Assembly: GCF_009193175.1 (NCBI RefSeq)
Contig: NZ_VUKE01000017.1
Span: 1-64,000, forward strand
From: Georgenia ruanii
Lineage (GTDB): Bacteria > Actinomycetota > Actinomycetes > Actinomycetales > Actinomycetaceae
Length of the DNA: 64,000 nucleotides
Direction: 5' to 3'
Part shown: one piece after another, positions 1 to 64,000 of the stretch
How positions within the stretch are numbered: position 1 is the first letter of the stretch
How the letters are laid out: each line of letters begins with the position of its first letter
Translations under genes and position numbers: made by a program
The notes under the pieces: generated by a model
What the model was told of the DNA's origin: nothing
The model's database searches: none
The model's input: only the letters and a program-made list of their open reading frames with translations

Positions 1-121
1 CCGCCAGCCCACCCCCGGCGTCTTCGAATGGCGCACCCCCTCCGGCCACGCCTACCGCCGCGACATCACCGGCACCACCATCCCCATCCCGCCCGACACC
101 TTCGACCCACCCACCTACTGA
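1..121 (+). CDS. C-terminal fragment of a DUF222/HNH (13E12-type) protein
   Basis: Only the last 39 codons are inside the window, read from base 2 and ending in TGA at 119-121. The visible tail has a PGVFEWRTPSGHAYRRD stretch followed by a Pro/Thr-rich end, which is how many actinobacterial DUF222 proteins with a C-terminal HNH endonuclease domain finish. These genes are often multicopy in Micrococcales. The HNH residues themselves lie outside the window, so the family call rests on this tail alone. Confidence 0.5.
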   Translation, partial: RQPTPGVFEWRTPSGHAYRRDITGTTIPIPPDTFDPPTY

Positions 122-267
122 CCAACGTCGGCAGGATGCCGCGACGGCACCCCGACGCCCGGCAAAGGAAGCGTCCCGAGGCCCGCCCGGCACACCGGCG
201 CCCGGCGATCACCAGAACAACCGTGGCAACGGCGACCGCCTGGCTCAGGCGGCGCCGTCGTCCGGGC

Positions 268-1032
268 TCAGGGCACCCGGGCGACGACGAAGACCCGTCG
301 GAAGGGCAGAACTGTCCCGTGCGGCCCGGAGGGATACGCCACGCGGAGCCGGCGGCGGAACTCCGCCTCGAAGCCCGGCCGCAGGTCATCCGGCAGGGCT
401 TGCAGCGTGGGCCGGGCCCCAGTGCCGCTGACCCACGTGAACACCGGGTCCTCGCCGGTCAGCACGTGGAGATAGGTCGTCTCCCAGGCATCTACCGTGG
501 AGCCCAGGTCCTGCAACCGTCGCAGGTACACGGCAGCACCGTGCGCGTCGGGCTCGGCGACTCCTCGCACATGATCGACGTACGGTTCCTCGGCGCCCAT
601 CTGACGGTAGATCTCATGGCTGGGCTCGGCGAAGTTGCCTGGCACCTGGAACGCGAACCAGCCGCCGGGAGCGAGGTGGCCGACCAGTCGGGGCAACAGC
701 TCGAGGTGACCAGGAACCCACTGCAGGGCCGCGTTGGAGACGAGCACGTCGACCGGGGCGGGTGGCTCCCACGTCCGCAGGTCGCCGAGCTCCACCTGCA
801 CACCGGAACCGCCAGCCCTGGCGGCGGCGACCATGTCGGGCGAGGAGTCCACGCCCATGACCTCCGCGCCGGGCCACCGACGCGCGAGGAGCGAGGTGAG
901 GTTCCCAGGTCCGCAGCCGAGGTCGACCACCAGCCGCGGGTCCGCCGCGTCCACGCGGGCGATCAGATCCAGGAAGGGCCGGCCGCGCTCGTCGGCATAC
1001 GTCAGGTACCGGTCGGGGTCCCAGGTGTGCAT
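268..1032 (-). CDS. tam: trans-aconitate 2-methyltransferase
   Basis: A 254-residue class I SAM-dependent methyltransferase. The start is the ATG at 1032, giving MHTWDPDRYLTYADERGRPF, the usual N-terminus of Tam proteins. The SAM-binding glycine loop is VDLGCGPGN, followed by the acidic GVDSS motif and a LVSNAALQWVP stretch typical of this family. Tam methylates trans-aconitate, a toxic side product of the citrate cycle, in the cytosol. It begins 16 bases after the upp stop codon on the same strand, so the two are probably co-transcribed. An upstream in-frame start would run into upp and adds nothing family-like. Methyltransferase substrates are hard to read from sequence, but the whole-length resemblance is good. 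Confidence 0.82.
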   Translation of the reverse strand: MHTWDPDRYLTYADERGRPFLDLIARVDAADPRLVVDLGCGPGNLTSLLARRWPGAEVMGVDSSPDMVAAARAGGSGVQVELGDLRTWEPPAPVDVLVSNAALQWVPGHLELLPRLVGHLAPGGWFAFQVPGNFAEPSHEIYRQMGAEEPYVDHVRGVAEPDAHGAAVYLRRLQDLGSTVDAWETTYLHVLTGEDPVFTWVSGTGARPTLQALPDDLRPGFEAEFRRRLRVAYPSGPHGTVLPFRRVFVVARVP

Positions 1033-1048
1033 CTGCCGAGGGCCGCGG

Positions 1049-1684
1049 TCACACGACGCCGTAGAGGCGGTCGCCCGCGTCACCCAGTCCCGGGACGATG
1101 TACTTGTGCTCGTTCAGGCGCTCGTCGACCGCGGCGGTCACGATCGTGACGTCCCCGCGTTCCCCGACCGCCTCGTCCAGCGTCCGGAGACCCTCCGGCG
1201 CGGCGAGCAGGCAGATCGCGGTGACGTCGCGCGCGCCCTTCTCCAGCAGGTAGTTGATCGCGGCGATGAGGGTGTGGCCCGTGGCGAGCATCGGGTCGAG
1301 GACGTAGCACTGACGCCCGGAGAGGTCCTCGGGCAACCGGTTGGCGTAGGTGATCGCCTCGTAGGTTGTCTCGTCGCGCTGCATGCCGAGGAACCCGACC
1401 TCGGCGGTCGGGAGCAGGCGCGTCATGCCCTCGAGCATGCCCAGCCCGGCACGGAGGATCGGCACGACGATGGGCCGCGGCGCTGCCAGGTGGATGCCCA
1501 CGGTCGTCGCGACCGGCGTCTCGATCTGCACCTGCTCCACGCGCACGTCACGGGTGGCCTCGTAGGCCAGGAGGGTGACGAGCTCGTCGACGAGCAGCCG
1601 GAAGGTCGGGGACTCCGTGCTCTTGTCGCGCAGGACGGTGAGCTTGTGGGCGATCAGCGGGTGGTCCGCGACGTGCAGGCGCAT
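1049..1684 (-). CDS. upp: uracil phosphoribosyltransferase
   Basis: A 211-residue type I phosphoribosyltransferase that makes UMP from uracil and PRPP in pyrimidine salvage. Visible family marks are the N-terminal [20 protein letters not shown], the PRPP-binding loop [12 protein letters not shown], the [10 protein letters not shown] segment and the C-terminal [12 protein letters not shown], all standard for Upp. Length is normal. It is the first gene of a two-gene unit with tam and diverges from tadA. A uracil permease lies elsewhere in this window (about 18.7 kb), not linked. Confidence 0.95.
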
Positions 1685-1776
1685 GGCTTGAATCTATCGT
1701 CCACCGTGAGGGACGCGTCGGCGCAGCCGCCGCCCGCCGCGCCGGTCCCCGCCGGGGCGGTTGACATGATGACCCG

Positions 1777-2265
1777 GTGAGTACCACCCGTCCGCGCCGC
1801 CACGTCGTCGTCGACCCCGCCCTCGACGCCGCCATGGGGCAGTCGCTCGACCTCGCGCGCGACGCGCTGGGCAGCGGGGACGTGCCGGTCGGCGCCGTCG
1901 TCCTGGACCCCGGCGGCGCCGTCATCGGCCGGGGGCGGAACCGCCGGGAGGCCGACGGCGACCCCACCGCCCATGCCGAGGTCCTCGCCGTGCGGGAGGC
2001 CGCCGCGGCCCTGGGCACCTGGCGGCTGGAGGGCTGCACGCTCGTCGTCACGCTCGAGCCGTGCACGATGTGCGCCGGCGCGATCGTGCTGGCGCGCCTG
2101 GCCCGCGTGGTGCTCGGCGCCTGGGACCCCAAGGCCGGGGCCGCGGGATCGGTGCGCGACGTGCTGCGCGACTCCCGGCTCAACCACCGGGTGGAGGTCG
2201 TCGGCGGGGTGCGTGAGGAGGAGTGCGCCGCGCTGCTCCGGGACTTCTTCGGCGAACGGCGCTAG
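1777..2265 (+). CDS. tadA: tRNA-adenosine(34) deaminase
   Basis: A 162-residue zinc deaminase of the CDA fold. It converts wobble adenosine to inosine in tRNA-Arg(ACG). The zinc and catalytic motifs are visible: HAE (His ligand plus proton-shuttling Glu) and PCTMC (two Cys ligands). The start is a GTG at 1777; the ATG codons just upstream are in another frame. It is divergent from upp with about 90 bases between. A generic nucleoside or guanine deaminase is the only realistic alternative, but length and motif context fit TadA. Confidence 0.9.
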   Translation: MSTTRPRRHVVVDPALDAAMGQSLDLARDALGSGDVPVGAVVLDPGGAVIGRGRNRREADGDPTAHAEVLAVREAAAALGTWRLEGCTLVVTLEPCTMCAGAIVLARLARVVLGAWDPKAGAAGSVRDVLRDSRLNHRVEVVGGVREEECAALLRDFFGERR

Positions 2266-2306
2266 CTGGTCGCCACCGCCGGGGCCGCGAGGGCCCGACC
2301 GCTCGG

Positions 2307-2825
2307 TCAGTCGTTCGACCGCACGTGGTGCTCGGGAACACCGTCGCTGCAGCGGGCGGACAGCACGACGTCGTCCTCGTCGCTGGAGAACTCGACCTTG
2401 ACCCGCTCCGGACCGGTGTCCCGGACGTCCACGCTCCAGCCGTCGCTGGGCGTCGCGTAAAGCAGAGCGATCTCGCCGGCGACGCACTCGGCCGCAACCC
2501 GGCCGGCGTCGGTCTCCCACGTCCGCGCCACGGCGGTCGGCGCGTCCGGTGAGCTCCCGACGGTCGGCGCTCGGGGCGCTGGGGAGGGCGGCGCGGGGGA
2601 GGGCAGTGGCCCCTGCGCGGCGAGGGCCGCCGACACCTCCGCACGCGTGAGCACGCCGGCCTCCCGGCTGTGCTCGCCGCCGATGGTCACGACCGCCAAC
2701 CACGCCAGCGTGGTCGCCGCCGCGACCGCCAGTGCCCAGGCCAGGACGACGAGGCCCGGGACCATCCGCCGGCGGCGGCGCGGCGCGGCGGCGTCTGGCG
2801 TGGTGGCGACCGGCCGGGGCGTCAT
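2307..2825 (-). CDS. single-pass membrane protein of unknown function
   Basis: About 172 residues from the ATG at 2825. A short Arg-rich cytoplasmic head (PRRRRRM) precedes one hydrophobic segment at about residues 22-46. A Pro/Ala-rich linker follows, then a small extracellular domain with two Cys. The domain has alternating charged and hydrophobic residues (GWSVDVRDTGPERVKVEFSS) suggesting a beta fold. I recognise no family. It converges with tadA, 41 bases apart. The membrane topology is clear; the function is not. Confidence 0.7.
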   Translation of the reverse strand: MTPRPVATTPDAAAPRRRRRMVPGLVVLAWALAVAAATTLAWLAVVTIGGEHSREAGVLTRAEVSAALAAQGPLPSPAPPSPAPRAPTVGSSPDAPTAVARTWETDAGRVAAECVAGEIALLYATPSDGWSVDVRDTGPERVKVEFSSDEDDVVLSARCSDGVPEHHVRSND

Positions 2826-2911
2826 GGCGCGATGATGCCCCGACACCGGGCAAGCCGACGTTAAGACGAGAACAAGGTTCCCGAGGCCTGGCGAAGGCCG
2901 CGATCACTTGG

Positions 2912-2975
2912 CCCGCCCACCCGCCCACCCGCCCACCCGCCCACCCGCCGACCCGCCCGCCCGCCCGCCCGCCGG
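2912..2975 (+). repeat. eight tandem copies of an 8-bp CCCGCCCA-type unit
   Basis: Starting at 2912, four perfect CCCGCCCA units are followed by four variants (CCCGCCGA, CCCGCCCG twice, CCCGCCGG). The array ends 56 bases before the GTG start of the response regulator gene at 3032 and probably lies in its leader or promoter. Such arrays are prone to copy-number slippage. Confidence 0.95.
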
Positions 2976-3031
2976 ACGAGACGGCGGCGCGAACGGGGCC
3001 GCGGGGGTCGGCGACGGCCTACCGTCGATGC

Positions 3032-3712
3032 GTGGCCGATGTTCTGATCATCGAGGACGACGCGACGATCCGCACCGCCCTGGTCCGCGCCCTCGCGGCC
3101 CATCAGCACGCCACGACGACGTCGCCCACCGCCCTCGAGGGCCTCCAGCGACTCGTCGACCGACGCCCCGACCTCGTCCTCCTCGACCTCGGTCTGCCCG
3201 ACCTCGACGGCGCCGCCCTGCTCGCGATGATCCGCGCCGTCTGCGATGTCCCGGTCATCGTCATCAGCGCCCGCGACGACGGCGCCGCCGTCGTCGCCCT
3301 GCTCGACGCCGGCGCGGACGACTACCTCGTCAAGCCCTTTGCCGCGGACCAGCTCGAGGCGAGGATCCGCGCGGTGCTGCGCCGGGCGGGACGCGTCGCC
3401 ACCCCCGGACCTCTCACGGTGGGCGCCCTCGTCATCGACGCCCGCGCCCGCTCCGCCGTCCTCGAGGGGCGCCCGCTGGACCTCAGCCCCAAGGAGTTCG
3501 ACCTCCTGCACTACCTGGCCGAGCGGGCCGGGGAGGTCGTCAGCAAGCGGGAGCTGCTCAGCCACGTGTGGAACCAGCCCTACGGCGGGGCCGACAAGAC
3601 CGTCGACGTCCACCTGCACTGGCTGCGCCGCAAGCTCGGGGAGAGCGCGGAGGCCCCGCGCTATCTCCACCGCGTGCGGGGCGTCGGCGTCAAGCTCGTC
3701 GCGCCGACATGA
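3032..3712 (+). CDS. OmpR/PhoB-family response regulator
   Basis: A 226-residue two-component response regulator. The GTG at 3032 gives VADVLIIEDDATIRTAL, the correct receiver start; upstream in-frame sequence is low-complexity Pro/Ala. The receiver domain (about 1-118) has acidic residues EDD, phosphoacceptor Asp52 (LVLLDLG) and the conserved Lys in DYLVKPF. A winged-helix DNA-binding domain (about 130-224) has LSPKEFDLLHYLAERAGEVV and the VDVHLHWLRRKLGE recognition region. Its stop overlaps the start of the histidine kinase (ATGA), so the pair is translationally coupled. The stimulus cannot be read, but the next gene downstream is a His/Asp-rich exported protein, a plausible target. Confidence 0.93.
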   Translation: MADVLIIEDDATIRTALVRALAAHQHATTTSPTALEGLQRLVDRRPDLVLLDLGLPDLDGAALLAMIRAVCDVPVIVISARDDGAAVVALLDAGADDYLVKPFAADQLEARIRAVLRRAGRVATPGPLTVGALVIDARARSAVLEGRPLDLSPKEFDLLHYLAERAGEVVSKRELLSHVWNQPYGGADKTVDVHLHWLRRKLGESAEAPRYLHRVRGVGVKLVAPT

Positions 3713-4977
3713 GGTCGCTGCTCGTCCGCTACGGGCTCGCCATGACCTCGGTGGTGCTCGTGGCCTTCCTGGTTCCCCTCGGCCTCCTCGCCCGGTCCCT
3801 CGCGGAAGAGCGCGGGCTCGACGGCGGCCGGCAGGACGCGCAGAGCGTGGCGGTCTTCGCCGCCGGCAGCCAGGACGCCACGCAGCTCGAGGCTGCCGTC
3901 CTGGCCGTGAACGACGGCGCGCGACGCACCACCGTCTTCCTCCCCGACGGGCGGGTGGTGGGGGAACCGGCCGCGCCGTCGTCCGCCGTCGAGCTCGCCG
4001 GCCGGGGCCGGGCCCTGACGGCCCGCACCAACGGCGGCGTCGAGGTGCTCCTGCCCGTCGGCGGGCCGACCGGGGTGGCGGTGGTCCGCACCTTCGTCCC
4101 CGATGCCGCGCTCACCCAGGGCGTGCAGCGATCCTGGCTCCTCCTCGCCGGCGTCGGCGTCGTCCTCCTCGGCGCCACCGCGCTGGCCGGCGGGCTCATC
4201 GCCAGGCGCCTGTCCCGCTCGGTGCTGGAGCTCTCGGAGGTGGCCGACCGCCTCGGCAACGGCGATCTGTCTGCCCGCGTCGAGCCGTCCGGGCCGCCCG
4301 AGGTCGCCTCGGTGGGGCGGGTGCTCAACGGCCTGGGCGCCCGCGTCGCCGGGCTGCTCGCCGCCGAGCGGGAGGTCGTCGCCGACGTCTCGCACCGGCT
4401 GCGCACCCCGATCACCGCCCTCCGCCTCGACGTCGACCTGCTCGCCGACCGCAACGACCGCGAGCGGCTGGCCGGGCACGTGGACCACCTGGTCAGCGCC
4501 GTCGACGAGGTGATCCGCACGGCCCGGCAGGGCGTCCAGGACGCCCCGGCCGCCCGGTGCGACGCCGTCGCCGTCGCGCGGGAGCGGGCGCGGTTCTGGC
4601 GGCTGCTGGCCACCGACCAGGGGCGCGAGCTGCGGGTGGACGCGCCCGGCGAGGCGCTGATGGTCGGCCTCTCCGCGGCGGACCTCGGCGCCGGGCTGGA
4701 TGCGCTGGTGGACAACGTCTTCACCCACACCCAGGACGGCACCGCCTTCGCCCTCGTCGTCACCGCGGCCCGGGACCTCGTCCGGGTGGCCGTGGAGGAC
4801 CGCGGCGCGGGCTTCCCCATCGGCGACCTCGCCGCCCGGGGTCGCAGCGGCACGGGGTCCACCGGGCTCGGCCTCGACGTCGCCCGCACCACCGCCGAAC
4901 GCGCCGGGGGGCGCCTCCTGCTCGAGCACCCGGCCACCGGGGCGCGGGTCGTCCTCGAGCTGCCTCGGCTGGCTTAA
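3709..4977 (+). CDS. membrane sensor histidine kinase
   Basis: A 422-residue kinase. The first transmembrane segment is at about 8-29, an extracytoplasmic sensor region of about 110 residues follows, and the second segment is at about 142-164. HAMP runs about 165-215, the DHp helix has phosphoacceptor His229 (ADVSHRLRTPITAL) and the ATPase domain carries the N box (DALVDNVFTHT) and G boxes (DRGAGF, GSTGLGLDVA). The ATG overlaps the regulator stop by four bases. The sensor region shows no recognisable domain. Length and domain order are typical for actinobacterial partners of OmpR-type regulators. Confidence 0.93.
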   Translation: MRSLLVRYGLAMTSVVLVAFLVPLGLLARSLAEERGLDGGRQDAQSVAVFAAGSQDATQLEAAVLAVNDGARRTTVFLPDGRVVGEPAAPSSAVELAGRGRALTARTNGGVEVLLPVGGPTGVAVVRTFVPDAALTQGVQRSWLLLAGVGVVLLGATALAGGLIARRLSRSVLELSEVADRLGNGDLSARVEPSGPPEVASVGRVLNGLGARVAGLLAAEREVVADVSHRLRTPITALRLDVDLLADRNDRERLAGHVDHLVSAVDEVIRTARQGVQDAPAARCDAVAVARERARFWRLLATDQGRELRVDAPGEALMVGLSAADLGAGLDALVDNVFTHTQDGTAFALVVTAARDLVRVAVEDRGAGFPIGDLAARGRSGTGSTGLGLDVARTTAERAGGRLLLEHPATGARVVLELPRLA

Positions 4978-5060
4978 CCGAGCCTTAGCGTCGCGTTGCC
5001 GCGCCGCTCACGTGGCAGCGGCGAGGGTGGGGCCACGTGCCGCCGCGCTGAGGAGGAGCC

Positions 5061-5534
5061 GTGAGCAGAAGCAGTCGCACCGTCCTCGCCGTCGCCACGC
5101 TCGCCGCGGTGGCCGGGGCCGGCGCCGTGACCCTGGAGCAGGCGGGCTGGTGGGACACCGGCGCCGCGACGACGTCGCACTCCTCGGCCCCGGCGCCCAC
5201 GACGCCCACGACGGTCGAGCTGCGCGGTTCCGTCGAGACGTTGCTCGCCCAGGCCGCGGCGCTCAAGCGGTCAGGACCGGCGGGGACGACGGCGGGCCCC
5301 GGCGCTGCCGGCGGAAGGACCGGGCGGGCGGCGTCCGGGGGTGACGGCGACGACGGCGGGCGGGCGGCGTCCGCCGTCGGGACTCCGGACGCCCGCGACG
5401 CGGACACCCGCGGCGACGACGACGACCACGAGTCATGGCAGCACGACCGGCGGGAACGCGACGAGCACGACAGCCACCACGACGGCCACCGGCACCACCA
5501 CGACCGGGACGAGGACGAGTCGGACGACTCCTGA
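5061..5534 (+). CDS. exported His/Asp-rich protein next to the two-component system
   Basis: 157 residues from a GTG at 5061, preceded by a good ribosome-binding site (GAGGAGGAG). The N-terminus has a short basic head and a hydrophobic segment (about residues 7-24), consistent with a signal peptide or membrane anchor. A Thr/Pro/Ala linker leads to a tail (about 112-157) built mostly of Asp, His, Arg and Glu, with HDSHHDGHRHHHDRDEDE. Such tails commonly bind divalent metals, but no catalytic motif or known family is visible. It starts 84 bases after the kinase gene on the same strand and may be part of its regulon. Function unknown; metal binding is inference from composition. Confidence 0.72.
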   Translation: MSRSSRTVLAVATLAAVAGAGAVTLEQAGWWDTGAATTSHSSAPAPTTPTTVELRGSVETLLAQAAALKRSGPAGTTAGPGAAGGRTGRAASGGDGDDGGRAASAVGTPDARDADTRGDDDDHESWQHDRRERDEHDSHHDGHRHHHDRDEDESDDS

Positions 5535-5618
5535 CGACGCCGCGGTCGGCTCGCCGGTCGGCACGCCGGCTCCCCGTGCCGAGACGCGCCGCGCCGTCGC
5601 CGCGGGCACACTGGGACC

Positions 5619-5885
5619 GTGATCCGGCGGCGCGCGATCGTCCACGGCCTCGTGCAGGGGGTGGGGTTCCGCTTCTCCTGCCAGGCGCAGGCCGAACGGC
5701 TGGGCTTGGGCGGGTTCGCCGTCAACCGCGACGACGGCACCGTCGAGGTCGTGGTGGAGGGCGACACGGTGGCCGTGGACCGCATGCTGGCCTGGCTCAA
5801 CGACGGTCCGCGCGCCGCCCAGGTCACCCGGGTGGACGTCACGGTGGAGGAGCCGCAGGGGGAGGGCGGCTTCGACACCTTCTGA
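5619..5885 (+). CDS. acylphosphatase
   Basis: An 88-residue acylphosphatase from a GTG at 5619. It has the family pattern VHGLVQGVGFRFSCQAQA, including the phosphate-binding Arg, and GGFAVNRDDGTVEVVVEG with the catalytic Asn. These small cytosolic enzymes hydrolyse carboxyl-phosphate bonds such as that of acetyl phosphate. It stands alone, convergent with the sirtuin gene. Confidence 0.93.
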   Translation: MIRRRAIVHGLVQGVGFRFSCQAQAERLGLGGFAVNRDDGTVEVVVEGDTVAVDRMLAWLNDGPRAAQVTRVDVTVEEPQGEGGFDTF

Positions 5886-6026
5886 GCCCGTGGTGGGGGT
5901 GGAGGGTCCGCCCGCTCACCGATGAGGAGATCGTCTCGTCCGTACGTGACCTGGACGGTTGGGGAGCGGGGCACCATCGCCGCGTCGCTGGCGGGTGGTC
6001 TGAGCCCGCCGGGCGCCGGGCGAGCA

Positions 6027-6091
6027 CAGCGCCTTGGGTCAGCGCCTTGGGCCAGCACCCCGGGCCAGCGCCTCAGGCCAGCGCCTGCGCC
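6027..6091. repeat. five tandem copies of a 13-bp unit across the sirtuin 3' end
   Basis: Units of CAGCGCCTTGGGY type begin at 6027, 6040, 6053, 6066 and 6079, each with few changes. The last two lie over the final codons and stop of the sirtuin gene (stop at 6073-6075) and the others extend beyond it, as if the gene end had been duplicated outward. Confidence 0.9.
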
Positions 6092-6966
6092 AACGCGCTG
6101 AGCGTCTCGGAGGTGCCGGCCTCGAGCTTGACCGTGGCGAGCGCGTCGCCTCGGGTGGCGCCGCGGTTGACGATGACCACCGGCTTGCCGGTCTTCGCGG
6201 CATGCCGGACGAAGCGCAGCCCGCTCATCACGGCGAGCGAGGAGCCGGCGACGAGCAGCGCCTCGCCCTCGTCGACGAGGTCGTACGCCGCCGCGACCCG
6301 TGGCTTGGGCACGTTCTCGCCGAAGTAGACGATGTGCGGCTTGAGCATCCCGCCGCACGCCTCGCACGCCGCCACACGGAAGCCCTCCGTGGACTCGATG
6401 ACGGCGTCGGCGTCCGGGGCGATCTCGACGTCGGCCACCTCCGTGACGGACTCGAGGAAGCCGGGGTTGAGCGCGGTCAGCCGCTCGTGCATCCGCGCCC
6501 GGGAGATCACCCGACCGCAGCTCAGGCACACCACCTCGTTGTAGTGCCCGTGCAGGTCGATCACGCGCCGGGACCCGGCGGCCTCGTGGAGCAGGTCGAC
6601 GTTCTGGGTGATGACGCCGACGACGACGCCGCCCGCCTCCAGCCGCGCCAGCGCCCGGTGCCCCGCGTTCGGTTCGGTGCGGCGCATGTGCCGCCAGCCC
6701 ACGTGGTTGCGGGCCCAGTAGTGGCGCCGGAAGCGCGAGTCGCCGACGAACTGCTGGTAGGTGATCGGGTTGCGCGGCGGGGAGTCCGGTCCGCGGTAGT
6801 CCGGGATGCCGGAGTCGGTCGAGATGCCCGCGCCGGTGAGGACGGCGAGGCGGCGCCCCTCGAGGACGTCGAGGACGTCGTCGAGCACGGACGTGGCCGC
6901 CGGCGCGGACGTCCACGTCACCGCCGCGGGGGGCGCCGGCGCTGCGGGAAGGTCACGTCCGGTCAC
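6073..6966 (-). CDS. NAD-dependent protein deacylase of the SIR2 family
   Basis: A 297-residue sirtuin from a GTG at 6966. The NAD-binding motifs GAGISTDSGIPDYRG and TQNVDLLHEAAG are intact. The catalytic His is in LHGHYNEVVC, and two Cys pairs (CLSC and CEAC) make the structural zinc site. The fold is complete through VIVNRGATRGD. The spacing resembles the SIRT4-like class II bacterial group. It removes acyl groups from lysines of cytosolic proteins using NAD. It is convergent with acylphosphatase. Its last codons form part of a 13-bp tandem array. Substrate not predictable. Confidence 0.92.
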   Translation of the reverse strand: MTGRDLPAAPAPPAAVTWTSAPAATSVLDDVLDVLEGRRLAVLTGAGISTDSGIPDYRGPDSPPRNPITYQQFVGDSRFRRHYWARNHVGWRHMRRTEPNAGHRALARLEAGGVVVGVITQNVDLLHEAAGSRRVIDLHGHYNEVVCLSCGRVISRARMHERLTALNPGFLESVTEVADVEIAPDADAVIESTEGFRVAACEACGGMLKPHIVYFGENVPKPRVAAAYDLVDEGEALLVAGSSLAVMSGLRFVRHAAKTGKPVVIVNRGATRGDALATVKLEAGTSETLSALAQALA

Positions 6967-7015
6967 CCGGACAGGCTACGTTCTCGCCCCCCAGGCCGCT
7001 CCTATGATCGTGGGC

Positions 7016-8155
7016 ATGCGCAGCATCGTGGTGGGAGCGGGAGCCTGGGGCCTGCCGGCGGCGGCCGAGCTGGCCGGGCGGGGGCACGAGGTGGTCCTGC
7101 TGGACCGGTACGGCGTCGGCAACCCGCTGAGCTCCTCCTCCGGGCCCACCCGGCTGTGGCGCTTGACCCACCCCGACCCGCTGCGGGTCCGCCTCGCCCG
7201 CCGCAGCGTCGACGCGATGGAGCGCCTGGCCGCCCGCAGCGGCCGGGAGGTCTTCCTGCGCCGCGGGCTGCTCTGGCGCGACGACGTCTCCCTCCCCGCC
7301 GTCACCTCGGCGCTCGCGGCCGAGGACGTCCCGCACGAGGTGATCGAGCCCGACGACGTCGCCCGCCTCTTCCCCGGCCTGCGCCCCGACGGGCGGCCGG
7401 CGGTGTGGCAGGCCGAGGCCGGTCCGGTGCTGGCCGCGGAGTCGCTGCGGGCCCAGGCCGAGCTGTTCGCGGCGGCGGGTGGCGAGCTGATCGTCGGCGC
7501 CGTCGTCCGCGAGGTGACCACGACCAGCCGCGGCGTGGCGGTGGCCTGCGAGGACGGCATCATCCTCGAGGCCGACACCGTGGTCCTGGCCCCCGGGCCG
7601 GGCGCCGGCCCGCTGCTCGCCGGCCTCGGCGTCGACCTGCCGCTGCGCCCCCGCCTCGAGCAGGTGGTCCACGTGGGCGACCCCGCCCACCCGCACGCGG
7701 CGGACGACCTCCCGTGCCTGTTCGACGGCCCGCGCGCCGAGGAGCCCGGGCTCTACGCCATGCCCACCCCGGGGGTGGGCTACAAGCTCGGCCTGGACCG
7801 GCACCTGCGCGACCTGCTCCCCGGTGACACCGACCGCACCCCGGACGCCGCGCTCGTCGAGGAGGTCGTCGCCCGCGTGCGCCGCGACCTCACCGCGCTC
7901 GCGCCCCAGGCCCTGGAGGCGCAGGTGTGCTCCTGGACCCTCTCGCCCGACGGCCGCTTCATCCTCGACACCCTGCCCGGCGGTGTCGTCGTCGCGTGCG
8001 GCGACAGCGGCGAGGGCTTCAAGTTCTCCGCCCTCATGGGCCCGATGCTCGCCGACCTGGCCGAGGGGCGCACCCCGGACGACGACGTCGCCAGCTTCTC
8101 GCTGGCCCGCTTCGCCGCCGGCGCCGAGATGCGCGAGCACGTGCTGGGTCGCTGA
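7016..8155 (+). CDS. FAD-dependent amine oxidoreductase (DAO / sarcosine-oxidase-like)
   Basis: A 379-residue flavoprotein with the start at ATG 7016 (MRSIVVGAGAWGLPAAAEL); an alternative ATG lies 12 bases upstream. The N-terminal Rossmann motif GAGAWG binds the FAD ADP moiety and LDRYGVGNPLSSSSGPTRLWR matches monomeric sarcosine oxidase and N-methyltryptophan oxidase-like proteins. The C-terminal half has CSWTLSPDGRFILD and the FAD-contacting GDSGEGFKFS, where SolA-type enzymes usually carry a Cys for covalent FAD; here Ser/Gly occupy the near position, so covalent flavin is not assured. The substrate is probably an N-methylated or secondary amino acid. It diverges from the sirtuin gene and stands alone. 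Confidence 0.85.
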   Translation: MRSIVVGAGAWGLPAAAELAGRGHEVVLLDRYGVGNPLSSSSGPTRLWRLTHPDPLRVRLARRSVDAMERLAARSGREVFLRRGLLWRDDVSLPAVTSALAAEDVPHEVIEPDDVARLFPGLRPDGRPAVWQAEAGPVLAAESLRAQAELFAAAGGELIVGAVVREVTTTSRGVAVACEDGIILEADTVVLAPGPGAGPLLAGLGVDLPLRPRLEQVVHVGDPAHPHAADDLPCLFDGPRAEEPGLYAMPTPGVGYKLGLDRHLRDLLPGDTDRTPDAALVEEVVARVRRDLTALAPQALEAQVCSWTLSPDGRFILDTLPGGVVVACGDSGEGFKFSALMGPMLADLAEGRTPDDDVASFSLARFAAGAEMREHVLGR

Positions 8156-8217
8156 GCCCGCGCCTCGCTCAATGGCCGGGACCCGTGCAGGGCCGGCTCA
8201 GCGTGCCTGGCGGCGCC

Positions 8218-8799
8218 TCACCACAGCTGCGGGGCGTACGGCCGCGCCCACAGCGCGACCTGAAGGATGACCGCCTTGCGCCAGGCCTCCTGCATCGCGT
8301 CGACCTCGGCCGCGGGGCGCTCGCCCCGGGCGAGGAAGTCCCGGACGGTGAGGGTGATCGGGGAGATCAGCGCGATGAGGTAGCGCAGCGGCACGTGGTC
8401 GACCGAGGGGGCGTGGTCGGTCTTGTTCTTCTTCGCCGGGGTGTGGCGCTCGGCGATCTCCTCCTGGTAGGCGAGCCAGGCCTCGTCGTACGGCCGCAGG
8501 CAGGTGTCCTTAATCCACTGCCCGAAGCGGGGCCGCACCCGGTCGAGGTAGGTGGTGACCGGCTCTCCCTCGGGGCCGCCGAACGCCGCGACGAGCGGGG
8601 GGTTCGCGGCGACGAAGGCGTACCAGACGTCGAGGATCGCCTCGACCTGCTCCCCCAGCACCTCGCCCGCCCGCCGCAGGGCGGCCTCGTCCTCGGGCCC
8701 GAACAGCACCGCCGCCTTGAGGGCGTCGAGGTCGTCCTTGCCCACCGGTGAAGGGCCGACCCGGCCGTAGTCGTAACCCGCGATCGTCGTCTCACTCAT
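8218..8799 (-). CDS. protoglobin-family haem protein
   Basis: A 193-residue single-domain protein from the ATG at 8799. The middle has the pattern typical of protoglobins and globin-coupled sensors: an N-terminal GYDYGRVGPSPV start, VWYAFVAANPPLVAAF, the motif ERHTPAKKNKTDHA near the haem pocket, and HVPLRYLIALISPIT. Residue His in the ERHT motif is the likely proximal ligand by family comparison. There is no output domain, so it is a stand-alone globin that may bind O2, CO or NO. It diverges from murT by 180 bases, with no obvious functional link, and converges with the FAD oxidase. Confidence 0.85.
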   Translation of the reverse strand: MSETTIAGYDYGRVGPSPVGKDDLDALKAAVLFGPEDEAALRRAGEVLGEQVEAILDVWYAFVAANPPLVAAFGGPEGEPVTTYLDRVRPRFGQWIKDTCLRPYDEAWLAYQEEIAERHTPAKKNKTDHAPSVDHVPLRYLIALISPITLTVRDFLARGERPAAEVDAMQEAWRKAVILQVALWARPYAPQLW

Positions 8800-8979
8800 G
8801 GTGTCCTCCCGCGTCCTCGTCAGGAGAATCCACGGTACGTCCGGAGGGGGTGGCGGCTGAAGGGCGAGTGGCGCGGGCCCCGCCCACGTGCCGGGCGCAG
8901 GCACGCGGGGCGTGCGCGGGGCGCGCCGGTGTGTCAACAATGGGCAGGGCCGAGGTCGCCGAGAACCCCGGGGTGAGCG

Positions 8980-10275
8980 ATGAGCCGGTACGTCGTGGTG
9001 CTGGGCAAGGCGGTGCGCTCGGTCGCGCGGCTGCGGGGCGGCGGCACGGCGCTGCCCGGCCTGGTCGTCGAGAAGCTCGACCCGGGCTTCATGGGCCGCA
9101 CCCTCGCGCAGCTGCCCCGCGGGGTCGCGGTGATCAGCGGCACCAACGGCAAGACGACCACGACGAAGATGGTCACCGAGCTGCTCGAGAGCCAGGGGCT
9201 GCGGGTGTTCACCAACCGCACCGGCAGCAACTACTCCCGGGGCGTCGTGGCGGCGCTCCTCGGCGCCGTGGACCGGCACGGCCGGCTCGACGCCGACGTC
9301 GCCGTCCTCGAGCTCGACGAGGCGCACGGCACCCGCTTCGTCCAGGAGGTCGCGCCGCGCTACACGCTGCTGCTCAACGTCATGCGCGACCAGCTCGACC
9401 GGTTCGGGGAGATCGACACCACCGCGCGGCTGCTCGAGCGCATCGCCGACGCCACCTCCGACACCGTCGTCCTGAACCGGGAGGACCCGCGCGTCGCCCA
9501 CCTCGCCGCGCACCTGCCCACCACCACCCGGGCCCGGTACTTCGGCCTGAGCCGCAAGGTGCGCCCCACCTTCCCCTCCGACGACGACCTCTACGGCGCC
9601 GCGCCCGCCGTCGCCACTCCCGACCAGGCCGCCGACGTGACGCTGGACGACTTCGACGACACCGGGGACGGGGAGGTCGACCCGGCGGCCTCCTTCTCGG
9701 TCGCCGGCGCGACGTACCGCACCCGGCTGCACGTGCGCGGGGTGCACAACCTCGCCAACGCCGCCGCGGCGCTCGAGCTGGCCCGGGTCATCGCCGGCGA
9801 CGGCGCCCCCGCCCCCCGGCTCGTCGAGGCGCTCGGCGCCGTCAGGCCGGCGTTCGGGCGCGGGGAGCAGCTGCTCGTCGACGGCCGCCCGCTGGAGCTG
9901 GTGCTGGTGAAGAACCCCGGCGGGTTCCGGCTGAGCCTGCGCTCCTTCCCCGCCGCCGGCCACGCGACGATGATCGCGATCAACGACCAGCACGCCGACG
10001 GCCGCGACACCAGCTGGCTCTGGGACGTCGACTTCACCAGCCTGCGCGACGAGGGCGTGCAGGAGGTCACGGGCATCCGCGCCTTCGACATGGCGCTGCG
10101 CCTGGCCTACGACGGCGTGCGGGTCGGCCACGTGACCAGCGACCTGTCCGGGGCGCTGCACCACCTGCTCGAGGCCAGCGGCGACCGGCCGATGCGGGTC
10201 TACTGCACCTACACCGCCATGCTGGCGCTGCGCCGTCGGCTCTCCGCCCTGACGACGGTGGAGGCGTTCGCATGA
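8980..10275 (+). CDS. murT: lipid II isoglutaminyl synthase, Mur-ligase subunit
   Basis: A 431-residue Mur ligase-like subunit of the MurT/GatD complex, which amidates the alpha-carboxyl of D-Glu in lipid II. The ATP loop is SGTNGKTTTTKM, followed by NRTGSNYSRG and LELDEAHG. The central domain continues through VHNLANAAAALELA and the C-terminal DUF1727 part has LVLVKNPGGFR. The next gene, gatD, overlaps by four bases. The four-Cys zinc ribbon found in staphylococcal and pneumococcal MurT is not seen: the region between the central NREDP and VHNLANA has no Cys. Start ATG follows GGGGTGAGCG. Confidence 0.93.
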   Translation: MSRYVVVLGKAVRSVARLRGGGTALPGLVVEKLDPGFMGRTLAQLPRGVAVISGTNGKTTTTKMVTELLESQGLRVFTNRTGSNYSRGVVAALLGAVDRHGRLDADVAVLELDEAHGTRFVQEVAPRYTLLLNVMRDQLDRFGEIDTTARLLERIADATSDTVVLNREDPRVAHLAAHLPTTTRARYFGLSRKVRPTFPSDDDLYGAAPAVATPDQAADVTLDDFDDTGDGEVDPAASFSVAGATYRTRLHVRGVHNLANAAAALELARVIAGDGAPAPRLVEALGAVRPAFGRGEQLLVDGRPLELVLVKNPGGFRLSLRSFPAAGHATMIAINDQHADGRDTSWLWDVDFTSLRDEGVQEVTGIRAFDMALRLAYDGVRVGHVTSDLSGALHHLLEASGDRPMRVYCTYTAMLALRRRLSALTTVEAFA

Positions 10276-10985
10276 CCCGCCCGGTGCGGGTGGTGTGGCT
10301 CTACGCCCGGGACATGAACGTCTACGGCGACCGGGGCAACGTCCTCACCCTCGCCCGACGGCTGGAGTGGCGCGGCTTCCCGGTGACGGTCACCGAGTAC
10401 AACCCGGGCGACCCCTTCCCCGCCGACGCCGACCTGCTCGTCGGCGGGGGCGGGCAGGACTCCGGCCAGGACCGCATCCACGCCGACCTGCACGCGCTCG
10501 GCCCGCGGCTGGCCGAGCTGGCCGCGCGCGGCACCCCGATGCTCATGATCTGCGGGATGTACCAGCTCTTCGGCCGGTTCTTCCGCACCGGGGAGGGGCG
10601 GGTCATCGAGGGCCTGGGCCTGCTCGACCTCGAGACCCGCGCCGGGCCGCGGCGCCTCATCGGCAACGTGGTGGTGCGCCACCCCGACCTCGGCGACGTC
10701 GTCGGGTACGAGAACCACAGCGGCCAGACCTTCCTCGGCGACGGCGTGCGCCCGTTCGCCACGGTGGTGCGGGGGGCGGGCAACAACGGGCGCGACGGCA
10801 CCGAGGGGGCGGTGCACCGCAACGTCATCGGCTCCTACCTCCACGGGCCGCTGCTGCCGAAGAACCCGGCGGTCGCCGACCTGCTCATCGAGCGGGCCGT
10901 CCACCGCGACCTCGAGCCGCTGGCGGGCACGGCCGACCGCTTCGCCGCGCTCTCGCGCCGGGTGGCGATGCGGCGCCCGCGCTGA
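10272..10985 (+). CDS. gatD: lipid II isoglutaminyl synthase, glutamine amidotransferase subunit
   Basis: A 237-residue class I glutamine amidotransferase that feeds ammonia to MurT. The nucleophile elbow is LMICGMYQLFG with the catalytic Cys, and the catalytic His is in NVIGSYLHGPLLPKNP. The oxyanion region GGGGQDSGQD is characteristic of GatD. ATG at 10272 overlaps the murT stop (ATGA). Both genes are short-spaced and no third partner follows; a tRNA gene begins 93 bases downstream. Confidence 0.95.
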   Translation: MTRPVRVVWLYARDMNVYGDRGNVLTLARRLEWRGFPVTVTEYNPGDPFPADADLLVGGGGQDSGQDRIHADLHALGPRLAELAARGTPMLMICGMYQLFGRFFRTGEGRVIEGLGLLDLETRAGPRRLIGNVVVRHPDLGDVVGYENHSGQTFLGDGVRPFATVVRGAGNNGRDGTEGAVHRNVIGSYLHGPLLPKNPAVADLLIERAVHRDLEPLAGTADRFAALSRRVAMRRPR

Positions 10986-11078
10986 GGGCGCCGGCGTCCC
11001 CGCGGCACGTCGCGTGACCCACGGCACGCGGCGCCGGTTTGGGAGGCCCGCCGACCGGCAGGTAGCATCACTCGGCGA

Positions 11079-11164
11079 GGTAGCGTGTCCGAGCGGCCTA
11101 AGGAGCACGCCTCGAAAGCGTGTGAGGTTAACAGCCTCCGTGGGTTCAAATCCCACCGCTACCG
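11079..11164 (+). tRNA. tRNA-Ser(CGA)
   Basis: An 86-base class II tRNA. The acceptor stem GGTAGCG pairs with CGCTACC, with G as discriminator. The anticodon loop is CTCGAAA (anticodon CGA) between ACGC/GCGT stems, followed by a long variable arm and GTGGGTTCAAATCCCAC as the T arm. CCA is not encoded. Confidence 0.96.
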
Positions 11165-11169
11165 CCGGT

Positions 11170-11213
11170 GCGAACGGCCCGGTCCTGGGAAGTCCCAGGT
11201 CCGGGCCGTTCGC
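11170..11213. terminator. bidirectional hairpin terminator after tRNA-Ser
   Basis: Near-perfect inverted repeat: GCGAACGGCCCGG at 11170-11182 pairs with CCGGGCCGTTCGC at 11201-11213, with a further CCTGGGA/TCCCAGG stem inside. It lies between the tRNA (+) and the end of the MFS gene (-) and could serve both. No clear U-tract. Confidence 0.85.
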
Positions 11214-11228
11214 CGTTGGTGCCGTGCC

Positions 11229-12413
11229 TCAGAGGTGCGCCAGCGGGCGGCGCGGCGCCAGGTGGCCGCCCAGCAGCACCATCCCGGCCCCGGCGAGGAC
11301 GACGGTGAGCAGGCCCACCCGCAGCCCCGCGGCGTCGGCCACCAGGCCGACCAGCGGCGGGGAGGCGAGGAAGCCGATGCGCAGCAGCCAGCTCACCACC
11401 GTCAGCCAGGCCCCGGGCGGCAGCCCGGGCAGCTCGTCGGCGGCGGCCATGGCGCCGGGGATGAGGGTGGCGACGCCCAGGCCCGCGAGGGCGAACCCGG
11501 CCAGGGTGGTGCCCACGCTCGGCACCGCGAGGGCCAGGCCCATGCCCAGCGCCACGGCCACGCCGCCCGCGCGCCCGACCGTGGCCTGGCCGAAGCGGTC
11601 GACGACGCGGTCGCCGGTGAGCCGGCCGACCGTCATGGCCACCGACAGTGCCACGAACCCGAGGCCGGCGGTCGCCGCGTCCGCGCCCAGCGACCCGGAG
11701 AGGTACACCGCGGCCCAGGAGCTGCCGGCGTCCTCCACCAGCGCCCCGCAGATCGCCAGGACGCCGAGGACGGCGAGGCCGGTCGCCGCCGTCCGGGAGA
11801 CCCGGCGCCGGCCGCCGCCGGGCGTGGGCGCGGGCGCCTCGCGCTCGGCGTCCTCCGGGCCCGGCAGCATGAACCGCGCCGCCACCAGCGCCACGGCGCC
11901 GAACAGCACCGCGGAGACGCCCAGGTGCAGCGGCAGGGGCACCGCGAGCCCGGCGGCCGCGGCGCCCATGAGCCCGCCGGCCACCGCGCCGACGCTCCAC
12001 AGGCCGTGGAAGGAGTTGACGATCGAGCGTCGGTAGAGCCGCTGGACGCGCAGCCCGTGGGCGTTCTGCGCGACGTCGACGATCGCGTCCACCCCGCCGG
12101 CGACGAAGAGGACGACGGCGAGGACGAGCGCCGTCGGCGCCACCGACACCGCCATCAGCGCCGCGGCGAGGACAACGATGCCCAGCGTCGCGACGCGGGA
12201 GGAGCGGAACCTGGCGATGAGGGCCCCGGCGAGCAGCCCGGCCACCAGCGCGCCGGCGGGGAAGGCGGCCAGCGCGGTGCCGTAGGCGGCGTTGCTCAGG
12301 CCGAGGTCGGCCTTGATCTGCGGGTAGCGCGGGATGAGGTTGGCGAACAGGGCGCCGTTGGTGAGGAAGACGGCGGCGACGGCGCCCCGGGCCCGCCGGA
12401 CCTCCGGGGTCAC
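11229..12413 (-). CDS. MFS transporter
   Basis: A 394-residue major facilitator protein from a GTG at 12413, with about twelve hydrophobic segments in two halves. The first half has FANLIPRYPQIKADLGLSNA, often seen in actinobacterial efflux members of this family, and the second begins at about residue 205. Its start overlaps the HAD gene stop by four bases (GTGA), so they form a unit. The pair diverges from the pterin-type cluster that starts 94 bases upstream of the HAD gene, which makes export of that pathway's product a reasonable guess. Substrate cannot be read from sequence. Confidence 0.85.
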   Translation of the reverse strand: MTPEVRRARGAVAAVFLTNGALFANLIPRYPQIKADLGLSNAAYGTALAAFPAGALVAGLLAGALIARFRSSRVATLGIVVLAAALMAVSVAPTALVLAVVLFVAGGVDAIVDVAQNAHGLRVQRLYRRSIVNSFHGLWSVGAVAGGLMGAAAAGLAVPLPLHLGVSAVLFGAVALVAARFMLPGPEDAEREAPAPTPGGGRRRVSRTAATGLAVLGVLAICGALVEDAGSSWAAVYLSGSLGADAATAGLGFVALSVAMTVGRLTGDRVVDRFGQATVGRAGGVAVALGMGLALAVPSVGTTLAGFALAGLGVATLIPGAMAAADELPGLPPGAWLTVVSWLLRIGFLASPPLVGLVADAAGLRVGLLTVVLAGAGMVLLGGHLAPRRPLAHL

Positions 12414-13258
12414 GCCGCGCCCCGGGCGGCCGCGGCCCGCGCCCGCAGCAGCGCCTCGACGAACGCCGCGGCGGCGTCCTCGCCGTGGTGGCCGATCTCC
12501 AGGCGGGCCACGGCCTTGACCGGCGGGCGGGCGTTGGCCATGGCGACCGGCCAGCCGACCTGACCGAGCCACGGCACGTCGTTCTCGCCGTCGCCCAGGC
12601 CGGCGACGTGCTCGGGGGCGACGTCGAGGCGGCGGAGGATGGCCCGCAGCGCCACCCACTTGTCCGCGCCGGCGGGGCCGAGCTCGAAGACGTTGTCCAT
12701 CGAGCGCACCGCCCGCGGGAAGGCCGCACGCACGGCGCCGTCGATCTCGTCGAGGCGCTCGGCGGCGCCGAAGAGCATCGCCTTGGTCACCCCCTCGCGG
12801 GGCAGGTCGGCCAGCGGCACCATGCGGGTCACCTCGTCGGGGTGGACGCCCACGAGGTAGGGGTAGGCGACGCTGCCCTCGGCCACCACCATGTCGGTGG
12901 CGGTGAACACCAGGGGCTCGACGGCGGCGGCGAGGCCGAACGCGACGACCGCCTCGACGTCGGCGGCCGTCATCACCGCCGTGTGCAGCGGCTCGGCCAG
13001 CCGCGTGTCGACGGCGACCGCGCCGTTGGAGGCGATGGCGAACCCGTCGACGCCCGCCCCGGCGAGGATCTCGGTGGCGGCGCCGACGATCCGGCCGGTG
13101 ACGATGATCGGCTCGATCCCGGCCTCGTGCAGCGCCGCCAGCGCCCGCAGCGCCCGCGGGCTGACCCGGTGGTCGGCGCCCGCCAGGGTGCCGTCGACGT
13201 CGAACGCGATCGCGCGCACGCCCAGCAGCTCCCTGGGCAGCTCGGCGGGCAGGTCCAT
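12410..13258 (-). CDS. Cof-type HAD-superfamily phosphatase
   Basis: A 282-residue HAD hydrolase. The start is ATG 13258, behind AAGGAGTG. The nucleophile motif is AFDVDGTLA, motif II is IIVTGR, the conserved Lys is in DKWVAL and motif IV is GLGDGENDVPWL. A type II cap lies between (about residues 90-200). This class usually dephosphorylates sugar phosphates, FMN-type flavins, pyrimidine phosphates or other small metabolites. Its position facing the GTP-cyclohydrolase/PTPS/glycosyltransferase genes makes it a candidate for a dephosphorylation step there, which is inference from neighbourhood only. Confidence 0.88.
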   Translation of the reverse strand: MDLPAELPRELLGVRAIAFDVDGTLAGADHRVSPRALRALAALHEAGIEPIIVTGRIVGAATEILAGAGVDGFAIASNGAVAVDTRLAEPLHTAVMTAADVEAVVAFGLAAAVEPLVFTATDMVVAEGSVAYPYLVGVHPDEVTRMVPLADLPREGVTKAMLFGAAERLDEIDGAVRAAFPRAVRSMDNVFELGPAGADKWVALRAILRRLDVAPEHVAGLGDGENDVPWLGQVGWPVAMANARPPVKAVARLEIGHHGEDAAAAFVEALLRARAAAARGAA

Positions 13259-13352
13259 GCGGCACTCCTTGGTCGGCTCCGCCCACCGTATCGGGGCGGG
13301 CGCCCTCGCCATCCAGGTGGCGGCGGGGCGCGGGCACGACACAATCGGGCCC

Positions 13353-14324
13353 ATGTGGACCGCCTACTGGACGACGTGGCCCGGAAACGGTGAGCTGCGG
13401 GCCGAGGCCGAGCGCGACCCCGGGCCCGGCGAGGCGATCGTGCGCACGCTGCGCTCGGGCGTCAGCCGCGGCACCGAGCTGCTCGTCCACCGCGGCGAGG
13501 TCCCGGCCGAGGTGGCCGCCACGATGCGCGCCCCGTTCCAGGTCGGCGACCTGCCCGGCCCGGTCAAGTACGGCTACCTCAGCGTCGGCGTCGTCGAGGC
13601 CGGCCCGACCGAGCTGGTCGGCCGGCGGGTGTTCTGCCTGCACCCCCACCAGGACCGCTACGTCGTGCCCGTCACCGCGCTGGTCCCGGTGCCCGACGAC
13701 GTGCCCTCCGACCGCGCCGTCCTCGCCGGCACCGTGGAGACGGCCGTCAACGCCCTGTGGGACGCGGCGCCCCGGCTGGGGGACCGGGTGGCGGTCATCG
13801 GGGCCGGCATGGTGGGCGGGGCGGTGGCCGCGCTGCTGCGCACCTTCCCGCTCGGGCGCCTCGAGCTCGTCGACGTCAACCCCGCCCGCGCCGCCCTCGC
13901 CGACGCCCTCGGCGTCACCTGGCGGCGCCCCGACGACGCCGCGGGGGAGTGCGACCTGGTCATCCACTGCTCCGCCTCCGAGGCCGGGCTGGCCCGCGGC
14001 CTGGAGCTGCTCGGGGCGGAGGGCGAGCTCGTCGAGATGTCCTGGTACGGCACCCGCGCCCCGCGGGTGCCGCTGGGCGCCGCCTTCCACGCCCGGCGCC
14101 TGCGCATCCGCGCCAGCCAGGTGGGCGCAGTGGCCGCCGCCCGCCGGGCCCGCCGCACCCCGGCGGACCGGCTGGCGCTGGCGCTGGGGCTGCTCGCCGA
14201 CCCCGCCTTCGACGCCTTCCTCACCGGGCGGGCCCCGTTCAGCCGGCTGCCAGCGACCATGGCCGCCCTGGCCGACGACCCGACCGCGCTGTGCCAGGTG
14301 GTCACCTACCCCGAAGGAGACTGA
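13353..14324 (+). CDS. MDR-superfamily dehydrogenase, BchC-like, pterin-type cluster
   Basis: A 323-residue medium-chain dehydrogenase/reductase. The N-terminal domain has TLRSGVSRGTELLVHRG, where the usual catalytic Cys of zinc alcohol dehydrogenases is Ser, and the structural four-Cys zinc lobe is absent. KYGYLSVGVVEAGP and RRVFCLHPHQDRYVVP resemble the BchC-like group. The Rossmann motif is VIGAGMVGGAVAAL and a downstream Asp in LELVDVNPA suggests NAD(H) preference. It is the first gene of a tightly packed three-gene unit: its TGA overlaps the next ATG (TGATG). A redox step on a pterin- or sugar-derived intermediate is inferred from context. Confidence 0.82.
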   Translation: MWTAYWTTWPGNGELRAEAERDPGPGEAIVRTLRSGVSRGTELLVHRGEVPAEVAATMRAPFQVGDLPGPVKYGYLSVGVVEAGPTELVGRRVFCLHPHQDRYVVPVTALVPVPDDVPSDRAVLAGTVETAVNALWDAAPRLGDRVAVIGAGMVGGAVAALLRTFPLGRLELVDVNPARAALADALGVTWRRPDDAAGECDLVIHCSASEAGLARGLELLGAEGELVEMSWYGTRAPRVPLGAAFHARRLRIRASQVGAVAAARRARRTPADRLALALGLLADPAFDAFLTGRAPFSRLPATMAALADDPTALCQVVTYPEGD

Positions 14325-14704
14325 TGTTCCGCCTCACCGTCCGCGACCACATCATGGTGGCCCACTCCCTGCCCCACCCGGCCTTCGGCCCCGCCCAGCA
14401 GCTCCACGGCGCCACGTTCGTCGTCGAGATGGCGATCTCGCGCGCGGAGCTGGGCCCGGAGCGCATCGTCATGGACATCGGGGAGGCCAACGGGCTGCTG
14501 CGCGACGCGCTGGCGGACCTCGACTACACCAACCTCGACGCCCACCCCGAGCTGACCGGGGTGCTCACCACCACCGAGACCCTCGCCCGCCTGGTGGCCG
14601 AGCGGGTGGCGGTCAAGCTGCCCGTGGGCGTGTACTCCCAGCTCGAGGTCACCCTGCGCGAGCACCCCGACGCGTGGGCGAGCTACACCCTCGACCTGCG
14701 CTAG
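14324..14704 (+). CDS. PTPS/QueD-like T-fold protein with a degenerate metal site
   Basis: A 126-residue member of the 6-pyruvoyltetrahydropterin synthase/QueD family. The overall pattern fits: an N-terminal FRLTVRDHIMVAHS, the LHGATFVVEM strand, MDIGEANGLLRDALADLDYTNLD, the TTETLARLVAERVA helix and a C-terminal LEVTLREHPDAWASY. The hallmark HGH zinc pair is HGA here (His28-Gly-Ala30), and no Cys is present at all, so both the metal site and the catalytic Cys seem lost. As I recall, the S. coelicolor homologue SCO6650 has a published structure lacking zinc and catalytic triad but keeping a pterin-binding pocket. Start codon overlaps the dehydrogenase stop, and its TAG overlaps the glycosyltransferase GTG. 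Confidence 0.88.
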   Translation: MFRLTVRDHIMVAHSLPHPAFGPAQQLHGATFVVEMAISRAELGPERIVMDIGEANGLLRDALADLDYTNLDAHPELTGVLTTTETLARLVAERVAVKLPVGVYSQLEVTLREHPDAWASYTLDLR

Positions 14705-15753
14705 TGCCTCCCTCTGCGCCGGCGCTGGTGACCTGGGCCGCCGAGGGGCCCAGCGGTGGCAACACCTACAACCGCGAGCTCGTGGCGGCGCTGCGCGAGC
14801 GTGGCGTGCCGGTCGAGGTCCGGGCCGTGCCCGGCCGCTGGCCCGAGCCCACGGCGGCGGACCGCGCCGCGCTGGCGGCCGCGCTCTCCGCCCCGGTCGC
14901 GCTCGCCGACGCCATCGTCGCGTGCGCCGCGCCGGCGGAGGTCGCCGCGGCCGTGGCGGCGGGGCGCACGGTGGCGGTGCTCCTGCACATGCTGCCCTCC
15001 GCCGAGGTCGGGCTCGCGCCGGCCGAGCGGGAGCGTCGCGTGCGCGACGAGCGCGCCGCGCTGGCGGCCGCCTCGGCGGTGGTGTGCCCCAGCGCCGTGG
15101 CCGCGGCCGAGGTCGCCCGCCGCTACGGGGTGGCGGCACGGGTCGCCCCGCCCGGCGCGCGGCCCGCGCCCCTCGCCGCCGGCTCGCGGCCGCCGCGCCT
15201 GCTCGCGCTCGCGGCGCTGACGGCCACGAAGGACCAGCTCACCCTCGTCCGCGCGCTGGCCCGGCTGCCCGACCTGGGCTGGACGGCGCGCCTGGTCGGC
15301 CCCACCGACGCCGATCCCGGGTACGCCGCCGCGGTGCGCGCCGAGCTCGCCGCCGCGGGGCTGACCGGGCGGGCAGTGGTGACCGGCCCCAAGGTCGGGG
15401 CCACCCTCGAGGCGGAGTGGGCCGCGGCGGACCTGCTCGTGCTGCCCTCGCGCACGGAGACCTTCGGCCTGGTGGTGCTCGAGGCGCTGGCGCACGGGGT
15501 GCCCGCCGTCGTCGGGGCCGGCACCGGGGCGGTCGAGGCGCTCGCGGCCGGCGCGGCCGGCGCGGAAGCGGGCAGCGCGGCGCCGGGCGCCGCGGTGCCC
15601 CCCGGAGATCCCGCGGCGCTGGCGTCCGCGCTGCGCGCCTGGCTGACCACGCCCGCCCTGCGCGAGGCGTGGGCCCACGCCGCCCGGGCGCGCCGGCCGC
15701 GCCTGCCCGGCTGGGACCTCACCGCCGCGCAGGTTCTCGGCGCGCTGGGCTGA
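14704..15753 (+). CDS. GT4-family glycosyltransferase, pterin-type cluster
   Basis: A 349-residue GT-B glycosyltransferase. The GTG at 14704 overlaps the preceding TAG (TAGTG). The N-terminal domain begins LVTWAAEGPSGGNTYNRELV. The donor-binding C-terminal half has LLALAALTATKDQLTLVRAL, GPTDADPGY and the GT4 signature RTETFGLVVLEALAHGVP with its glutamates. The retaining mechanism is a family feature. Downstream it faces the GTP cyclohydrolase gene, 12 bases away. In this setting the acceptor could be a pterin or a reduced pyrimidine, but GT acceptors cannot be read from sequence. Confidence 0.87.
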   Translation: MPPSAPALVTWAAEGPSGGNTYNRELVAALRERGVPVEVRAVPGRWPEPTAADRAALAAALSAPVALADAIVACAAPAEVAAAVAAGRTVAVLLHMLPSAEVGLAPAERERRVRDERAALAAASAVVCPSAVAAAEVARRYGVAARVAPPGARPAPLAAGSRPPRLLALAALTATKDQLTLVRALARLPDLGWTARLVGPTDADPGYAAAVRAELAAAGLTGRAVVTGPKVGATLEAEWAAADLLVLPSRTETFGLVVLEALAHGVPAVVGAGTGAVEALAAGAAGAEAGSAAPGAAVPPGDPAALASALRAWLTTPALREAWAHAARARRPRLPGWDLTAAQVLGALG

Positions 15754-15765
15754 ACCGGCGGCTTC

Positions 15766-17142
15766 TCAGACGGGCGCCGCCGACAGGTCGAACTCCGTGC
15801 AGATGTCCGGCCCGAGCACGAACCGGCGCACCGGGGCCGCCAGCGCGTCGGCGAGCCGGTCGGAGCCGGTGAAGCGGATGCCTGGCACGCCGTCGCCGAT
15901 GAGCAGCGGCGCGGTGGTGAGGAAGAGCCGGTCGAGCCGGCCGGCGGCGAGGAAGGACGAGACCGTCCGTCCGCCGCCCTCGACCAGCACCCGCCCCAGC
16001 CCCCGCCGGTGCAGCGCGGCCAGCACGGTCGCCGGCGCGAACCCGTCGGGGCCGACCGGCAGGCGCACCACCTCGACGTGCCCCGCCAGGCCGCCCGGCA
16101 CGCCGGCGTCGGGCCCGACGCACCACAGGGTCGCCGCGTCGGCCTCGGTGAGCACCCGGCTGCCGGCCGGGACGCGGGCGCTGGGGTCGAGCACCACCCG
16201 GACCGGGGAGACGCCGGTGACGGCGCGCACCGTCAGCCGCGGGTCGTCGGCGACCACGGTGGCGGCGCCGACGACGACGGCGTCGACGAGCGCGCGCAGC
16301 CGGTGCAGGTGCTCGCGGTCGTCGGCGCCGGTGACGAACTCCGCGTCCCCGCTGCGCGCGGCGATGAACCCGTCGGCGCTCTGACCCAGCTGGCCGATGG
16401 TGAGGCGGGGGCCGGCGGCCACCAGCGGGCCGTACCGGTCGAGCAGCACGGTGTCGAGCCCGGCCACCGCGGCCGCGGGGACCCGCCCGGCGATCAGCTC
16501 GGACCAGGCGTCGGGGGCGGCGGCCAGGCTGTCGTGCCCCATCCGCACCCGCTTGGTGGTCAGGTAGAAGGCGTTCTCCGGCCGGTCGGCCACCGGGAGG
16601 GCCTGGCGGGAGACGACCTCGACGCCGAGGTCGGTGAGCTTGGTCGCCTTGTCCGGGTTGGAGGACAGCAGCCGGACCCGGGCGACGCCGAGGTCGCGCA
16701 GGATGGCCGCGGCGTCGTCGTACTCGCGGGCGTCGGCCGGGTAGCCGAGCCGGAGGTTCGCGTCGACCGTGTCCACGCCCTCGTCCTGCAGCGCGTAGGC
16801 GTGCAGCTTGGCGAGCAGGCCGATGCCGCGCCCCTCGTGGCCGCGGAGGTAGATGACCAGGCCCCGGCCCTCGCGGGCGATCTCGCGCAGGGCGGCGTCT
16901 AGCTGCTCGCCGCAGTCGCACCGGCGCGAGCCGAGCGCGTCGCCGGTGAGGCACTCGGAGTGCACCCGCACCAGCGGCGCGAGGTCGTCGAGGGTCTCCG
17001 CGGCGACGTCGCCGAGCACGAGCGCCACGTGGCCGAGGCCGGCCGCGCCGTCGTAGCCCAGCATCTGGAAGGTGCCGTGCGCGGTGGGCAGGGTGGTGGC
17101 CACCACCCGGCGGGTGAGGACGTGGACTTCGGCGTCGGTCAT
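15766..17142 (-). CDS. GTP cyclohydrolase II fused to a RibD-type reductase domain
   Basis: 458 residues from ATG 17142. Residues about 15-205 are GTP cyclohydrolase II: RVHSECLTGDALGSRRCDC gives the three zinc Cys, YLRGHEGRGIGLLAK is the active-site segment and LSSNPDKATKLTDLGV matches the C-terminal part. The Tyr in HAYALQDEG (equivalent to E. coli RibA Tyr105) is kept. Residues about 235-458 form a RibD C-terminal/dihydrofolate-reductase-like domain with GQSADGFIAA, VVGAATVVADDPRLTVR and LVEGGGRTVSSFL. No deaminase domain of RibD is present. Expected chemistry: GTP to a 2,5-diamino-pyrimidinone, then side-chain reduction. It faces the dehydrogenase/PTPS/glycosyltransferase unit, and is more likely specialised than housekeeping riboflavin supply, since no other rib gene is adjacent. 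Confidence 0.9.
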   Translation of the reverse strand: MTDAEVHVLTRRVVATTLPTAHGTFQMLGYDGAAGLGHVALVLGDVAAETLDDLAPLVRVHSECLTGDALGSRRCDCGEQLDAALREIAREGRGLVIYLRGHEGRGIGLLAKLHAYALQDEGVDTVDANLRLGYPADAREYDDAAAILRDLGVARVRLLSSNPDKATKLTDLGVEVVSRQALPVADRPENAFYLTTKRVRMGHDSLAAAPDAWSELIAGRVPAAAVAGLDTVLLDRYGPLVAAGPRLTIGQLGQSADGFIAARSGDAEFVTGADDREHLHRLRALVDAVVVGAATVVADDPRLTVRAVTGVSPVRVVLDPSARVPAGSRVLTEADAATLWCVGPDAGVPGGLAGHVEVVRLPVGPDGFAPATVLAALHRRGLGRVLVEGGGRTVSSFLAAGRLDRLFLTTAPLLIGDGVPGIRFTGSDRLADALAAPVRRFVLGPDICTEFDLSAAPV

Positions 17143-17233
17143 CCGCACAGATTGGCACATGAGCACGGCTCCGGGCAGCGGCGACGGGCACGCGTCTCAC
17201 CTGCGGGGCTGCCCGCTGCCCGGGGGCGCGCAG

Positions 17234-17300
17234 GGGTCGGTCGCGGGTGTGCCGGGCGGCGGGTCGGTCGCGGGCGTGCCGGGTCAGTCCCGGGCGTACC
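17234..17300. repeat. 20-bp repeat extending past the amidotransferase gene end
   Basis: Units of the type GGGTCGGTCGCGGGCGTGCC start at 17234, 17261 and 17281, the first separated by a 7-base GGGCGGC. The third copy (GGGTCAGTCCCGGGCGTACC) contains the stop and last codons of the amidotransferase gene, so the array looks like repeated copying of a gene end into the intergenic space. Confidence 0.85.
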
Positions 17301-18021
17301 GCTCGACGAAGGTGCGCAGGATGCGGTTGGGGGAGCCGTCCACGGCGGCGGTTCGGGCCATCTGCTCGACGCGGGCCTGCTCGCCCGGCGGGAAGTAGCC
17401 CGCGTCGCGGTAGATGCGGATGCGCTGGAGCAGCCCGGGCACGTCCAGCTCGGGGTGGAACTGGGTGCCGTAGAGGTTCTGCCGCACCCGGAACATCTGC
17501 ACCGGGCAGGTGGCGGAGGTGGCGAGCAGCACCGCCCCCTCAGGCAGGGAGGTCATCGCCTCCTTGTGGCCCACGAACGCGCGGAACGCCGGCGGCAGGT
17601 CGGCGAGCAGCGGGTCGGCCCGCCCGGCCTCGGTCAGCTCGATGGCGGGCGCGCTGATCTCCTCGGCGTACGTGCCGTCGATGAGCGCGCCCTGGTGGCG
17701 GCCGAGGGTGCCGACCCCGTAGCAGGCGCCCAGGAAGGGGAAGTCCTCGGCGACGACGACGTCGAGCAGCCCGGCGAGGTCCGCCTCGGCCCGGCGCTGG
17801 GTGTCGCTCTTGTGCTCGAGGGGGATGGAGCCGGTGTACGGGCTGCCCCCGACGAAGACGCCCGAGTAGTCGGCGAGCTCGATGGGCGGCAGCGGGGCGG
17901 CGTCGAGCCGGATGCGCACCAGCTCGCGCTCTTCCAGTCCGCCGTAGCGCAGGAACGCCTCGTACTCGCTGTCCGCGGCGGCGTCCTCCGGCCGCGTGGC
18001 CAGGAGCAGGAAGGGCTTCAC
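17284..18021 (-). CDS. class I glutamine amidotransferase-like protein
   Basis: About 245 residues from a GTG at 18021 (KPFLLLATRPEDAAADSEYE); the longer reading frame upstream is low-complexity. The triad is visible: FLGACYGVGTLG with the nucleophilic Cys, and TQFHPELD with His and Glu. FVGGSPYTG is the substrate-side loop seen in GMP synthase-like stand-alone amidotransferases. No synthetase domain is fused or adjacent, so the amination partner is unknown. Gamma-glutamyl hydrolase-like activity is another possibility. Lies between RibA-type fusion and DUF4190 gene on the same strand. Confidence 0.85.
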   Translation of the reverse strand: MKPFLLLATRPEDAAADSEYEAFLRYGGLEERELVRIRLDAAPLPPIELADYSGVFVGGSPYTGSIPLEHKSDTQRRAEADLAGLLDVVVAEDFPFLGACYGVGTLGRHQGALIDGTYAEEISAPAIELTEAGRADPLLADLPPAFRAFVGHKEAMTSLPEGAVLLATSATCPVQMFRVRQNLYGTQFHPELDVPGLLQRIRIYRDAGYFPPGEQARVEQMARTAAVDGSPNRILRTFVERYARD

Positions 18022-18153
18022 GGCATCGAAGGGTAGCCCGGCCCGGCGGGCCCCCGGCGCGCGGGCCTCCTGGCCACGAGGGCCGCCTGCCACGCGACCG
18101 CCTCTCCCGGCTGGCGCCTGGCGGCGGTGGCCTCCCCGCCGCCCCTCACCGGG

Positions 18154-18528
18154 TCAGGCCCGGGCGAGCAGGAGCCCGGCGAGCACCGTCCACAGCGCCG
18201 TCAGCGCGTACCCGAGGACGAGGCCGGCGACGGCCAGGCCCCGCCCCTCCCGGGCGTGCCCGGGGGCCAGGCCCGCCATGGCGCGGCCGTGCCCGGCCGG
18301 GGTGGCGCGGTGCAGCGCGAGGTGCCCGCACACGATCGCCGCGATGCCGACGAACGGCACGACGGCAAGCAGCCCCAGGGCGAGCGCGGCGACGGCCACC
18401 GGGTCCGGTGCCGCACCCGGGAACGCGGCGGCCCCCTGGTCCGACGGCGCGTCGTCTCCGGCTGGTGGGCGCGCGTCGTCGTCGTCGGGCCGGCCGCCGG
18501 CGGGGCCTCCGGGGGTTGCCTTCTTCAT
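18154..18528 (-). CDS. DUF4190 membrane protein
   Basis: 124 residues from ATG 18528. A hydrophilic Asp/Pro-rich head (about 1-45) precedes two hydrophobic segments separated by HLALHRATPAGHGRAMAGL, with GLAVAGLVLGY before the second. This is the DUF4190 layout, common in actinobacteria and of unknown function. It diverges from the uracil permease gene. Confidence 0.75.
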   Translation of the reverse strand: MKKATPGGPAGGRPDDDDARPPAGDDAPSDQGAAAFPGAAPDPVAVAALALGLLAVVPFVGIAAIVCGHLALHRATPAGHGRAMAGLAPGHAREGRGLAVAGLVLGYALTALWTVLAGLLLARA

Positions 18529-18661
18529 CGGGCGTCCCTCCCTCCTGGCGGCCAGCGTGGCACGGCGCGCGTGCCCCTCACTCTGACGGGATATCCTGAC
18601 CACCCGAGCCGTGGCCCCAGCAACTGAGGGCGCGGGGATCCACGAGCATCGGGAGGGCGTC

Positions 18662-20008
18662 ATGGACGCGGCACGCAAACGTTTCAGCGGCTGGAAGCTG
18701 TACGGCGACGGCCGGCACCTGGGTGCGGGCGAGGTGGTCGCGCCCGACGAGCGGCTGAGCTGGCCCAGCACCATCGGCATCGGGGCGCAGCACGTCGTCG
18801 CCATGTTCGGCGCGACGTTCCTCGTCCCGCTCATCACCGGCTTCCCGCCGTCGACGACGCTGTTCTTCTCCGCGATCGGCACCCTGCTCTTCCTCGTCAT
18901 CACGGCCGGCCGGGTGCCCAGCTACCTGGGGTCGAGCTTCGCCTTCATCGCCCCGATCGGCGCGGCCACCGACCTGTTCGGCAGGCCCTCCGCGCTCGGC
19001 GGCATCGTGTCCGTCGGCGTGCTGCTCGCCATCATCGGCGTCGTGGTCCACTTCGGCGGCGCGAAGTGGATCGACATCGTCATGCCGCCGGCGGTGACCG
19101 GCACGATCGTGGCGCTCATCGGCTTCAACCTCGCGCCCGCCGCCTGGAGCAACGTCCAGAAGGCCCCGGTCACGGCGATCGTGACCATCTCGGCCATCGT
19201 GCTGGTCACGGTCCTGTTCCGGGGGCTGCTCGGCCGCCTGTCCATCCTGCTCGGCGTGCTCGTGGGGTACGCCACCGCGACGCTGCGCGGTGAGGTGACC
19301 TTCGAGAAGGTCAGCGCGGCGCCCTGGGTCGGCCTGCCGGAGTTCACCGCGCCGCACTTCGAGCCGGCCACGCTGGGCCTGTTCCTGCCCGTGGTCCTCG
19401 TCCTCATCGCCGAGAACGTCGGCCACGTGAAGTCCGTCAGCGCCATGACCGGCAGGAACCTCGACGACGTCACCGGCCGCGCCCTCTTCGCCGACGGCGT
19501 CTCCACCGTCCTCGCCGGGTCCGGCGGCGGGTCCGGCACGACCACCTACGCAGAGAACATCGGCGTCATGGCGGCGACGCGCGTGTACTCCTCGGCGGCC
19601 TACCTGGTCGCCGGGCTCGTGGCGCTCCTGCTGAGCCTGTCGCCGAAGTTCGGCGAGGTGGTCAACACCATCCCGCCGGGGGTCCTCGGCGGGGCGGCGA
19701 CCGTCCTCTACGGCATGATCGGCATGCTCGGCGTGCGCATCTGGGTCCAGAACCGCGTGGACTTCTCCGACCCGGTCAACCTCAACACCGCCGCCATCGC
19801 CCTGGTCATCGGCATCGCGAACTTCACCTGGGTGGTCGGCGACATGCGCTTCGAGGGCATCGCGCTCGGCTCGGCGGCGGCGCTCGTGGTCTACCACGTC
19901 ATGCGCCAGATCGCCCGGGCCCGCGGCACCGTCCAGGAGGCCGCCAGCCCGGCGTCGGCCCCCGCCGGCACCGAGCTCGAGGACGGCGCGCTGCACCGGG
20001 ACCGCTGA
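18662..20008 (+). CDS. uracil/xanthine permease (NCS2 family)
   Basis: A 448-residue nucleobase:cation symporter from ATG 18662, downstream of GGGAGGGCGTC. It has about fourteen hydrophobic segments. Family motifs are visible: AQHVVAMFGATFLVPLITG near the N-terminus, VLIAENVGHVKSVSAMTGR with the substrate-contact Glu, and GGGSGTTTYAENIGVMAATR, the NCS2 signature that contacts nucleobase. The sequence fits UraA-like uracil transporters. No pyrimidine gene is adjacent; upp lies 17 kb away. A short hairpin follows the stop. Confidence 0.92.
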   Translation: MDAARKRFSGWKLYGDGRHLGAGEVVAPDERLSWPSTIGIGAQHVVAMFGATFLVPLITGFPPSTTLFFSAIGTLLFLVITAGRVPSYLGSSFAFIAPIGAATDLFGRPSALGGIVSVGVLLAIIGVVVHFGGAKWIDIVMPPAVTGTIVALIGFNLAPAAWSNVQKAPVTAIVTISAIVLVTVLFRGLLGRLSILLGVLVGYATATLRGEVTFEKVSAAPWVGLPEFTAPHFEPATLGLFLPVVLVLIAENVGHVKSVSAMTGRNLDDVTGRALFADGVSTVLAGSGGGSGTTTYAENIGVMAATRVYSSAAYLVAGLVALLLSLSPKFGEVVNTIPPGVLGGAATVLYGMIGMLGVRIWVQNRVDFSDPVNLNTAAIALVIGIANFTWVVGDMRFEGIALGSAAALVVYHVMRQIARARGTVQEAASPASAPAGTELEDGALHRDR

Positions 20009-20021
20009 GCGCCGGGCGCCT

Positions 20022-20041
20022 CGCCCCCGCCCTTCGGGGGC
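20022..20041 (+). terminator. short GC hairpin after the permease
   Basis: GCCCCC at 20023-20028 pairs with GGGGGC at 20036-20041 around GCCCTTC, 14 bases past the permease stop. Short stem and no U-run, so only moderate support. Confidence 0.5.
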
Positions 20042-20053
20042 CGGGGTGGCGTC

Positions 20054-20098
20054 CTGGTCGCAGCCAGTACGCCACTCCGCTCGCAGCCAGAACGCCAG
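20054..20098. repeat. dispersed CTGGTCGCAGCCAG element, copy 1
   Basis: CTGGTCGCAGCCAG at 20054-20067 is followed by a second CTCGCAGCCAG at about 20080. The exact reverse complement of the first occurs at 47906-47919. Both sites lie between convergent genes, suggesting a small dispersed intergenic element. Confidence 0.6.
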
Positions 20099-20131
20099 TC
20101 CGGCTGCGCGCCCCGGGGCCGCGGCGCAGGG

Positions 20132-20761
20132 TCAGGCCGGCGCCTGCGTGGGCGCCTCGACCGGCGTGCAGCCCGCCGGCGCCTGCAGCGGCGCCGAGGG
20201 GTCGAGCGCGGCGATCTGGTCGGGCGCGAGCATCTTGTCGTACTTGGCCCCCAGCACGACGTCCACCGTCTCGTCGCCACGGGAGGAGTCGAGGCTGACG
20301 ACGGCGCCGGGGAAGACCCGCGCCAGGGAGTACCCGGCGGCGACGCCGAGCGGACCGACGACGATCTGCACCGCCTCGGCGTAGGCGCCCTGCGGCCAGT
20401 TCGCCTGCTGGTTGACGACCACGCCGAGCTGGCCGAGTGCCTGGCCGGTCTCGCCGGCGAGGCCGCCGCGGTCCGTGCCGTTGTAGACGTTGGCCAGGAC
20501 CTCCGAGAAGGGGACCGGGGTCGCGCCCTCCGGCGGGCACGGCGTGACGATCTGCGCCTCGCTCGGGCTGGCGCTGGAGAACTGCCGGGTGAACGGTGCG
20601 GGCACCGCCCCGGCCCACATCAGCCCCGCAACGAGCCCGACCACGAGCAGCACGGCGATGAGCGCGCCGAAGATGACGGTCTGGCGTTGCTGCAGGCGCC
20701 GGCGGCGCAGCGCCTGCTGCCGCGCGGCCTCGTCGGTGGCGGTGGCTGTCACAGCACTCAC
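20132..20761 (-). CDS. membrane-anchored LytR C-terminal domain protein
   Basis: About 209 residues from GTG 20761. A Gln/Arg-rich cytoplasmic head (RQQALRRRRLQQRQ) is followed by one hydrophobic segment (about residues 28-50). The outer part is a LytR_C-type domain with VLANVYNGTDRGGLAGETGQALGQLG, VVGPLGVAAGYSLARVFPGAVV and the ending VDVVLGAKYD. Such proteins sit on the outer face of the actinobacterial membrane and are linked to envelope integrity. The domain lacks the catalytic LytR_cpsA_psr part. It lies 10 bases downstream of the 106-residue gene, likely one transcript. Confidence 0.85.
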   Translation of the reverse strand: MSAVTATATDEAARQQALRRRRLQQRQTVIFGALIAVLLVVGLVAGLMWAGAVPAPFTRQFSSASPSEAQIVTPCPPEGATPVPFSEVLANVYNGTDRGGLAGETGQALGQLGVVVNQQANWPQGAYAEAVQIVVGPLGVAAGYSLARVFPGAVVSLDSSRGDETVDVVLGAKYDKMLAPDQIAALDPSAPLQAPAGCTPVEAPTQAPA

Positions 20762-20771
20762 GGTAGTGGAG

Positions 20772-21092
20772 TCAGGACGACGCGACCGGGTGCCCCGCCT
20801 CGTCGAGCTCGAGGATCCGGGCATGGAGGATGAGGCGCTGCTGCAAAGCCGCGCGCAGCGCCCGGTGCAGGCCGTCCTCCAGGTAGAGGGTGCCGCGCCA
20901 CGAGACGACGTGGGCGAACAGGTCGCCGTAGAAGGTCGAGTCCGACGACAGCAGCGAGCGCAGGTCGAGCTGGCTCTTGGTGGTGACCAGCTGGTCCAGC
21001 CGCACCTGCCGCGGGGGGATGCCGGCCCAGTCCCGGGGCGTGGTGAGCCCGTGCTCCGGATAGGGGCGCCCGTCGCCCACGGCCTTGAACAT
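20772..21092 (-). CDS. conserved small protein preceding LytR_C gene
   Basis: 106 residues from ATG 21092 (MFKAVGDGRPYPEHG). The body reads RQVRLDQLVTTKSQLDLRSLL and ends YLEDGLHRALRAALQQR. The pattern 'residue pair in LEDGLHR after two short strands' resembles the ParB/sulfiredoxin-like fold. Homologues are common next to LytR_C genes in actinobacteria and are often labelled VapB-like antitoxins, but no toxin gene is adjacent here, so I do not adopt that label. Function unknown. Confidence 0.8.
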   Translation of the reverse strand: MFKAVGDGRPYPEHGLTTPRDWAGIPPRQVRLDQLVTTKSQLDLRSLLSSDSTFYGDLFAHVVSWRGTLYLEDGLHRALRAALQQRLILHARILELDEAGHPVASS

Positions 21093-21260
21093 CACGGCCA
21101 CGATCTTAGGTGCTGCGCGTGTCCGAGCAGGTGAGGGCACGGCTGCGGCGTGGAAGGCGTCGCCGGTGTGCCAGGCCGGCTACGCGCCGGGCGGTCCCAC
21201 CCGGCGCGCACGCGCGCCCGGGCCGGCCCGGGCGCGATGGCCGGGCCGGCACCGCGCCGC

Positions 21261-22067
21261 TCACATCACCCGGATGAAGACCGGGTTGGCCATGTAGATC
21301 GGACCCTCGGACAGCGGCGTACCGGGGTTGCGGGCCGCGATGTGGTGGCCGCCGCCGGTGTAGATGCCCACGTGACCCGGCCCCCACACGAGATCACCCG
21401 GACGGGCCTCGGCCGCGGAGACCACGGTCCCGGCGTAACGCTGCTGGCTCGAGGACCGGGGCAGGGAGACCCCGACCTGGGCGAAGACGTACTGGGTGAA
21501 CCCGGAGCAGTCGAAGCCGCCGGGGCCGGTGCCGCCGTGGACGTACGGCGTGCCGAGATACTGCCGGGCGACGTTGACCACCGCGCTCGCCGACGCCGAC
21601 GGCGGCGGTGCGGGCGCGGGAGCCGGGGCGGGGGCAGCTGCCGCCGGGGCGGCCGCCGCACCGCCGGCAGGGGCGGCGCGCGTGGCCGTGCGGAGGGCCG
21701 TCCGGTCGCCCGCACGGGACGCGGACGGGGCGTTCCGGGCGACCGCGGGCGCCGGTGCAGGGTCGGGCGGAGGCGGCGGGGTGGCGACGGCGTCGATCGT
21801 CGCCACGCTCCAGGTGACCTCGGCGGGCACCTTGACCGTCGGCGTGATCATCGCCGCGATGGCTGCTTTCGGCGGGGTGCCGGTGTCGACCTTGCGCGGC
21901 GGGTCGGCGCTGGCCGCGGTGGCCGCGACCGCGACGACGAGGCCCGAGGCCACCAGCGCGGCCACCCCCCGGCGGGCGACCGCTGCGGCGGAGTCCGGCG
22001 CGGCGAATACGGGCATGGATGGACGGCGCGGCAGTGTGCGGGGCGCGCCGGTGCTGCAGTTCGGCAT
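21261..22067 (-). CDS. secreted NlpC/P60 peptidoglycan hydrolase
   Basis: About 268 residues from ATG 22067, with GGGAGAGG upstream; a later Met is possible. A signal-like hydrophobic segment (VAALVASGLVVAVAATAASA) is followed by a Pro/Ala linker of about 90 residues. The C-terminal NlpC/P60 domain has the catalytic Cys in GGFDCSGFTQYVF, His in GPGHVGIYTGGG and a third polar residue in HHIAARNPG. It cleaves stem-peptide bonds of peptidoglycan. The gene sits behind a c-di-AMP (ydaO) riboswitch, a known arrangement for actinobacterial wall hydrolases, so c-di-AMP very probably lowers its expression. Confidence 0.92.
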   Translation of the reverse strand: MPNCSTGAPRTLPRRPSMPVFAAPDSAAAVARRGVAALVASGLVVAVAATAASADPPRKVDTGTPPKAAIAAMITPTVKVPAEVTWSVATIDAVATPPPPPDPAPAPAVARNAPSASRAGDRTALRTATRAAPAGGAAAAPAAAAPAPAPAPAPPPSASASAVVNVARQYLGTPYVHGGTGPGGFDCSGFTQYVFAQVGVSLPRSSSQQRYAGTVVSAAEARPGDLVWGPGHVGIYTGGGHHIAARNPGTPLSEGPIYMANPVFIRVM

Positions 22068-22082
22068 GAGGTGCCTCTCCCG

Positions 22083-22240
22083 CCGCCTGCGAGGTGAGCT
22101 GTCGGGTTCGGGTGGGAGAACACCCGGTGGGCCGCATCGCCGCACTTCACCCCAGGCCCTGTCGCCAGGGCCGCAAAACGTTGGGTCCCCCGTCCCTGCC
22201 ACGCGTCCATGGCCCCCGGCCGGCGGCAGGGCTCGGCGTT
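22083..22240 (-). promoter_or_regulatory. ydaO/yuaA c-di-AMP riboswitch
   Basis: Reading the minus strand from about 22240, I see CGCCGAGCCCTG, then GGGACGGGGGACCCAAC, GGGGTGAAGTGCG and finally CCCGAACCCGACAGCTCACC TCGCAGGC. These blocks, in this order, are the conserved parts of the ydaO class. The 3' end is about 16 bases before the NlpC/P60 start codon, placing the ribosome-binding site within reach of the aptamer. Ligand and typical OFF behaviour are known from the family. Confidence 0.9.
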
Positions 22241-22489
22241 CCGACCGGAGGCTCGCCGTATGGAAGGGTCCGGCGAGCGCGTGTGACGTTACTCGCATTC
22301 CAAGTCGATTATCACGTTTTGGTCACGGCATGTGCGCAACCTCCGTCCGGCCGCCACCACGGGCTTCCGGGCCTGCAGGGTGGTCACCGGACCGACCGCG
22401 TGCCGATCGGGCGGCCTCGGGGACGACGGCGGCCCCCGGACCGCGCGGGGAGCGCGATGCGGGGGCCGCTGCCGTTCGGGGGCCGAGGC

Positions 22490-23566
22490 TCAGATGGCGC
22501 CGTGCTGCTGCAGCCAGGTGAGGGGGTTCATGGTGTTGTCGGCAGCGTCGTGGACCTCGAAGTGCAGGTGCGGCCCGGTGGAGTTGCCGTTGGAGCCGAC
22601 CCCGCCGATGACGTCGCCGGCCGCGACCTGCTGGCCGGGGGTGACGTACACGCCGTCGTCGTACATGTGGACGTACCAGGTGTAGAACGTCTGGCCGTTG
22701 ATGTTGTGCTGGATGATGATCAGGTTGTTCGAACGCCCGTTGATGCCGGCGCCGGCGTGGGTCACGGTGCCCGCAGCCGCGGCGTGGATCGGGGTGTTGC
22801 GCGGGGCGGCGATGTCCTGGCCGAGGTGGAAGGAGTAGGCGGAGCTGCGGCCCAGCGGGTCGTTGCGGTGCCCATAGCTCGAGGTGAGCGAGATGGGGCC
22901 GGCGATCGGCGAGACGACGCGGTTCGCGGCCTCGGCGGCCTTGCGGGCCTCCTCGGCGGCGGCGGCCTCGGCGGCCCTGCGGGCCTCCTCGGCGGCGGCG
23001 GCCTCGGCGGCCTTGCGCGCCTCCTCGGCGGCGGCGGCCTCGGCCGCCTTCTGGGCCTCTTCCACGGCCTGCCGCTCGGCAGCGCGCGAGGCAGCTGCAG
23101 GGTCGTTGCGCAGGGACTCCGGGGTGTTCGCCTCCGGGGAGGCGACGTCGATCGCCGCGAGGGCGTTCGGCTTGTCGTGCCCGGTCGCCGCGACGGCGCC
23201 ATCGGTGAGCCCGGAGGTGCCGACGACGGGCGTCAGGATCGCCAGGGCGGCCAGGGTGCCGGCCATCAGGGCGCGGGGACGGGGGCTGCGCGGGGAGCCG
23301 TCACGCAGGTCTCGGCGTCGGGGGCCGGTGGCCAGGGCGAGGACCTCGGTGGCGACGGAGTCGGCGGCCGGCGTCGCGTGGCCCTGGGCCACCATCTGGG
23401 CGACGGTCTTGGAATCGACGCTCACGGTGGAGGTCGCACTGCCGGGCAGGGGGGACGTGTTCACGAATGCCTTGACGAGGCGGCGGCGCCAGTCGCGCCG
23501 CTCGGCTTCGCGGATCTCACGTCGGGTCTGTGGCGTCCGGGTCTCGGGCACGTCACGACACGGCAT
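22490..23566 (-). CDS. M23 metallopeptidase with Ala/Glu helical repeats
   Basis: 358 residues from ATG 23566, with GGAGG ten bases upstream. A cytoplasmic head of about 95 residues precedes a hydrophobic segment (AGTLAALAILTPVVG). Next come four near-repeats of EEARKAAEAAAA type (about 170-222), predicted as a long helix or coiled coil. The C-terminal LytM/M23 domain has the zinc ligands His and Asp in HLGQDIA and HLHFEVHD, plus a middle His in WYVHMYDDG. It is likely a wall endopeptidase or an amidase activator; the zinc motifs are complete, favouring activity. Same strand as the NlpC/P60 gene but with a long gap. Confidence 0.9.
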   Translation of the reverse strand: MPCRDVPETRTPQTRREIREAERRDWRRRLVKAFVNTSPLPGSATSTVSVDSKTVAQMVAQGHATPAADSVATEVLALATGPRRRDLRDGSPRSPRPRALMAGTLAALAILTPVVGTSGLTDGAVAATGHDKPNALAAIDVASPEANTPESLRNDPAAASRAAERQAVEEAQKAAEAAAAEEARKAAEAAAAEEARRAAEAAAAEEARKAAEAANRVVSPIAGPISLTSSYGHRNDPLGRSSAYSFHLGQDIAAPRNTPIHAAAAGTVTHAGAGINGRSNNLIIIQHNINGQTFYTWYVHMYDDGVYVTPGQQVAAGDVIGGVGSNGNSTGPHLHFEVHDAADNTMNPLTWLQQHGAI

Positions 23567-24161
23567 CTACTGAACCTCCACAGGTTGGTTGGCCCTTATA
23601 AAGGACGGGGCTGGGCGGTTACCACGACGTTTTCGGTAGCGCCACCCGGGAATGTCACGAAACGATAACGAGGCCCGATCTGGACGGTCTACCCCCCTAG
23701 CCGTGTGCGACCGGTCACGAGCGGGTGGCGCACCGGCGATGCCCGGTTCGGGGGTGGTAAAAGCGCAGCCCAGGAGGGGGAGGTTCCGGACGTGGCGGAA
23801 CCTACGTAGCGGGTTGTGAGGTCGGGCACGGTTCGGTCGGTCTTCGTCCGTCGCTTATGGCACCTGGCGATGGCGGGCGTCGAGCCGGCCGGGTCGGGGG
23901 GTGCCTTCAGCAACGACGAAGCCCGGGCCCTCGAGGGAGGGTCGGGATGTCAGATGTATCCCGGCATCAGGTCCGGCGGAGCATGCGGGATGCGTGGACC
24001 GCGGCGCCCTCCTCTGCGTGCCTTGGAGCTGCACCGGATCCGCTGCGGCTGTCGACGGTGGCGCTGCGGCGGCTGGTCTGGATGGTTCAGCTGCCGCCCA
24101 CGACGGCGGCGAGGGTGGGCCTTCGGAAGTACTGAGGCGGTCGGTTGGCTGCGGGAGGTTA
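23567..24161. other. 600-base region without a certain gene
   Basis: This stretch separates the M23 gene from the arsenic-type genes. It holds the M23 leader on the minus strand (with CCTTTATAAGG near the gene) and, on the plus strand, a 62-codon ORF at 23947-24135 starting ATGTCAGATG after GAGGGAGGG. That ORF has fairly high GC3 but no recognisable family, so I leave it as uncertain. A shorter GAAC/GTTC dyad lies at 23783-23803 (GGTTCCGG/GGAACC). Confidence 0.4.
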
Positions 24162-24179
24162 CCTCAGCCAATATTGAGG
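24162..24179 (+). promoter_or_regulatory. candidate operator of the ArsR-phosphatase gene
   Basis: CCTCA and TGAGG form an inverted repeat spanning CCTCAGCCAATATTGAGG, with an AATATT core, just before the ATG at 24182. ArsR proteins usually bind AT-containing dyads that overlap the start of their own gene. Confidence 0.5.
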
Positions 24180-24181
24180 CA

Positions 24182-24895
24182 ATGAACGACGAGCGAAGTG
24201 ACGGTTTGCGGCGCCGGGTCTCGCTGCACGCGGCCCTGGCCGACCCGGCCAGGCTGCAGATCCTCGACACCCTGAGCCTGGGCGATGCCTCCCCCTCCGA
24301 GCTCGCCGAGACCCTGGGGGCGCCCTCGAATCTGCTCGCCCACCACCTCAAGGTCCTCGAGCAGGCGGGGATCGTGGCGCGGGCCCGGTCCGAGGGCGAC
24401 AAGCGACGCTCCTACGTCCACCTGGTGCCCGGTGCCCTGGACGACCTGTCCGCGCCCGCGCTCCGGCCGGCGCCCCGGGTGCTCTTCGTGTGCACCGCCA
24501 ACTCCGCCCGGTCCCACCTCGCGGCGGCGCTGTGGCGTCGGGCCAGCGACGTTGCTGCTGCCTCCGCCGGCACTCACCCCGCCGAGACGATCGCCCCCGG
24601 CGCCGTCGAGACCGCCCGCCGCCACCGCCTCGAGCTGCCGCAGGTCCGCCCCCAGCACGTCGACGACGTGCGCGCCGACGGCGACCTCGTCGTCACCGTC
24701 TGCGACCGCGCGCACGAGGAGCTCGACCTGCCCGTCGACGTCCACTGGTCCATCCCGGACCCGGTCGTCCCTGGCACGCCGGAAGCGTTCGACCATGCCC
24801 TGGAGGAGATCGGCCGCCGCGTCGACAACCTCGCCCCGCACCTGTGCCCGCTCGCCACCCCCGCCAACACGACTACCGCCGTGCCCGCTCACTGA
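24182..24895 (+). CDS. ArsR-type repressor fused to a low-molecular-weight phosphatase/arsenate-reductase domain
   Basis: 237 residues from ATG 24182, immediately after the candidate operator. Residues about 8-90 form an ArsR winged helix (ALADPARLQILDTL, LLAHHLKVLEQAGIVARARS). Residues about 97-225 form an LMW-PTP fold: P-loop CTANSARS (C-x5-R) and the distal Asp in SIPDPVVPGTP. Such fusions are known in actinobacterial ars loci and are thought to couple arsenic sensing and reduction or to sense via the phosphatase domain. I see no clear clustered Cys in the HTH part for As(III) binding. arsC follows after 15 bases. Confidence 0.85.
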   Translation: MNDERSDGLRRRVSLHAALADPARLQILDTLSLGDASPSELAETLGAPSNLLAHHLKVLEQAGIVARARSEGDKRRSYVHLVPGALDDLSAPALRPAPRVLFVCTANSARSHLAAALWRRASDVAAASAGTHPAETIAPGAVETARRHRLELPQVRPQHVDDVRADGDLVVTVCDRAHEELDLPVDVHWSIPDPVVPGTPEAFDHALEEIGRRVDNLAPHLCPLATPANTTTAVPAH

Positions 24896-24910
24896 GTCCC
24901 AGGAGACCCC

Positions 24911-25324
24911 ATGTCTGACCGTCCCAGCGTCATGTTCGTCTGCGTCCACAACGCCGGCCGCTCCCAGATGGCCGCCGGCTACCTGGCCGCCCTGTCCGGC
25001 GGCCAGGTCGAGGTCCGCTCCGCCGGCTCCGCGCCCGCCGCCCAGATCAACCCCGTCGCGGTCGAGGCGATGGCCGAAGAAGGTATCGACATCACCGCCG
25101 CCAAGCCGAAGGTCCTCACCCCGGACGCCGTTCAGGCCTCCGACGTCGTCATCACCATGGGCTGCGGCGACGCTTGCCCCTACTTCCCCGGTGTGCGCTA
25201 CGAGGACTGGGAGCTCGAGGACCCGGCAGGCAAGGATCTTGACACCGTCCGCCGCGTCCGCGACGACATCCGTGACCGCGTCGAGACGCTCCTCGCTGAG
25301 CTGCTTCCCTCGGTTCAGGCCTAG
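24911..25324 (+). CDS. arsC: arsenate reductase, LMW-phosphatase type
   Basis: 137 residues from ATG 24911. The P-loop is FVCVHNAGRSQMA (C-x5-R), followed by SAGSAPA and a second Cys region TMGCGDACPYFPG. The distal DPAGK gives the general acid Asp. This layout matches mycothiol- or thioredoxin-dependent ArsC enzymes that reduce arsenate to arsenite. No arsenite exporter (acr3/arsB) lies nearby in this window, so detoxification would need an unlinked pump. Confidence 0.9.
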   Translation: MSDRPSVMFVCVHNAGRSQMAAGYLAALSGGQVEVRSAGSAPAAQINPVAVEAMAEEGIDITAAKPKVLTPDAVQASDVVITMGCGDACPYFPGVRYEDWELEDPAGKDLDTVRRVRDDIRDRVETLLAELLPSVQA

Positions 25325-25520
25325 GGGTCGAAGGTGACCGAGAGCCCGCCCCGCAGAGCGGGGTTGGCGCCGCGGTCCTCAGGATCAGTCGGGAAGTCCA
25401 GGTCGCTAGCCCACTCCCAAGGCATTGCTGAGCGGACCCAGCGAGACGATCCGTCGCATGCCTGCGGACGCTGGTGCCGACGCCGCCTTGGGCGGGAACT
25501 GTGACCAAGGATGTTGACCC

Positions 25521-25551
25521 ATACGGTTCAGCGTGCAAGGCTAAACCGTAT
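25521..25551 (+). promoter_or_regulatory. ArsR operator overlapping the start codon
   Basis: ATACGGTT at 25521-25528 and AACCGTAT at 25544-25551 form a perfect 8-bp inverted repeat with 15 bases between. The right arm covers the first two bases of the ATG at 25550. A TTGACC hexamer lies just upstream at 25514, so bound repressor would block transcription start. Confidence 0.75.
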
Positions 25552-25888
25552 GGTTGAGCAAACGGCAGACCTGGATCGGCTCTTCCACGCCTTGGCGGAT
25601 CCGACACGGCGTGCCGTCCTCGAGCGGCTCGGCCAAGGGTCGGCGACGGTGACCGAGCTGGCCGAGCCGTTCGGTGTCTCGCTGACGGCCATCAAGAAGC
25701 ACCTCCACGTCCTGGAGGACGCCGAGCTCGTGGTGACCGAGAAGGTCGGCCGCTCACGCCACTGTCGGCTCGGCGCGGAACGGCTGGACAGCGCCATGTC
25801 CTGGATCTCCTTCTACCAACGGCTGTTGGAGCGCCGTCTCGACGGCCTCGACGCCTACTTCACCCTCACGAAAGGAACGGACCGATGA
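25550..25888 (+). CDS. ArsR-family repressor of the SRPBCC module
   Basis: 112 residues from ATG 25550. The winged helix is complete: DRLFHALADPTRRAVLERL, TVTELAEPFGVSLTAIKKHLHVL and VVTEKVGRSRHCRL. No metal-binding Cys are present, so the ligand is probably not arsenite. Its TGA overlaps the SRPBCC gene start (ATGA). ArsR-plus-SRPBCC pairs are common in actinobacteria, and the operator above fits autoregulation. Confidence 0.9.
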   Translation: MVEQTADLDRLFHALADPTRRAVLERLGQGSATVTELAEPFGVSLTAIKKHLHVLEDAELVVTEKVGRSRHCRLGAERLDSAMSWISFYQRLLERRLDGLDAYFTLTKGTDR

Positions 25889-26370
25889 CCGAACCCACGA
25901 CGAAGACGGCCCCGCTCGAGCTGCGCTTGTCGCGGCACCTGCCGGCCACGCCCGAGGAGGTCTTCGACGCCTACACCGATGCCGAGAAGCAGAAGACCTG
26001 GTTCTCCATCCTCGACGAGGAGCCAGGGATCGTCAGGATCGAGGTCGACCTGCGGGTTGGCGGGCAGCAGGTGGCGGTCTGGGGGCCCAGCGAGGACGCC
26101 CTGTTCCGCGAGACCCAGACCTTCCTGGAGATCGACCGCCCGCACCGGCTGGTCACCGAGTCCGTCGGCTCCACGCCCGACGGGCAGTCGATGACGACCC
26201 ACATCACGGTGACCTTCCAGACTGACGGCGACGGCACACTCATGACGGTCCACCAGACCGGGTTCCCCGCCCCGGAGATCCGCGACTTCTTCGCCTCCAA
26301 GGCCTGGGTGGGCGCACTGGACCGAATCGATGCATACCTGCGCACCCACGGCAACCGGGCGGTGCGATGA
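25885..26370 (+). CDS. SRPBCC (AHSA1-like) protein
   Basis: 161 residues. The START-like fold signature runs from LSRHLPATPEEVFDAYTDAEKQKTWF through GGQQVAVWGPSEDALF to the final helix DFFASKAWVGALDRIDAYL. These proteins form a hydrophobic pocket and bind small lipophilic ligands. Paired with the overlapping ArsR gene, it likely handles a compound sensed by that repressor; the compound is unknown. Region 26371-26544 after it shows no gene. Confidence 0.88.
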   Translation: MTEPTTKTAPLELRLSRHLPATPEEVFDAYTDAEKQKTWFSILDEEPGIVRIEVDLRVGGQQVAVWGPSEDALFRETQTFLEIDRPHRLVTESVGSTPDGQSMTTHITVTFQTDGDGTLMTVHQTGFPAPEIRDFFASKAWVGALDRIDAYLRTHGNRAVR

Positions 26371-26544
26371 CCGGGTCCATGAGCGCCCCGACGCCCTGAA
26401 ACGTCGAGCGTCTCGTCATACGCAACAGCACCGGCCGTCGACATGGCGCCGACCTTCCGCTTGGTGCTGGCCCGCCGTCGGCAGGGTCGACCGGTCGACC
26501 CGCGAGTCCAGGCCCCGCAGGCGCGAGCTCCGGCGTCGTCGGCG

Positions 26545-26748
26545 CTACTGATCGCGGAAGTTCAGCCCCCGCGAACCAAGCTCCTCGCGCAGGATACGGA
26601 TCGCCTTGGGGCCCACGCCATGAATCTCCAGCAGCTCCCGCTCCGACCACTCCGTCAGCTGCGCGACCCGGGTGATGCCGTGCGCCGCCAGCCCGCGAGG
26701 CGCCACTGCGCCGAGGGAGGCGGGGAACTCGGTTTCCTCGGTGGTCAT
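26545..26748 (-). CDS. small helix-hairpin-helix protein
   Basis: 67 residues from ATG 26748, behind GGGAG at a proper distance; a Met four codons upstream lacks one. One HhH motif is present: LLEIHGVGPKAIRILREEL. The remainder, APRGLAAHGITRVAQLTEW, resembles the tandem HhH of RNA-polymerase alpha C-terminal domains. Small DNA-binding proteins of this type are common in actinobacteria and have no assigned role. Confidence 0.78.
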   Translation of the reverse strand: MTTEETEFPASLGAVAPRGLAAHGITRVAQLTEWSERELLEIHGVGPKAIRILREELGSRGLNFRDQ

Positions 26749-26968
26749 CCGGGCTCCCATTGTTCGTCGTTGCCCGGCCACGTGGTCACGGAGGAGCGAC
26801 ATCAGCGAATCGTGACGGTCTGGTCCACAGGTATACCCGAGCGCATCATCGAACGTGGCGCGAAGCGGGCGGGAGACTGCCGCGCTCCGAGCGCTGCGCG
26901 CGAGGCAGCGGCGCGGGTGCGACCCCAGACCAGCTCTTGGAGAACGTACGGACGGCGCGTTCCTGGCC

Positions 26969-27610
26969 TCAGCTCGTCGACGGCTCGGGATCCTCCTCGG
27001 CCGGCGCGAACTGAGCGAGCGAGACCTGGACCGCCTCGGCAAGCTGCTCCACCGTCGCGGTCCCCGAGGCCTCGACGGTCCTCGCCCACGCACGGACGGA
27101 CTTCGCATTGAAGGCCACGACCTCGGGCGAGCCGGCCGCGGCGACCGGATCCTCCGGTGCCTCGCCGGCCCGGAACAAGGCCCAGCCCCATCAGGGCACC
27201 GTCCCAGCCCGGACCGACCCACATCGCGCCGGCGCCACTCTGCACCATCTCGATCGGCACGGTGTGCTCGAGCTCGAACACGGTGCGCTCGCCCTGGGGC
27301 GTCAGTCGGACCTCGACGATGGAGACCTCGGACCGGAACGTCACGCGGTAGCGGCACGGCGCCTCGCACTCGAGAATGTCGCCGCCTGAGTTGCCCTCGA
27401 GCTGGAAGCTGCCGCCCGCTCGCAGGTCGCCGCTGATGGCATGAACCAGCGGGCAACGCGCTCGGGGTCGGTCAGGGCGTTCCAGATGTCGGTGGCCGCG
27501 GCGTCGTAGGCGCGCCGGGCGACGACCGTGACGTCCTCGCCGCCGTCGTCCCGTCGGCGGCGCTCGACCGTACGGTCGATGGCGCCGATCTGAGCGGCGA
27601 TGTCAATCAT
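26969..27610 (-). pseudogene. SRPBCC gene interrupted by two compensating frameshifts
   Basis: Reading from ATG 27610, MIDIAAQIGAIDRTVERR through ERVARWFMP is one frame. At about 27438 the family sequence jumps by one base to ISGDLRAGGSFQLEGNSGG, and at about 27181 it returns to the first frame with LFRAGEAPEDPVAAAG, ending EDPEPSTS at 26969. The joined product of about 213 residues reads as a complete SRPBCC protein. So either the gene is dead, or two single-base sequencing errors exist. Its neighbour, an ArsR gene with overlapping end, is also damaged. Confidence 0.8.
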
Positions 27611-27890
27611 GGCTGCTCCTCGGGGGCTAGCTGCTGATGGTTGACGGGGCCGCGGGTGCGGCGCTGGCGCTTGCTCCGGGCGAGCTCGGTGGCGAGCGCG
27701 TCGAGAGGCTGGTCCCAGATGTGACGGAACTGCTCCAGCCAGGCGTCGACCTCATGGAGCGGCCCGGGCGCCACCGAGTACAGCCGACGCGCACCCTCGG
27801 CGCGCGCCACCGCGAAGCCGCTCTCACGCAGCACACGCAGATGCTGCGACACGGTGCAGGCTGGGAGATCCCGAACTCGCCGCGCACAAC
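27607..27890 (-). pseudogene. ArsR-family repressor, damaged N-terminal part
   Basis: The frame 27607-27852 encodes the recognition helix and wing onward (SQHLRVLRESGFAVARAEG, HEVDAWLEQFRHIWDQ). The preceding piece, VVRGEFGISQPA, lies in a different frame, shifted at about 27861, and normal ArsR sequence before that is missing. A different reading frame upstream, ending at about 27907, reads as the C-terminus of an unrelated protein (VRNVGTGYTKFRLDML). So the gene seems broken at a junction. It overlaps the SRPBCC pseudogene start by four bases, as in the intact module at 25.5 kb. Confidence 0.72.
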
Positions 27891-28083
27891 GACCGGGGGT
27901 ATGGCGCTACCCGGTGCGGAGTGCAACCACCGCGGGGATGCGGCGCCGACCTTCGTCGGGCTGATGAAGCATATCGAGACGGAACTTCGTGTAGCCGGTG
28001 CCGACATTCCGCACCAGTGAGTCCCGTGCCGGTCGTTCGTGACGTCGCCAGTTTGAGGGGCGTTCCCACGGGTTGAGTTGTGG

Positions 28084-28109
28084 GATGCCCGGCTTGGTGG
28101 CCGGGCATC
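28084..28109 (-). terminator. hairpin terminator after the DUF4287 gene
   Basis: GATGCCCGGC at 28084-28093 pairs with GCCGGGCATC at 28100-28109 around TTGGTG, just downstream of the DUF4287 stop on the minus strand. Confidence 0.75.
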
Positions 28110-28117
28110 CCGGGCAT

Positions 28118-28411
28118 TCACCAGTCCGCTGGCCGGGTGTCCTTGCCGTCGAGCCAGAGTCGGTCGCTCGCGTCTCGGTGGGAGCCGGTCGACCCGACGT
28201 GCTTGGTGCTGATCCGGTCGCCCTTGGTGATGACGTGGACGAGAGCCATCGCGTGCCCGTGGCCGAGCCCGTAGGTCTCCTTGAGCCAGGAGGCGACGGG
28301 CGTGGCCTTGCTGCCCGGACCGAACCCTTGCTCGTGGGCGTGCTCGATGAGTTGGCGCGGGGTGAGTCCGGTCTTCGTCTCGACGTTGTCGAGGTATGCC
28401 TGGAAGGACAT
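28118..28411 (-). CDS. DUF4287 protein
   Basis: 97 residues from ATG 28411. The motif MSFQAYLDNVETKTGLTPRQL, then KATPVASWLKETYGLGHGHAMALVHVI, is the DUF4287 pattern of a short helical domain seen in many bacteria, function unknown. Its start overlaps the cupin stop by one base (TGATG), so it is the second gene of a two-gene unit closed by a hairpin. Confidence 0.88.
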   Translation of the reverse strand: MSFQAYLDNVETKTGLTPRQLIEHAHEQGFGPGSKATPVASWLKETYGLGHGHAMALVHVITKGDRISTKHVGSTGSHRDASDRLWLDGKDTRPADW

Positions 28412-28746
28412 CAGCGGTTCTCCTGGATCATCGTGTCGGAGGCGTGAATGCAGATCATGCGCAGGGTGCCGGACCCGGTGTTGGTGAACCCGTGCCAGAT
28501 GCCGGGGCCCACGACGGCGGTGTCGCCGGTGCGGGCGACGACGGTCTCGTCCCCGATCGTGAGGGTGGCCTCGCCCTCCAGGACGTGCCACGTCTCGCTG
28601 TAGGGGTGGCGGTGCGGCCCGGGCCCCTGGCCGGGGTCGGTGGTGACGAGGAAGAACGAGACCCCGGACCCGTGTTCGCGGCCTTCGTAGCGCAAGGTCC
28701 GCGAGCCCGGCATCCGCACCGTGTCCGCATGGACGACCGTGACCAT
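28411..28746 (-). CDS. small cupin-domain protein
   Basis: 111 residues from ATG 28746. The two cupin motifs are visible: PGPHRHPYSETWHVLEGEATL with three His and the Glu, and GDTAVVGPGIWHGFTNTG with the second-motif His. A single-domain metal-binding barrel results; reaction unknown. The promoter region carries a long palindrome shared with the divergent ArsR-like regulator gene, so that regulator probably controls it. Confidence 0.9.
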   Translation of the reverse strand: MVTVVHADTVRMPGSRTLRYEGREHGSGVSFFLVTTDPGQGPGPHRHPYSETWHVLEGEATLTIGDETVVARTGDTAVVGPGIWHGFTNTGSGTLRMICIHASDTMIQENR

Positions 28747-28767
28747 GCCCCTCTCCCTTCGGTGGAT

Positions 28768-28807
28768 CGGCCACCACCGATCGACTGTCATCGACCGGTG
28801 GTGGCCG
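28768..28807. promoter_or_regulatory. long palindrome between the cupin and regulator genes
   Basis: CGGCCACCACCG at 28768-28779 and CGGTGGTGGCCG at 28796-28807 are a perfect 12-bp inverted repeat, with TCGA repeated on both sides of the spacer. It lies 22 bases upstream of the cupin ATG. A second dyad, GTTTCGA/TCGAAAC, at 28850-28869 covers the putative GTG of the regulator. Both are natural candidate operators. Confidence 0.8.
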
Positions 28808-28857
28808 ACGCCGGTCCAGCGTCGTAGGGGTTGGAACTGCCCCGCTATGGTTTCGAC

Positions 28858-29859
28858 GTGGATCGAAACGTCGTTGAGTTCCGGCTCGCGCCCGGCGACC
28901 TCTCCTCGATCCGGTTCGGCGTCTCTCCCGGGCACGAGCTGGCGCACGCGGTACGGGTGCTCGGACAGGCGCAGTACCACCCGCTGCAGTGGGGGTGGCT
29001 GCGGCGCACGCGCGGACAGGTCCCCGGGGCCGCGTTCGAGCTCCTGGGCCTGCTGGTCGGCTCCGACGGGTACATGCCGGACTTCCTCACCTCGACACCG
29101 GGATGGGACCTCGGCCCTGACGAGGAGCTCGCCCGGCTGCGCGAGGCCGACCTCGGGCCCATGCGGGTGGACCTGCTCAAGCGCGTCGACGGCACCAGCG
29201 GCGCCGAGCAACGTGTCCTGCGTGCGATGGCCGACGACCCGGAGCGCGCGCGGGCGGTCGTTGCCGACGCGTGGAAGCAATGCTGGGACGCCCTGCTCGA
29301 CCCGTACTGGCCGCAGCTCGAGCGGGTCCTTCGCGCCGACATCGGTGTGCGGTCGCGCCGGATGACGATCCATGGCACCGGCGAGATGGTCGACAGTCTG
29401 CACGAGGCGGTGAGCTGGGCGCCGCACGCCGTCCGCGTGCGGCTCCGCCTCCACGCCGAGGTGCTGGACTGTGCCGGCGGCGGGCTGGTCCTGGTGCCCT
29501 CGGTGATGGCGCCTCGTTGCGCCGTGGTGACCGAGCCGCCCGCCCAACCGACGCTTTTCTACCCCGCCCTCGGCGTCTCTGAGCGATGGGCCGACGCCGC
29601 CACCGACGCCGGGAGTGCGCTCAGGGACCTGCTCGGGACGGGACGCGCCGGCGTGCTGCTCGCCCTGCGCGGGCCGCTGTCTACGACCGAGGTCGCCGCG
29701 GCCGAAGGGCTGGCGGCATCGACGGCCTCGCACCACCTGTCGCTCCTGCGCGCGGCGGGCCTGGTCGACTCCCGGCGCGAGGGCCCGCGGGTCGTCCACG
29801 TGCGCACCCCGCTCGGCGAAGCACTCGCCGGCGGATCTGTCCCCCAGCCCCAGCCGTAG
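28858..29859 (+). CDS. ArsR-type transcription regulator with DUF5937-like N-terminal domain
   Basis: 333 residues from GTG 28858, giving VEFRLAPGDLSSIRFGVSPGHELAHAVRVL; a TTG at 28831 with GGGG upstream is another possible start. The N-terminal 230 residues match the DUF5937 layout. The C-terminal winged helix (about 250-330) has LLALRGPLSTTEVAAAEGL, ASTASHHLSLLRAAGLVDSRRE. It diverges from the cupin-DUF4287 unit, and overlapping dyads sit at its own start and at the cupin promoter, suggesting autoregulation and control of that unit. Ligand unknown. Confidence 0.85.
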   Translation: MDRNVVEFRLAPGDLSSIRFGVSPGHELAHAVRVLGQAQYHPLQWGWLRRTRGQVPGAAFELLGLLVGSDGYMPDFLTSTPGWDLGPDEELARLREADLGPMRVDLLKRVDGTSGAEQRVLRAMADDPERARAVVADAWKQCWDALLDPYWPQLERVLRADIGVRSRRMTIHGTGEMVDSLHEAVSWAPHAVRVRLRLHAEVLDCAGGGLVLVPSVMAPRCAVVTEPPAQPTLFYPALGVSERWADAATDAGSALRDLLGTGRAGVLLALRGPLSTTEVAAAEGLAASTASHHLSLLRAAGLVDSRREGPRVVHVRTPLGEALAGGSVPQPQP

Positions 29860-30263
29860 CGGCTGCGCCTCGCAACTCTGGACGCGCAACGTGGCACGAG
29901 TCGAACGCTTCGCACAAAGCGGCCGCCCGGGCCGTGCCTCGCGGTCAGCCCACGGGGTCGGTGCGGCCGCTCACGGAAGGACCTGCTCGCCGGTCGATCA
30001 CCGGGGCGATGGGCCCGGATCTCCTTGAGCCCCTCATGAGCCGTGCCGGGTCAGTGAAGGCAGGGGCGGCCATGCCTGCATCGCAACGGCGAGCAGTTTG
30101 CGCGCGAGAGGCGCCGGCGTTCGCCATGGCCGACAGTCGGTGTCAGACGCAGTGAATGTGTCCGGGCAGGGTCTCGACGGACGTCGACCGGGGCAGTTCG
30201 CTCGTGTATGAGGTCCAGGCCCATACGCATCTCGGAGACGCTTAGCACATGGAGCAATGCACG

Positions 30264-30300
30264 AAGGCCCCTGACCTGCGTTGCTGCAGGTCAGGGGCTT
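30264..30300 (-). terminator. hairpin next to the tRNA-Ser 3'-end fragment
   Basis: CCCCTGACCTGC and GCAGGTCAGGGG form a stem around GTTGCT. It has the same position relative to the tRNA-like fragment at 30306 as the 40530-40560 hairpin has to the intact tRNA-Ser, so it may be the tRNA's ancestral terminator. Confidence 0.65.
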
Positions 30301-30305
30301 GAGAT

Positions 30306-30331
30306 ACCGGCGGAGGATGGCGGATTCGAAC
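30306..30331 (-). other. tRNA-Ser(GGA) 3'-end fragment, likely attachment site
   Basis: ACCGGCGGAGGATGG is identical to 40585-40599; after one mismatch GGATTCGAAC matches 40601-40610. In the intact gene this is the acceptor 3' side and T arm. The rest of the tRNA is missing here. The fragment is followed, as in the tRNA gene, by a hairpin terminator. This is how attL/attR remnants at tRNA genes look. Confidence 0.7.
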
Positions 30332-30356
30332 TGTTCGCCAGCCCCTCACGGGCGAG

Positions 30357-30481
30357 GTCACGGATCGCCGTTTGGCGCGCAAACACTGGGGTTTCGGCGG
30401 GCTGGCCGATGGATGACAATGTTGAGATTCACCGATCTACAGGGCCGGTAGCACATGAGTTAGCACATGAACGAGCGTTCA
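30357..30481 (+). repeat. 124-bp direct repeat, left copy
   Basis: The segment aligns with 39910-40033 in the same orientation at roughly 85 percent by eye, with identical blocks CACTGGGGTTT, ATTCACCGATCT and GTTAGCACATGAACGAGCG. TTAGCACATG also occurs at 30242. It contains no gene. Together with the tRNA fragment it marks the left edge of a probable island. Confidence 0.88.
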
Positions 30482-30729
30482 ATCGGCCGACCGTGCGAGG
30501 CGGCACCATCCGCTACGTGGCACTGCCCCCTGCACCGACCCGTCCGTTGCGGACTGGCTCACCAGCAGTCAACTGCCGTGGAAGCGGCTTGTCACGCTCG
30601 GCCCCGGCCGACTTCCCGGCGTACGCGGGACTGCGCTCTTCCCCGACCCGGCATGCCCGCCTTGGTCGGGGCGAGCTGACCGCGCCTGGTTTAGACACCC
30701 GGCCGCCCTCCGTCTTGTTGGCCCCTGCC
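30482..30729 (+). pseudogene. possible remnant of an uncharacterised gene before the esterase
   Basis: Fragments in two frames read as one small-protein tail: DWLTSSQLPWKRLVTLGPG, then DFPAYAGLR in a shifted frame, then ALFPDPACP in the first. The whole 29860-30729 stretch has no intact gene; apart from this, it holds the hairpin, the tRNA fragment and the left repeat. Weak evidence, by composition and pattern only. Confidence 0.3.
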
Positions 30730-31941
30730 GTGCTCAGCGTTTTGCCAGCCCTCAGGGGTCTACTGAACGTCGTGGTCGCCGGATTCGAGGTCCGTGCCTC
30801 TGGCAGCGGGGGAAGAGCCCGGCTGCTCGAGGATCTGTCTCACTCGCACGGGCTGCTGACGACGCCGCTGCCCGGAACGGTGCTGGCACTTGGCGCGGCG
30901 GTGCTCGCCGTCGTGGTGGTGCGACGCGCGCGCCGTTCCCGCGGCGGCCGGGGCTCGCTCGTCGCGGGGCTGGCGGGTCTCGTCGGCCTCGGGGTGTTGT
31001 CCGCCGCCGCGTATGTCAACGCCTATGCGGGGTACCTGCCGACCTTCGCCGCCCTGGAGGAAGCGGTCGGGCTGCGCCAGACAAGCGGGCCGGCAGCGGA
31101 GCCGCCGGCGGCGCACACCGCACCGGAGGCTGCGACGGACGCACCTGGCTCCGGGCCGAGCCGCACCACCGGGACCGTCACGCAGGTCGAGGTCCCTGCG
31201 CCCACGCTCGGCATCCGGGACGGCACCACCTACGTCTACACGCCGCCGGGCTACGACCCGTCGGCCGCGCGGCGGTATCCGGTGATCTACCTGATCCCCG
31301 GGAGCCCGGGCACTCCCGCCGACTGGTTCCGCGCCGGCAGGGTCGACCGGGTGATGGACGCCCTCGTCGCTGCCCACGCGGTACGCCCGGCGATCGTCGT
31401 CGCCGTGAACACCGGTGCGGGTGCCCTGGGCGACACGGAGAGCCTCGACGTGGTCGGTGGCCCGAAGGTGGAGAGCTACTACACCACGGTGGTCGTGCCC
31501 TATGTCGACGCGCACTACCGCACGGTGCCGGACCGGCGGGACCGGGTCATCGGTGGGATGTCCTCGGGCGGGTTCGGTGCCCTCAACGTCGGGCTGCGGC
31601 ACCTGGAGCTGTACTCCACCATCCTCGCGTTCGAGCCCTACGGTGACCCGGGCCGGGAGAACCTGCGCCGCCTGCTGGGCGGCGACGCCAGACGGTTCCG
31701 CGAGAACTCCCCCAACCCGTACATCCGCACCATGGCCTTTCCCCTGCCCGTGAACGTGTTCCTGGACGTCGGCGGCGCCGCCGGCCGCGAGGTGCACGAG
31801 GTCCGGGCGTTGGCCGATGCGCTGTCCCAGCGGGGACAGCAGGTCGAGTTCCGCATCGAGCCTGGGGCGCGCCACACCTGGAACGAGGCCGTCGTCGGGC
31901 TGCCCTACGCGCTGTCCTTCGCGGCCGCGCACCTGCCCTGA
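30730..31941 (+). CDS. membrane-anchored alpha/beta-hydrolase (esterase D / mycolyltransferase-like fold)
   Basis: About 400 residues; the start is uncertain and I use GTG 30730, since upstream in-frame sequence covers the repeat. Two or more hydrophobic segments (about 1-100) precede a Thr/Pro/Ala linker. The hydrolase part starts at TTYVYTPPGYDPS. The nucleophile Ser is in VIGGMSSGGFGALN, then the acid in VNVFLDVGG and the His in RIEPGARHTWNEAV. It belongs to the putative-esterase family that includes feruloyl esterases and mycolyltransferases. Substrate unknown, acting outside the membrane. Confidence 0.82.
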   Translation: MLSVLPALRGLLNVVVAGFEVRASGSGGRARLLEDLSHSHGLLTTPLPGTVLALGAAVLAVVVVRRARRSRGGRGSLVAGLAGLVGLGVLSAAAYVNAYAGYLPTFAALEEAVGLRQTSGPAAEPPAAHTAPEAATDAPGSGPSRTTGTVTQVEVPAPTLGIRDGTTYVYTPPGYDPSAARRYPVIYLIPGSPGTPADWFRAGRVDRVMDALVAAHAVRPAIVVAVNTGAGALGDTESLDVVGGPKVESYYTTVVVPYVDAHYRTVPDRRDRVIGGMSSGGFGALNVGLRHLELYSTILAFEPYGDPGRENLRRLLGGDARRFRENSPNPYIRTMAFPLPVNVFLDVGGAAGREVHEVRALADALSQRGQQVEFRIEPGARHTWNEAVVGLPYALSFAAAHLP

Positions 31942-31964
31942 GCCCACTCGTCGACTCCCGGCGC

Positions 31965-32831
31965 TCAGTCGACGTCAGGCTCGGCGGCGACGTCGGCCAT
32001 CTGCGGCGCGGGCGCGGCGGGCGCCGCGCGGCCGCCGTCGGACGTGGCAGGGACCAGTGCCACGTCCCGGCGCGACACCGCGAGGTAGCCGACCACCGCG
32101 AGGATGACCAGCAGGAAGAGCGCGCTGGTCACCACGGTGCCGAGGCCGAGCCCGCCGTCCCCGCGGTCCTGGGAGAGCAGGTCGCCCAGGGAGGCGCCGA
32201 GCGGGCGGGTGAGGACGTAGGCGATCCAGAACGCCAGGACCGCGTTGAGCCGGAAGCGCCAGTACGCGAGCCCGACGACGGCGATGAGCGCGGCGAAGAT
32301 GACGACGGAGAGCCCGTAGCCCAGGCTCAGGCTCTCGGCAACCAGGTCGCCGGCCGCGGTGCCGAGGGCGAAGGTGAACAGGATGGCGAGCCAGTAGAAC
32401 CGCTCGCGGCGCGCGGAGACGATGCTGTGGATCGACAGCGTCCGCTCCTTGGCGTACCAGGCGGCAAAGGTCGCGGCCAGCGCCACGGCGAAGACGATGG
32501 TGGTGGCCTGCAGCGGCACGCCGAGGTTGTCGGTGAGGTTGTCGGTGATGAGCGTTCCCACCACGGAGATCAGCACGACGGCGAGCCAGTAGATGCCGGC
32601 GGTGTAGCGCCGGGTGCGGAACTGCAGGACCAGGGCGACGACGAGGAGCACGGTCATGACCACGGTCGTCCCGCTCAGGCCCAGGCCGAGCGTGGAGTTG
32701 AGGTAGTCCGCGGCGGTCTCGCCCACGGTCGTCGCCATGACCTTGACGATCCAGAAGTAGAGGGTGATCTCTGGGACCTTGCTCCAGAGCTGGCGGGAGG
32801 CGGAGGGGGTCCGCGGGATGTCGTATGTCAC
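31965..32831 (-). CDS. COG4705-type integral membrane protein
   Basis: 288 residues with about eight hydrophobic segments. The repeated motif VKVMATTVGETAADYLN and ALGTAAGDLVAE, then TRPLGASLGDLL, is the pattern of the COG4705/DUF347-like proteins, with conserved acidic residues inside membrane segments. The tail after residue 255 is Ala/Pro-rich and cytoplasmic. Function unknown. It is convergent with the esterase, 23 bases apart. Confidence 0.85.
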   Translation of the reverse strand: MTYDIPRTPSASRQLWSKVPEITLYFWIVKVMATTVGETAADYLNSTLGLGLSGTTVVMTVLLVVALVLQFRTRRYTAGIYWLAVVLISVVGTLITDNLTDNLGVPLQATTIVFAVALAATFAAWYAKERTLSIHSIVSARRERFYWLAILFTFALGTAAGDLVAESLSLGYGLSVVIFAALIAVVGLAYWRFRLNAVLAFWIAYVLTRPLGASLGDLLSQDRGDGGLGLGTVVTSALFLLVILAVVGYLAVSRRDVALVPATSDGGRAAPAAPAPQMADVAAEPDVD

Positions 32832-33029
32832 CGGAGGGAGGTTTCTCGCATCTGCTGGGCAGAACCTGCGGGCATCCTGGCAAGACCCTGAGACGGTGTG
32901 CGGCCGGTGCGGAGACCGGCAAGCATCCGGGCGCTGTCATTCGCGGAGCCGCGGCACATCTGCGGACGGGATTGCCGTCACAGGCCTTCTGCACGACATT
33001 CCCAGCAATCGCCCGTATGGTGCCCCGTC

Positions 33030-33719
33030 GTGATCCCGATCCTCGCCAGCGCTTCACAGACGGCCGCGTCCGCCCCCCTCGACGGCGTCGCCGGATGGGC
33101 AGTAAGCATCATGGAGACGCTCGGCGGCCTCGGCGCCGCCCTGCTCATCGCCCTGGAGAACATCTTCCCGCCCCTGCCCAGCGAGGTCATCCTGCCGCTG
33201 GCCGGGTTCACCGCCTCGCGCGGCTCGCTCGGCCTGGTGGCGATGATCGTGTGGTGCACGGCGGGGTCCGTGGTCGGCGCCTGGGTGCTCTACGGCATCG
33301 GGGCACTGCTCGGGCGCGAGCGCACCCGGGCCATCATGAACTGGCTGCCCCTGGTCAAGCTCGACGACGTGGACAAGACCGAGGTGTGGTTCGACAAGCA
33401 CGGCCGGGGCACCGTGCTCCTCGGCCGCATGATCCCCATCTTCCGGAGCCTCATCTCCATCCCCGCGGGCATCACCCGCATGCCGCTTGTGCTCTTCACG
33501 GTGCTCACGGCGGCCGGCTCGCTGGTGTGGAACACCGCGCTGATCCTCGCCGGCTACTGGCTCGGCGAGCAGTGGACGGTGGTGCAGGACTACGTCGGGA
33601 TCTTCACCAAGGTCGTCATCGTCGCCGTCCTCGTCGCCCTGGCGTGGTTCGTCATCGCCCGGGTGCGCAACACCCGCATGTCACGCACGTCCGGCGAGAC
33701 GGGCGACGACGCCGCCTGA
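33030..33719 (+). CDS. DedA-family membrane protein (first copy)
   Basis: 229 residues from GTG 33030 (IPILASASQTAASAP). The VTT/SNARE-associated core is visible: ENIFPPLPSEVILPLAGF, then TAGSVVGAWVLYGIGALLGR, RGTVLLGRMIPIFRSLISIPAG with the essential Arg residues, and LVWNTALILAGYWLG. DedA proteins are lipid scramblases/transporters that return undecaprenyl phosphate or phospholipids. A second, diverged DedA gene lies 0.9 kb downstream. Confidence 0.88.
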   Translation: MIPILASASQTAASAPLDGVAGWAVSIMETLGGLGAALLIALENIFPPLPSEVILPLAGFTASRGSLGLVAMIVWCTAGSVVGAWVLYGIGALLGRERTRAIMNWLPLVKLDDVDKTEVWFDKHGRGTVLLGRMIPIFRSLISIPAGITRMPLVLFTVLTAAGSLVWNTALILAGYWLGEQWTVVQDYVGIFTKVVIVAVLVALAWFVIARVRNTRMSRTSGETGDDAA

Positions 33720-33756
33720 GCTGACGGTCCGGGCTGTCGGCTGGGCGCGCTCCGGG

Positions 33757-34432
33757 TCATGAACCGATCGCCGGCCGTGGGCGGGCCTGGCGCCCGGCGG
33801 GGGTCACCGGGCCGGATTCGGCGGGGGTGTCGCGAGGGAGGGTGAGCACCATCCGAGTGCCCACGGCACTCTCGCCCACCCGGAGGTCGCCGCCGTGGGC
33901 GCGGGCGATCTCCCGGGCGATCGGCAGGCCCAGGCCGGTGCCGCCGGCGGAGCGTTCGCGGCTGTCGTCCAGGCGCACGAACCGGTCGAAGACCCGGTCC
34001 CGCATCGCGGAGGGGATGCCCTCGCCGTCGTCGGCCACCTCGACGACGGCGACCGGCCCGTCGGGCCGGAGCGAGAGGGTGACGTGGCGGCCGCCGTGCA
34101 GGACGGCGTTGTCGGTGAGGTTGCGGATCGCCCGGTGCAGGCCTGGCCCGTCTCCGGTGACGCGCACCGGTGGGGCGTGGACGCTTACCTCGACCCCGGC
34201 GGCGCGCAGCCGGCGGGCGTCGTCGAGCAACAGGTCGTCGAGGTCCACGTCCTCGCGTCGCAGGGTGTGGGCGTGGTCGTCGGCGCGGGCGAGCAGCAGC
34301 AGGTCGGCGACCAGGCGGTCGAGGCGGTCGGTCTCCGCCAGCACGTCGTCCGCGACCGCGTCCCAGTCAGCGCTGTCGGGGTGGCGGCGGGCGACCTCGA
34401 GCTCGGCGCGGATGGTTGCCAGGTGCCGCGGT
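33757..34432 (-). pseudogene. sensor histidine kinase, 5'-truncated
   Basis: The reading frame preserves the end of DHp (LATIRAELEVARRHPDSADW, then ETDRLDRLVADLLLLAR), the N box (LTDNAVLHGG) and the G boxes (VADDGEGIPSAMRDRVFDRF, GTGLGLPIAREI). Before about 34432 it breaks off: no phosphoacceptor His, HAMP or membrane segment remains. The adjoining bases on the plus strand read as the last membrane helix of another protein (VVLAAIAVAVALVLAA, ending at TAG 34517), so this is a recombination joint. An internal start could still give an ATPase fragment, but not a working kinase. Confidence 0.82.
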
Positions 34433-34658
34433 CGTCCTCGCGGCGATCGCCGTCGCCGTCGCCCTCGTTCTCGCCGCCGTGCGCCGCCCGCCCATCACCG
34501 AGCTCCGGCGCCTCTAGCGACGAGCGGAGCCACACGACCAGACGACCGAAGCGAGCCATACGACCGATCCGGCCACCACGCCCAGGCGCCACTCAGCGCC
34601 TTCTCAGCACGTGTGGGCATGCTCGGCTTGGCGGTTCACCGCCCCGGAAGGAGCACAG

Positions 34659-35369
34659 ATGATTGCGACGTTGACCGCGGCCGTTGTCGCGCTGGTCTCG
34701 GGCCTGCACGGGCCCGCGCTGTACGCCCTCGTCGGCCTACTGGCGTTCGGCGAGGGCGCCGCGTTCCTCGGGCTCGTGCTGCCCGGGGAGACGGCCGTCT
34801 TCCTCGGCGCCGCGCTCGTCGCGCAGGGCCATGGACGCCTCGCGCTCCTCGTTCCCGTCATCGCCGTCGCGGCGGTGGCGGGCGACTCCGTCGGGTACGA
34901 GGTGGGCCGCTGGCTCGGACCCCGCCTGCGGAGCGGGCGGCTGGGCCGGTGGATCGGTGTGGCACGCTGGCGTCGCGCGGAGGCCGAGATCGAGCGTCGG
35001 GGCGCGGCGGCCGTGGTGCTGGGCCGGTGGGTGGGGGTGCTGCGCGCCCTTGTGCCCGCGGTGGCCGGGGCCACGCGCATGCCCTACCGCCGCTTCTTGA
35101 CGGCCAACGTCGCCGGCGGGGTGAGCTGGGCGGTGGCCGTGAGCCTGCTCGGCTACGGCGCCGGCGCTGCGTGGCCGCAAGTCCAGGCGTGGCTTGGCCG
35201 GGGTGGTCTCGTCCTGGTCGCGGCCGTCGTCGTGATCCTGCTCAGCCGGCGCGTGCTAGGCCGCGGCGGAGGTCGCCCCGGCGGGCATGACCGGCACGAG
35301 ACTGCGCCGGAGGCGGCCGTGCCGGAGCGGCGCGCCACGAGCGCTGCGCCCGCCCGGGCGGCCCTGTGA
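34659..35369 (+). CDS. DedA-family membrane protein (second copy)
   Basis: 236 residues from ATG 34659 with GGAAGGAG upstream. The core has GEGAAFLGLVLPGETAVFLGAAL, AGDSVGYEVGRWLGPRLR and VVLGRWVGVLRALVPAVAGATRMPYRRF, retaining the paired Arg. The tail after residue 205 is hydrophilic. Its stop overlaps the PAP2 GTG, suggesting joint action in lipid carrier or phosphatidate turnover. It differs clearly from the first DedA gene, so not a recent duplication. Confidence 0.9.
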   Translation: MIATLTAAVVALVSGLHGPALYALVGLLAFGEGAAFLGLVLPGETAVFLGAALVAQGHGRLALLVPVIAVAAVAGDSVGYEVGRWLGPRLRSGRLGRWIGVARWRRAEAEIERRGAAAVVLGRWVGVLRALVPAVAGATRMPYRRFLTANVAGGVSWAVAVSLLGYGAGAAWPQVQAWLGRGGLVLVAAVVVILLSRRVLGRGGGRPGGHDRHETAPEAAVPERRATSAAPARAAL

Positions 35370-36145
35370 CCGGGCCCACCGCGCATCGCACGGCCCGCCC
35401 GGCCAGGTCCCTCGTGCCGCTGCTAACCCCCATCCTGCTGACGGTGCTCGCGGTTGCGGCCGCCGCACTGGTCTGGCACGGCGTCGCACACCACACCGGC
35501 CTGGCCCGCAACGACCTAGCGGCCACCAGCTGGGCGGTCGCCCACCGGACGCCGCTTGGCACCGCCGTCATGCGGACCGCGACGTTCCTCGCCGGGACGG
35601 CGGCGTCGGTGGGGCTCGCGGTCCTGGCGGCGCTCTGGCTGTACTACCGCACCCGCGGGTGGACATGGCCGGTGATCGTCCTGGCCGCGATGGCGGCCCA
35701 GGCGCTGCTTGCCGCGACCCTCAAGATCCTCACCGCCCGGCCGCGGCCGCCGCTGGCCCTCGAGCTCGGCGCACCGGCCCGTACCTTCGCCTTCCCCTCC
35801 GGGCACACCCTCTCCGGCGGCACGCTCGCCTTCACCCTGGCCCTCGCCATCGCCGCGACGACCGCCCACCGCTGGGTGCGGGCGCTCGTCGGTGTTCTCG
35901 CGCTCGTCGCCACCGCGGTGGTCGCGGCCAGCCGCGTCTATCTCGGGTACCACTGGCTCACCGACGTCGTAGCCAGCGCGCTCCTCGCCCTGGCCATCAC
36001 CGCCGTGTGTGCCGCAGCGGCCGCGCTCCTGCCCGTGACGCATGCGGCCCGTCCGGCGGCCAGGGCATGTGTCGCTGACGACCCCGCCATCGGGCATGCC
36101 GAGGGCCAGGGGGACGGAACGCCAGAGCTGCGGGGGAGACCGTGA
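35366..36145 (+). CDS. PAP2-family membrane phosphatase
   Basis: 259 residues from GTG 35366 (GTGA overlap). Six hydrophobic segments are visible. The three phosphatase motifs are present: KILTARPRPP, the FPSGHTLSG segment, and SRVYLGYHWLTDVVAS with the catalytic His. Such enzymes remove phosphate from undecaprenyl pyrophosphate or lipid phosphates on the outer face. The regulator pseudogene begins in its last four bases, making a DedA-PAP2-regulator unit. Confidence 0.93.
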   Translation: MTGPTAHRTARPARSLVPLLTPILLTVLAVAAAALVWHGVAHHTGLARNDLAATSWAVAHRTPLGTAVMRTATFLAGTAASVGLAVLAALWLYYRTRGWTWPVIVLAAMAAQALLAATLKILTARPRPPLALELGAPARTFAFPSGHTLSGGTLAFTLALAIAATTAHRWVRALVGVLALVATAVVAASRVYLGYHWLTDVVASALLALAITAVCAAAAALLPVTHAARPAARACVADDPAIGHAEGQGDGTPELRGRP

Positions 36146-36820
36146 GGGTGCTCGTCGTCGAGGACGAGCACCGGCTGGCCGAGACGCTCCGCCGAGGGCT
36201 GAACGCCGAGGGCTTCAACGTCGACGTCGTCCACAACGGGGTCGATGGACTATGGGCCGCGAGCGAGCACGGCTACGACGTCGTCGTCCTGGACATCATG
36301 CTGCCCCGGCTCAACGGCTACCGCGTCGTGGAGGAGATGCGTGCCCGCGACGTGTGGACCCCCCGTGCTCATGCTCACCGCCAAGGACGGCGAGTACGAC
36401 CAGGCCGACGCCTTCGACCTCGGGGCCGACGACTACCTCACCAAACCGTTCTCCTTCGTCGTGCTCGTCGCGCGCCTGCGGGCCCTGGTGCGCCGCGGGG
36501 CACCGGAACGTCCCGTCCTGCTCACGGCCGGCGACCTCACCCTCGACCCGGCCCAGCGCCGTGTTGCCCGCGGCGAGGTGCAGATCAAACTCACGCCCCG
36601 CGAGTACGGCCTGCTCGAGTACCTCATACGCCGCGCCGGCGATGTGGCCACCAAGACCGAGATCCTCCGGGCCGTCTGGGACACCAACTACGACGGCGAC
36701 GACAACGTCGTCGAGGTCTACATCGGCTACCTGCGCCGCAAGATCGACCAACCCTTCCACCGTCAGGCCATCGAGACCGTCCGTGGCGTGGGCTATCGGC
36801 TCGCCGCCGACGGCGGCTGA
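36142..36820 (+). pseudogene. OmpR-family response regulator with a frameshift
   Basis: From GTG 36142 the receiver starts correctly (VLVVEDEHRLAETLRRGL, VVVLDIMLPRLNGYRVV) but after RARDVWTP the frame is lost. It resumes one base off with PVLMLTAKDGEYDQADAF and continues through DYLTKPFSFVV and the DNA-binding domain (KLTPREYGLLEYL, VYIGYLRRKIDQ) to TGA 36820. The slip is at a run of six C at 36359-36364, where five would keep frame. Either one extra C broke the gene, or it is a homopolymer error or a slippage switch. The nearest kinase is also truncated, which favours real decay. Confidence 0.85.
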
Positions 36821-36941
36821 GGCCGTGGGCCGCTGGCACCCCCAGAAGGCCCTGGTACGGGCCACATCCACGCCATCTTGAGCCGGAGTCCTCGGGTTGT
36901 GAGCCTCGCAAACGGGACGGTCCTGGTGTGACCGCTGCCGC

Positions 36942-38117
36942 TCAGGCGGCGGGACGCACGTTGGGGCGGGCCGCCCGCGCGGTCGCGGCGAGCAGCGTGA
37001 CGATGTGGTCGGCCGGGTCGCCCTGGGGGGCGCCGGTCCGTGGCCGGGCGGACTGCTCGAGCAGCGCCCGGGTCAACTCGTCTGCGGTCCGCGCCCACGG
37101 CGCGCCCCCGGCGGCCTCGAGCACCGCGGCGTTGGCCCGGCCGTGCCCAGCGATGCAGCGATAGCTCACCGCCGGGAGGCCGGCCACGAGCGCCTCGGTG
37201 AAGCTGAGGCCACCGGCGTTGTGGACGAGGACGTCGGCGAGGTGCATAAGCTCGTGGACGTCGTCGCGCCAGCCGCACGCGATGACGCCGGGAATGCCGG
37301 AGAGCCGGCGGCGCAGGGCGGCGTTCCGCCCGCACAGCACCAGCGGCACGAGGCCGACCTGCTGGACGACGCGGCTGGTCTCGTCGAGGTCCCCGAGCCC
37401 GAGCGAGCCCGAGACCAGGAGCGCGACCGGCCGGTCACCGGGGATCCCCAGCTCCTCGCGGAGCGCGGCGAGGCGGGCCGGCCCCGGACCGGCGGCGAAG
37501 CGCGGGGGGACGAGCGGCCCGGCCGCATGCATGGGAAAGCCGTAGACCGCCTCTCCGTGCTCGGCGGTGGCGGTCGTGACCGTGAGGTGCACGTCGATCC
37601 CGCGATGGACCCAGGTCTTGTGCGCCGCCGGGTCGGTCAGATAGGTGACCGCAGGGACGGTGACCTGCCCTCGGGTGCGCAACGTGCCCAGCGTCTGGCT
37701 GGCCAGGGGGTACGTGGAGACCACGGTTCCGTACCGCTTCGCCCGGGTCCACCGGTGGACGCGGCGGTCGCCGAGGTGGCAGGACAGGATCACCGCGCCG
37801 CGGACCCAGCGGCTGTGCTCGATGCTGTCGAACAGCCACTGGAACGCGGCCGGGATGCGCTGGACGCTGGCCGTGTAGCCCTCGCGCAGGAAGAACCGGA
37901 ACCACCGGGGGAGGGCCTGGAGGTAGTCACGCACGTCGACGTCGACCCCGCGGTCCCGCAGCCGACGAGCCAGCTCGTGCGCGGCGCCGTCGTGGCCGGC
38001 CCCGACGCTCCCGGTCAGGATCAGGACGGCGGGTGCGCCCTCGCCCCCGCCGTCCGGGGCGACGATGGGCATCGGGCTCCACGTGCTGGCTGCGCGGAGA
38101 TGATCGATCAGGGGCAC
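36942..38117 (-). CDS. MGDG-synthase/MurG-like glycosyltransferase
   Basis: 391 residues from GTG 38117; Met at residue 16 is an alternative. The N-terminal half has LTGSVGAGHDGAAHELARRL, the acceptor-domain motif of the MGDG synthase family, and LFDSIEHSRWVRG. The GT28 donor domain has LLVSGSLGLGDL, VLCGRNAALRRRL, and VLVHNAGGLSFTEALVAGLP. Likely transfers a sugar to a membrane lipid acceptor on the inner face. Overlaps the end of the exporter gene by ten bases; deacetylase-exporter-glycosyltransferase form one minus-strand unit. Confidence 0.85.
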   Translation of the reverse strand: MPLIDHLRAASTWSPMPIVAPDGGGEGAPAVLILTGSVGAGHDGAAHELARRLRDRGVDVDVRDYLQALPRWFRFFLREGYTASVQRIPAAFQWLFDSIEHSRWVRGAVILSCHLGDRRVHRWTRAKRYGTVVSTYPLASQTLGTLRTRGQVTVPAVTYLTDPAAHKTWVHRGIDVHLTVTTATAEHGEAVYGFPMHAAGPLVPPRFAAGPGPARLAALREELGIPGDRPVALLVSGSLGLGDLDETSRVVQQVGLVPLVLCGRNAALRRRLSGIPGVIACGWRDDVHELMHLADVLVHNAGGLSFTEALVAGLPAVSYRCIAGHGRANAAVLEAAGGAPWARTADELTRALLEQSARPRTGAPQGDPADHIVTLLAATARAARPNVRPAA

Positions 38118-39034
38118 GAGGTCGGGCCTTCCGAGAGGTGACGGGTTGCCGTGCGCAGACCCATGGGGGAGTCAGGATCGTCGGGGCCGCGAGCCGAGGT
38201 GCCCTGGGTCAGTGCGGCCAGGCGGCACACCCCGCAGGCCATGAGGACGAACCCGACCACCTGGGCGACGACCGCCGTCGGGGCCGTTGCGAAGACCTCA
38301 CCGAAGGCGACGGCGCCCACAATGACCGCGACCAGCGGCTCGGCCATGGTCAACGGAGGCAGGGAGGAGGCCAGGCGCCCCGCCTGGTAGCCCCGCTGCA
38401 CCACAGCCGTTCCCAGCAGTCCGAGGGTGACCATCAGGTACCCCGGCCAGGTCGTCAGCAGCCGCTGCGGGGCGATCGTGAACTGGTCGACAACCTGCTT
38501 GAGCAGTGCGCTCATGAGGCCGAACGCAACCCCGCCGGCAAGGCCGAGCAGCGCCGCCCGGTGCCTCGGCATGGGGCCGTACGCCAGCGCGACCGCGATC
38601 GCCGCGACGAGGATGCCGATACCGATCGCCGCGGCGAGCACCCACCCGTCGGCGAGACGAGCGCCCGGCCCGGGGCGTGCGGAGACCAGAAACGTCGCCA
38701 GTCCCGCCACCACGACGAGTGCGTAGAGCCACTCGCGTGCGCTGGGGCGCCGGCCGTTGAGCAGCGCGCTGGCCGGCAGGGCGAACAACATCTCCGAGAC
38801 CAGGAGAGGCTGGACGGCGGCGAGCTGCCCGGCCGAGAGAGCGAGGGCCTGCAACCCCATGCCCGCCGCGCCCGCGACGAATCCCAGCAGCCAGACGGGG
38901 CGCCGGGACAGGCCCAGCAGAAGCCCCATCCCGAGCCCGGAGGCCGCGGGTGCGCGCGCGGCGGCGCGCTGCTGCAGCACGCTCGACATCGCGAAGCAGA
39001 TCGCCGCGAGCAGCGCGGTGAGCAAAGCCACCAC
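38108..39034 (-). CDS. DMT (EamA-like) transporter
   Basis: 308 residues from GTG 39034 with ten hydrophobic segments in two homologous halves. The opening LLAAICFAMSSVLQQRAAA and VQPLLVSEMLFALPAS resemble the small DMT group found near actinobacterial envelope genes, and the second half has PLTMAEPLVAVIVGAVAFGE. Located between the deacetylase (one base downstream of its stop) and the glycosyltransferase. Could flip a lipid-linked sugar or export a small metabolite; not readable. Confidence 0.85.
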   Translation of the reverse strand: MVALLTALLAAICFAMSSVLQQRAAARAPAASGLGMGLLLGLSRRPVWLLGFVAGAAGMGLQALALSAGQLAAVQPLLVSEMLFALPASALLNGRRPSAREWLYALVVVAGLATFLVSARPGPGARLADGWVLAAAIGIGILVAAIAVALAYGPMPRHRAALLGLAGGVAFGLMSALLKQVVDQFTIAPQRLLTTWPGYLMVTLGLLGTAVVQRGYQAGRLASSLPPLTMAEPLVAVIVGAVAFGEVFATAPTAVVAQVVGFVLMACGVCRLAALTQGTSARGPDDPDSPMGLRTATRHLSEGPTSCP

Positions 39035-39035
39035 G

Positions 39036-39857
39036 TCAGCGCCCCACGTGCTCGGTCAACGTCCGCACCTGCCAGCGGCGGGCCTGCACGTGCGCGGCCA
39101 GCAAGGGGAGCGCGCGGACCGTCCCGCGCCACGAGCCGGGCTCGCTGGTGCAGTCGGAGTCGTGCAAGAGAACGGTTCCGCCGTCCCGCAGGGTGCGCAG
39201 CACCGTCGCCGTGATCGCCTCGGCCGGCGCGGAGATCCAGTCCCGCCCCCACGCCGTCCACAGCACCGGCCGCAGCGCGGCCCGCCGGGCCGCCCACATC
39301 GTCCCGCCCGACATCACGCCGTACGGGGGCCGGAACCAGTACGGCGCACGACCAGTGACGTCGCCGATCAGCCCCTTCGCGCGTTCGAGGTCCACCCGCA
39401 GCGCCAGCGGGCCGCGCGCCAGATGATTTCGGTGCAGGTAGCCGTGCACGCCGATCTCGTGGCCCGCCGCCACGATGTCGCGCGCCACGTCCGGGTAGCG
39501 GGCCACCTGGGAGCCGAGGAGGAAGAACGTCACCCGCCAACCGAGGACCTCGAGGACCTCGAGGACGGCGGGCGTACCCCTCGGGTCCGGGCCGTCGTCG
39601 AAACTCACCGCGATCCCGCCCGGTGCCCCCACGCCGCTGAGGCGAGGCAGGAAGGCCTGGCGCAGCAGCCGGCCACGCGTCAACGCCGGTGCGGCATGGG
39701 CTGTGAGCAGCCCGACTGATGCCGCCAGGAGAACCCAAGGCCCCGCTGTGGGACGGTCCACGGCGAAGACCCGCGACGAGGGGCTGGTAGACCAGCGGGT
39801 CCACGAATCCACGTGACGAAACCTTCCCGTGGCACGGGCGTGCGGCCACTCCACCAT
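39036..39857 (-). CDS. polysaccharide deacetylase (NodB domain)
   Basis: 273 residues from ATG 39857. An N-terminal hydrophobic segment (about 40-60) is followed by the NodB domain: AVSFDDGPDPRG supplies catalytic and metal Asp, EIGVHGYLHRNH the two metal His, WFRPPYGVMSGGT the Arg/Pro motif, and VLLHDSD the final His-Asp. Acts on N-acetylated glycan outside the membrane. First gene of the deacetylase-exporter-glycosyltransferase unit. Confidence 0.92.
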   Translation of the reverse strand: MVEWPHARATGRFRHVDSWTRWSTSPSSRVFAVDRPTAGPWVLLAASVGLLTAHAAPALTRGRLLRQAFLPRLSGVGAPGGIAVSFDDGPDPRGTPAVLEVLEVLGWRVTFFLLGSQVARYPDVARDIVAAGHEIGVHGYLHRNHLARGPLALRVDLERAKGLIGDVTGRAPYWFRPPYGVMSGGTMWAARRAALRPVLWTAWGRDWISAPAEAITATVLRTLRDGGTVLLHDSDCTSEPGSWRGTVRALPLLAAHVQARRWQVRTLTEHVGR

Positions 39858-39909
39858 CTACACGGCAGGTAATAATACGGCCACTGCGGTATCCCTGGTC
39901 GCAGGCCAG

Positions 39910-40033
39910 ATCACGGAGCGCCGTTCTGGCGCGCAACACTGGGGTTTGGGCGGGTCGGTCCCTGGATGACACGCCGTGATTCACCGATCTCCAGCGCCGG
40001 TAGCACCTGAGTTAGCACATGAACGAGCGTTCA
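39910..40033 (+). repeat. 124-bp direct repeat, right copy
   Basis: Matches 30357-30481 in the same orientation with scattered mismatches and one single-base gap. It lies at the right side of the probable island, about 550 bases before the tRNA-Ser gene. The shared end GTTAGCACATGAACGAGCG is identical. Confidence 0.88.
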
Positions 40034-40085
40034 CATCGGGGCCGGTCCTGCGTGCTGGAGGGAGGTGACGTGGTGTAGCTGATGC

Positions 40086-40474
40086 TCACCCGGCCAGGCG
40101 GCGGGTGAGGCGAGCCGAGAACTGGTCGCCAGCCAGGCGGCCCCGACAGCGCGGGTCGGCAGCGCCACGGCCATGGCGGCGATGACGAGCCAGGGCACCT
40201 CGATGGTCCAGAGCGGGTTGACCTGCGTCAGCTCGTTGCCTTTGAAGAGCACGAGCGCCGCCGCCAGCACGAGTCCCGTGAGCACTCCGAGGATCGTGCC
40301 GATCACGACGATCGTCCCCGCCTGGGCGACCACGATCCGTTTGCGGGTGGCAGGTGCGGCGCCAATGGCGGCGAGCGTGGCCAGATCGGGCCGTGACTCG
40401 GTGGCCGCCAGTGCGACCACCACCCCGGAGGTCGCATAACCCACCAGCCCTCCGGCGGACCCAGGACGGTTCAC
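40086..40474 (-). pseudogene. FtsX-like ABC permease, C-terminal remnant
   Basis: Reads LAATESRPDLATLAAIGA and APATRKRIVVAQAGTIVVI, the last membrane segments of an FtsX-type permease, and ends with WLATSSRL. The N-terminal half is missing, and the natural end (LTRRLAG, stop at 40086) needs a one-base shift near 40105. No ATPase partner is adjacent. A truncated remnant inside the island edge. Confidence 0.8.
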
Positions 40475-40529
40475 CTCCGCCAGCTCGCCCTCGACACCAG
40501 CCGCACCTACCAGCCCCAGACAACGACAA

Positions 40530-40560
40530 AGCCCGAACCCTCAAACTGAGGGTTCGGGCT
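40530..40560 (-). terminator. terminator of tRNA-Ser(GGA)
   Basis: AGCCCGAACCCTCA and TGAGGGTTCGGGCT form a perfect 14-bp stem with an AAC loop, 30 bases past the tRNA 3' end on the minus strand. Confidence 0.85.
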
Positions 40561-40589
40561 GTCGCGGATGTCTTGCGACATCACACCGG

Positions 40590-40674
40590 CGGAGGATGGG
40601 GGATTCGAACCCCCGAGGGCTTGCACCCAACACGCTTTCCAAGCGTGCGCCATAGGCCACTAGGCGAATCCTCC
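40590..40674 (-). tRNA. tRNA-Ser(GGA)
   Basis: An 85-base class II tRNA. Acceptor GGAGGAT pairs with ATCCTCC, discriminator G. Anticodon loop TTGGAAA (GGA) is held by ACGC/GCGT, with a long variable arm and GGGGGTTCGAATCCCCC as the T arm. Its 3' end matches the fragment at 30306-30331, so it is a probable integration site. Confidence 0.96.
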
Positions 40675-40940
40675 TGGGAAAGACGGCCTCGCGGCAGACT
40701 TCCGAGAATCGAGGATACCCGACGCCCACGACTCCCTCGACCATCGGGCCCGCCGACCGGGGTGCTCTTGCTCACCCCGCCGGGCCATCCCGGGACCCGC
40801 CGGCCCGCCTCGGTTCTTGCCGCCGTGACCGCGTGGCCCCGCGGGCGGGCTCGGGCCCCGGTTGGTCCGTCCGCCGGTCAAGCCCCTGGTCGCTAGCCGG
40901 CCTTGCCCGGGCTCCCGTCGCGTCCGTTAGACTGGTCCGC

Positions 40941-41028
40941 GACCCCCCGTGCGGCGTCATCTTGCCGAACTCCCCCAGGGCCGGAAGGCAGCAAGGGTAG
41001 GTGAGCTCTGGCGGGTGCACGGGGGGTC
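40941..41028 (+). ncRNA. ffs: signal recognition particle RNA, small bacterial type
   Basis: The ends GACCCCCCGTGC and GCACGGGGGGTC pair. The apical domain has the invariant CAGGGCCGGAAGGCAGCAAGGGTA with the GGAA tetraloop and the asymmetric Ffh-binding loop. A TTAGACT -10-like element is at 40927. Position just before dnaX is usual in actinobacteria. Confidence 0.96.
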
Positions 41029-41096
41029 CCTCATCCTCTCCACCGGCCCGACCGGCGTCCCTGATGCGTGTCGGTGCCCCAGCTAGGGTCAGTGTC

Positions 41097-43334
41097 GTGA
41101 CAACAGCCCTGTACCGCCGCTACCGGCCGGAGACCTTCCAGGAGGTCATCGGTCAGGAGCACGTGACCGAGCCGCTGATGGCGGCGTTGCGCGCGGACCG
41201 GGTCACTCACGCCTATCTCTTCTCCGGCCCCCGCGGCTGCGGCAAGACGACGTCGGCCCGCATCCTCGCCCGCTGCCTCAACTGCGCCCAGGGCCCCACC
41301 GACACCCCGTGCGGGACGTGCCCGTCGTGCGTGGAGCTCGCCCGCGGCGGGTCGGGCTCCCTGGACGTCGTCGAGATCGACGCCGCCAGCCACAACGGCG
41401 TCGACGACGCCCGCGAGCTGCGGGAGCGGGCCAGCTTCGCGCCGGCCCGGGACCGGTACAAGATCTTCATCCTCGACGAGGCCCACATGGTCACGCCGCA
41501 GGGCTTCAACGCCCTGCTCAAGCTCGTCGAGGAGCCCCCGGAGCACGTGAAGTTCATCTTCGCGACGACGGAGCCGGACAAGGTCATCGGCACGATCCGC
41601 TCCCGCACGCACCACTACCCCTTCCGGCTGGTCCCGCCGGAGAGCCTGCTCGCCTACCTCGAGCAGCTGTGCGCCGCCGAGGGTGTCCAGGTGGGCGGCG
41701 GCGTGCTGCCGATGGTGGTGCGCGCGGGCGGGGGCTCGGTGCGCGACACCCTCTCCGTGCTCGACCAGCTCATCGCCGGCGCGCAGGACGGCGCCCTGGA
41801 CTACGACCGCGCCGTGGCCCTGCTGGGCTACACCGACGCGGCCCTGCTCGACGACGTCGTCGACGCCATCGCCGCCCGCGACGGGGCCAGCCTGTTCCGG
41901 GTGGTCGACCGGGTCATCGGTACCGGGCACGACCCACGCCGGTTCGTCGAGGACCTCCTGCAGCGCCTGCGCGACCTGGTCGTCATCGCCATGGCGGGCG
42001 AGCACGCCGCCGCCGCACTGCGCGGGGTGCCCTCGGACCAGCTCGACCGCATGCGCGCCCAGGCCCAGGCGCTCGGCCCCGCCCAGGTGTCCCGCGCCGC
42101 CGACCTCGTCAACGACGCGCTCACCGAGATGACCGGCGCCACCTCCCCGCGCCTGCAGCTCGAGCTGCTGTGCGCGCGGATCCTCCTGCCCGGTGCGGAC
42201 GCCGGCGAGGCCGGCTACGGCGCCCGGCTGGACCGCCTCGAGCACCAGGTCGCTACCGGCGCGCGCCCCGCGGCGACATCCGGCGCCCTGGCCGCCGTCG
42301 CGCCCGCCGCCCCGGCACCCGCCCCGGCGCCCGCCGCTGCGGCACCCGGCCCCGCGCCCACGGACACGTCCCCGGCGGCCGCCCCTGCTCCGGCCACCGC
42401 CCCCGCTCCGGCCGCGCCCGCCGCGCCGGCTGTGGCGGCAGACGGCGCTCCGGACGCCCGGCCGGCCGGCACCGCGCCCGTCGCCGGACGACCGGCGCCC
42501 TCGTCGGCCCCGGCCCGGCCCGCCGTCACGCCCGCGGCGCCCGCCGGTCCCGCCGCGCCCACCGGTCCCACCGCGCTCGCCCAGGGCGGCGCGGACGACG
42601 GCGGCGCCGACGCGGAGATGATCCGCAACCGGTGGTCCGAGGTCGTGGCGACGCTCGCACGCATGAAGCGGTCCACCTGGACCCTGGTGTCCCAGAACGC
42701 CCACGTGGGCGAGGTCGCCGGCGGGGTTCTGCGGCTCGTGTTCACCACCGCCGGCCTGGCCACCGCCTTCCGCAACGGCCCGCACGCCGCGCCCGTGCAG
42801 CAGGCCCTCGCCGAGACGCTCGGGGTGCGCCTGCGCATCGAGGCCGTCGCGGCCGACGGGTCCGGCGCCCCGGGGCTCGCGGGTCGGGCGGCGCCCACCC
42901 CTGCCGCGGCGCCCGTGCCGAGCGCCGCCACGCCGCCGAGCGCGGTCCTCAGCGCCCGCGCGAGCTGGCAGAGCCCCGCCACACCCAGCGCCGCCTCCCC
43001 GGCCGCCCCCGGCCCCGCGGCGCCGGCGGTCCCCGCCCCGGAGGACGACTACCCGCTGCCGCCGGAGCCGGTCGACGACGAGGGCCCCCACCCGGACGGT
43101 GCCGCGGCGTTCGCGCCGGCGCCCGCCGCCAGACCGGCCACGGCGCCGCCCGCGCCCGCCGCCCCGGCTCCGGTGCCGGCGCCCCGGCCCACGGTCTCGC
43201 CCGCCGACGACGTCGCCTCCTTCGACGACCCTGACGCCGAGGGCTCCGGCCTGGTCGGCGCGCCTCTCGTGGCCAAGGTGCTCGGCGGCACAGTTATCGA
43301 GGAGATCGCCGTGCCGCCGCAGGGGGCGATGTGA
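41097..43334 (+). CDS. dnaX: DNA polymerase III subunit gamma/tau
   Basis: 745 residues from GTG 41097 ([19 protein letters not shown]). The clamp-loader AAA+ ATPase has Walker [12 protein letters not shown], a four-Cys zinc module ([19 protein letters not shown]), DEAH Walker B and the arginine-finger motif SRTHHY. Residues about 230-380 are domains II-III. The last 350 residues are largely Ala/Pro with a short conserved piece ([19 protein letters not shown]) like the tau C-terminal region. No clear frameshift signal is visible for a separate gamma, so full length is expected. recR overlaps the stop. Confidence 0.96.
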
Positions 43335-43942
43335 TGGCTGGGGTCTACGAGGGTGCCGTCCAGGACCTCATCGACGAGCTCGGCCAGCTGCCAGGCGTGG
43401 GTCCCAAGAGCGCCCAGCGCATCGCGTTCCACATCCTCTCGGCGGACGCCGACGTCGTCGCGCGCCTGGTCAACGCCCTCACCCAGGTCAAGGAGCGGGT
43501 CCGCTTCTGCGAGATCTGCGGCAACGTCTCCGAGGGGCCGCGCTGCCGGATCTGCGAGGACCCGCGGCGCAACCCCACCGTGCTCTGCGTGGTGGAGGAG
43601 GCCAAGGACGTCGTCGCGATCGAGCGCACCCGGGAGTTCCGCGGCCGGTACCACGTGCTCGGCGGGGCCATCAACCCCATCGACGGCGTCGGCCCGGACG
43701 ACCTGCGCATCCGCGAGCTGATGACCCGCCTGGCCGACGGGGAGGTGGAGGAGGTCATCCTCGCCACCGACCCGAACATCGAGGGCGAGGCCACGGCCAC
43801 CTACCTCGCGCGGCTGCTGCGCGGAATGGGGATCGCCGTCTCCCGCCTCGCCTCCGGGCTGCCCGTGGGCGGCGACCTCGAGTACGCCGACGAGGTCACC
43901 CTGGGCCGGGCGTTCGAGGGCCGGCGGCGCGTCGAGTCCTGA
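43334..43942 (+). CDS. recR: recombination mediator RecR
   Basis: 202 residues. The ATG at 43334 overlaps dnaX TGA; the track's preceding GTG codon is less likely. HhH motif [14 protein letters not shown], the zinc finger [16 protein letters not shown], and the TOPRIM domain with [12 protein letters not shown] and [12 protein letters not shown] are intact. Works with RecF/RecO to load RecA at gaps. The dnaX-recR order is widely conserved. Confidence 0.97.
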
Positions 43943-44005
43943 CGCCCCGGCCTCCGCGCGGGCCCGCCGCCCGGCCACCCTCGCTGACGTGGTGAGATAC
44001 CCGTC

Positions 44006-44791
44006 GTGCCACCGGAGATCGACACCCTCGCCCTCGTGCTGCTCGTCCTCGCGGGCCTGACCGCCGGGTGGGTGGACGCGGTCGTGGGCGGTGGTGGGCT
44101 CGTCCAGCTGCCGGCGCTGCTCCTCATGCCGGGCCTGACCCCGCTGCAGGCGCTGGCCACCAACAAGGTTGGCTCCATCATGGGCACCTCGACCAGCGCC
44201 CTGACCTACTACCGGCGGGTGGGCCCGGACCTGCGCACCGCCGCGCCGATGGCGATCGCCGCGTTCCTCGCCGCCGTCGGGGGCGCCGCCGTGGCCAGCC
44301 GGATCCCCGCCGCCGCGTTTACCCCGATCATCCTCGTCGCCTGCGTGTCCGTCGGCGCCTGGACGCTGGCCCGTCCCGCGCTCGGGCGCACCACCGCGCT
44401 GCGGTGGGAGGGGCGCCGGCACGTCGCCGCCGCGCTCGGGCTCGGCCTGCTCATCGGCGCCTACGACGGCGTCCTGGGCCCGGGCACCGGCAGCTTCCTC
44501 GTCATCGCCCTCGTCGGGGTGCTCGGGTATGCGTTCCTGCCGGCCTCCGCGATCGCCAAGATCGTCAACTTCGCCACCAACCTCGGTGCGCTCGCCTTCT
44601 TCGTCCCGCATGGCGCCGTGGTCTGGCCGCTCGGGCTGGTGGTCGGCACGGCCAACCTCGTCGGCGCCTACATCGGCGCCCGCATGGCGGTGGCCCGCGG
44701 CAGCGCCTTCGTCCGTGTGATCTTCGTCCTCGTCGTCGGCGCGCTGGTGATCCGGCTGGCCTGGCAGACCGCCGACCAGTACTGGATCTGA
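44006..44791 (+). CDS. TauE/SafE-type membrane permease
   Basis: 261 residues from GTG 44006, eight hydrophobic segments. The family patterns are VDAVVGGGGLVQLPALLLMPG with LQALATNKVGSIMGTSTS in the first half, and GAYDGVLGPGTGSFLVIAL with IAKIVNFATNLGAL in the second. TauE/SafE members export sulfite or organosulfonates, but many actinobacterial copies have no assigned cargo, and no sulfur gene is adjacent. Confidence 0.9.
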   Translation: MPPEIDTLALVLLVLAGLTAGWVDAVVGGGGLVQLPALLLMPGLTPLQALATNKVGSIMGTSTSALTYYRRVGPDLRTAAPMAIAAFLAAVGGAAVASRIPAAAFTPIILVACVSVGAWTLARPALGRTTALRWEGRRHVAAALGLGLLIGAYDGVLGPGTGSFLVIALVGVLGYAFLPASAIAKIVNFATNLGALAFFVPHGAVVWPLGLVVGTANLVGAYIGARMAVARGSAFVRVIFVLVVGALVIRLAWQTADQYWI

Positions 44792-44963
44792 CACGAAACG
44801 GCGCGCCGCGGCCGCGCCCGGGGCACCCCGACCGGGCGGCCATGTGGCGTCCACCATCCGGATCCGTCGCTGACCGCAGCATGAGACGCACCTAGACTGG
44901 TGCGGGTCAGCGGCGGCGGAGTATCGCATCCCGCCGCCTTCCCACCGGTACCGGAGCACACTC

Positions 44964-47329
<2,366 letters not shown>

Positions 47330-47340
47330 CGACGCCGACG

Positions 47341-47374
47341 GGGCCGCAGCCAGCTCGACGAGCCGGCTGCGGCC
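47341..47374 (+). terminator. lysC-asd operon terminator
   Basis: GGGCCGCAGCC at 47341-47351 pairs with GGCTGCGGCCC at 47364-47374, with GCTCG/CGAGC continuing the stem. Confidence 0.85.
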
Positions 47375-47462
47375 CTGTCGCATGCCTGCGCGACCCTGGC
47401 CACGCCGCCGGCCCGGCCCGTAGGCTGACGGCGCAACCCTGCCGCCGCTGTCAGGAGCCGAC

Positions 47463-47852
47463 ATGACCGAGAGCACGCCGCAGCGCCCCACCGTCATGTG
47501 GTGGGAGGTGCCCGTCACCGACCTCGCCCGGGGCAAGGAGTTCTACGGTGCGGTCTTCGGGTGGAGCTACACCCCGATGGGCGACGACGAGAACTACGCC
47601 ATCATCACCGTCGGCGGGGACTTCGTCGGGGGCCTGTACAAGGCCCCGCCGGACACCCCGACCGCGCCGTCCGTGCGCATCTACGTCAACGTCGAGGACC
47701 TCGAGGCGACCCTGCAGGCGGTCGAGGCGGCGGGTGGGTCGGTGACCACGCCGCGCACCGAGGTCGGCGGCGACATGGGCTGGTGGGCGGAGATCGCCGA
47801 CCCGGACGGGCGCTGGCTGGGACTGACCACGAGCAACCCGCCGCGGGGCTGA
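47463..47852 (+). CDS. VOC-family (glyoxalase-like) protein
   Basis: 129 residues from ATG 47463. The single vicinal-oxygen-chelate unit has WWEVPVTDLARGKEFYGAVFGW at the start, IITVGGDFVGGLYK, then GGSVTTPRTEVGGDMGWWAEIADPDGRWLGL. A metal-binding Glu in the last strand is present as D/W region is typical of the 27-kDa-antigen-like group. Function unknown; stands alone. Confidence 0.88.
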   Translation: MTESTPQRPTVMWWEVPVTDLARGKEFYGAVFGWSYTPMGDDENYAIITVGGDFVGGLYKAPPDTPTAPSVRIYVNVEDLEATLQAVEAAGGSVTTPRTEVGGDMGWWAEIADPDGRWLGLTTSNPPRG

Positions 47853-47905
47853 GCCCCGCCCCTCCGCGACCGCCCTGCCCTTGTGGCCGCAACCAACCTG
47901 CCAGC

Positions 47906-47919
47906 CTGGCTGCGACCAG
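47906..47919. repeat. dispersed CTGGTCGCAGCCAG element, copy 2 (reverse)
   Basis: CTGGCTGCGACCAG is the exact reverse complement of 20054-20067. A related GGCTGGCTGCGCCCAG follows at 47927. The site lies between convergent VOC and S9 peptidase genes. Confidence 0.6.
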
Positions 47920-47960
47920 AAGGGCAGGCTGGCTGCGCCCAGTGGCGAAAGGGCCGGGGG

Positions 47961-49823
47961 TCAGGGCCGGTCGGGCAGGTGGCGGCGCACGAAGTCGAGC
48001 TGGCGGCGCAGCTGGGCCACCTCCTCGTCGTCGACCACGCTGCCGTGCCCGGCGCCGTAGGTGTACAGCTCCACCTCGCCGGGGTAGTCCTCGCGCGCCC
48101 GCAGCGCCCGCACGTAGTTGAGCACCTGCCCCAGCGGGCAGCGCGGGTCGTTCTCCCCGGCCATGACGAGCACCGGCGCCCGCACGGCGTCGACGTAGGT
48201 CAGCGGGCTGGCCACCCGGTAGGCCTCGGGCGCCTCCTCGGGCGAGCCGCCGAAGATCGACCGGTCGAACGCCTGCAGGTCCGGCATCTCCTCGTAGTAG
48301 GCGGTGACGTAGTCGGCCACCGGCACGTCGGCGAGGCCCACCGCCCACCGGCCGGGCTGGGTGCCCAGCCCGAGCAGGGTGAGGAACCCACCCCAGGAGG
48401 CCCCGGCCAGCACCGACCGGGCCGGGTCGACCACCCCGTCGGCCACGAGCGTGTCGTGCACCGCGGCGATGTCCTCCAGCTCGGTCAGGCCCACCCGCCC
48501 CTCGAGGGCGTCGCGCCAGGCCGACCCGTACCCGGTCGAGCCGCGGTAGTTGACGCTCACGACGGCGAACCCGTGGTCCACCCAGGCGGCGAGGTAGGCG
48601 GAGAAGGAGTCCGACCGGTGCCAGGCCGGCCCGCCGTGGACGTCGACGAGCGCGGGGAACGGACCGTCGCCCGGCGGCACGCGCAGCAGCGCGTGCACCC
48701 GCCCGCCGGGCCCGTCGGCCCACACGTCGCGCACCGGCACCGACGGGGCCGCCCGCAGCCCCTGCGGGGCGAGGATCTCCCGGCCCGTGGTGGCCGAGAC
48801 CACGGTGCGCGGGCTCGCGGCGGACGACCACCGCAGCCACACGTCCCCGTCGGGCCGCGGGCTGGCCTCGGACACGGTGCCGTCCGCCGGGCCCACCGGG
48901 GTGGTCACCGCGCCGGCGAGCACGTGGCGGTACAGCCGGGTGCGCGCCTCGTGGTCGACGGCGACGAGCAGGGTGGCGCCGTCGGGGTACCACCAGGCGT
49001 CGGTGACCTCGCCGGGCAGCGGCGCCCCGCCGGGCAGGCGCAGGACGACGTCGTCGACCAGGCCGGTGCCCAAGTCCCACACGGCCAGCTCGGCGCGCCC
49101 CCGGCGCTCGTGGGCGAGGAGCAGCCGCAGGTCCCCGTCGCGCGGGGCGAAGTCGATGGCGGTCAGCCCGCGGCCGGGGCCGTCGTCGAGGTCGGCGACC
49201 ACCGCACCGGTGTCCGCCGCGACCACCCGGAGCGCCATGTGGCGGTTGTCCCCGCGCTCGGAGTGCTCGATGGCCACGAGGTTGCCGTCGTGGGACAGCG
49301 CCGCCGCCTCGGCGTCGCACTCGTGCCGGTACAGCAGCACCAGCTCGTCCGTGCCCGGCTCCGTCGCGCCGACCACCACCTGGTGGATCGTCGTGCCCTG
49401 CTCCGAGCTGCGCCCGACGACGGCGGTGCCGTCCCGGGCGAGCAGCAGCCCGGCCGGGTAGGCGTCCGGGAGGTCGACGGGGTCCTGCACGCCGTGCCCG
49501 GGCGGGGAGCCGAAGGGCTGGCGGCGCCACCGGCCGAACTCGTCGCCGTCGGTGTCGTCGAACCACCACAGCCACCGGCCCAGCGGGTCGATCGTGGCCA
49601 GGGTGGTGCCCTGCGGCCGGTCCGTCGCCTGCACCAGCCGGCCGGTGCGCTGGTCCCAGGAGTGCACCTGCAGCACCCCGCGGGCGGTGGCCACCACGCA
49701 GGCCCGCGCCGGGGCGTCCTCGGCCCACTCGGGCAGCTCGACCTGGTGGGCGCGCAGCCGCATCTCCCACGGCGGCGGGGGCCAGTCGGCGGCGGGGGGT
49801 CGGGCGGCGGAAGGGGTGCTCAC
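47961..49823 (-). CDS. S9-family prolyl oligopeptidase-like peptidase
   Basis: 620 residues from GTG 49823. An N-terminal beta-propeller-like region (about 1-375) has repeated D-G-x turns (TIDPLGRWLWWFDD, ALSHDGNLVAIEHS). The C-terminal hydrolase domain has VDVHGGPAWHRSDSF, nucleophile GASWGGFLT, acid in MAGENDPRCP and His in YGAGHGS. It lacks a signal peptide, so it is cytosolic, cleaving oligopeptides or acylated amino acids. Stands alone. Confidence 0.92.
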   Translation of the reverse strand: MSTPSAARPPAADWPPPPWEMRLRAHQVELPEWAEDAPARACVVATARGVLQVHSWDQRTGRLVQATDRPQGTTLATIDPLGRWLWWFDDTDGDEFGRWRRQPFGSPPGHGVQDPVDLPDAYPAGLLLARDGTAVVGRSSEQGTTIHQVVVGATEPGTDELVLLYRHECDAEAAALSHDGNLVAIEHSERGDNRHMALRVVAADTGAVVADLDDGPGRGLTAIDFAPRDGDLRLLLAHERRGRAELAVWDLGTGLVDDVVLRLPGGAPLPGEVTDAWWYPDGATLLVAVDHEARTRLYRHVLAGAVTTPVGPADGTVSEASPRPDGDVWLRWSSAASPRTVVSATTGREILAPQGLRAAPSVPVRDVWADGPGGRVHALLRVPPGDGPFPALVDVHGGPAWHRSDSFSAYLAAWVDHGFAVVSVNYRGSTGYGSAWRDALEGRVGLTELEDIAAVHDTLVADGVVDPARSVLAGASWGGFLTLLGLGTQPGRWAVGLADVPVADYVTAYYEEMPDLQAFDRSIFGGSPEEAPEAYRVASPLTYVDAVRAPVLVMAGENDPRCPLGQVLNYVRALRAREDYPGEVELYTYGAGHGSVVDDEEVAQLRRQLDFVRRHLPDRP

Positions 49824-49965
49824 CCTCGCAGCGTAGAGCCGCCCGGGCGGTGGCCGCCGCGGCCCCGAGGTGCCACCGCGGCGCGGGGCGCGGCATCATG
49901 GAACGTCCCTCGCCCGGCCACCGTTTTACCGGTCACCGCTGACCCGCGCAGAAGAGGGGGCACCG

Positions 49966-50877
49966 ATGCTGCACGCGCGCACCAGCCCCGCCGCGAAACG
50001 CGCCGTCCTGCGCGAGCGGCTGGCGACGGCCGAGCAGCCGCTGCGGCTGCCCGGGGCCTTCAACGCCCTGACGGCGAAGCTCATCGAGGAGCTCGGCTTC
50101 GAGGGGGTGTACGTCTCCGGCGCCGCGATCTCCGCCGACCTCGGCCTGCCGGACCTCGGCCTGACCACCCCGACGGAGGTGGCGGACCGGGCCGGGCAGA
50201 TCGCCCGCATGACGGACCTGGCCACGCTGGTCGACGCGGACACCGGCGACGGCGAGCCGATGAACGTCGCCCGCATCGTCCAGGTCCTGGAGGAGCACGG
50301 GCTGGCCGGCTGCCACATCGAGGACCAGGTCCACCCCGTGCGCTGCGGCCCCGGCAACGGGGAGGAGACCGTCGACGCGACCACCGCCGTCCACCGCATC
50401 CGCGCGGCGGTGGACGCCCGGCGGGACGGGAACTTCCTCGTCGTCGCCCGCACCCTCGTCCGCGCCGCCTCCGGCCTGGACGGCACGGTCGAACGGGCCC
50501 GGGCCCTCGTCGGGGCCGGGGCCGACGTCGTCTTCCCCGAGGGGCTGCGCGACCTGCGCGAGTTCGAGGCCGTGGTGCGCGCCGTCGACGTGCCGGTGCT
50601 GGCCGAGATGAGCGAGTTCGGGGGGTCGGCCCTGTTCACGGTCCGCCAGCTCGCCGACGCCGGCGTGCGGATGATCGTCTACCCCGTCACACTGCTGCGG
50701 CTGGCGATGGGCATCGCGGAGCGCGGGCTCGGCGTCCTGGCCACGCAGGGGACGCAGGCCGCCCTCGTGCCGGAGATGCAGACGCCCGCGCGGCTCGACG
50801 CGCTCCTCGACGCCGCCGCCTACACCGCCTTCGAGGAGCTCATCGCCACCTACCGGCCCGACGGCACCGAGGAGTGA
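49966..50877 (+). CDS. methylisocitrate-lyase-like protein with an altered catalytic loop
   Basis: 303 residues from ATG 49966 behind AGAGGGGG. It is PrpB-like over its length: RLPGAFNALTAKLIEELGFEG, YVSGAAISADLGLPDLGL, the Mg-binding LVDADTGDGEP and GCHIEDQV. The catalytic loop normally reading P-K-R-C-G-H is PVRCGPG here, so Lys and His of KRCGH are Val and Pro while the Cys stays; NMTEFG-type residues are EMSEFG and ARTDAR is ARTLVR. Together this suggests changed or lost lyase activity. It precedes prpC by two bases, no prpD is adjacent. Could be a specialised C-C lyase of the isocitrate-lyase/PEP-mutase superfamily. Confidence 0.8.
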   Translation: MLHARTSPAAKRAVLRERLATAEQPLRLPGAFNALTAKLIEELGFEGVYVSGAAISADLGLPDLGLTTPTEVADRAGQIARMTDLATLVDADTGDGEPMNVARIVQVLEEHGLAGCHIEDQVHPVRCGPGNGEETVDATTAVHRIRAAVDARRDGNFLVVARTLVRAASGLDGTVERARALVGAGADVVFPEGLRDLREFEAVVRAVDVPVLAEMSEFGGSALFTVRQLADAGVRMIVYPVTLLRLAMGIAERGLGVLATQGTQAALVPEMQTPARLDALLDAAAYTAFEELIATYRPDGTEE

Positions 50878-50879
50878 TC

Positions 50880-52004
50880 GTGTCCCAGACGTCCGAGATC
50901 CACCGCGGCCTGGCCGGCGTCGTCGTCGACGTCACAGCGATCTCCAAGGTCGACGCCGCGAGCAACTCCCTGCTCTACCGGGGCTACCCGGTCCAGGAGC
51001 TGGCCACCCAGGCCACCGTCGAGGAGGTGGCGCACCTGCTCTGGCACGGCGAGCTGCCCAGCCCCGACCAGCTCGCCGTCCTCATCGCCGAGGGCCGGAC
51101 GGCGCGGTTCCTGCCCGACGCGGTGCGGGTCGCCGTCGAGGCCCTGCCGGTGACCTGCCACCCCATGGACGTGTGCCGCACGGCGGTGTCGGTGCTCGGG
51201 GCCAACGACCCCCGGGCGGAGGACTCCTCCCGCGAGGCCGAGATCGCCAAGGCCGTCCAGCTCTTCGCCGTCATGCCCGGCGTCGTCGCGCTGGACCAGC
51301 GGCGCCGGCGCGGGCTGGCGCCGGTCGAGGCGCGGGCCGACCTCTCCTACGCGGAGAACTTCCTGTGGATGACGTTCGGAGCGGTGCCCGACGACGTCGT
51401 CCTGCGCACGTTCGAGACCTCCCTGATCCTCTACGCCGAGCACTCCTTCAACGCCTCCACCTTCACCGCCCGGGTCATCACCTCCACGCTCGCGGACCTG
51501 CACTCGGCGGTGACCGGCGCCGTCGGGGCACTCAAGGGCCCGCTGCACGGCGGCGCCAACGAGGCGGTGATGCGCACCTTCGACGCCATCGGCTCCGCCG
51601 CGAACGTCCCGGCCTGGCTGGACGCGACGCTGGCCCGCAAGGAGAAGGTCATGGGCTTCGGCCACCGGGTCTACAAGCACGGCGACTCCCGGGTGCCGAC
51701 GATGCGGGCCGCGCTGGACGACCTCGTCGAGCACACCGGCCGCCACGACCTGCTGGAGATGTACGAGGCCCTCGAGCAGGGGATGCGCGAGCGCACCGGC
51801 ATCGAGCCGAACCTCGACTACCCGGCGGGCCTGGCGTACCACCTCATGGGCTTCGACACCTCGACGTTCACGCCGATCTTCGTCGCGGCGCGGGTGCTCG
51901 GCTGGACGGCGCACATCATGGAGCAGCGCGCCGCCAACGCCCTCATCCGGCCGCTGAGCGAGTACGTCGGGCCCGCCCAGCGCGAGGTGCCCGAGGGCGT
52001 GTGA
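50880..52004 (+). CDS. prpC: 2-methylcitrate / citrate synthase
   Basis: 374 residues from GTG 50880, two bases after the prpB-like stop. The citrate-synthase family motifs are intact: substrate His in LKGPLHGGANEAVM, GFGHRVYKHGDSR with the catalytic His, and the Asp in IEPNLDYPAGLAYHLMG. Its length and partner gene fit 2-methylcitrate synthase, condensing propionyl-CoA with oxaloacetate; citrate synthase activity is usual as a side reaction. Given its partner's altered loop, the true pathway is open. Confidence 0.88.
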   Translation: MSQTSEIHRGLAGVVVDVTAISKVDAASNSLLYRGYPVQELATQATVEEVAHLLWHGELPSPDQLAVLIAEGRTARFLPDAVRVAVEALPVTCHPMDVCRTAVSVLGANDPRAEDSSREAEIAKAVQLFAVMPGVVALDQRRRRGLAPVEARADLSYAENFLWMTFGAVPDDVVLRTFETSLILYAEHSFNASTFTARVITSTLADLHSAVTGAVGALKGPLHGGANEAVMRTFDAIGSAANVPAWLDATLARKEKVMGFGHRVYKHGDSRVPTMRAALDDLVEHTGRHDLLEMYEALEQGMRERTGIEPNLDYPAGLAYHLMGFDTSTFTPIFVAARVLGWTAHIMEQRAANALIRPLSEYVGPAQREVPEGV

Positions 52005-52013
52005 CCGGGCGGG

Positions 52014-52235
52014 TCAGCACGGCTCGACGGCGCGGCGCACGCGCGGCCGCGGCCGGAGGGCGGCCAGCACGAGGCGGGCGCGGGCGAGCGCCCTGGCGGG
52101 CGCGGCGGGGGCCGCGCGATCGGGCAGCCCGTGCAGCCGGCGGTGGTGCTCGGCCCGGGCGAGCATCTCCTCGTGGTGGATGCGGGCGAGCATCTCGTGC
52201 GGGTGCCCGATGTAGGGCGCCGTCTGGCGGGTCAT
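52014..52235 (-). CDS. small basic protein, unknown
   Basis: 73 residues from ATG 52235. The first half has an amphipathic HPHEMLARIHHEEMLARAEHHRRL pattern rich in His, the rest is Ala/Arg-rich. No family recognised. Convergent with prpC, with 9 bases between. Real coding is plausible by length and start context but not certain. Confidence 0.5.
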   Translation of the reverse strand: MTRQTAPYIGHPHEMLARIHHEEMLARAEHHRRLHGLPDRAAPAAPARALARARLVLAALRPRPRVRRAVEPC

Positions 52236-52308
52236 GGTTCCTGCTTCCGAGTGCGTGTCGGGATGGGGGAGGGACGTGCGGTGGATGGCGGAGGACCGGC
52301 GCGACGGG

Positions 52309-52491
52309 TCAGTGGAGGGTCCACTCGTCCTCGCCGAAGGCGCGGTGGCTCTGCGGCGGGCGGCGGTTGGTGAAGGCGTGCCCCCGGTCGTCGTGGCGGA
52401 TGACGACGACGAGGTAGGCCAGGAGGGCGAGCGCCACGGCGGCGGCCAGGACTGAGATGACGATCACGATGAGGAACATGGCAGAAATCAT
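52309..52491 (-). CDS. short single-pass membrane protein
   Basis: 60 residues from ATG 52491; a Met at residue 5 could also start. One hydrophobic helix (FLIVIVISVLAAAVALALLAYL) is followed by a polar tail HDDRGHAFTNRRPP. It diverges from the GlxA-like regulator across a palindrome-rich gap and probably shares a control region with it. Function unknown. Confidence 0.6.
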   Translation of the reverse strand: MISAMFLIVIVISVLAAAVALALLAYLVVVIRHDDRGHAFTNRRPPQSHRAFGEDEWTLH

Positions 52492-52506
52492 GCAAGCATC
52501 TGAGAA

Positions 52507-52563
52507 GTGCCACGAGTGGCAGAGAAGTCATGTTCCATCGATTTTCTGCCACGTTCGTGCCAC
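52507..52563. promoter_or_regulatory. TGCCAC/GTGGCA repeat cluster at the regulator promoter
   Basis: TGCCACGAGTGGCA at 52508-52521 is a perfect dyad. TCTGCCACGTTCGTGCCAC at 52545-52563 holds two direct TGCCAC units, and TGGCAGA/TCTGCCA mirror each other across about 20 bases. Four half-sites of this one motif lie between two divergent genes, so a dimeric regulator, perhaps the GlxA-like one, probably binds here. Confidence 0.7.
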
Positions 52564-52572
52564 CATGGATGC

Positions 52573-53520
52573 GTGATCACGAACGTGGCCGCCCTCGTCT
52601 ACGACGGCGTCGCCCCCTTCGAGCTCGGCGTCGTCTGCGAGTCCTGGGGCGTGGACCGCTCCGACGACGGCCTGCCCACCTTCGACTTCGCCGTGTGCGC
52701 CCCGCGGCCCGGGACCGTGGCGACCAACACCGGCTTCGCCCTGCAGGTCGAGCACGGTCTCGAGCGCGTCGCCGCGGCCGACCTCGTCGTCGTGCCCGCC
52801 GTCGGCCGGCAGCGCCCCGTGCCGGACGAGGTGATCGAGGCGCTGCAGGGGGCGTACGCGCGCGGCGCACGGATCATGTCCGTGTGCACCGGGGCCTTCG
52901 CCCTCGGCGCCGCGGGCCTGCTCGACGGGCGCGAGTGCACCACCCACTGGATGCACACCGCCGAGCTGGCCGAGCGGTTCCCCGCGGCCCGGGTGATCCC
53001 CGAGGTCCTCTACGTCGACGACGCCCCCGTGCTCACCAGCGCGGGCACCGCGGCCGGCCTTGATGCCAGCCTGTACCTGTGGCGCCAGGAGTTCGGCTCC
53101 GCGGCCGCCAACCAGGTGGCGCGGCGGATGGTCGTGCCGCCCCAGCGCGAGGGCGGCCAGGCGCAGTTCATCACCAACCCGGTGCCCGCGTGCGACGCCG
53201 AGACGCTCGGGCCGGTGCTGACCTGGATCCTCGAGCACCTCGACGAGCCGCTCGACGTGCCCACCCTGTCAGCCCGCGCGCTGATGTCCCCGCGCACCTT
53301 CGCCCGCCGGTTCCGCGCCGAGACGGGCACGACCCCGCACGCGTGGATCACCGCCCAGCGGGTCCGGCGCGCCGAGCAGCTCCTGGAGGAGACCGACCGG
53401 CCGGTGGAGCGGATCGCCGCCGAGGTCGGGTTCACCCCGGCGGTGCTCCGCCACCACCTGGCCCAGGCGCGCGGCCTGAGCCCGCAGCGCTACCGGCGCC
53501 GCTTCTCCGCCGTCGTCTGA
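52573..53520 (+). CDS. GlxA-type AraC-family transcription regulator
   Basis: 315 residues from GTG 52573 (ITNVAALVYDGVAPFELGV). Residues about 1-170 form a DJ-1/PfpI-like domain with a Cys in MSVCTGAFALGAAGLLDG. Residues about 220-312 form an AraC DNA-binding domain: DVPTLSARALMSPRTFARRF, TGTTPHAWITAQRVRRAEQLL and the second HTH IAAEVGFTPAVLRHH. An upstream ATG (52530) would add an N-terminus lacking family match. It likely controls the divergent membrane gene and itself. Confidence 0.88.
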   Translation: MITNVAALVYDGVAPFELGVVCESWGVDRSDDGLPTFDFAVCAPRPGTVATNTGFALQVEHGLERVAAADLVVVPAVGRQRPVPDEVIEALQGAYARGARIMSVCTGAFALGAAGLLDGRECTTHWMHTAELAERFPAARVIPEVLYVDDAPVLTSAGTAAGLDASLYLWRQEFGSAAANQVARRMVVPPQREGGQAQFITNPVPACDAETLGPVLTWILEHLDEPLDVPTLSARALMSPRTFARRFRAETGTTPHAWITAQRVRRAEQLLEETDRPVERIAAEVGFTPAVLRHHLAQARGLSPQRYRRRFSAVV

Positions 53521-53565
53521 CGGGCGGGGCGGATCAGGCCGCGGCCCCTGCCCGTCGTCGGGTCT

Positions 53566-54378
53566 TCAGGCCGCCGCCGGCCGCGGCCCGGCCGGCGCCT
53601 GCTGCGCGCCGTCGCCCGCCGCCTTGCGCGAGGTGTCGAACAGGCGGAGGAGCTCCATCGGGATGGGGAAGGCGATCGTGGAGTTCCGCTCCGCCCCCAG
53701 CTCCAGGAGCGTGCCGAGCAGCCGCAGCTGCAACGCCGCGGGGTGCTCCTCGAGCACCACCGCCGCATCGCCGAGGTTCGTCGCGGCCTCCTTCTCGCCC
53801 ATGGCGTGGATGACCTTGGCGCGCCGCACGCGCTCGGCCTCGGCCTGGGCGGCCATCGCCCGGCGCATCGTCTCGGGCAGGACGACGTCCTTGATCTCCA
53901 CGATGGTCACCTTCACCCCCCACGGGTCCGTCACCGAGTCGATGACCTGCTGGAGCTGGAGGTTGATCTGGTCGCGCTTGGAGAGCAGGTCGTCGAGCAC
54001 GGTCTGCCCCAGGATGCTGCGCAGGGTGGTCTGGGCGACCTGCTGGGTGCCGAAGCGGTAGTCGTCGATCGAGAGCACCGAGCGGACCGGCTCGATGACG
54101 TTGAAGTAGGCGACGGCGTTGACCCGGACGGTGACGTTGTCGCGGGTGATGATGTCCTGCGCCGGGACGTCGTAGGTCTGCGTGCGCAGGTTGACGCGGG
54201 TGAGCCGGTCGACGATCGGGATGATGACGATGAGGCCCGGGCCCTTGAGCGGCTGGATGCGGCCAAGCCGCAGGATGACCCCGCGCTCGTACTCCGGCAG
54301 CACGTGGATGGCCGCCGAGAGCACGAGGGCGACGACCACGAGAGCCACCGCGATCCCGACGAGCGTGGCAATGCTCAT
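53566..54378 (-). CDS. slipin (SPFH/stomatin family)
   Basis: 270 residues from ATG 54378. One N-terminal hydrophobic helix is followed by the SPFH core: EYERGVILRLGRIQPLKGPGL, DNVTVRVNAVAYF, QTTLRSILGQTVLDDLLSKRDQIN, then WGVKVTIVEIKDVVLPETMRRAMAAQAEAERVRRA. Forms membrane scaffold oligomers. Its start overlaps the NfeD gene (ATGA), a widespread pairing in which NfeD cleaves the slipin C-terminus. Confidence 0.93.
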   Translation of the reverse strand: MSIATLVGIAVALVVVALVLSAAIHVLPEYERGVILRLGRIQPLKGPGLIVIIPIVDRLTRVNLRTQTYDVPAQDIITRDNVTVRVNAVAYFNVIEPVRSVLSIDDYRFGTQQVAQTTLRSILGQTVLDDLLSKRDQINLQLQQVIDSVTDPWGVKVTIVEIKDVVLPETMRRAMAAQAEAERVRRAKVIHAMGEKEAATNLGDAAVVLEEHPAALQLRLLGTLLELGAERNSTIAFPIPMELLRLFDTSRKAAGDGAQQAPAGPRPAAA

Positions 54379-55784
54379 GACTGGTCCTTCCGTGAGGCGG
54401 GCTGTGGCCCGCCGCTGTCGCCGGCGGGGGCCGCCGGCACGATGAGGAGCACGAGTCCGTCCAGCCCGACGACGTCAGCGGTCGTGCCGGGGTGCAGCGG
54501 CGGCCCGGTGCTACGCACCGACCACCAGGCGCCCTCGACGAACGCCCGCCCGGTCACGCCGTCCGCGCCGTCGACCTGCGTCACGGTCACGGTCTGGCCG
54601 CTCAGGAGGTCCGCGCCCGTCGTCGTCGGGCGCTGCCGGCGCGAGCGCACGGCGAGGCGGCCCACCACGACGGCGGCGGCGCACAGCACCACGGCGAGGG
54701 GGACCGCCGCGGACAGGTCCACCGCGACCCCCTGGGCCCGGTCGAACAGGAACACCGCGGCGAGGACGAGCGCCAGCGCCCCGCCGAGGGCGAAGGCGCC
54801 GGTGCCGGGGGCGAACAGCTCGGCGACGAACAGGCCCGCGGCGACGGCGAGGAGGAGCAGGCCGACGGCGGTCACCGGCAGCGCCGAGATGCTGTACAGG
54901 GCGAGCAGCACCGCCGCGGCGCCGGTGGCGCCCGCGAGCCCCACCCCCGGCGTGGCCAGCTCGACGAGGACGGCGATGAGCCCGCCGACCAGGAGCAGGA
55001 ACGCCAGGTCGGGGTTGGCGAGGGCCTGCAGCAGCCGCTCGGTGGCGCTGAGCTCCTGGCGCTCGACGATCGCGCCGGCGGTGTGCACGGTGACCTGCTG
55101 GCCGCCGGCGACGGTGACCACGCGCCCGTCGGCGGCGGCGAGGGCGTCGGCCAGCGTGGGGGCCACGGCGTCCGCCACGCCCAGGCGCAGGGCCTCCTCG
55201 GCGCTGATCGAGCGGCCCGCGCGCACCGCGTCGCCGGCGAAGCCGACGTCCCGGCCCCGCAGGCGGGCGAGGGCCTCGGCCTGCGCGGCGGCGTCGTTGA
55301 CGATCTTGCGCGAGAGGTCCTGGCCCGCCGCGGTGATGGGGGTGGCGGCTCCGATGTTCGTGCCCGGGGCCATGACGACCACGTGCGCGGCCAGGGCGAT
55401 GATCGCGCCGGCCGAGGCGGCGCGGGCGCCGGGAGGGCTGACGTAGACGATGACCGGGACCGGGCTGGCGAGGACGTCCTGGACGATGTCCCGCATGGCG
55501 CTGGCCAGGCCGCCGGGGGTGTCGAGCTCGACGACGTAGGCGGCGTCGCCGGCCTGGCGGGCGCGGTCGAGGCCCTCGGCCAGGTGGTTGGCGATGACCG
55601 GCGTGATCTCCGCGGCGACCCGGGTGACGAGCACCGTGGGGGTGCCGGGTGGCGCGGCGGGACCGGCGGCGGGGCGCGCGGCCGCGCCGGCGACGGCGGC
55701 CGCGCCCGGCGCGAGGGTCAGGAGCGCAAGGAGTCCCACGAGCGCGGCCACCAGCCGGCTCATGAGCACGAGGCGGGCGCGCAT
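54375..55784 (-). CDS. NfeD-type membrane serine protease
   Basis: 469 residues from ATG 55784 with signal peptide (about 1-30). ClpP-like domain: VYVSPPGARAASAGAIIA with the catalytic Ser, DLSRKIVNDAAAQ with the Lys. Four or five hydrophobic segments follow (about 270-395), then a soluble OB-fold NfeD domain (GADLLSGQTVTVTQVDG, GRAFVEGAWWSVRS). Pairs with the downstream slipin gene. Confidence 0.93.
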   Translation of the reverse strand: MRARLVLMSRLVAALVGLLALLTLAPGAAAVAGAAARPAAGPAAPPGTPTVLVTRVAAEITPVIANHLAEGLDRARQAGDAAYVVELDTPGGLASAMRDIVQDVLASPVPVIVYVSPPGARAASAGAIIALAAHVVVMAPGTNIGAATPITAAGQDLSRKIVNDAAAQAEALARLRGRDVGFAGDAVRAGRSISAEEALRLGVADAVAPTLADALAAADGRVVTVAGGQQVTVHTAGAIVERQELSATERLLQALANPDLAFLLLVGGLIAVLVELATPGVGLAGATGAAAVLLALYSISALPVTAVGLLLLAVAAGLFVAELFAPGTGAFALGGALALVLAAVFLFDRAQGVAVDLSAAVPLAVVLCAAAVVVGRLAVRSRRQRPTTTGADLLSGQTVTVTQVDGADGVTGRAFVEGAWWSVRSTGPPLHPGTTADVVGLDGLVLLIVPAAPAGDSGGPQPASRKDQS

Positions 55785-55896
55785 CTTCGCTCACGGTCCT
55801 TCGGCGCCATGGTAGGCACGCCGTCCACGCGGGGGCAGGGGCGGGCGGCCGGCTCAGGGGGTCAGCCCACCGGCCGGCTCGGCCGGGCCGCCACAA

Positions 55897-55965
55897 CCGC
55901 GCCGCATCACCCGGCTCAGCCGCGGCGCATCACCCGCCTCGGCCGCGCCGCATCACCCGGCTCAG
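55897..55965. repeat. three tandem 23-bp units across the NUDIX gene end
   Basis: CCGCGCCGCATCACCCGGCT CAG-type units start at 55897, 55920 and 55943; first and third are identical. The third contains the stop of the NUDIX gene (55962-55964), the others extend past it, a third example of a gene-end array in the window. Confidence 0.93.
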
Positions 55966-56444
55966 CGGACGAAGTGCGGGCCGGCGGCGGGGTCGTCCCG
56001 GAAAGCCAGCGCCCGGCCCAGCCGCTCCCGGGAGGAGTCGGTGAGGTCCGCGGGCAGCTGGTCGAGCGGGAACCAGCCGACAGCGAGGGACTCGTCGTCG
56101 GCCACGTGCGCGTCCCCGCCCACCGGCTCGCACCAGAACGTCAGGTCGAGGTACTGGGAGCGGTCGCCGTTGGGGTAGCGGACCTCCTGGCCCGCGCCGA
56201 CGGAGGTCAGCGCGAGCACGCGGACGACGACGCCGGTCTCCTCGGCCACCTCGCGCGCCAGGCCCACGGCGGGCTGCTCGCCGGGCTCGAGGATCCCGGA
56301 GGGCAGCGCCCACCGGCCGTTGTCGGCGCGCTGACCGAGCAGCACCCGGTCGCCGTCCAGGACGGCGCCGGTGACGCCGGGCAGCCAGAGCAGGTCCGTG
56401 CCGATGCGGGCGCGCAGGTCGGTGATGAAGGCGGGAACGGGCAT
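55962..56444 (-). CDS. NUDIX hydrolase
   Basis: 160 residues from ATG 56444. Complete NUDIX box from GILEPGEQPAVGLAREVAEETGV, with the REVAEE glutamates that bind metal. It belongs to the common actinobacterial group that begins VPAFITDLRARIG, but the substrate cannot be read. The last codons form part of a 23-bp tandem array. Confidence 0.9.
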   Translation of the reverse strand: MPVPAFITDLRARIGTDLLWLPGVTGAVLDGDRVLLGQRADNGRWALPSGILEPGEQPAVGLAREVAEETGVVVRVLALTSVGAGQEVRYPNGDRSQYLDLTFWCEPVGGDAHVADDESLAVGWFPLDQLPADLTDSSRERLGRALAFRDDPAAGPHFVR

Positions 56445-56462
56445 AGCGGGAGGCTACGCGGC

Positions 56463-57188
56463 TCAGACGAGGCCGGTCGTCCCGAGCAGGCTGCCGAGGA
56501 GGAACGTGGCGGCGAGCGCCAGCGCGCCCCCGACCACGACCCGCGTGGCGGCCCGGGCCCGGGAGCCACCGCCGATCCAGGCGGCGACCGTGCCCGTCAG
56601 CGCCAGGGCGGCGAGGGTGGCCAGGAAGGTCACCGGCACGCGCGCCGGCTCCGGCGGCAGGAGGATCGCCAGCATCGGCAGCACGGCGCCGGCGAGGAAG
56701 GAGACCGCCGAGGCGAGGGCGGCGTGCCAGGGGCTGACGACGTCGTCGAGGTCGATGTTGTGCCGGGCGCGCAAGAGGGCGCCGAGGGGGTCCCGGGCAG
56801 TGAGGTCGGTGGCGACCTGGCGGGCGGTGGCGGGGGAGATGCCGCGCGCCTCGTAGCTGCGGGCGAGGCGGTCGCGGGCGCCGTCGGGATCGGCGGTCAG
56901 GGCGGTGCGCTCGGCCTCGACGAGGCTGCGCTCGCTGTCGCGCTGGCTGGAGACGGAGACGTACTCGCCCAGGGCCATCGACACCGCCCCGCCGACGACG
57001 GCGGCCAGGCCGGCGGTGACGATGGGGCCGGTCTGGGTGGTCGCCCCGGCGACGCCGACCACCACCGCGGCGGTGGAGACGATGCCGTCGTTGGCGCCGA
57101 GGACGCCGGCGCGCAGCCAGTTCAGCCGCTGGGCCAGGCCGCCGGTGCGCTCGGCCGTCTGCTCGGTGCGGGGGACGGTGTCGGTCAT
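56463..57188 (-). CDS. VIT1/CCC1-family iron or manganese transporter
   Basis: 241 residues from ATG 57188. Five hydrophobic segments. The family patterns are visible: LRAGVLGANDGIVSTAAVVVGVAGA, AVSMALGEYVSVSSQRDSE with Glu and Met in the metal path, a cytosolic helix pair with a repeated acidic motif (about 85-125), and PWHAALASAVSFLAGAVLP. A candidate DtxR/IdeR box lies 38 bases upstream, which supports iron as cargo. Confidence 0.93.
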   Translation of the reverse strand: MTDTVPRTEQTAERTGGLAQRLNWLRAGVLGANDGIVSTAAVVVGVAGATTQTGPIVTAGLAAVVGGAVSMALGEYVSVSSQRDSERSLVEAERTALTADPDGARDRLARSYEARGISPATARQVATDLTARDPLGALLRARHNIDLDDVVSPWHAALASAVSFLAGAVLPMLAILLPPEPARVPVTFLATLAALALTGTVAAWIGGGSRARAATRVVVGGALALAATFLLGSLLGTTGLV

Positions 57189-57225
57189 GGTGGCAGCGAA
57201 TCACCGGGGCGCGGCGTTCCGCAAC

Positions 57226-57245
57226 GAAGGTGAGGATTGCCTACC
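57226..57245. promoter_or_regulatory. candidate DtxR/IdeR iron box
   Basis: GAAGGTGAGGATTGCCTACC shares the AGGTnAGGnTnnCCTA pattern with the 19-bp TTAGGTTAGGCTAACCTAA consensus, matching about 12-13 of 19 positions by eye, with the AGG/CCT dyad preserved. It lies 38 bases ahead of the VIT1 gene on the minus strand. No other iron gene is near. Confidence 0.6.
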
Positions 57246-57302
57246 CGCCGCCGGCCGCCCGCCGTGCGGCGCGGCACACGTGCCGTCCCAGGGGCGACGG
57301 GG

Positions 57303-57339
57303 ACGGCCCCCGCACCCGCAGAGGCGGGCCGGGGGCCGT
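57303..57339 (-). terminator. phoX terminator
   Basis: ACGGCCCCCG at 57303-57312 pairs with CGGGGGCCGT at 57330-57339 on the phoX downstream side; the loop contains a smaller CCGC/GCGG pair. Confidence 0.75.
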
Positions 57340-57386
57340 CGGGGAGCCGACCGGGCGTCGCGGTCAGCGGCCGATCGTCGTGCCGG

Positions 57387-59450
57387 TCAGTGACCGATCT
57401 TCTTGCCGTCGGCGCGCCAGGCCACGGCGACCGAAGGCCGCGGGACCGAGGTGCCGCCGTCGGGCCAGTGCGAGGTCGGGTTCTCGAAGGTGGAGCCGTC
57501 GCCCTCGCCGGGGTGCTGGACGCAGACCAGCACGCGGTCGTCGTCGATCCAGGGCCCGCAGGTCTCGGCGTGGACCGGGACGGTGAGGAACTGCTTGACC
57601 TGGCCGCGGAACTCCCCGTCGACCGCGACGGCGAACAGGCCGTCGTTGCTGCCCAGGGCGTTGCCGTCGGTGCTGATCCAGAGGTTGCCGCGCTTGTCGA
57701 AGGCGACGTTGTCCGGGCAGGAGATCGGGGAGACCTGGGACTTGTCGAACCCGGCGAAGTACGTGCTGGGGTCGTTCGGGTCGCCGGCGAGGAGGAAGAC
57801 CCGCCAGGCGAAGGCGCTGGCGCCGGCGTCGTTCCGGGCCTCGGCGACCTCCAGGACGTGGCCGTGCTTGTTGTTCACGCGCGGGTTGGCCTCGTCCACC
57901 TCGCCGGGGAGCAGGCGCTTCGTGTTGTTCGTCAGCGCGACGTAGACCACGCCGGTGACCGGGTTGGGCTCGACGTCCTCGGGGCGGTCCATCTTGGTGG
58001 CGCCGACGGCGTCGCCCGCCTGGCGGGTGAAGAGCAGCACCTCGACCCCGCTCATGCCGGGCACGTGGCTGATGGCCTCGGACCCGTGGGAGGTGACCAG
58101 CGGGATCCACTCGCCGGCGCCGTCGAAGGCGCCGTCGGAGGGCAGGGTGCCGTCGCCGGTGATCTCGGCGGCGGGGGAGTTGCCGGTGAACTTCGCGACG
58201 TAGAGCGTGCCGTTGTCGAGCAGGTCCCGGTTGTCGCCCTTGCCGACCTTGTCGGTGGAGACGAACTTGTAGAAGTAGTCGAAGCGCTCGTCGTCGCCCA
58301 TGTACACGGCCAGGCGCCCGTCGGCGGTGACCCGGGTGGTGGCGGCCTCGTGCTTGAAGCGGCCCAGCGCGGTGCGCTTCTTGGGGGTGGAGGTGGGGTC
58401 GTAGGGGTCGACCTCGACGATCCACCCGAAGCGGTTGGCCTCGTTGGGGGCCTTGAGCAGGTCGAAGCGGTCGTCGAAGCGCTCCCACTTGCGCTCGCTG
58501 GCGCCGCCGGTCATGCCGTAGCGGCGCAGGCGCTCCTTGACGACCGGGTCGGTGACCGAGGCGGCGTTGGCGAAGTACTGGTTGAAGTTCTCCTCGGCGG
58601 TCAGCCAGGTGTCCCACGGGGTGAGGCCGCCCGAGCAGTTGTTCAAGGTGCCGAGCACGGTGCGCCCGGTGGGGTCCGCCGCGGTCTTGACGAGGTCGGT
58701 GCCGGCCACCGGACCGGTGAGCTCGAACGCGCTGTGGGTGTCGAAGCGGCGGTTGAGGCGGTGGTCCACCATCGGGTCCAGGGCGCCGGAGCGCTTGCCG
58801 CGCTGGCCGGAGGTGACGGCGACGACGCTCAGGCCGTGGGCGGCCCAGGCCACCTCGACCTGCTCGCGGGTGGGGTTCTCGGCGTCGTACCCGGCGAACA
58901 TGAGGATCTCGTCGGTGTACTCGTGGTTGGCCACGAGCAGGAACTCGTGCTGGCCCTTGAGCGGCAGCAGCCCCAGGTAGTCGCAGTTGTACCCGAACTG
59001 GCGCTGCTGGGCCGCGGCGGTGAGGTGGGCCGGGTCGAAGTCCGGGGCGTCGGAGAAGAGCTTGTCGCCCCAGCGGATCACGACGTCCTGGAGGTAGCCG
59101 GCGGGGGTGGTGAGCTTGTCGTCGGTGTTCGGGGCGACGGGCTCGAAGTTCAGGCCCGGGGCCGCCCCGGACTTGCCGGCCTGGCCCTTGCCGGGGGCAG
59201 CGAGGGCGGGCTGCTGGCCGAGCACGGTGGTCGCGGCGCCGGCGGCGGCCACGACGGCGCCGGCCTTGAGGGCGGTGCGGCGCGAGAAGGCGCGGGCGGC
59301 GACGTCGCCGAAGTACTCCCCGGCCGAGGTGTTGGGCACGTCGTGGAAGCAGGCGTCGCCGCAGCGGAAGCGGCACGTCAGCGCCGAACGGGAGCCGCCG
59401 TGGCGGCCGGTGAGGAGGGGAAGCAGGCGTCGGGGCGCGGTCTCGGTCAT
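57387..59450 (-). CDS. phoX: PhoX-family alkaline phosphatase, Tat-exported
   Basis: 687 residues from ATG 59450. A Tat signal, SRRTALKAGAVVAAAG, lies unusually deep (about residues 57-75), which is usual for PhoX. The DUF839/PhoX domain has HEFLLVANHEYTDE, LGTLNNCSGGLTPWDTWL, DRPEDVEPNPVTG, ISCPDNVAFDKRGNLW, and CVQHPGEGDGSTFENPTSHWPDGG near the end. Needs Fe and Ca; releases phosphate from organic esters outside the cell. A candidate PHO box lies upstream, so phosphate starvation control by PhoP is expected. Confidence 0.92.
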   Translation of the reverse strand: MTETAPRRLLPLLTGRHGGSRSALTCRFRCGDACFHDVPNTSAGEYFGDVAARAFSRRTALKAGAVVAAAGAATTVLGQQPALAAPGKGQAGKSGAAPGLNFEPVAPNTDDKLTTPAGYLQDVVIRWGDKLFSDAPDFDPAHLTAAAQQRQFGYNCDYLGLLPLKGQHEFLLVANHEYTDEILMFAGYDAENPTREQVEVAWAAHGLSVVAVTSGQRGKRSGALDPMVDHRLNRRFDTHSAFELTGPVAGTDLVKTAADPTGRTVLGTLNNCSGGLTPWDTWLTAEENFNQYFANAASVTDPVVKERLRRYGMTGGASERKWERFDDRFDLLKAPNEANRFGWIVEVDPYDPTSTPKKRTALGRFKHEAATTRVTADGRLAVYMGDDERFDYFYKFVSTDKVGKGDNRDLLDNGTLYVAKFTGNSPAAEITGDGTLPSDGAFDGAGEWIPLVTSHGSEAISHVPGMSGVEVLLFTRQAGDAVGATKMDRPEDVEPNPVTGVVYVALTNNTKRLLPGEVDEANPRVNNKHGHVLEVAEARNDAGASAFAWRVFLLAGDPNDPSTYFAGFDKSQVSPISCPDNVAFDKRGNLWISTDGNALGSNDGLFAVAVDGEFRGQVKQFLTVPVHAETCGPWIDDDRVLVCVQHPGEGDGSTFENPTSHWPDGGTSVPRPSVAVAWRADGKKIGH

Positions 59451-59502
59451 CAGGACTCCTTGAGGTGGGGTACCCGCCTGACGTTAAGGAGCGAGGTCGT
59501 CC

Positions 59503-59524
59503 GTTGAAGGAACGCGAGATGAAC
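59503..59524 (-). promoter_or_regulatory. candidate PHO box upstream of phoX
   Basis: On the minus strand, GTTCATCTCGC is followed directly by GTTCCTTCAAC: two 11-bp direct units starting GTTC, as in actinobacterial PhoP-binding sites (GTTCAYYYR-type repeats). It lies about 53 bases before the phoX start. Confidence 0.6.
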
Positions 59525-59692
59525 GGTGCGCGACGAGGACGTGACCGCTGCCCGGACCCGTCGGGGAGCGCGGCGCCGGAACCGTGCGCCCGCGCCGGGC
59601 GCGCGGTGCCTCCCGCGCGGGGCCGGCCACGCGGCGCCCGCCGGTGGCCCGTGGTTCACCTGCCGTTCCCCACGGGCGCCTACCGTCCGCGC

Positions 59693-60217
59693 GTGACCGT
59701 GCTGCTTCCCCCGGCGGGCCTCCACCCGCTCACCCTCCACCTCGGCCCGGTGCCCAGCGATGTCCAGGCGGCCGTGAGCGCTCTGCGCGGACCGGACGGG
59801 CGCCTGCCGGAGCGGGCCGCGCACGCGGCGCTGTACGCCCAGGTGGAAGCCGACGGCGGCCTCGTCGGGTTCTGCCTCGCGGAGGAGCGCAACGCCGAGC
59901 CGGGGTCCTCCTGGGCGTACCACGACGCCGCCGGGCCTGAGCTCGGCGCGCTCGTCGTCGCCCCGCGTTGGCGCGGCCGCGGCCTGGGCGCGGCGCTCGT
60001 CGGATCGGTCGCCCGGGCCGTCGCCGCCTCGGGGCGGACCGCGTGCGCGGTCACCGCCCCGGGGAGCCCCGCCGTCGCGGTCAACCGGCGGTTGGGCGCG
60101 GTGGTGGCCGGGACGTTCCGGCGCGGGGGCGAGGAGCTGTGGCTCTGGGACTTCGCGGGCGCGGGACGGGTGCCGGGCGGGGCTACGGCCGCCGCACCGC
60201 GTGGAGCTCGGGGCTGA
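59693..60217 (+). CDS. GNAT-family acetyltransferase
   Basis: About 174 residues from GTG 59693 (TVLLPPAGLHPLTL); the frame extends upstream without family match. The acetyl-CoA-binding motif is LGALVVAPRWRGRGLGAALVGSVAR, followed by NRRLGAVVAGTFRRGG typical of the last strands. Substrate unknown. It overlaps the end of the convergent small gene by about 35 bases. Confidence 0.83.
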   Translation: MTVLLPPAGLHPLTLHLGPVPSDVQAAVSALRGPDGRLPERAAHAALYAQVEADGGLVGFCLAEERNAEPGSSWAYHDAAGPELGALVVAPRWRGRGLGAALVGSVARAVAASGRTACAVTAPGSPAVAVNRRLGAVVAGTFRRGGEELWLWDFAGAGRVPGGATAAAPRGARG

Positions 60218-60446
60218 GCTCGGCGCAGAACCGCCCGCGCGCGAGGGCCAGCTCGAGCGCCGCGTCGCGCAACCCGGTGCTCTCCTCGACGACCGGCCCC
60301 GGTACGCCGGCCGCCAGCGCCTGCACCAGCGCGACGTTGCGGGCGCACAGGCGCTCCAGGGTGACCACCGGCTCGGTCTCGAGCGCGGCCTGAGCCGCGC
60401 GCAGCGAGACGAGCGCGTCGGTGTGGGCGGGGGAGAGCGAGAGCAC
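60183..60446 (-). CDS. small helical protein, unknown
   Basis: 87 residues from GTG 60446 (LSLSPAHTDALVSLRAAQAAL). Predicted all-helical (TLERLCARNVALVQALAAG, LRDAALELALARGRFCAEL). The long upstream frame reads through tRNA-Pro and is discarded. No family recognised, but periodicity and high GC3 support coding. Confidence 0.55.
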   Translation of the reverse strand: MLSLSPAHTDALVSLRAAQAALETEPVVTLERLCARNVALVQALAAGVPGPVVEESTGLRDAALELALARGRFCAELSPELHAVRRP

Positions 60447-60565
60447 GGGACCTCTGTTCGTGGGGCGTCGCCTCGACGCTAGGGCCGCACAACCTCCGCT
60501 GGCGAGCGTCGCGCCACCACCGGTGCACCAGTTGCGCGCCGGTGCGGCGCCGTGGGCGCAAGCAG

Positions 60566-60605
60566 AAGGGCCGTCGTCCTGCGTGTCCGCAGGGCGACGG
60601 CCCTT
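60566..60605 (-). terminator. terminator of tRNA-Pro
   Basis: AAGGGCCGTCGTCCTGC at 60566-60582 pairs with GCAGGGCGACGGCCCTT at 60589-60605, one mismatch, right after the tRNA 3' end on the minus strand. Confidence 0.85.
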
Positions 60606-60612
60606 CCTCCGG

Positions 60613-60686
<74 letters not shown>

Positions 60687-60774
60687 GAGGAACTCGTCCA
60701 GGATAGCCGAGGCGTGGGCCGTCCGTGAAACCCGGCGGCCCGGATGAGACGGATGCCACGTCGGCGGCCCGCGG

Positions 60775-61707
60775 TCAGGTGGTGCGCGGCACCAGCGTGA
60801 GCAGCGTGGCCTCGGGCCGACACGCGAACCGCACCGGGGTGTAGGGGCTCGTGCCCAGCCCCGCCGAGACGTGTAGCCAGAGCGACTCCTCGCCGCCGGG
60901 GGTGCCGGGGCGGGCGCCGGGCCAGCCGTGGAGGCCGCTGGCGCGGGACCGGTCGAGGTCGCAGTTGGTCACCAGGGCCCCGGCGAAGGGCAGGCACAGC
61001 TGGCCGCCGTGGGTGTGCCCCGCCAGGACCAGCTCGCAGCCGTCGGCCCGCATGGCGTCGAGCACTCGCAGGTACGGGGCGTGCGCGACGCCGACGTGGA
61101 GCCCGGTTGGCCCGGCCCCCGCCGTGGCCGGCACCGGGAACCGGTCGCGGTCGAGGTGCGGGTCGTCCACGCCGACCAGGCTGATCGACGTGCCCGCGAC
61201 GTCGACGGCGTCGCGCCGGTTGGTCAGGTCCTTCCACCCGGCCCGGGTGAACGCCTCGACCATCTCGTCCGCGGGCAGCTCGACCGGCTCCGGGGGCAGC
61301 GCGGTGCGGGCGTCCCGCAGCAGGTAGCGGGCGGGGTTCTTGGGCCGCGGCGCGAAGTAGTCGTTCGAGCCGAGCACGAACGCGCCCGGGCGCTCGAGCA
61401 GCGGGGCGTACGCCTCGAGCAGGCCGGGCAGGGCCCGCGGGTGGGCGATGTTGTCCCCGGTGGTGACCACCAGGTCCGGCTCGAGACGCTCCAGCTCGCG
61501 CACCCAGGCGACCTTGTCGCGCTGGCGGGGGAGCAGGTGCAGGTCCGAGAGGTGCAGCACCCGCAGCGGGGCGGCGCCGGCGGGCAGCACCGGCACCTCG
61601 TGGCGCCGGAGGGTGTACATCCGGGCCTCGGCGAGCGCCCAGCCGAGGGCGCCGAGACCGGCGAGCGTGAGGGCGCCGAGGCCCCGGGCGGCGGGGTGGG
61701 TCGTCAT
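60775..61707 (-). CDS. membrane-anchored metallophosphoesterase
   Basis: 310 residues from ATG 61707, one base after the PBP stop. An N-terminal hydrophobic helix precedes the calcineurin-like domain: VLHLSDLHLLP, TTGDNIAH, LGSNDYF, VGVAHAPYL, and LAGHTHGGQL, all five dimetal motifs. Members near PBP1 genes (YkuE-like) may act on lipid phosphates. Coupled with the PBP gene. Confidence 0.92.
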   Translation of the reverse strand: MTTHPAARGLGALTLAGLGALGWALAEARMYTLRRHEVPVLPAGAAPLRVLHLSDLHLLPRQRDKVAWVRELERLEPDLVVTTGDNIAHPRALPGLLEAYAPLLERPGAFVLGSNDYFAPRPKNPARYLLRDARTALPPEPVELPADEMVEAFTRAGWKDLTNRRDAVDVAGTSISLVGVDDPHLDRDRFPVPATAGAGPTGLHVGVAHAPYLRVLDAMRADGCELVLAGHTHGGQLCLPFAGALVTNCDLDRSRASGLHGWPGARPGTPGGEESLWLHVSAGLGTSPYTPVRFACRPEATLLTLVPRTT

Positions 61708-61708
61708 G

Positions 61709-64000
61709 TCAGAAGCCCGGGGGCGCGGGGAAGGTCGGGAACGGGTTGGACGGGAAGGCGTCCGGGAAGAGCGCCTTCGGGGAGGGCACGGTCGCCGGCG
61801 CCGTCCCGGCACCCCCTCCGCCGCCCCCGCCGCGGCTGGTGTTGCCACCGGAGCTGGCGTTGCCGTGGCCACCGGAGCTGGCGTTGCCCTTGCCGTGGCC
61901 ACCGGCGTTGCCGGTGCCGTTCCCGCGGCCGTTGGCGGCCCCGTTGCCCCCGGAGGCGGTGGGCGCCGTCGCCGGCCCGGCGCTGGGCACGATCGTGACC
62001 GCGCTGCCCGGCGCCGCCTGGGCACCGGCCGCGGGCGAGGTGCTCGCCACGTTGCCGGCCGGCCACTGCGAGGCGACCGGGCTGCCCACGGTGACCTGGA
62101 ACCCGCTCTGCGTCAGGACCGCCTGGGCCTCGGCGACCGGCCGGCCGGTCACGTCGGGGACCGCCGTCTGCTGCGCGCCGGCCTGCGCCGGCGCCACGCC
62201 GAACGGCTGGGCGGGGACGCCGTCGAGCGCGCGGGTCATGTACCGCTGCCAGGTCTGGGCCGGGTAGGACCCGCCGAAGACCCACTTGTTGAACGTGCCG
62301 TTGATGGTCGTGTTCATCATCGACACGTCGCCCGAGGCGTGGCCCATCCAGATCCCGGCGGCCAGCTGGGGGGTGTAGCCGACGAACCAGGCGTGGCTGT
62401 CGTCGTTCGCCGTTCCCGTCTTGCCCGCCGCGGGCCGGCCGGGGAGGACCGCCTTGCGCCCGGTCGAGAAGGGCTGGTCGGAGACGACCTGCTGCAGGGC
62501 CTGGTTGACCCCGTTCACGATGTCGGGCTCGAGGACCTTCTTGCAGTCCGTCTTGGGCACCGGGATCTCGGTGCCCGAGCGGTCGGTGACCTCGGTGACG
62601 GCGATCGGGGTGCAGTAGGTGCCGCCGGCGGCGAGGGTCGCGAAGGCGTTGGCCATGCCCAGCGGCGTGACGGTGTTCGTGCCGAGCACCGCGGAGGGGT
62701 TCGGCACGAGCGGGGAGCCGTCCCCGCGGGTGAGGCCCATGGCCGCGGCGTTGCCGACGATGTTGCACATGTCCAGCTGGTTGGCCATCTTGATGTAGCT
62801 GAGGTTGATGGACAGCCGGGTGGCCTCGAGCACCGACATCGTCGGCGAGGTCGGGACGCCCTCGACGTTGGTCGCGTTGTCGTAGTTGTCCCGCAGCTTG
62901 GGGTTGCAGGAGATGGTCCAGGTGTTGCGCGGGAAGTTCCGCTGCGTCGTGCTGACCATGTCGTTGAGCGAGCGCCCCGTCTTCAGCCACTCGATGAGGG
63001 TGAAGACCTTGAACGTCGAGCCGGACTGGAAGCCGAGCCCGCCGCCGTGGGACAGGCCGACGTTGAGGTTGACCGCGGTGGCGTGCGGGTCCTCCGGCGT
63101 GGCCGCGGTGCCCCAGTTCGTCGTCTGCGCCATCGCGACGATCTTGCCGGTGCCCGGCTCGACCGAGCTCATGGCCATGGTGACCCCGGAGGGGTCGTTG
63201 ACCGGGACGGAGCTGGTGATCTCGTCGTGGGCGGCCTGCTGCTTCTTGGGGTCGAGCGTGGTCTTGATGACCAGGCCCCCGCGGTAGAGCATGCGGGTGC
63301 GGTCGGCGCGGTCCTTGCCCCAGCCCTCGTTGTTGAGGAGGTCGTTGACGACGTACTCGCAGAAGTAGGCCGCGTTGCCCGCCGAACCGCACCCGTTGGG
63401 CGCGTTCTTGACGTGAAGCATGTCGGCGATCGGGACCGCCACGGCCTCGTCGTGCTCGGCCTGGGTGATGTAGCCCTGGTCGAGCATGAGGCCGAGGACG
63501 ACGTCGCGGCGCTCCTGGGCCTTCTCCGGGTTGCGCACCGGGTCCCACTTCGCCGGCGACTGCGTGATGCCGGCCAGCAGCGCGGACTCGCCGGGGCCCA
63601 GCTCGGCCGCGGGCTTGGAGAAGTAGTGCTGGGAGGCGGACTCCACGCCGTAGACGGAGGGGCCGAACTGGGCGATGTTGAGGTAGCCCTCGAGGATCTT
63701 GTCCTTGCTCACCTTCTGCTCGAGGCCGATGGCGAGGCGCGCCTCGCGCAGCTTGCGCCCGACCGAGGTCTCCGTCGCCTGGGCGATGGCCTCCTTGTCG
63801 CCGGAGACCCGGCCGGCCTCGATGAGCACGTTCTTGACGTACTGCTGGGTCAGCGTCGAGGCCCCCTCGAGCTGGCCGCCGGCGAGGTTGTTGGCGAAGG
63901 CCCGGAGCATGCCCTCGGGGTCGATGCCGCGGTGCTGGTAGAAGCGGCGGTCCTCGACGGCGACGACGGCGTGCTGCATCGGCTGGGAGACCTTGTCCAG
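61709..64000 (-). CDS. class A penicillin-binding protein with PASTA domain, 5' end outside the window
   Basis: About 763 residues visible, open at the window edge. The GT51 domain has AVVAVEDRRFYQHRGID, then STLTQQYVKN and RKLREARLAIGLEQKVSKDKILE. The transpeptidase has SGSTFKVFTL (SxxK), SINLSYIK (SxN) and AAGKTGTAND (KTG). One PASTA domain follows (VPDVTGRPVAEAQAVL). The end is Gly/Asn/Ser-rich, with GHGKGNASSGGHGNASSGG, encoded by a short DNA repeat. Makes and cross-links peptidoglycan outside the membrane. PonA1-like by domain order; the signal-anchor is outside the window. Confidence 0.95.
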   Translation of the reverse strand: MDKVSQPMQHAVVAVEDRRFYQHRGIDPEGMLRAFANNLAGGQLEGASTLTQQYVKNVLIEAGRVSGDKEAIAQATETSVGRKLREARLAIGLEQKVSKDKILEGYLNIAQFGPSVYGVESASQHYFSKPAAELGPGESALLAGITQSPAKWDPVRNPEKAQERRDVVLGLMLDQGYITQAEHDEAVAVPIADMLHVKNAPNGCGSAGNAAYFCEYVVNDLLNNEGWGKDRADRTRMLYRGGLVIKTTLDPKKQQAAHDEITSSVPVNDPSGVTMAMSSVEPGTGKIVAMAQTTNWGTAATPEDPHATAVNLNVGLSHGGGLGFQSGSTFKVFTLIEWLKTGRSLNDMVSTTQRNFPRNTWTISCNPKLRDNYDNATNVEGVPTSPTMSVLEATRLSINLSYIKMANQLDMCNIVGNAAAMGLTRGDGSPLVPNPSAVLGTNTVTPLGMANAFATLAAGGTYCTPIAVTEVTDRSGTEIPVPKTDCKKVLEPDIVNGVNQALQQVVSDQPFSTGRKAVLPGRPAAGKTGTANDDSHAWFVGYTPQLAAGIWMGHASGDVSMMNTTINGTFNKWVFGGSYPAQTWQRYMTRALDGVPAQPFGVAPAQAGAQQTAVPDVTGRPVAEAQAVLTQSGFQVTVGSPVASQWPAGNVASTSPAAGAQAAPGSAVTIVPSAGPATAPTASGGNGAANGRGNGTGNAGGHGKGNASSGGHGNASSGGNTSRGGGGGGGAGTAPATVPSPKALFPDAFPSNPFPTFPAPPGF

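Follow-up and report, generated by a model that had tools for sequence, protein, structure and literature searches.

A conserved gene set around an orphan PTPS-fold protein and a GTP cyclohydrolase II fusion in Georgenia ruanii and distant prokaryotes

Do a GTP cyclohydrolase II (GCH II) of riboflavin type, an atypical protein of the pyruvoyltetrahydropterin synthase (PTPS) fold, a dehydrogenase and a glycosyltransferase work together when their genes stand side by side? This question is raised by a locus in the window, the stretch of 64,000 nucleotides from Georgenia ruanii that was analysed here. The initial annotation assigned the four genes to one undescribed pathway from GTP, extended by a phosphatase and an exporter. 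On the evidence below, the four genes at 13353-17166 rather probably form the central part of a biosynthetic pathway of their own, with GTP as its starting point and the steps proposed here, although considerable doubt remains.

The locus and its proteins

The MDR dehydrogenase gene (13353-14324, plus strand), the constant partner of the PTPS gene, is followed on the same strand by the PTPS-like gene (14324-14704; PF01242 PTPS, 79 bits), whose ATG overlaps the MDR stop by 1 base, and by a GT4 glycosyltransferase gene (14704-15753; Glycos_transf_1 domain PF00534, 73.2 bits, cut-off 26.4). The probable GTG start of the latter, placed from this overlap, shares 1 base with the PTPS stop. A fusion of GCH II and RibD_C (15766-17139 or 17166, minus strand; PF00925, 211 bits, and PF01872, 121 bits) converges on the GT4 gene and lies 12 bases from its stop. 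On the other side, a Cof-type HAD phosphatase (12410-13258, minus strand; PF08282, 144 bits) diverges from the MDR gene across 94 bases and overlaps an MFS transporter gene (11229-12413, minus strand; PF07690, 69 bits) by 4 bases. These reading frames and Pfam domains agree with the gene make-up initially described.

The nearest solved chain to the PTPS-like protein is 3d7j (SCO6650; E 3.6e-28). The protein carries the motif FGPAQ.LHGAT, in which F21-G22-P23-A24-Q25 are invariant in 15 aligned rows, and its sequence places it in PTPS-IV, an orphan group of COG0720. When compared with QueD-like rows (L141, L142, L144, L145), it keeps H14, H28 and E113, but has A24 for Cys, A30 for His and Y68 for His. 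We take H14, H28 and A30 to be the zinc-His positions, A24 the catalytic Cys position and E113, invariant in 10/10 aligned PTPS rows, the Glu that anchors the pterin ring; the protein thus has no catalytic Cys and only two of the three zinc His, in line with the initial comparison to SCO6650, a homologue without zinc. In the part of PMC5445326 consulted, FGPAQ is the signature of PTPS-IV and CxxxHGH the motif of PTPS-I. The same part reports, in 2017, a PF00925/PF01872 gene neighbourhood for PTPS-IV, a trait that the window shares through the fusion at 15766-17166. Since the group was already named and its neighbourhood in print, "undescribed" is too strong a word for the pathway, although our literature search found no paper that demonstrates a function for PTPS-IV.

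Many plasmid records name this protein "6-carboxytetrahydropterin synthase" and attach a queuosine GO term, which would place it in queuosine or another 7-deazaguanine pathway. Against such a role, the CxxxHGH motif is absent, with no catalytic Cys and HGA for HGH, the NCBIfam QueD score is 39.6 (cut-off 89.3), and the gene table of 21 plasmid stretches viewed, which is incomplete, contains no further gene for queuosine. The role was rejected on the missing motif and deserves hardly any credence.

The window MDR protein has no Pfam family match at E<=0.001; however, 12/20 members of its alignment match ADH_zinc_N, and therefore the assignment is right. It contains GxGxxG and Asp174, the latter suggesting an NAD-type enzyme. 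Ser38 (SxGTE) and Tyr75 (GY), invariant in 8 divergent rows, occupy what are presumably the Cys and His ligand positions of zinc MDRs, so that the protein is predicted to be zinc-less, the catalytic ligands of zinc-dependent MDR dehydrogenases being replaced. Among NCBIfam models, HpnZ reaches 43.1 bits over the Rossmann part only, and bchC (TIGR01202) 36.6 bits, short of its cut-off of 291 bits; divergent members score 54-82 bits against bchC over most of their length, under the same cut-off.

The fusion joins GCH II to a RibD_C domain of the diaminopyrimidine reductase type, and Pfam finds no deaminase domain in it. It passes NCBIfam TIGR00505 (224.7 bits, cut-off 205.9). C63, C74 and C76, presumably the zinc cysteines of GCH II, are invariant in 21 rows, and the Tyr of AYALQD, which we take to decide the product, is present in the window. 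The RibD_C domains of cluster loci fall into two diverged types. In addition, the genome holds a second, separate GCH II, a RibBA on contig C35 beside RibD and RibE, and therefore the GCH II of the fusion is an extra copy; the absence of any other GCH II, named initially as evidence against the proposal, was looked for and did not hold. In S. coelicolor, the GCH II of the PTPS-IV neighbourhood is presumably SCO6655. This gene appears among those with expression against predicted flux (-0.61) in the part of PMC2853524 consulted, a point weakened because another GCH II, SCO2687, stands in the same list (-0.52).

Co-inheritance of the core genes

Among 59 relatives, the MDR and GT genes accompany PTPS in all 18 other PTPS-bearing genomes, with GT4 after PTPS in each. 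In a wider sample, 29/197 genomes of the class have PTPS-IV (at least 170 bits; three more with weak matches of 27-35 bits were counted as without), and the MDR gene (at least 450 bits) occurs in exactly the same 29, each time beside PTPS on one strand with gaps of at most 485 bases. Related genomes in these surveys are not independent observations; nevertheless, chance adjacency was rejected, because 18/18 relatives and 29/29 class genomes keep the arrangement. Homologues lying mostly apart would have spoken against a common pathway, and the opposite was found.

In the phylum, 62/248 genomes match the PTPS profile, only 9 of them at 180 bits or more. Sixteen lower-scoring loci were read, of which 11 have cluster genes; the other 5 are QueD-like and lack both MDR and GT, and two of them have a GCH II about 5 kb off. 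In a different family of the phylum, nine genomes carry RibD_C-MDR-PTPS-GT in one row, with a PTPS that keeps HGH, and the remaining two of the 11 loci belong to one genome.

The GT4 gene is present in 77/80 named loci, at most 1 kb from PTPS in 74, and does not adjoin PTPS in six plasmid loci. Linkage of the GTP-opening part varies more widely: 27 loci of Arthrobacter/Sinomonas type have MDR-PTPS-GT without GCH II or RibD_C in the neighbourhood, while one more locus of this type (L023, the 28th) contains both domains and was grouped with the remaining loci. At least one of the two domains is nearby in 41 of these 53, and neither was placed near the other 12, some loci being incomplete.

The 27 loci, together with the origin of both fusion domains among riboflavin enzymes, could mean that the fusion serves as a reserve enzyme of riboflavin synthesis, with MDR-PTPS-GT an unrelated neighbour. 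However, the genome owns the RibD-RibE-RibBA operon, on which this reading was rejected, and the extra GCH II tracks PTPS: at least two GCH II domains occur in 27/29 PTPS-IV class genomes and in 10/168 others. The single row in the nine distant genomes and the cyclohydrolase that occupies the equivalent position in five loci of haloarchaea (see below) also argue against it, and we regard it as very improbable.

The flanking genes fare differently from the core. The HAD phosphatase adjoins MDR in 7/11 family relatives but is found in only 1/80 named loci (L022, which looks like one of the family relatives), so it was rejected as a general part of the pathway and in the window is a possible, weakly linked member. 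An MFS gene is absent beside the locus in 5/5 relatives with enough flank (L022, L051, L129, L130, L131); it was rejected as a pathway part, and the transporter probably lies outside the system.

Spread and the wider gene set

The gene set is found in Actinomycetota, Pseudomonadota and haloarchaea, and Rhizobiaceae and Chromatiaceae carry it on plasmids as well. In 5/5 records of the plasmid collection that have a gene for an archaeal-type GTP cyclohydrolase III (GCH III), drawn from two haloarchaeal lineages, this gene lies directly upstream of MDR; the one such gene tested scores 272 bits against Pfam GCH_III. This unrelated enzyme takes the GTP-opening place in the five loci, a non-orthologous replacement, and therefore the pathway very probably begins with the opening of the GTP ring. 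Two Natrarchaeobaculum loci have GCH III-MDR and no recognisable PTPS, and a RibD-family gene was neither annotated nor found by profile in eleven haloarchaeal stretches viewed.

Haloarchaea and actinobacteria make cofactor F420, whose precursor is likewise derived from GTP via GCH II/III and RibD_C, and the cluster might serve its biosynthesis, with RibD_C and GCH II supplying 5-amino-6-ribitylaminouracil. F420 is widespread in the class, however, whereas PTPS-IV occurs in only 29/197 class genomes; the cluster extends to Rhizobiaceae and Chromatiaceae plasmids, and the known F420 enzymes, to our knowledge, need no PTPS, MDR or GT4. The part of PMC5041015 consulted attributes to PTPS-IV, from unpublished work, a role in making F420 in archaea. 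Taken together, an F420 role seems improbable.

Further genes follow the core. A CDP-alcohol phosphatidyltransferase (at least 140 bits) occurs in 27/29 PTPS-IV class genomes against 1/168 others, plus one partial 92-bit match, and a methyltransferase in 25/29 against 0/168. Among the 59 relatives, the phosphatidyltransferase (>120 bits) is present in 13/19 PTPS-bearing and 0/40 other genomes. Its pattern goes beyond linkage, because in the six same-genus genomes that possess the gene it lies away from the locus; no cluster genes were found around the unlinked gene in five genomes (L123-L127). One genome (G441) has the phosphatidyltransferase without PTPS, and no other cluster gene nearby. The methyltransferase is present in 40/80 named loci and a flippase-like membrane protein, whose association is taken from locus neighbourhoods, in 37/80, both mostly directly after GT. 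Four proteobacterial clusters contain cytochrome b561 genes. A creatininase-family enzyme matches MftE best in NCBIfam, under the cut-off, and ArfB, a deformylase, with just 20-40 bits, which leaves a deformylase role unsupported. The core initially described stood, but the phosphatidyltransferase, flippase-like protein, methyltransferase, creatininase-family enzyme and archaeal spread had been missed.

Neither the window's genome nor its nearest relative (G002) yielded an orthologue of the methyltransferase or the phosphatidyltransferase, and both keep MDR-PTPS-GT-fusion. This pattern, and the breadth of the LPG_synthase_TM and CDP-alcohol phosphatidyltransferase families, would fit a core that makes only a soluble pterin glycoside, secreted or intracellular, while lipid enzymes elsewhere make a different compound. 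The co-inheritance of the phosphatidyltransferase with PTPS even where unlinked, and the position of the methyltransferase and flippase-like genes in those 40 and 37 loci, speak against it, and a purely soluble product is accordingly a minority reading, to which we give about a one-in-several chance.

Proposed pathway and relation to known systems

The genomic comparison reveals a single set of linked genes, inherited together and including a GTP-opening enzyme, which upholds the assignment of the four genes to one pathway, apparently starting from GTP. What each enzyme does, in which order, and what is made are proposed from family chemistry. The GCH II domain would open GTP to 2,5-diamino-6-ribosylamino-4-pyrimidinone 5'-phosphate, and the RibD_C domain would reduce the ribosyl to a ribityl chain with no deamination, so that the 2-amino group recognised by PTPS folds would be kept. 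In the third and fourth steps, the zinc-less, BchC-like MDR may use NAD to oxidise a hydroxyl of the side chain, and the T-fold protein may hold the pyrimidine or pterin via its retained Glu and help to reshape it, acting without a full zinc site and without the cysteine. For example, the side chain could be oxidised at C2' and the ring then closed onto the 5-amino group; the result would be a dihydroneopterin-type phosphate, formed without the need for GTP cyclohydrolase I (GCH I). The GT4 would then add a sugar, and the product may be a glycosylated pterin or ribityl-pyrimidine. Of the order outlined initially, the GTP start and the gene set are supported, the MFS exporter and a general role of the HAD phosphatase are not, and the sequence of reactions and the product are conjecture.

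In other lineages, the methyltransferase, the phosphatidyltransferase and the flippase-like protein probably elaborate the product further, perhaps by placing it on a membrane lipid. In a bolder version, which we hold to be distinctly unlikely, bacteria and haloarchaea would share a GTP-derived, glycosylated and methylated pterin-type cofactor on a membrane phospholipid, made without GCH I, flipped, and serving there as a redox carrier, with a lipid-free form in the window's lineage. GCH II/III would open GTP, RibD_C would reduce the chain, the zinc-less MDR would re-oxidise it at C2', and the ring would close on the T-fold protein, which would do without a full zinc site; the CDP-alcohol phosphatidyltransferase would then join the compound to phosphatidyl or archaetidyl. 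The redox role would explain the cytochrome b561 genes. The product of the pathway seems not to have been identified so far: literature searches found no paper on it and none connecting membrane-lipid enzymes with PTPS-IV. A lipid-borne pterin or pyrimidine, if that is what the product proves to be, would represent a membrane molecule of a new class. PTPS-IV has a name and a solved structure (3d7j), and the defined gene set makes the product findable.

The riboflavin pathway (RibA/RibD; archaeal ArfA/ArfB/ArfC) likewise combines GTP opening by GCH II/III with ribosyl reduction by RibD_C, but neither riboflavin synthase nor lumazine synthase appears in the gene lists of the 21 plasmid stretches, and where bifunctional RibD pairs a deaminase with a reductase domain, the fusion has RibD_C beside GCH II and no deaminase. 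The closest NCBIfam relation of the four divergent MDR members tested is BchC, the bacteriochlorophyllide hydroxyethyl dehydrogenase, far under the cut-off, while the Rossmann half of the family matches sorbitol, iditol and threonine dehydrogenases; zinc MDR polyol dehydrogenases possess the metal ligands that the MDR of the locus lacks. With the tetrahydrobiopterin, QueD and folate PTPS pathways, the window protein shares a T-fold and the conserved Glu, which in PTPS folds anchors the 2-amino-4-oxo ring. Canonical PTPS and QueD proteins have three zinc His and a catalytic Cys, of which it lacks the Cys and one His, and the cyclohydrolases found with PTPS-IV, in a survey that covered GCH II and GCH III, are of these two kinds. 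The PTPS-IV group itself (SCO6650, PDB 3d7j) resembles the window protein in FGPAQ and in its GCH II and RibD_C neighbours. The part of PMC5445326 consulted names PF00925 and PF01872 as neighbours and does not name MDR, GT4, the methyltransferase, the CDP-alcohol phosphatidyltransferase or archaeal GCH III; the present comparison links PTPS-IV to a defined, co-inherited gene set across Actinomycetota, Pseudomonadota and haloarchaea.

Organization of the locus and its surroundings

The locus at 11229-17166 holds a real, widely inherited orphan pathway, and its six genes are located where the initial annotation had placed them. On the forward strand, an MDR dehydrogenase (13353-14324) with no Pfam match of its own is followed by a PTPS-like protein (14324-14704; Pfam PTPS) and a GT4 glycosyltransferase (14704-15753; Pfam GT), and these genes do overlap as proposed, by one base at each junction instead of 1-3. 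On the reverse strand, a GCH II-RibD_C fusion (15766-17166, start perhaps at 17139; Pfam GCH II and RibD_C) ends 12 bases from the GT4 gene, and the HAD (12410-13258; Pfam HAD) and MFS (11229-12413; Pfam MFS) genes, overlapping by 4 bases, diverge from the MDR-PTPS-GT4 row; this gap and the HAD/MFS overlap are confirmed. ADH_zinc_N is matched by 12 of the 20 members of the window MDR's alignment. The closest named match listed is a Georgenia locus with 76% identity, making Georgenia the probable genus of the window's genome. In the same 4.4 Mb genome, RibBA, RibD and RibE are grouped together on another contig, C35, hence the fusion represents an additional GTP cyclohydrolase II, distinct from that RibBA.

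Upstream, beside the MFS gene, lies a MurT-GatD-type pair (8980-10985, forward strand; a Mur ligase with MurT_C, plus GATase_3), which represents ordinary peptidoglycan amidation genes. A class-I glutamine amidotransferase-like gene (17284-18021, reverse strand) adjoins the fusion and is also found near the fusion in two compared loci, L022 and L131; among the best 80 named loci it has a match in L022, a weak one in L055 and no others.

Co-inheritance in genomes and on plasmids

A scan of genome contigs yielded at least 584 confirmed relatives, of which the best 80 loci, including Lamprocystis and further proteobacteria, were examined with profiles built from these same loci, the counts thus describing the set rather than testing it. 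MDR is present in 78/80 and GT in 77/80, and for each gene the distance to PTPS is at most 1 kb in 74 loci; they are accompanied by CDP-alcohol phosphatidyltransferase (42/80), a methyltransferase (40/80), a flippase-like LPG_synthase_TM protein (37/80), GCH II (35/80), RibD_C (28/80) and a creatininase-family protein (18/80). In 27 Arthrobacter/Sinomonas-type loci only MDR-PTPS-GT are grouped, with MDR and GT partly broken or cut; GCH II or RibD_C occurs in 41 of the other 53, which include one Arthrobacter locus (L023) with the full set. For the creatininase-family protein, MftE is the best match, though below the cut-off, and the likeness to the ArfB deformylase is only weak. FMN-dependent dehydrogenase genes lie near two clusters (L070, 15080-16435; L101, 13263-14570), and together with the MftE-like creatininase they are reminiscent of mycofactocin genes.

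Among the window's relatives, PTPS is present in 19 of 59 genomes, its own included, and is flanked by MDR and GT in all other 18. In a class sample of 197 genomes (requested completeness at least 95%; thresholds of at least 170 bits for PTPS and 450 bits for MDR), PTPS was detected in 29 and MDR in exactly the same 29 (next best MDR score 141), always on the same strand with a gap of at most 485 bases; three genomes with PTPS matches of 27-35 bits were scored as negative. Phosphatidyltransferase (at least 140 bits) is present in 27/29 PTPS-bearing genomes versus 1/168 others, plus one 92-bit partial match, the methyltransferase in 25/29 versus 0/168, and at least two GCH II domains in 27/29 versus 10/168. 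The Fisher values for these associations are tiny, yet they are not relied on because the genomes are related. More telling are one genus (g53), where PTPS, MDR and methyltransferase are all present in 13 of 19 sampled genomes and all absent in the other 6, and the window's relatives, where phosphatidyltransferase occurs in 13/19 PTPS-bearing and 0/40 other genomes, lying at a distance from the PTPS locus in six genomes of the window's genus. In the window's own genome, profile searches found neither phosphatidyltransferase (best match 26 bits) nor methyltransferase. The pathway core had been correctly seen in the initial annotation; its export and dephosphorylation steps were an overreach, and the lipid part and archaeal occurrence go beyond what it had recognized.

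Furthermore, 21 annotated plasmid stretches were chosen and viewed. PTPS stands beside or near MDR in 19, and GT4 is directly in the row in 13; a methyltransferase is present in 19 (18 by profile, one by annotation only), phosphatidyltransferase in 12, the RibD family in 8, and GCH II and GCH III in 5 each. Almost all of the actinobacterial set is present on plasmids of Rhizobium, Peteryoungia and Agrobacterium. In four plasmid clusters of proteobacteria (L151, L152, L154 and L155), cytochrome b561 genes (PF01292) lie next to the gene of the RibD family, suggesting a redox role of the pathway product.

In 5 of 11 haloarchaeal stretches GTP cyclohydrolase III takes the place of GCH II, and no cyclohydrolase was seen in the other 6. 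In a collection of 72,556 plasmid records, all five records matching such a gene, from Haloarcula and, at ~55% identity, Natrarchaeobaculum, have it just before MDR (family Pfam-checked in one). Since GCH II and GCH III are unrelated enzymes that both open GTP, the reaction is the conserved point. The profile search recognized no PTPS in the Natrarchaeobaculum loci, which is a point against a universal need for it. In these loci (L168 and L169), an unannotated protein of 183 aa without a PTPS match comes after the GCH III-MDR pair, and a polysaccharide-type flippase (L168, 6319-7860; PF01943, tested in L168) diverges from the pair.

The T-fold protein and the dehydrogenase

Among solved chains, the window PTPS is closest to SCO6650 of S. 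coelicolor (3d7j, E 3.6e-28), and the initial reading of an SCO6650-type homologue without a full zinc site holds. Aligned with four QueD-like proteins from its own phylum, it retains His14, His28 and Glu113 and has Ala24, Ala30 and Tyr68 in place of a Cys, the third His and a further His, which we take to be the catalytic Cys, the third zinc ligand and the catalytic His, respectively. Remoter PTPS members of the gene set retain HGH or HSH and likewise miss the Cys, thus the full zinc site was lost within the pathway while the gene persisted, and the PTPS step would seem not to require it. In nine one-family genomes of the phylum (L132-L140), arranged RibD_C-MDR-PTPS-GT, PTPS has HGH without the catalytic Cys and likely stands midway from the canonical type to PTPS-IV.

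S. coelicolor enzyme and structure studies were reportedly carried out by Spoonamore and Bandarian. FGPAQ, invariant across 15 relatives, is the published PTPS-IV signature, and the same paper gives PF01872 and PF00925 (there named GTP cyclohydrolase I) as neighbours of PTPS-IV (PMC5445326). Another paper, referring to unpublished work, assigns PTPS-IV a part in archaeal F420 synthesis (PMC5041015), and in a third both SCO6655 and SCO2687 appear among genes whose expression runs counter to the predicted flux (PMC2853524). The literature search found no publication on the pathway product.

Eight divergent MDR members share Ser and Tyr at what are presumably the zinc-ligand places of zinc MDRs, GxGxxG, and an Asp that we regard as a mark of NAD use, and the Rossmann half resembles polyol and threonine dehydrogenases. 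In NCBIfam, the window MDR matches HpnZ (43.1 bits, Rossmann part only) and bchC (36.6 bits); bchC is the nearest relation of four divergent members (54-82 bits), yet far below its 291-bit cut-off. MDR is probably a zinc-less alcohol dehydrogenase. Public annotation names many plasmid PTPS-IV proteins (e.g., L150-L167) 6-carboxytetrahydropterin synthase and gives them a queuosine GO term, and it describes the zinc-less MDR of plasmid loci as zinc-binding; these labels look wrong.

A proposed route and its product

The Asp, Gly and Arg positions of what we assume to be the catalytic motif of the phosphatidyltransferase are invariant in 20 rows, and its best, weak relations are phosphatidyl- or archaetidylinositol-phosphate synthases, suggesting a polyol phosphate as acceptor. 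Together with the flippase-like protein, it points towards a lipid-linked product wherever a lineage has both genes.

Given the enzyme families and the replacement of GCH II by GCH III, GTP would be opened and its ribosyl chain then reduced. Because the fusion is devoid of a deaminase domain, the 2-amino group should remain on the pyrimidine, which agrees with the kept glutamate of the T-fold protein. MDR and PTPS-IV may act next, the ribityl C2' being oxidised and closing on the 5-amino group to give a dihydroneopterin-type phosphate, with glycosylation by the GT4 enzyme coming afterwards. Such a ring closure would proceed on a T-fold, the fold that GTP cyclohydrolase I likewise uses.
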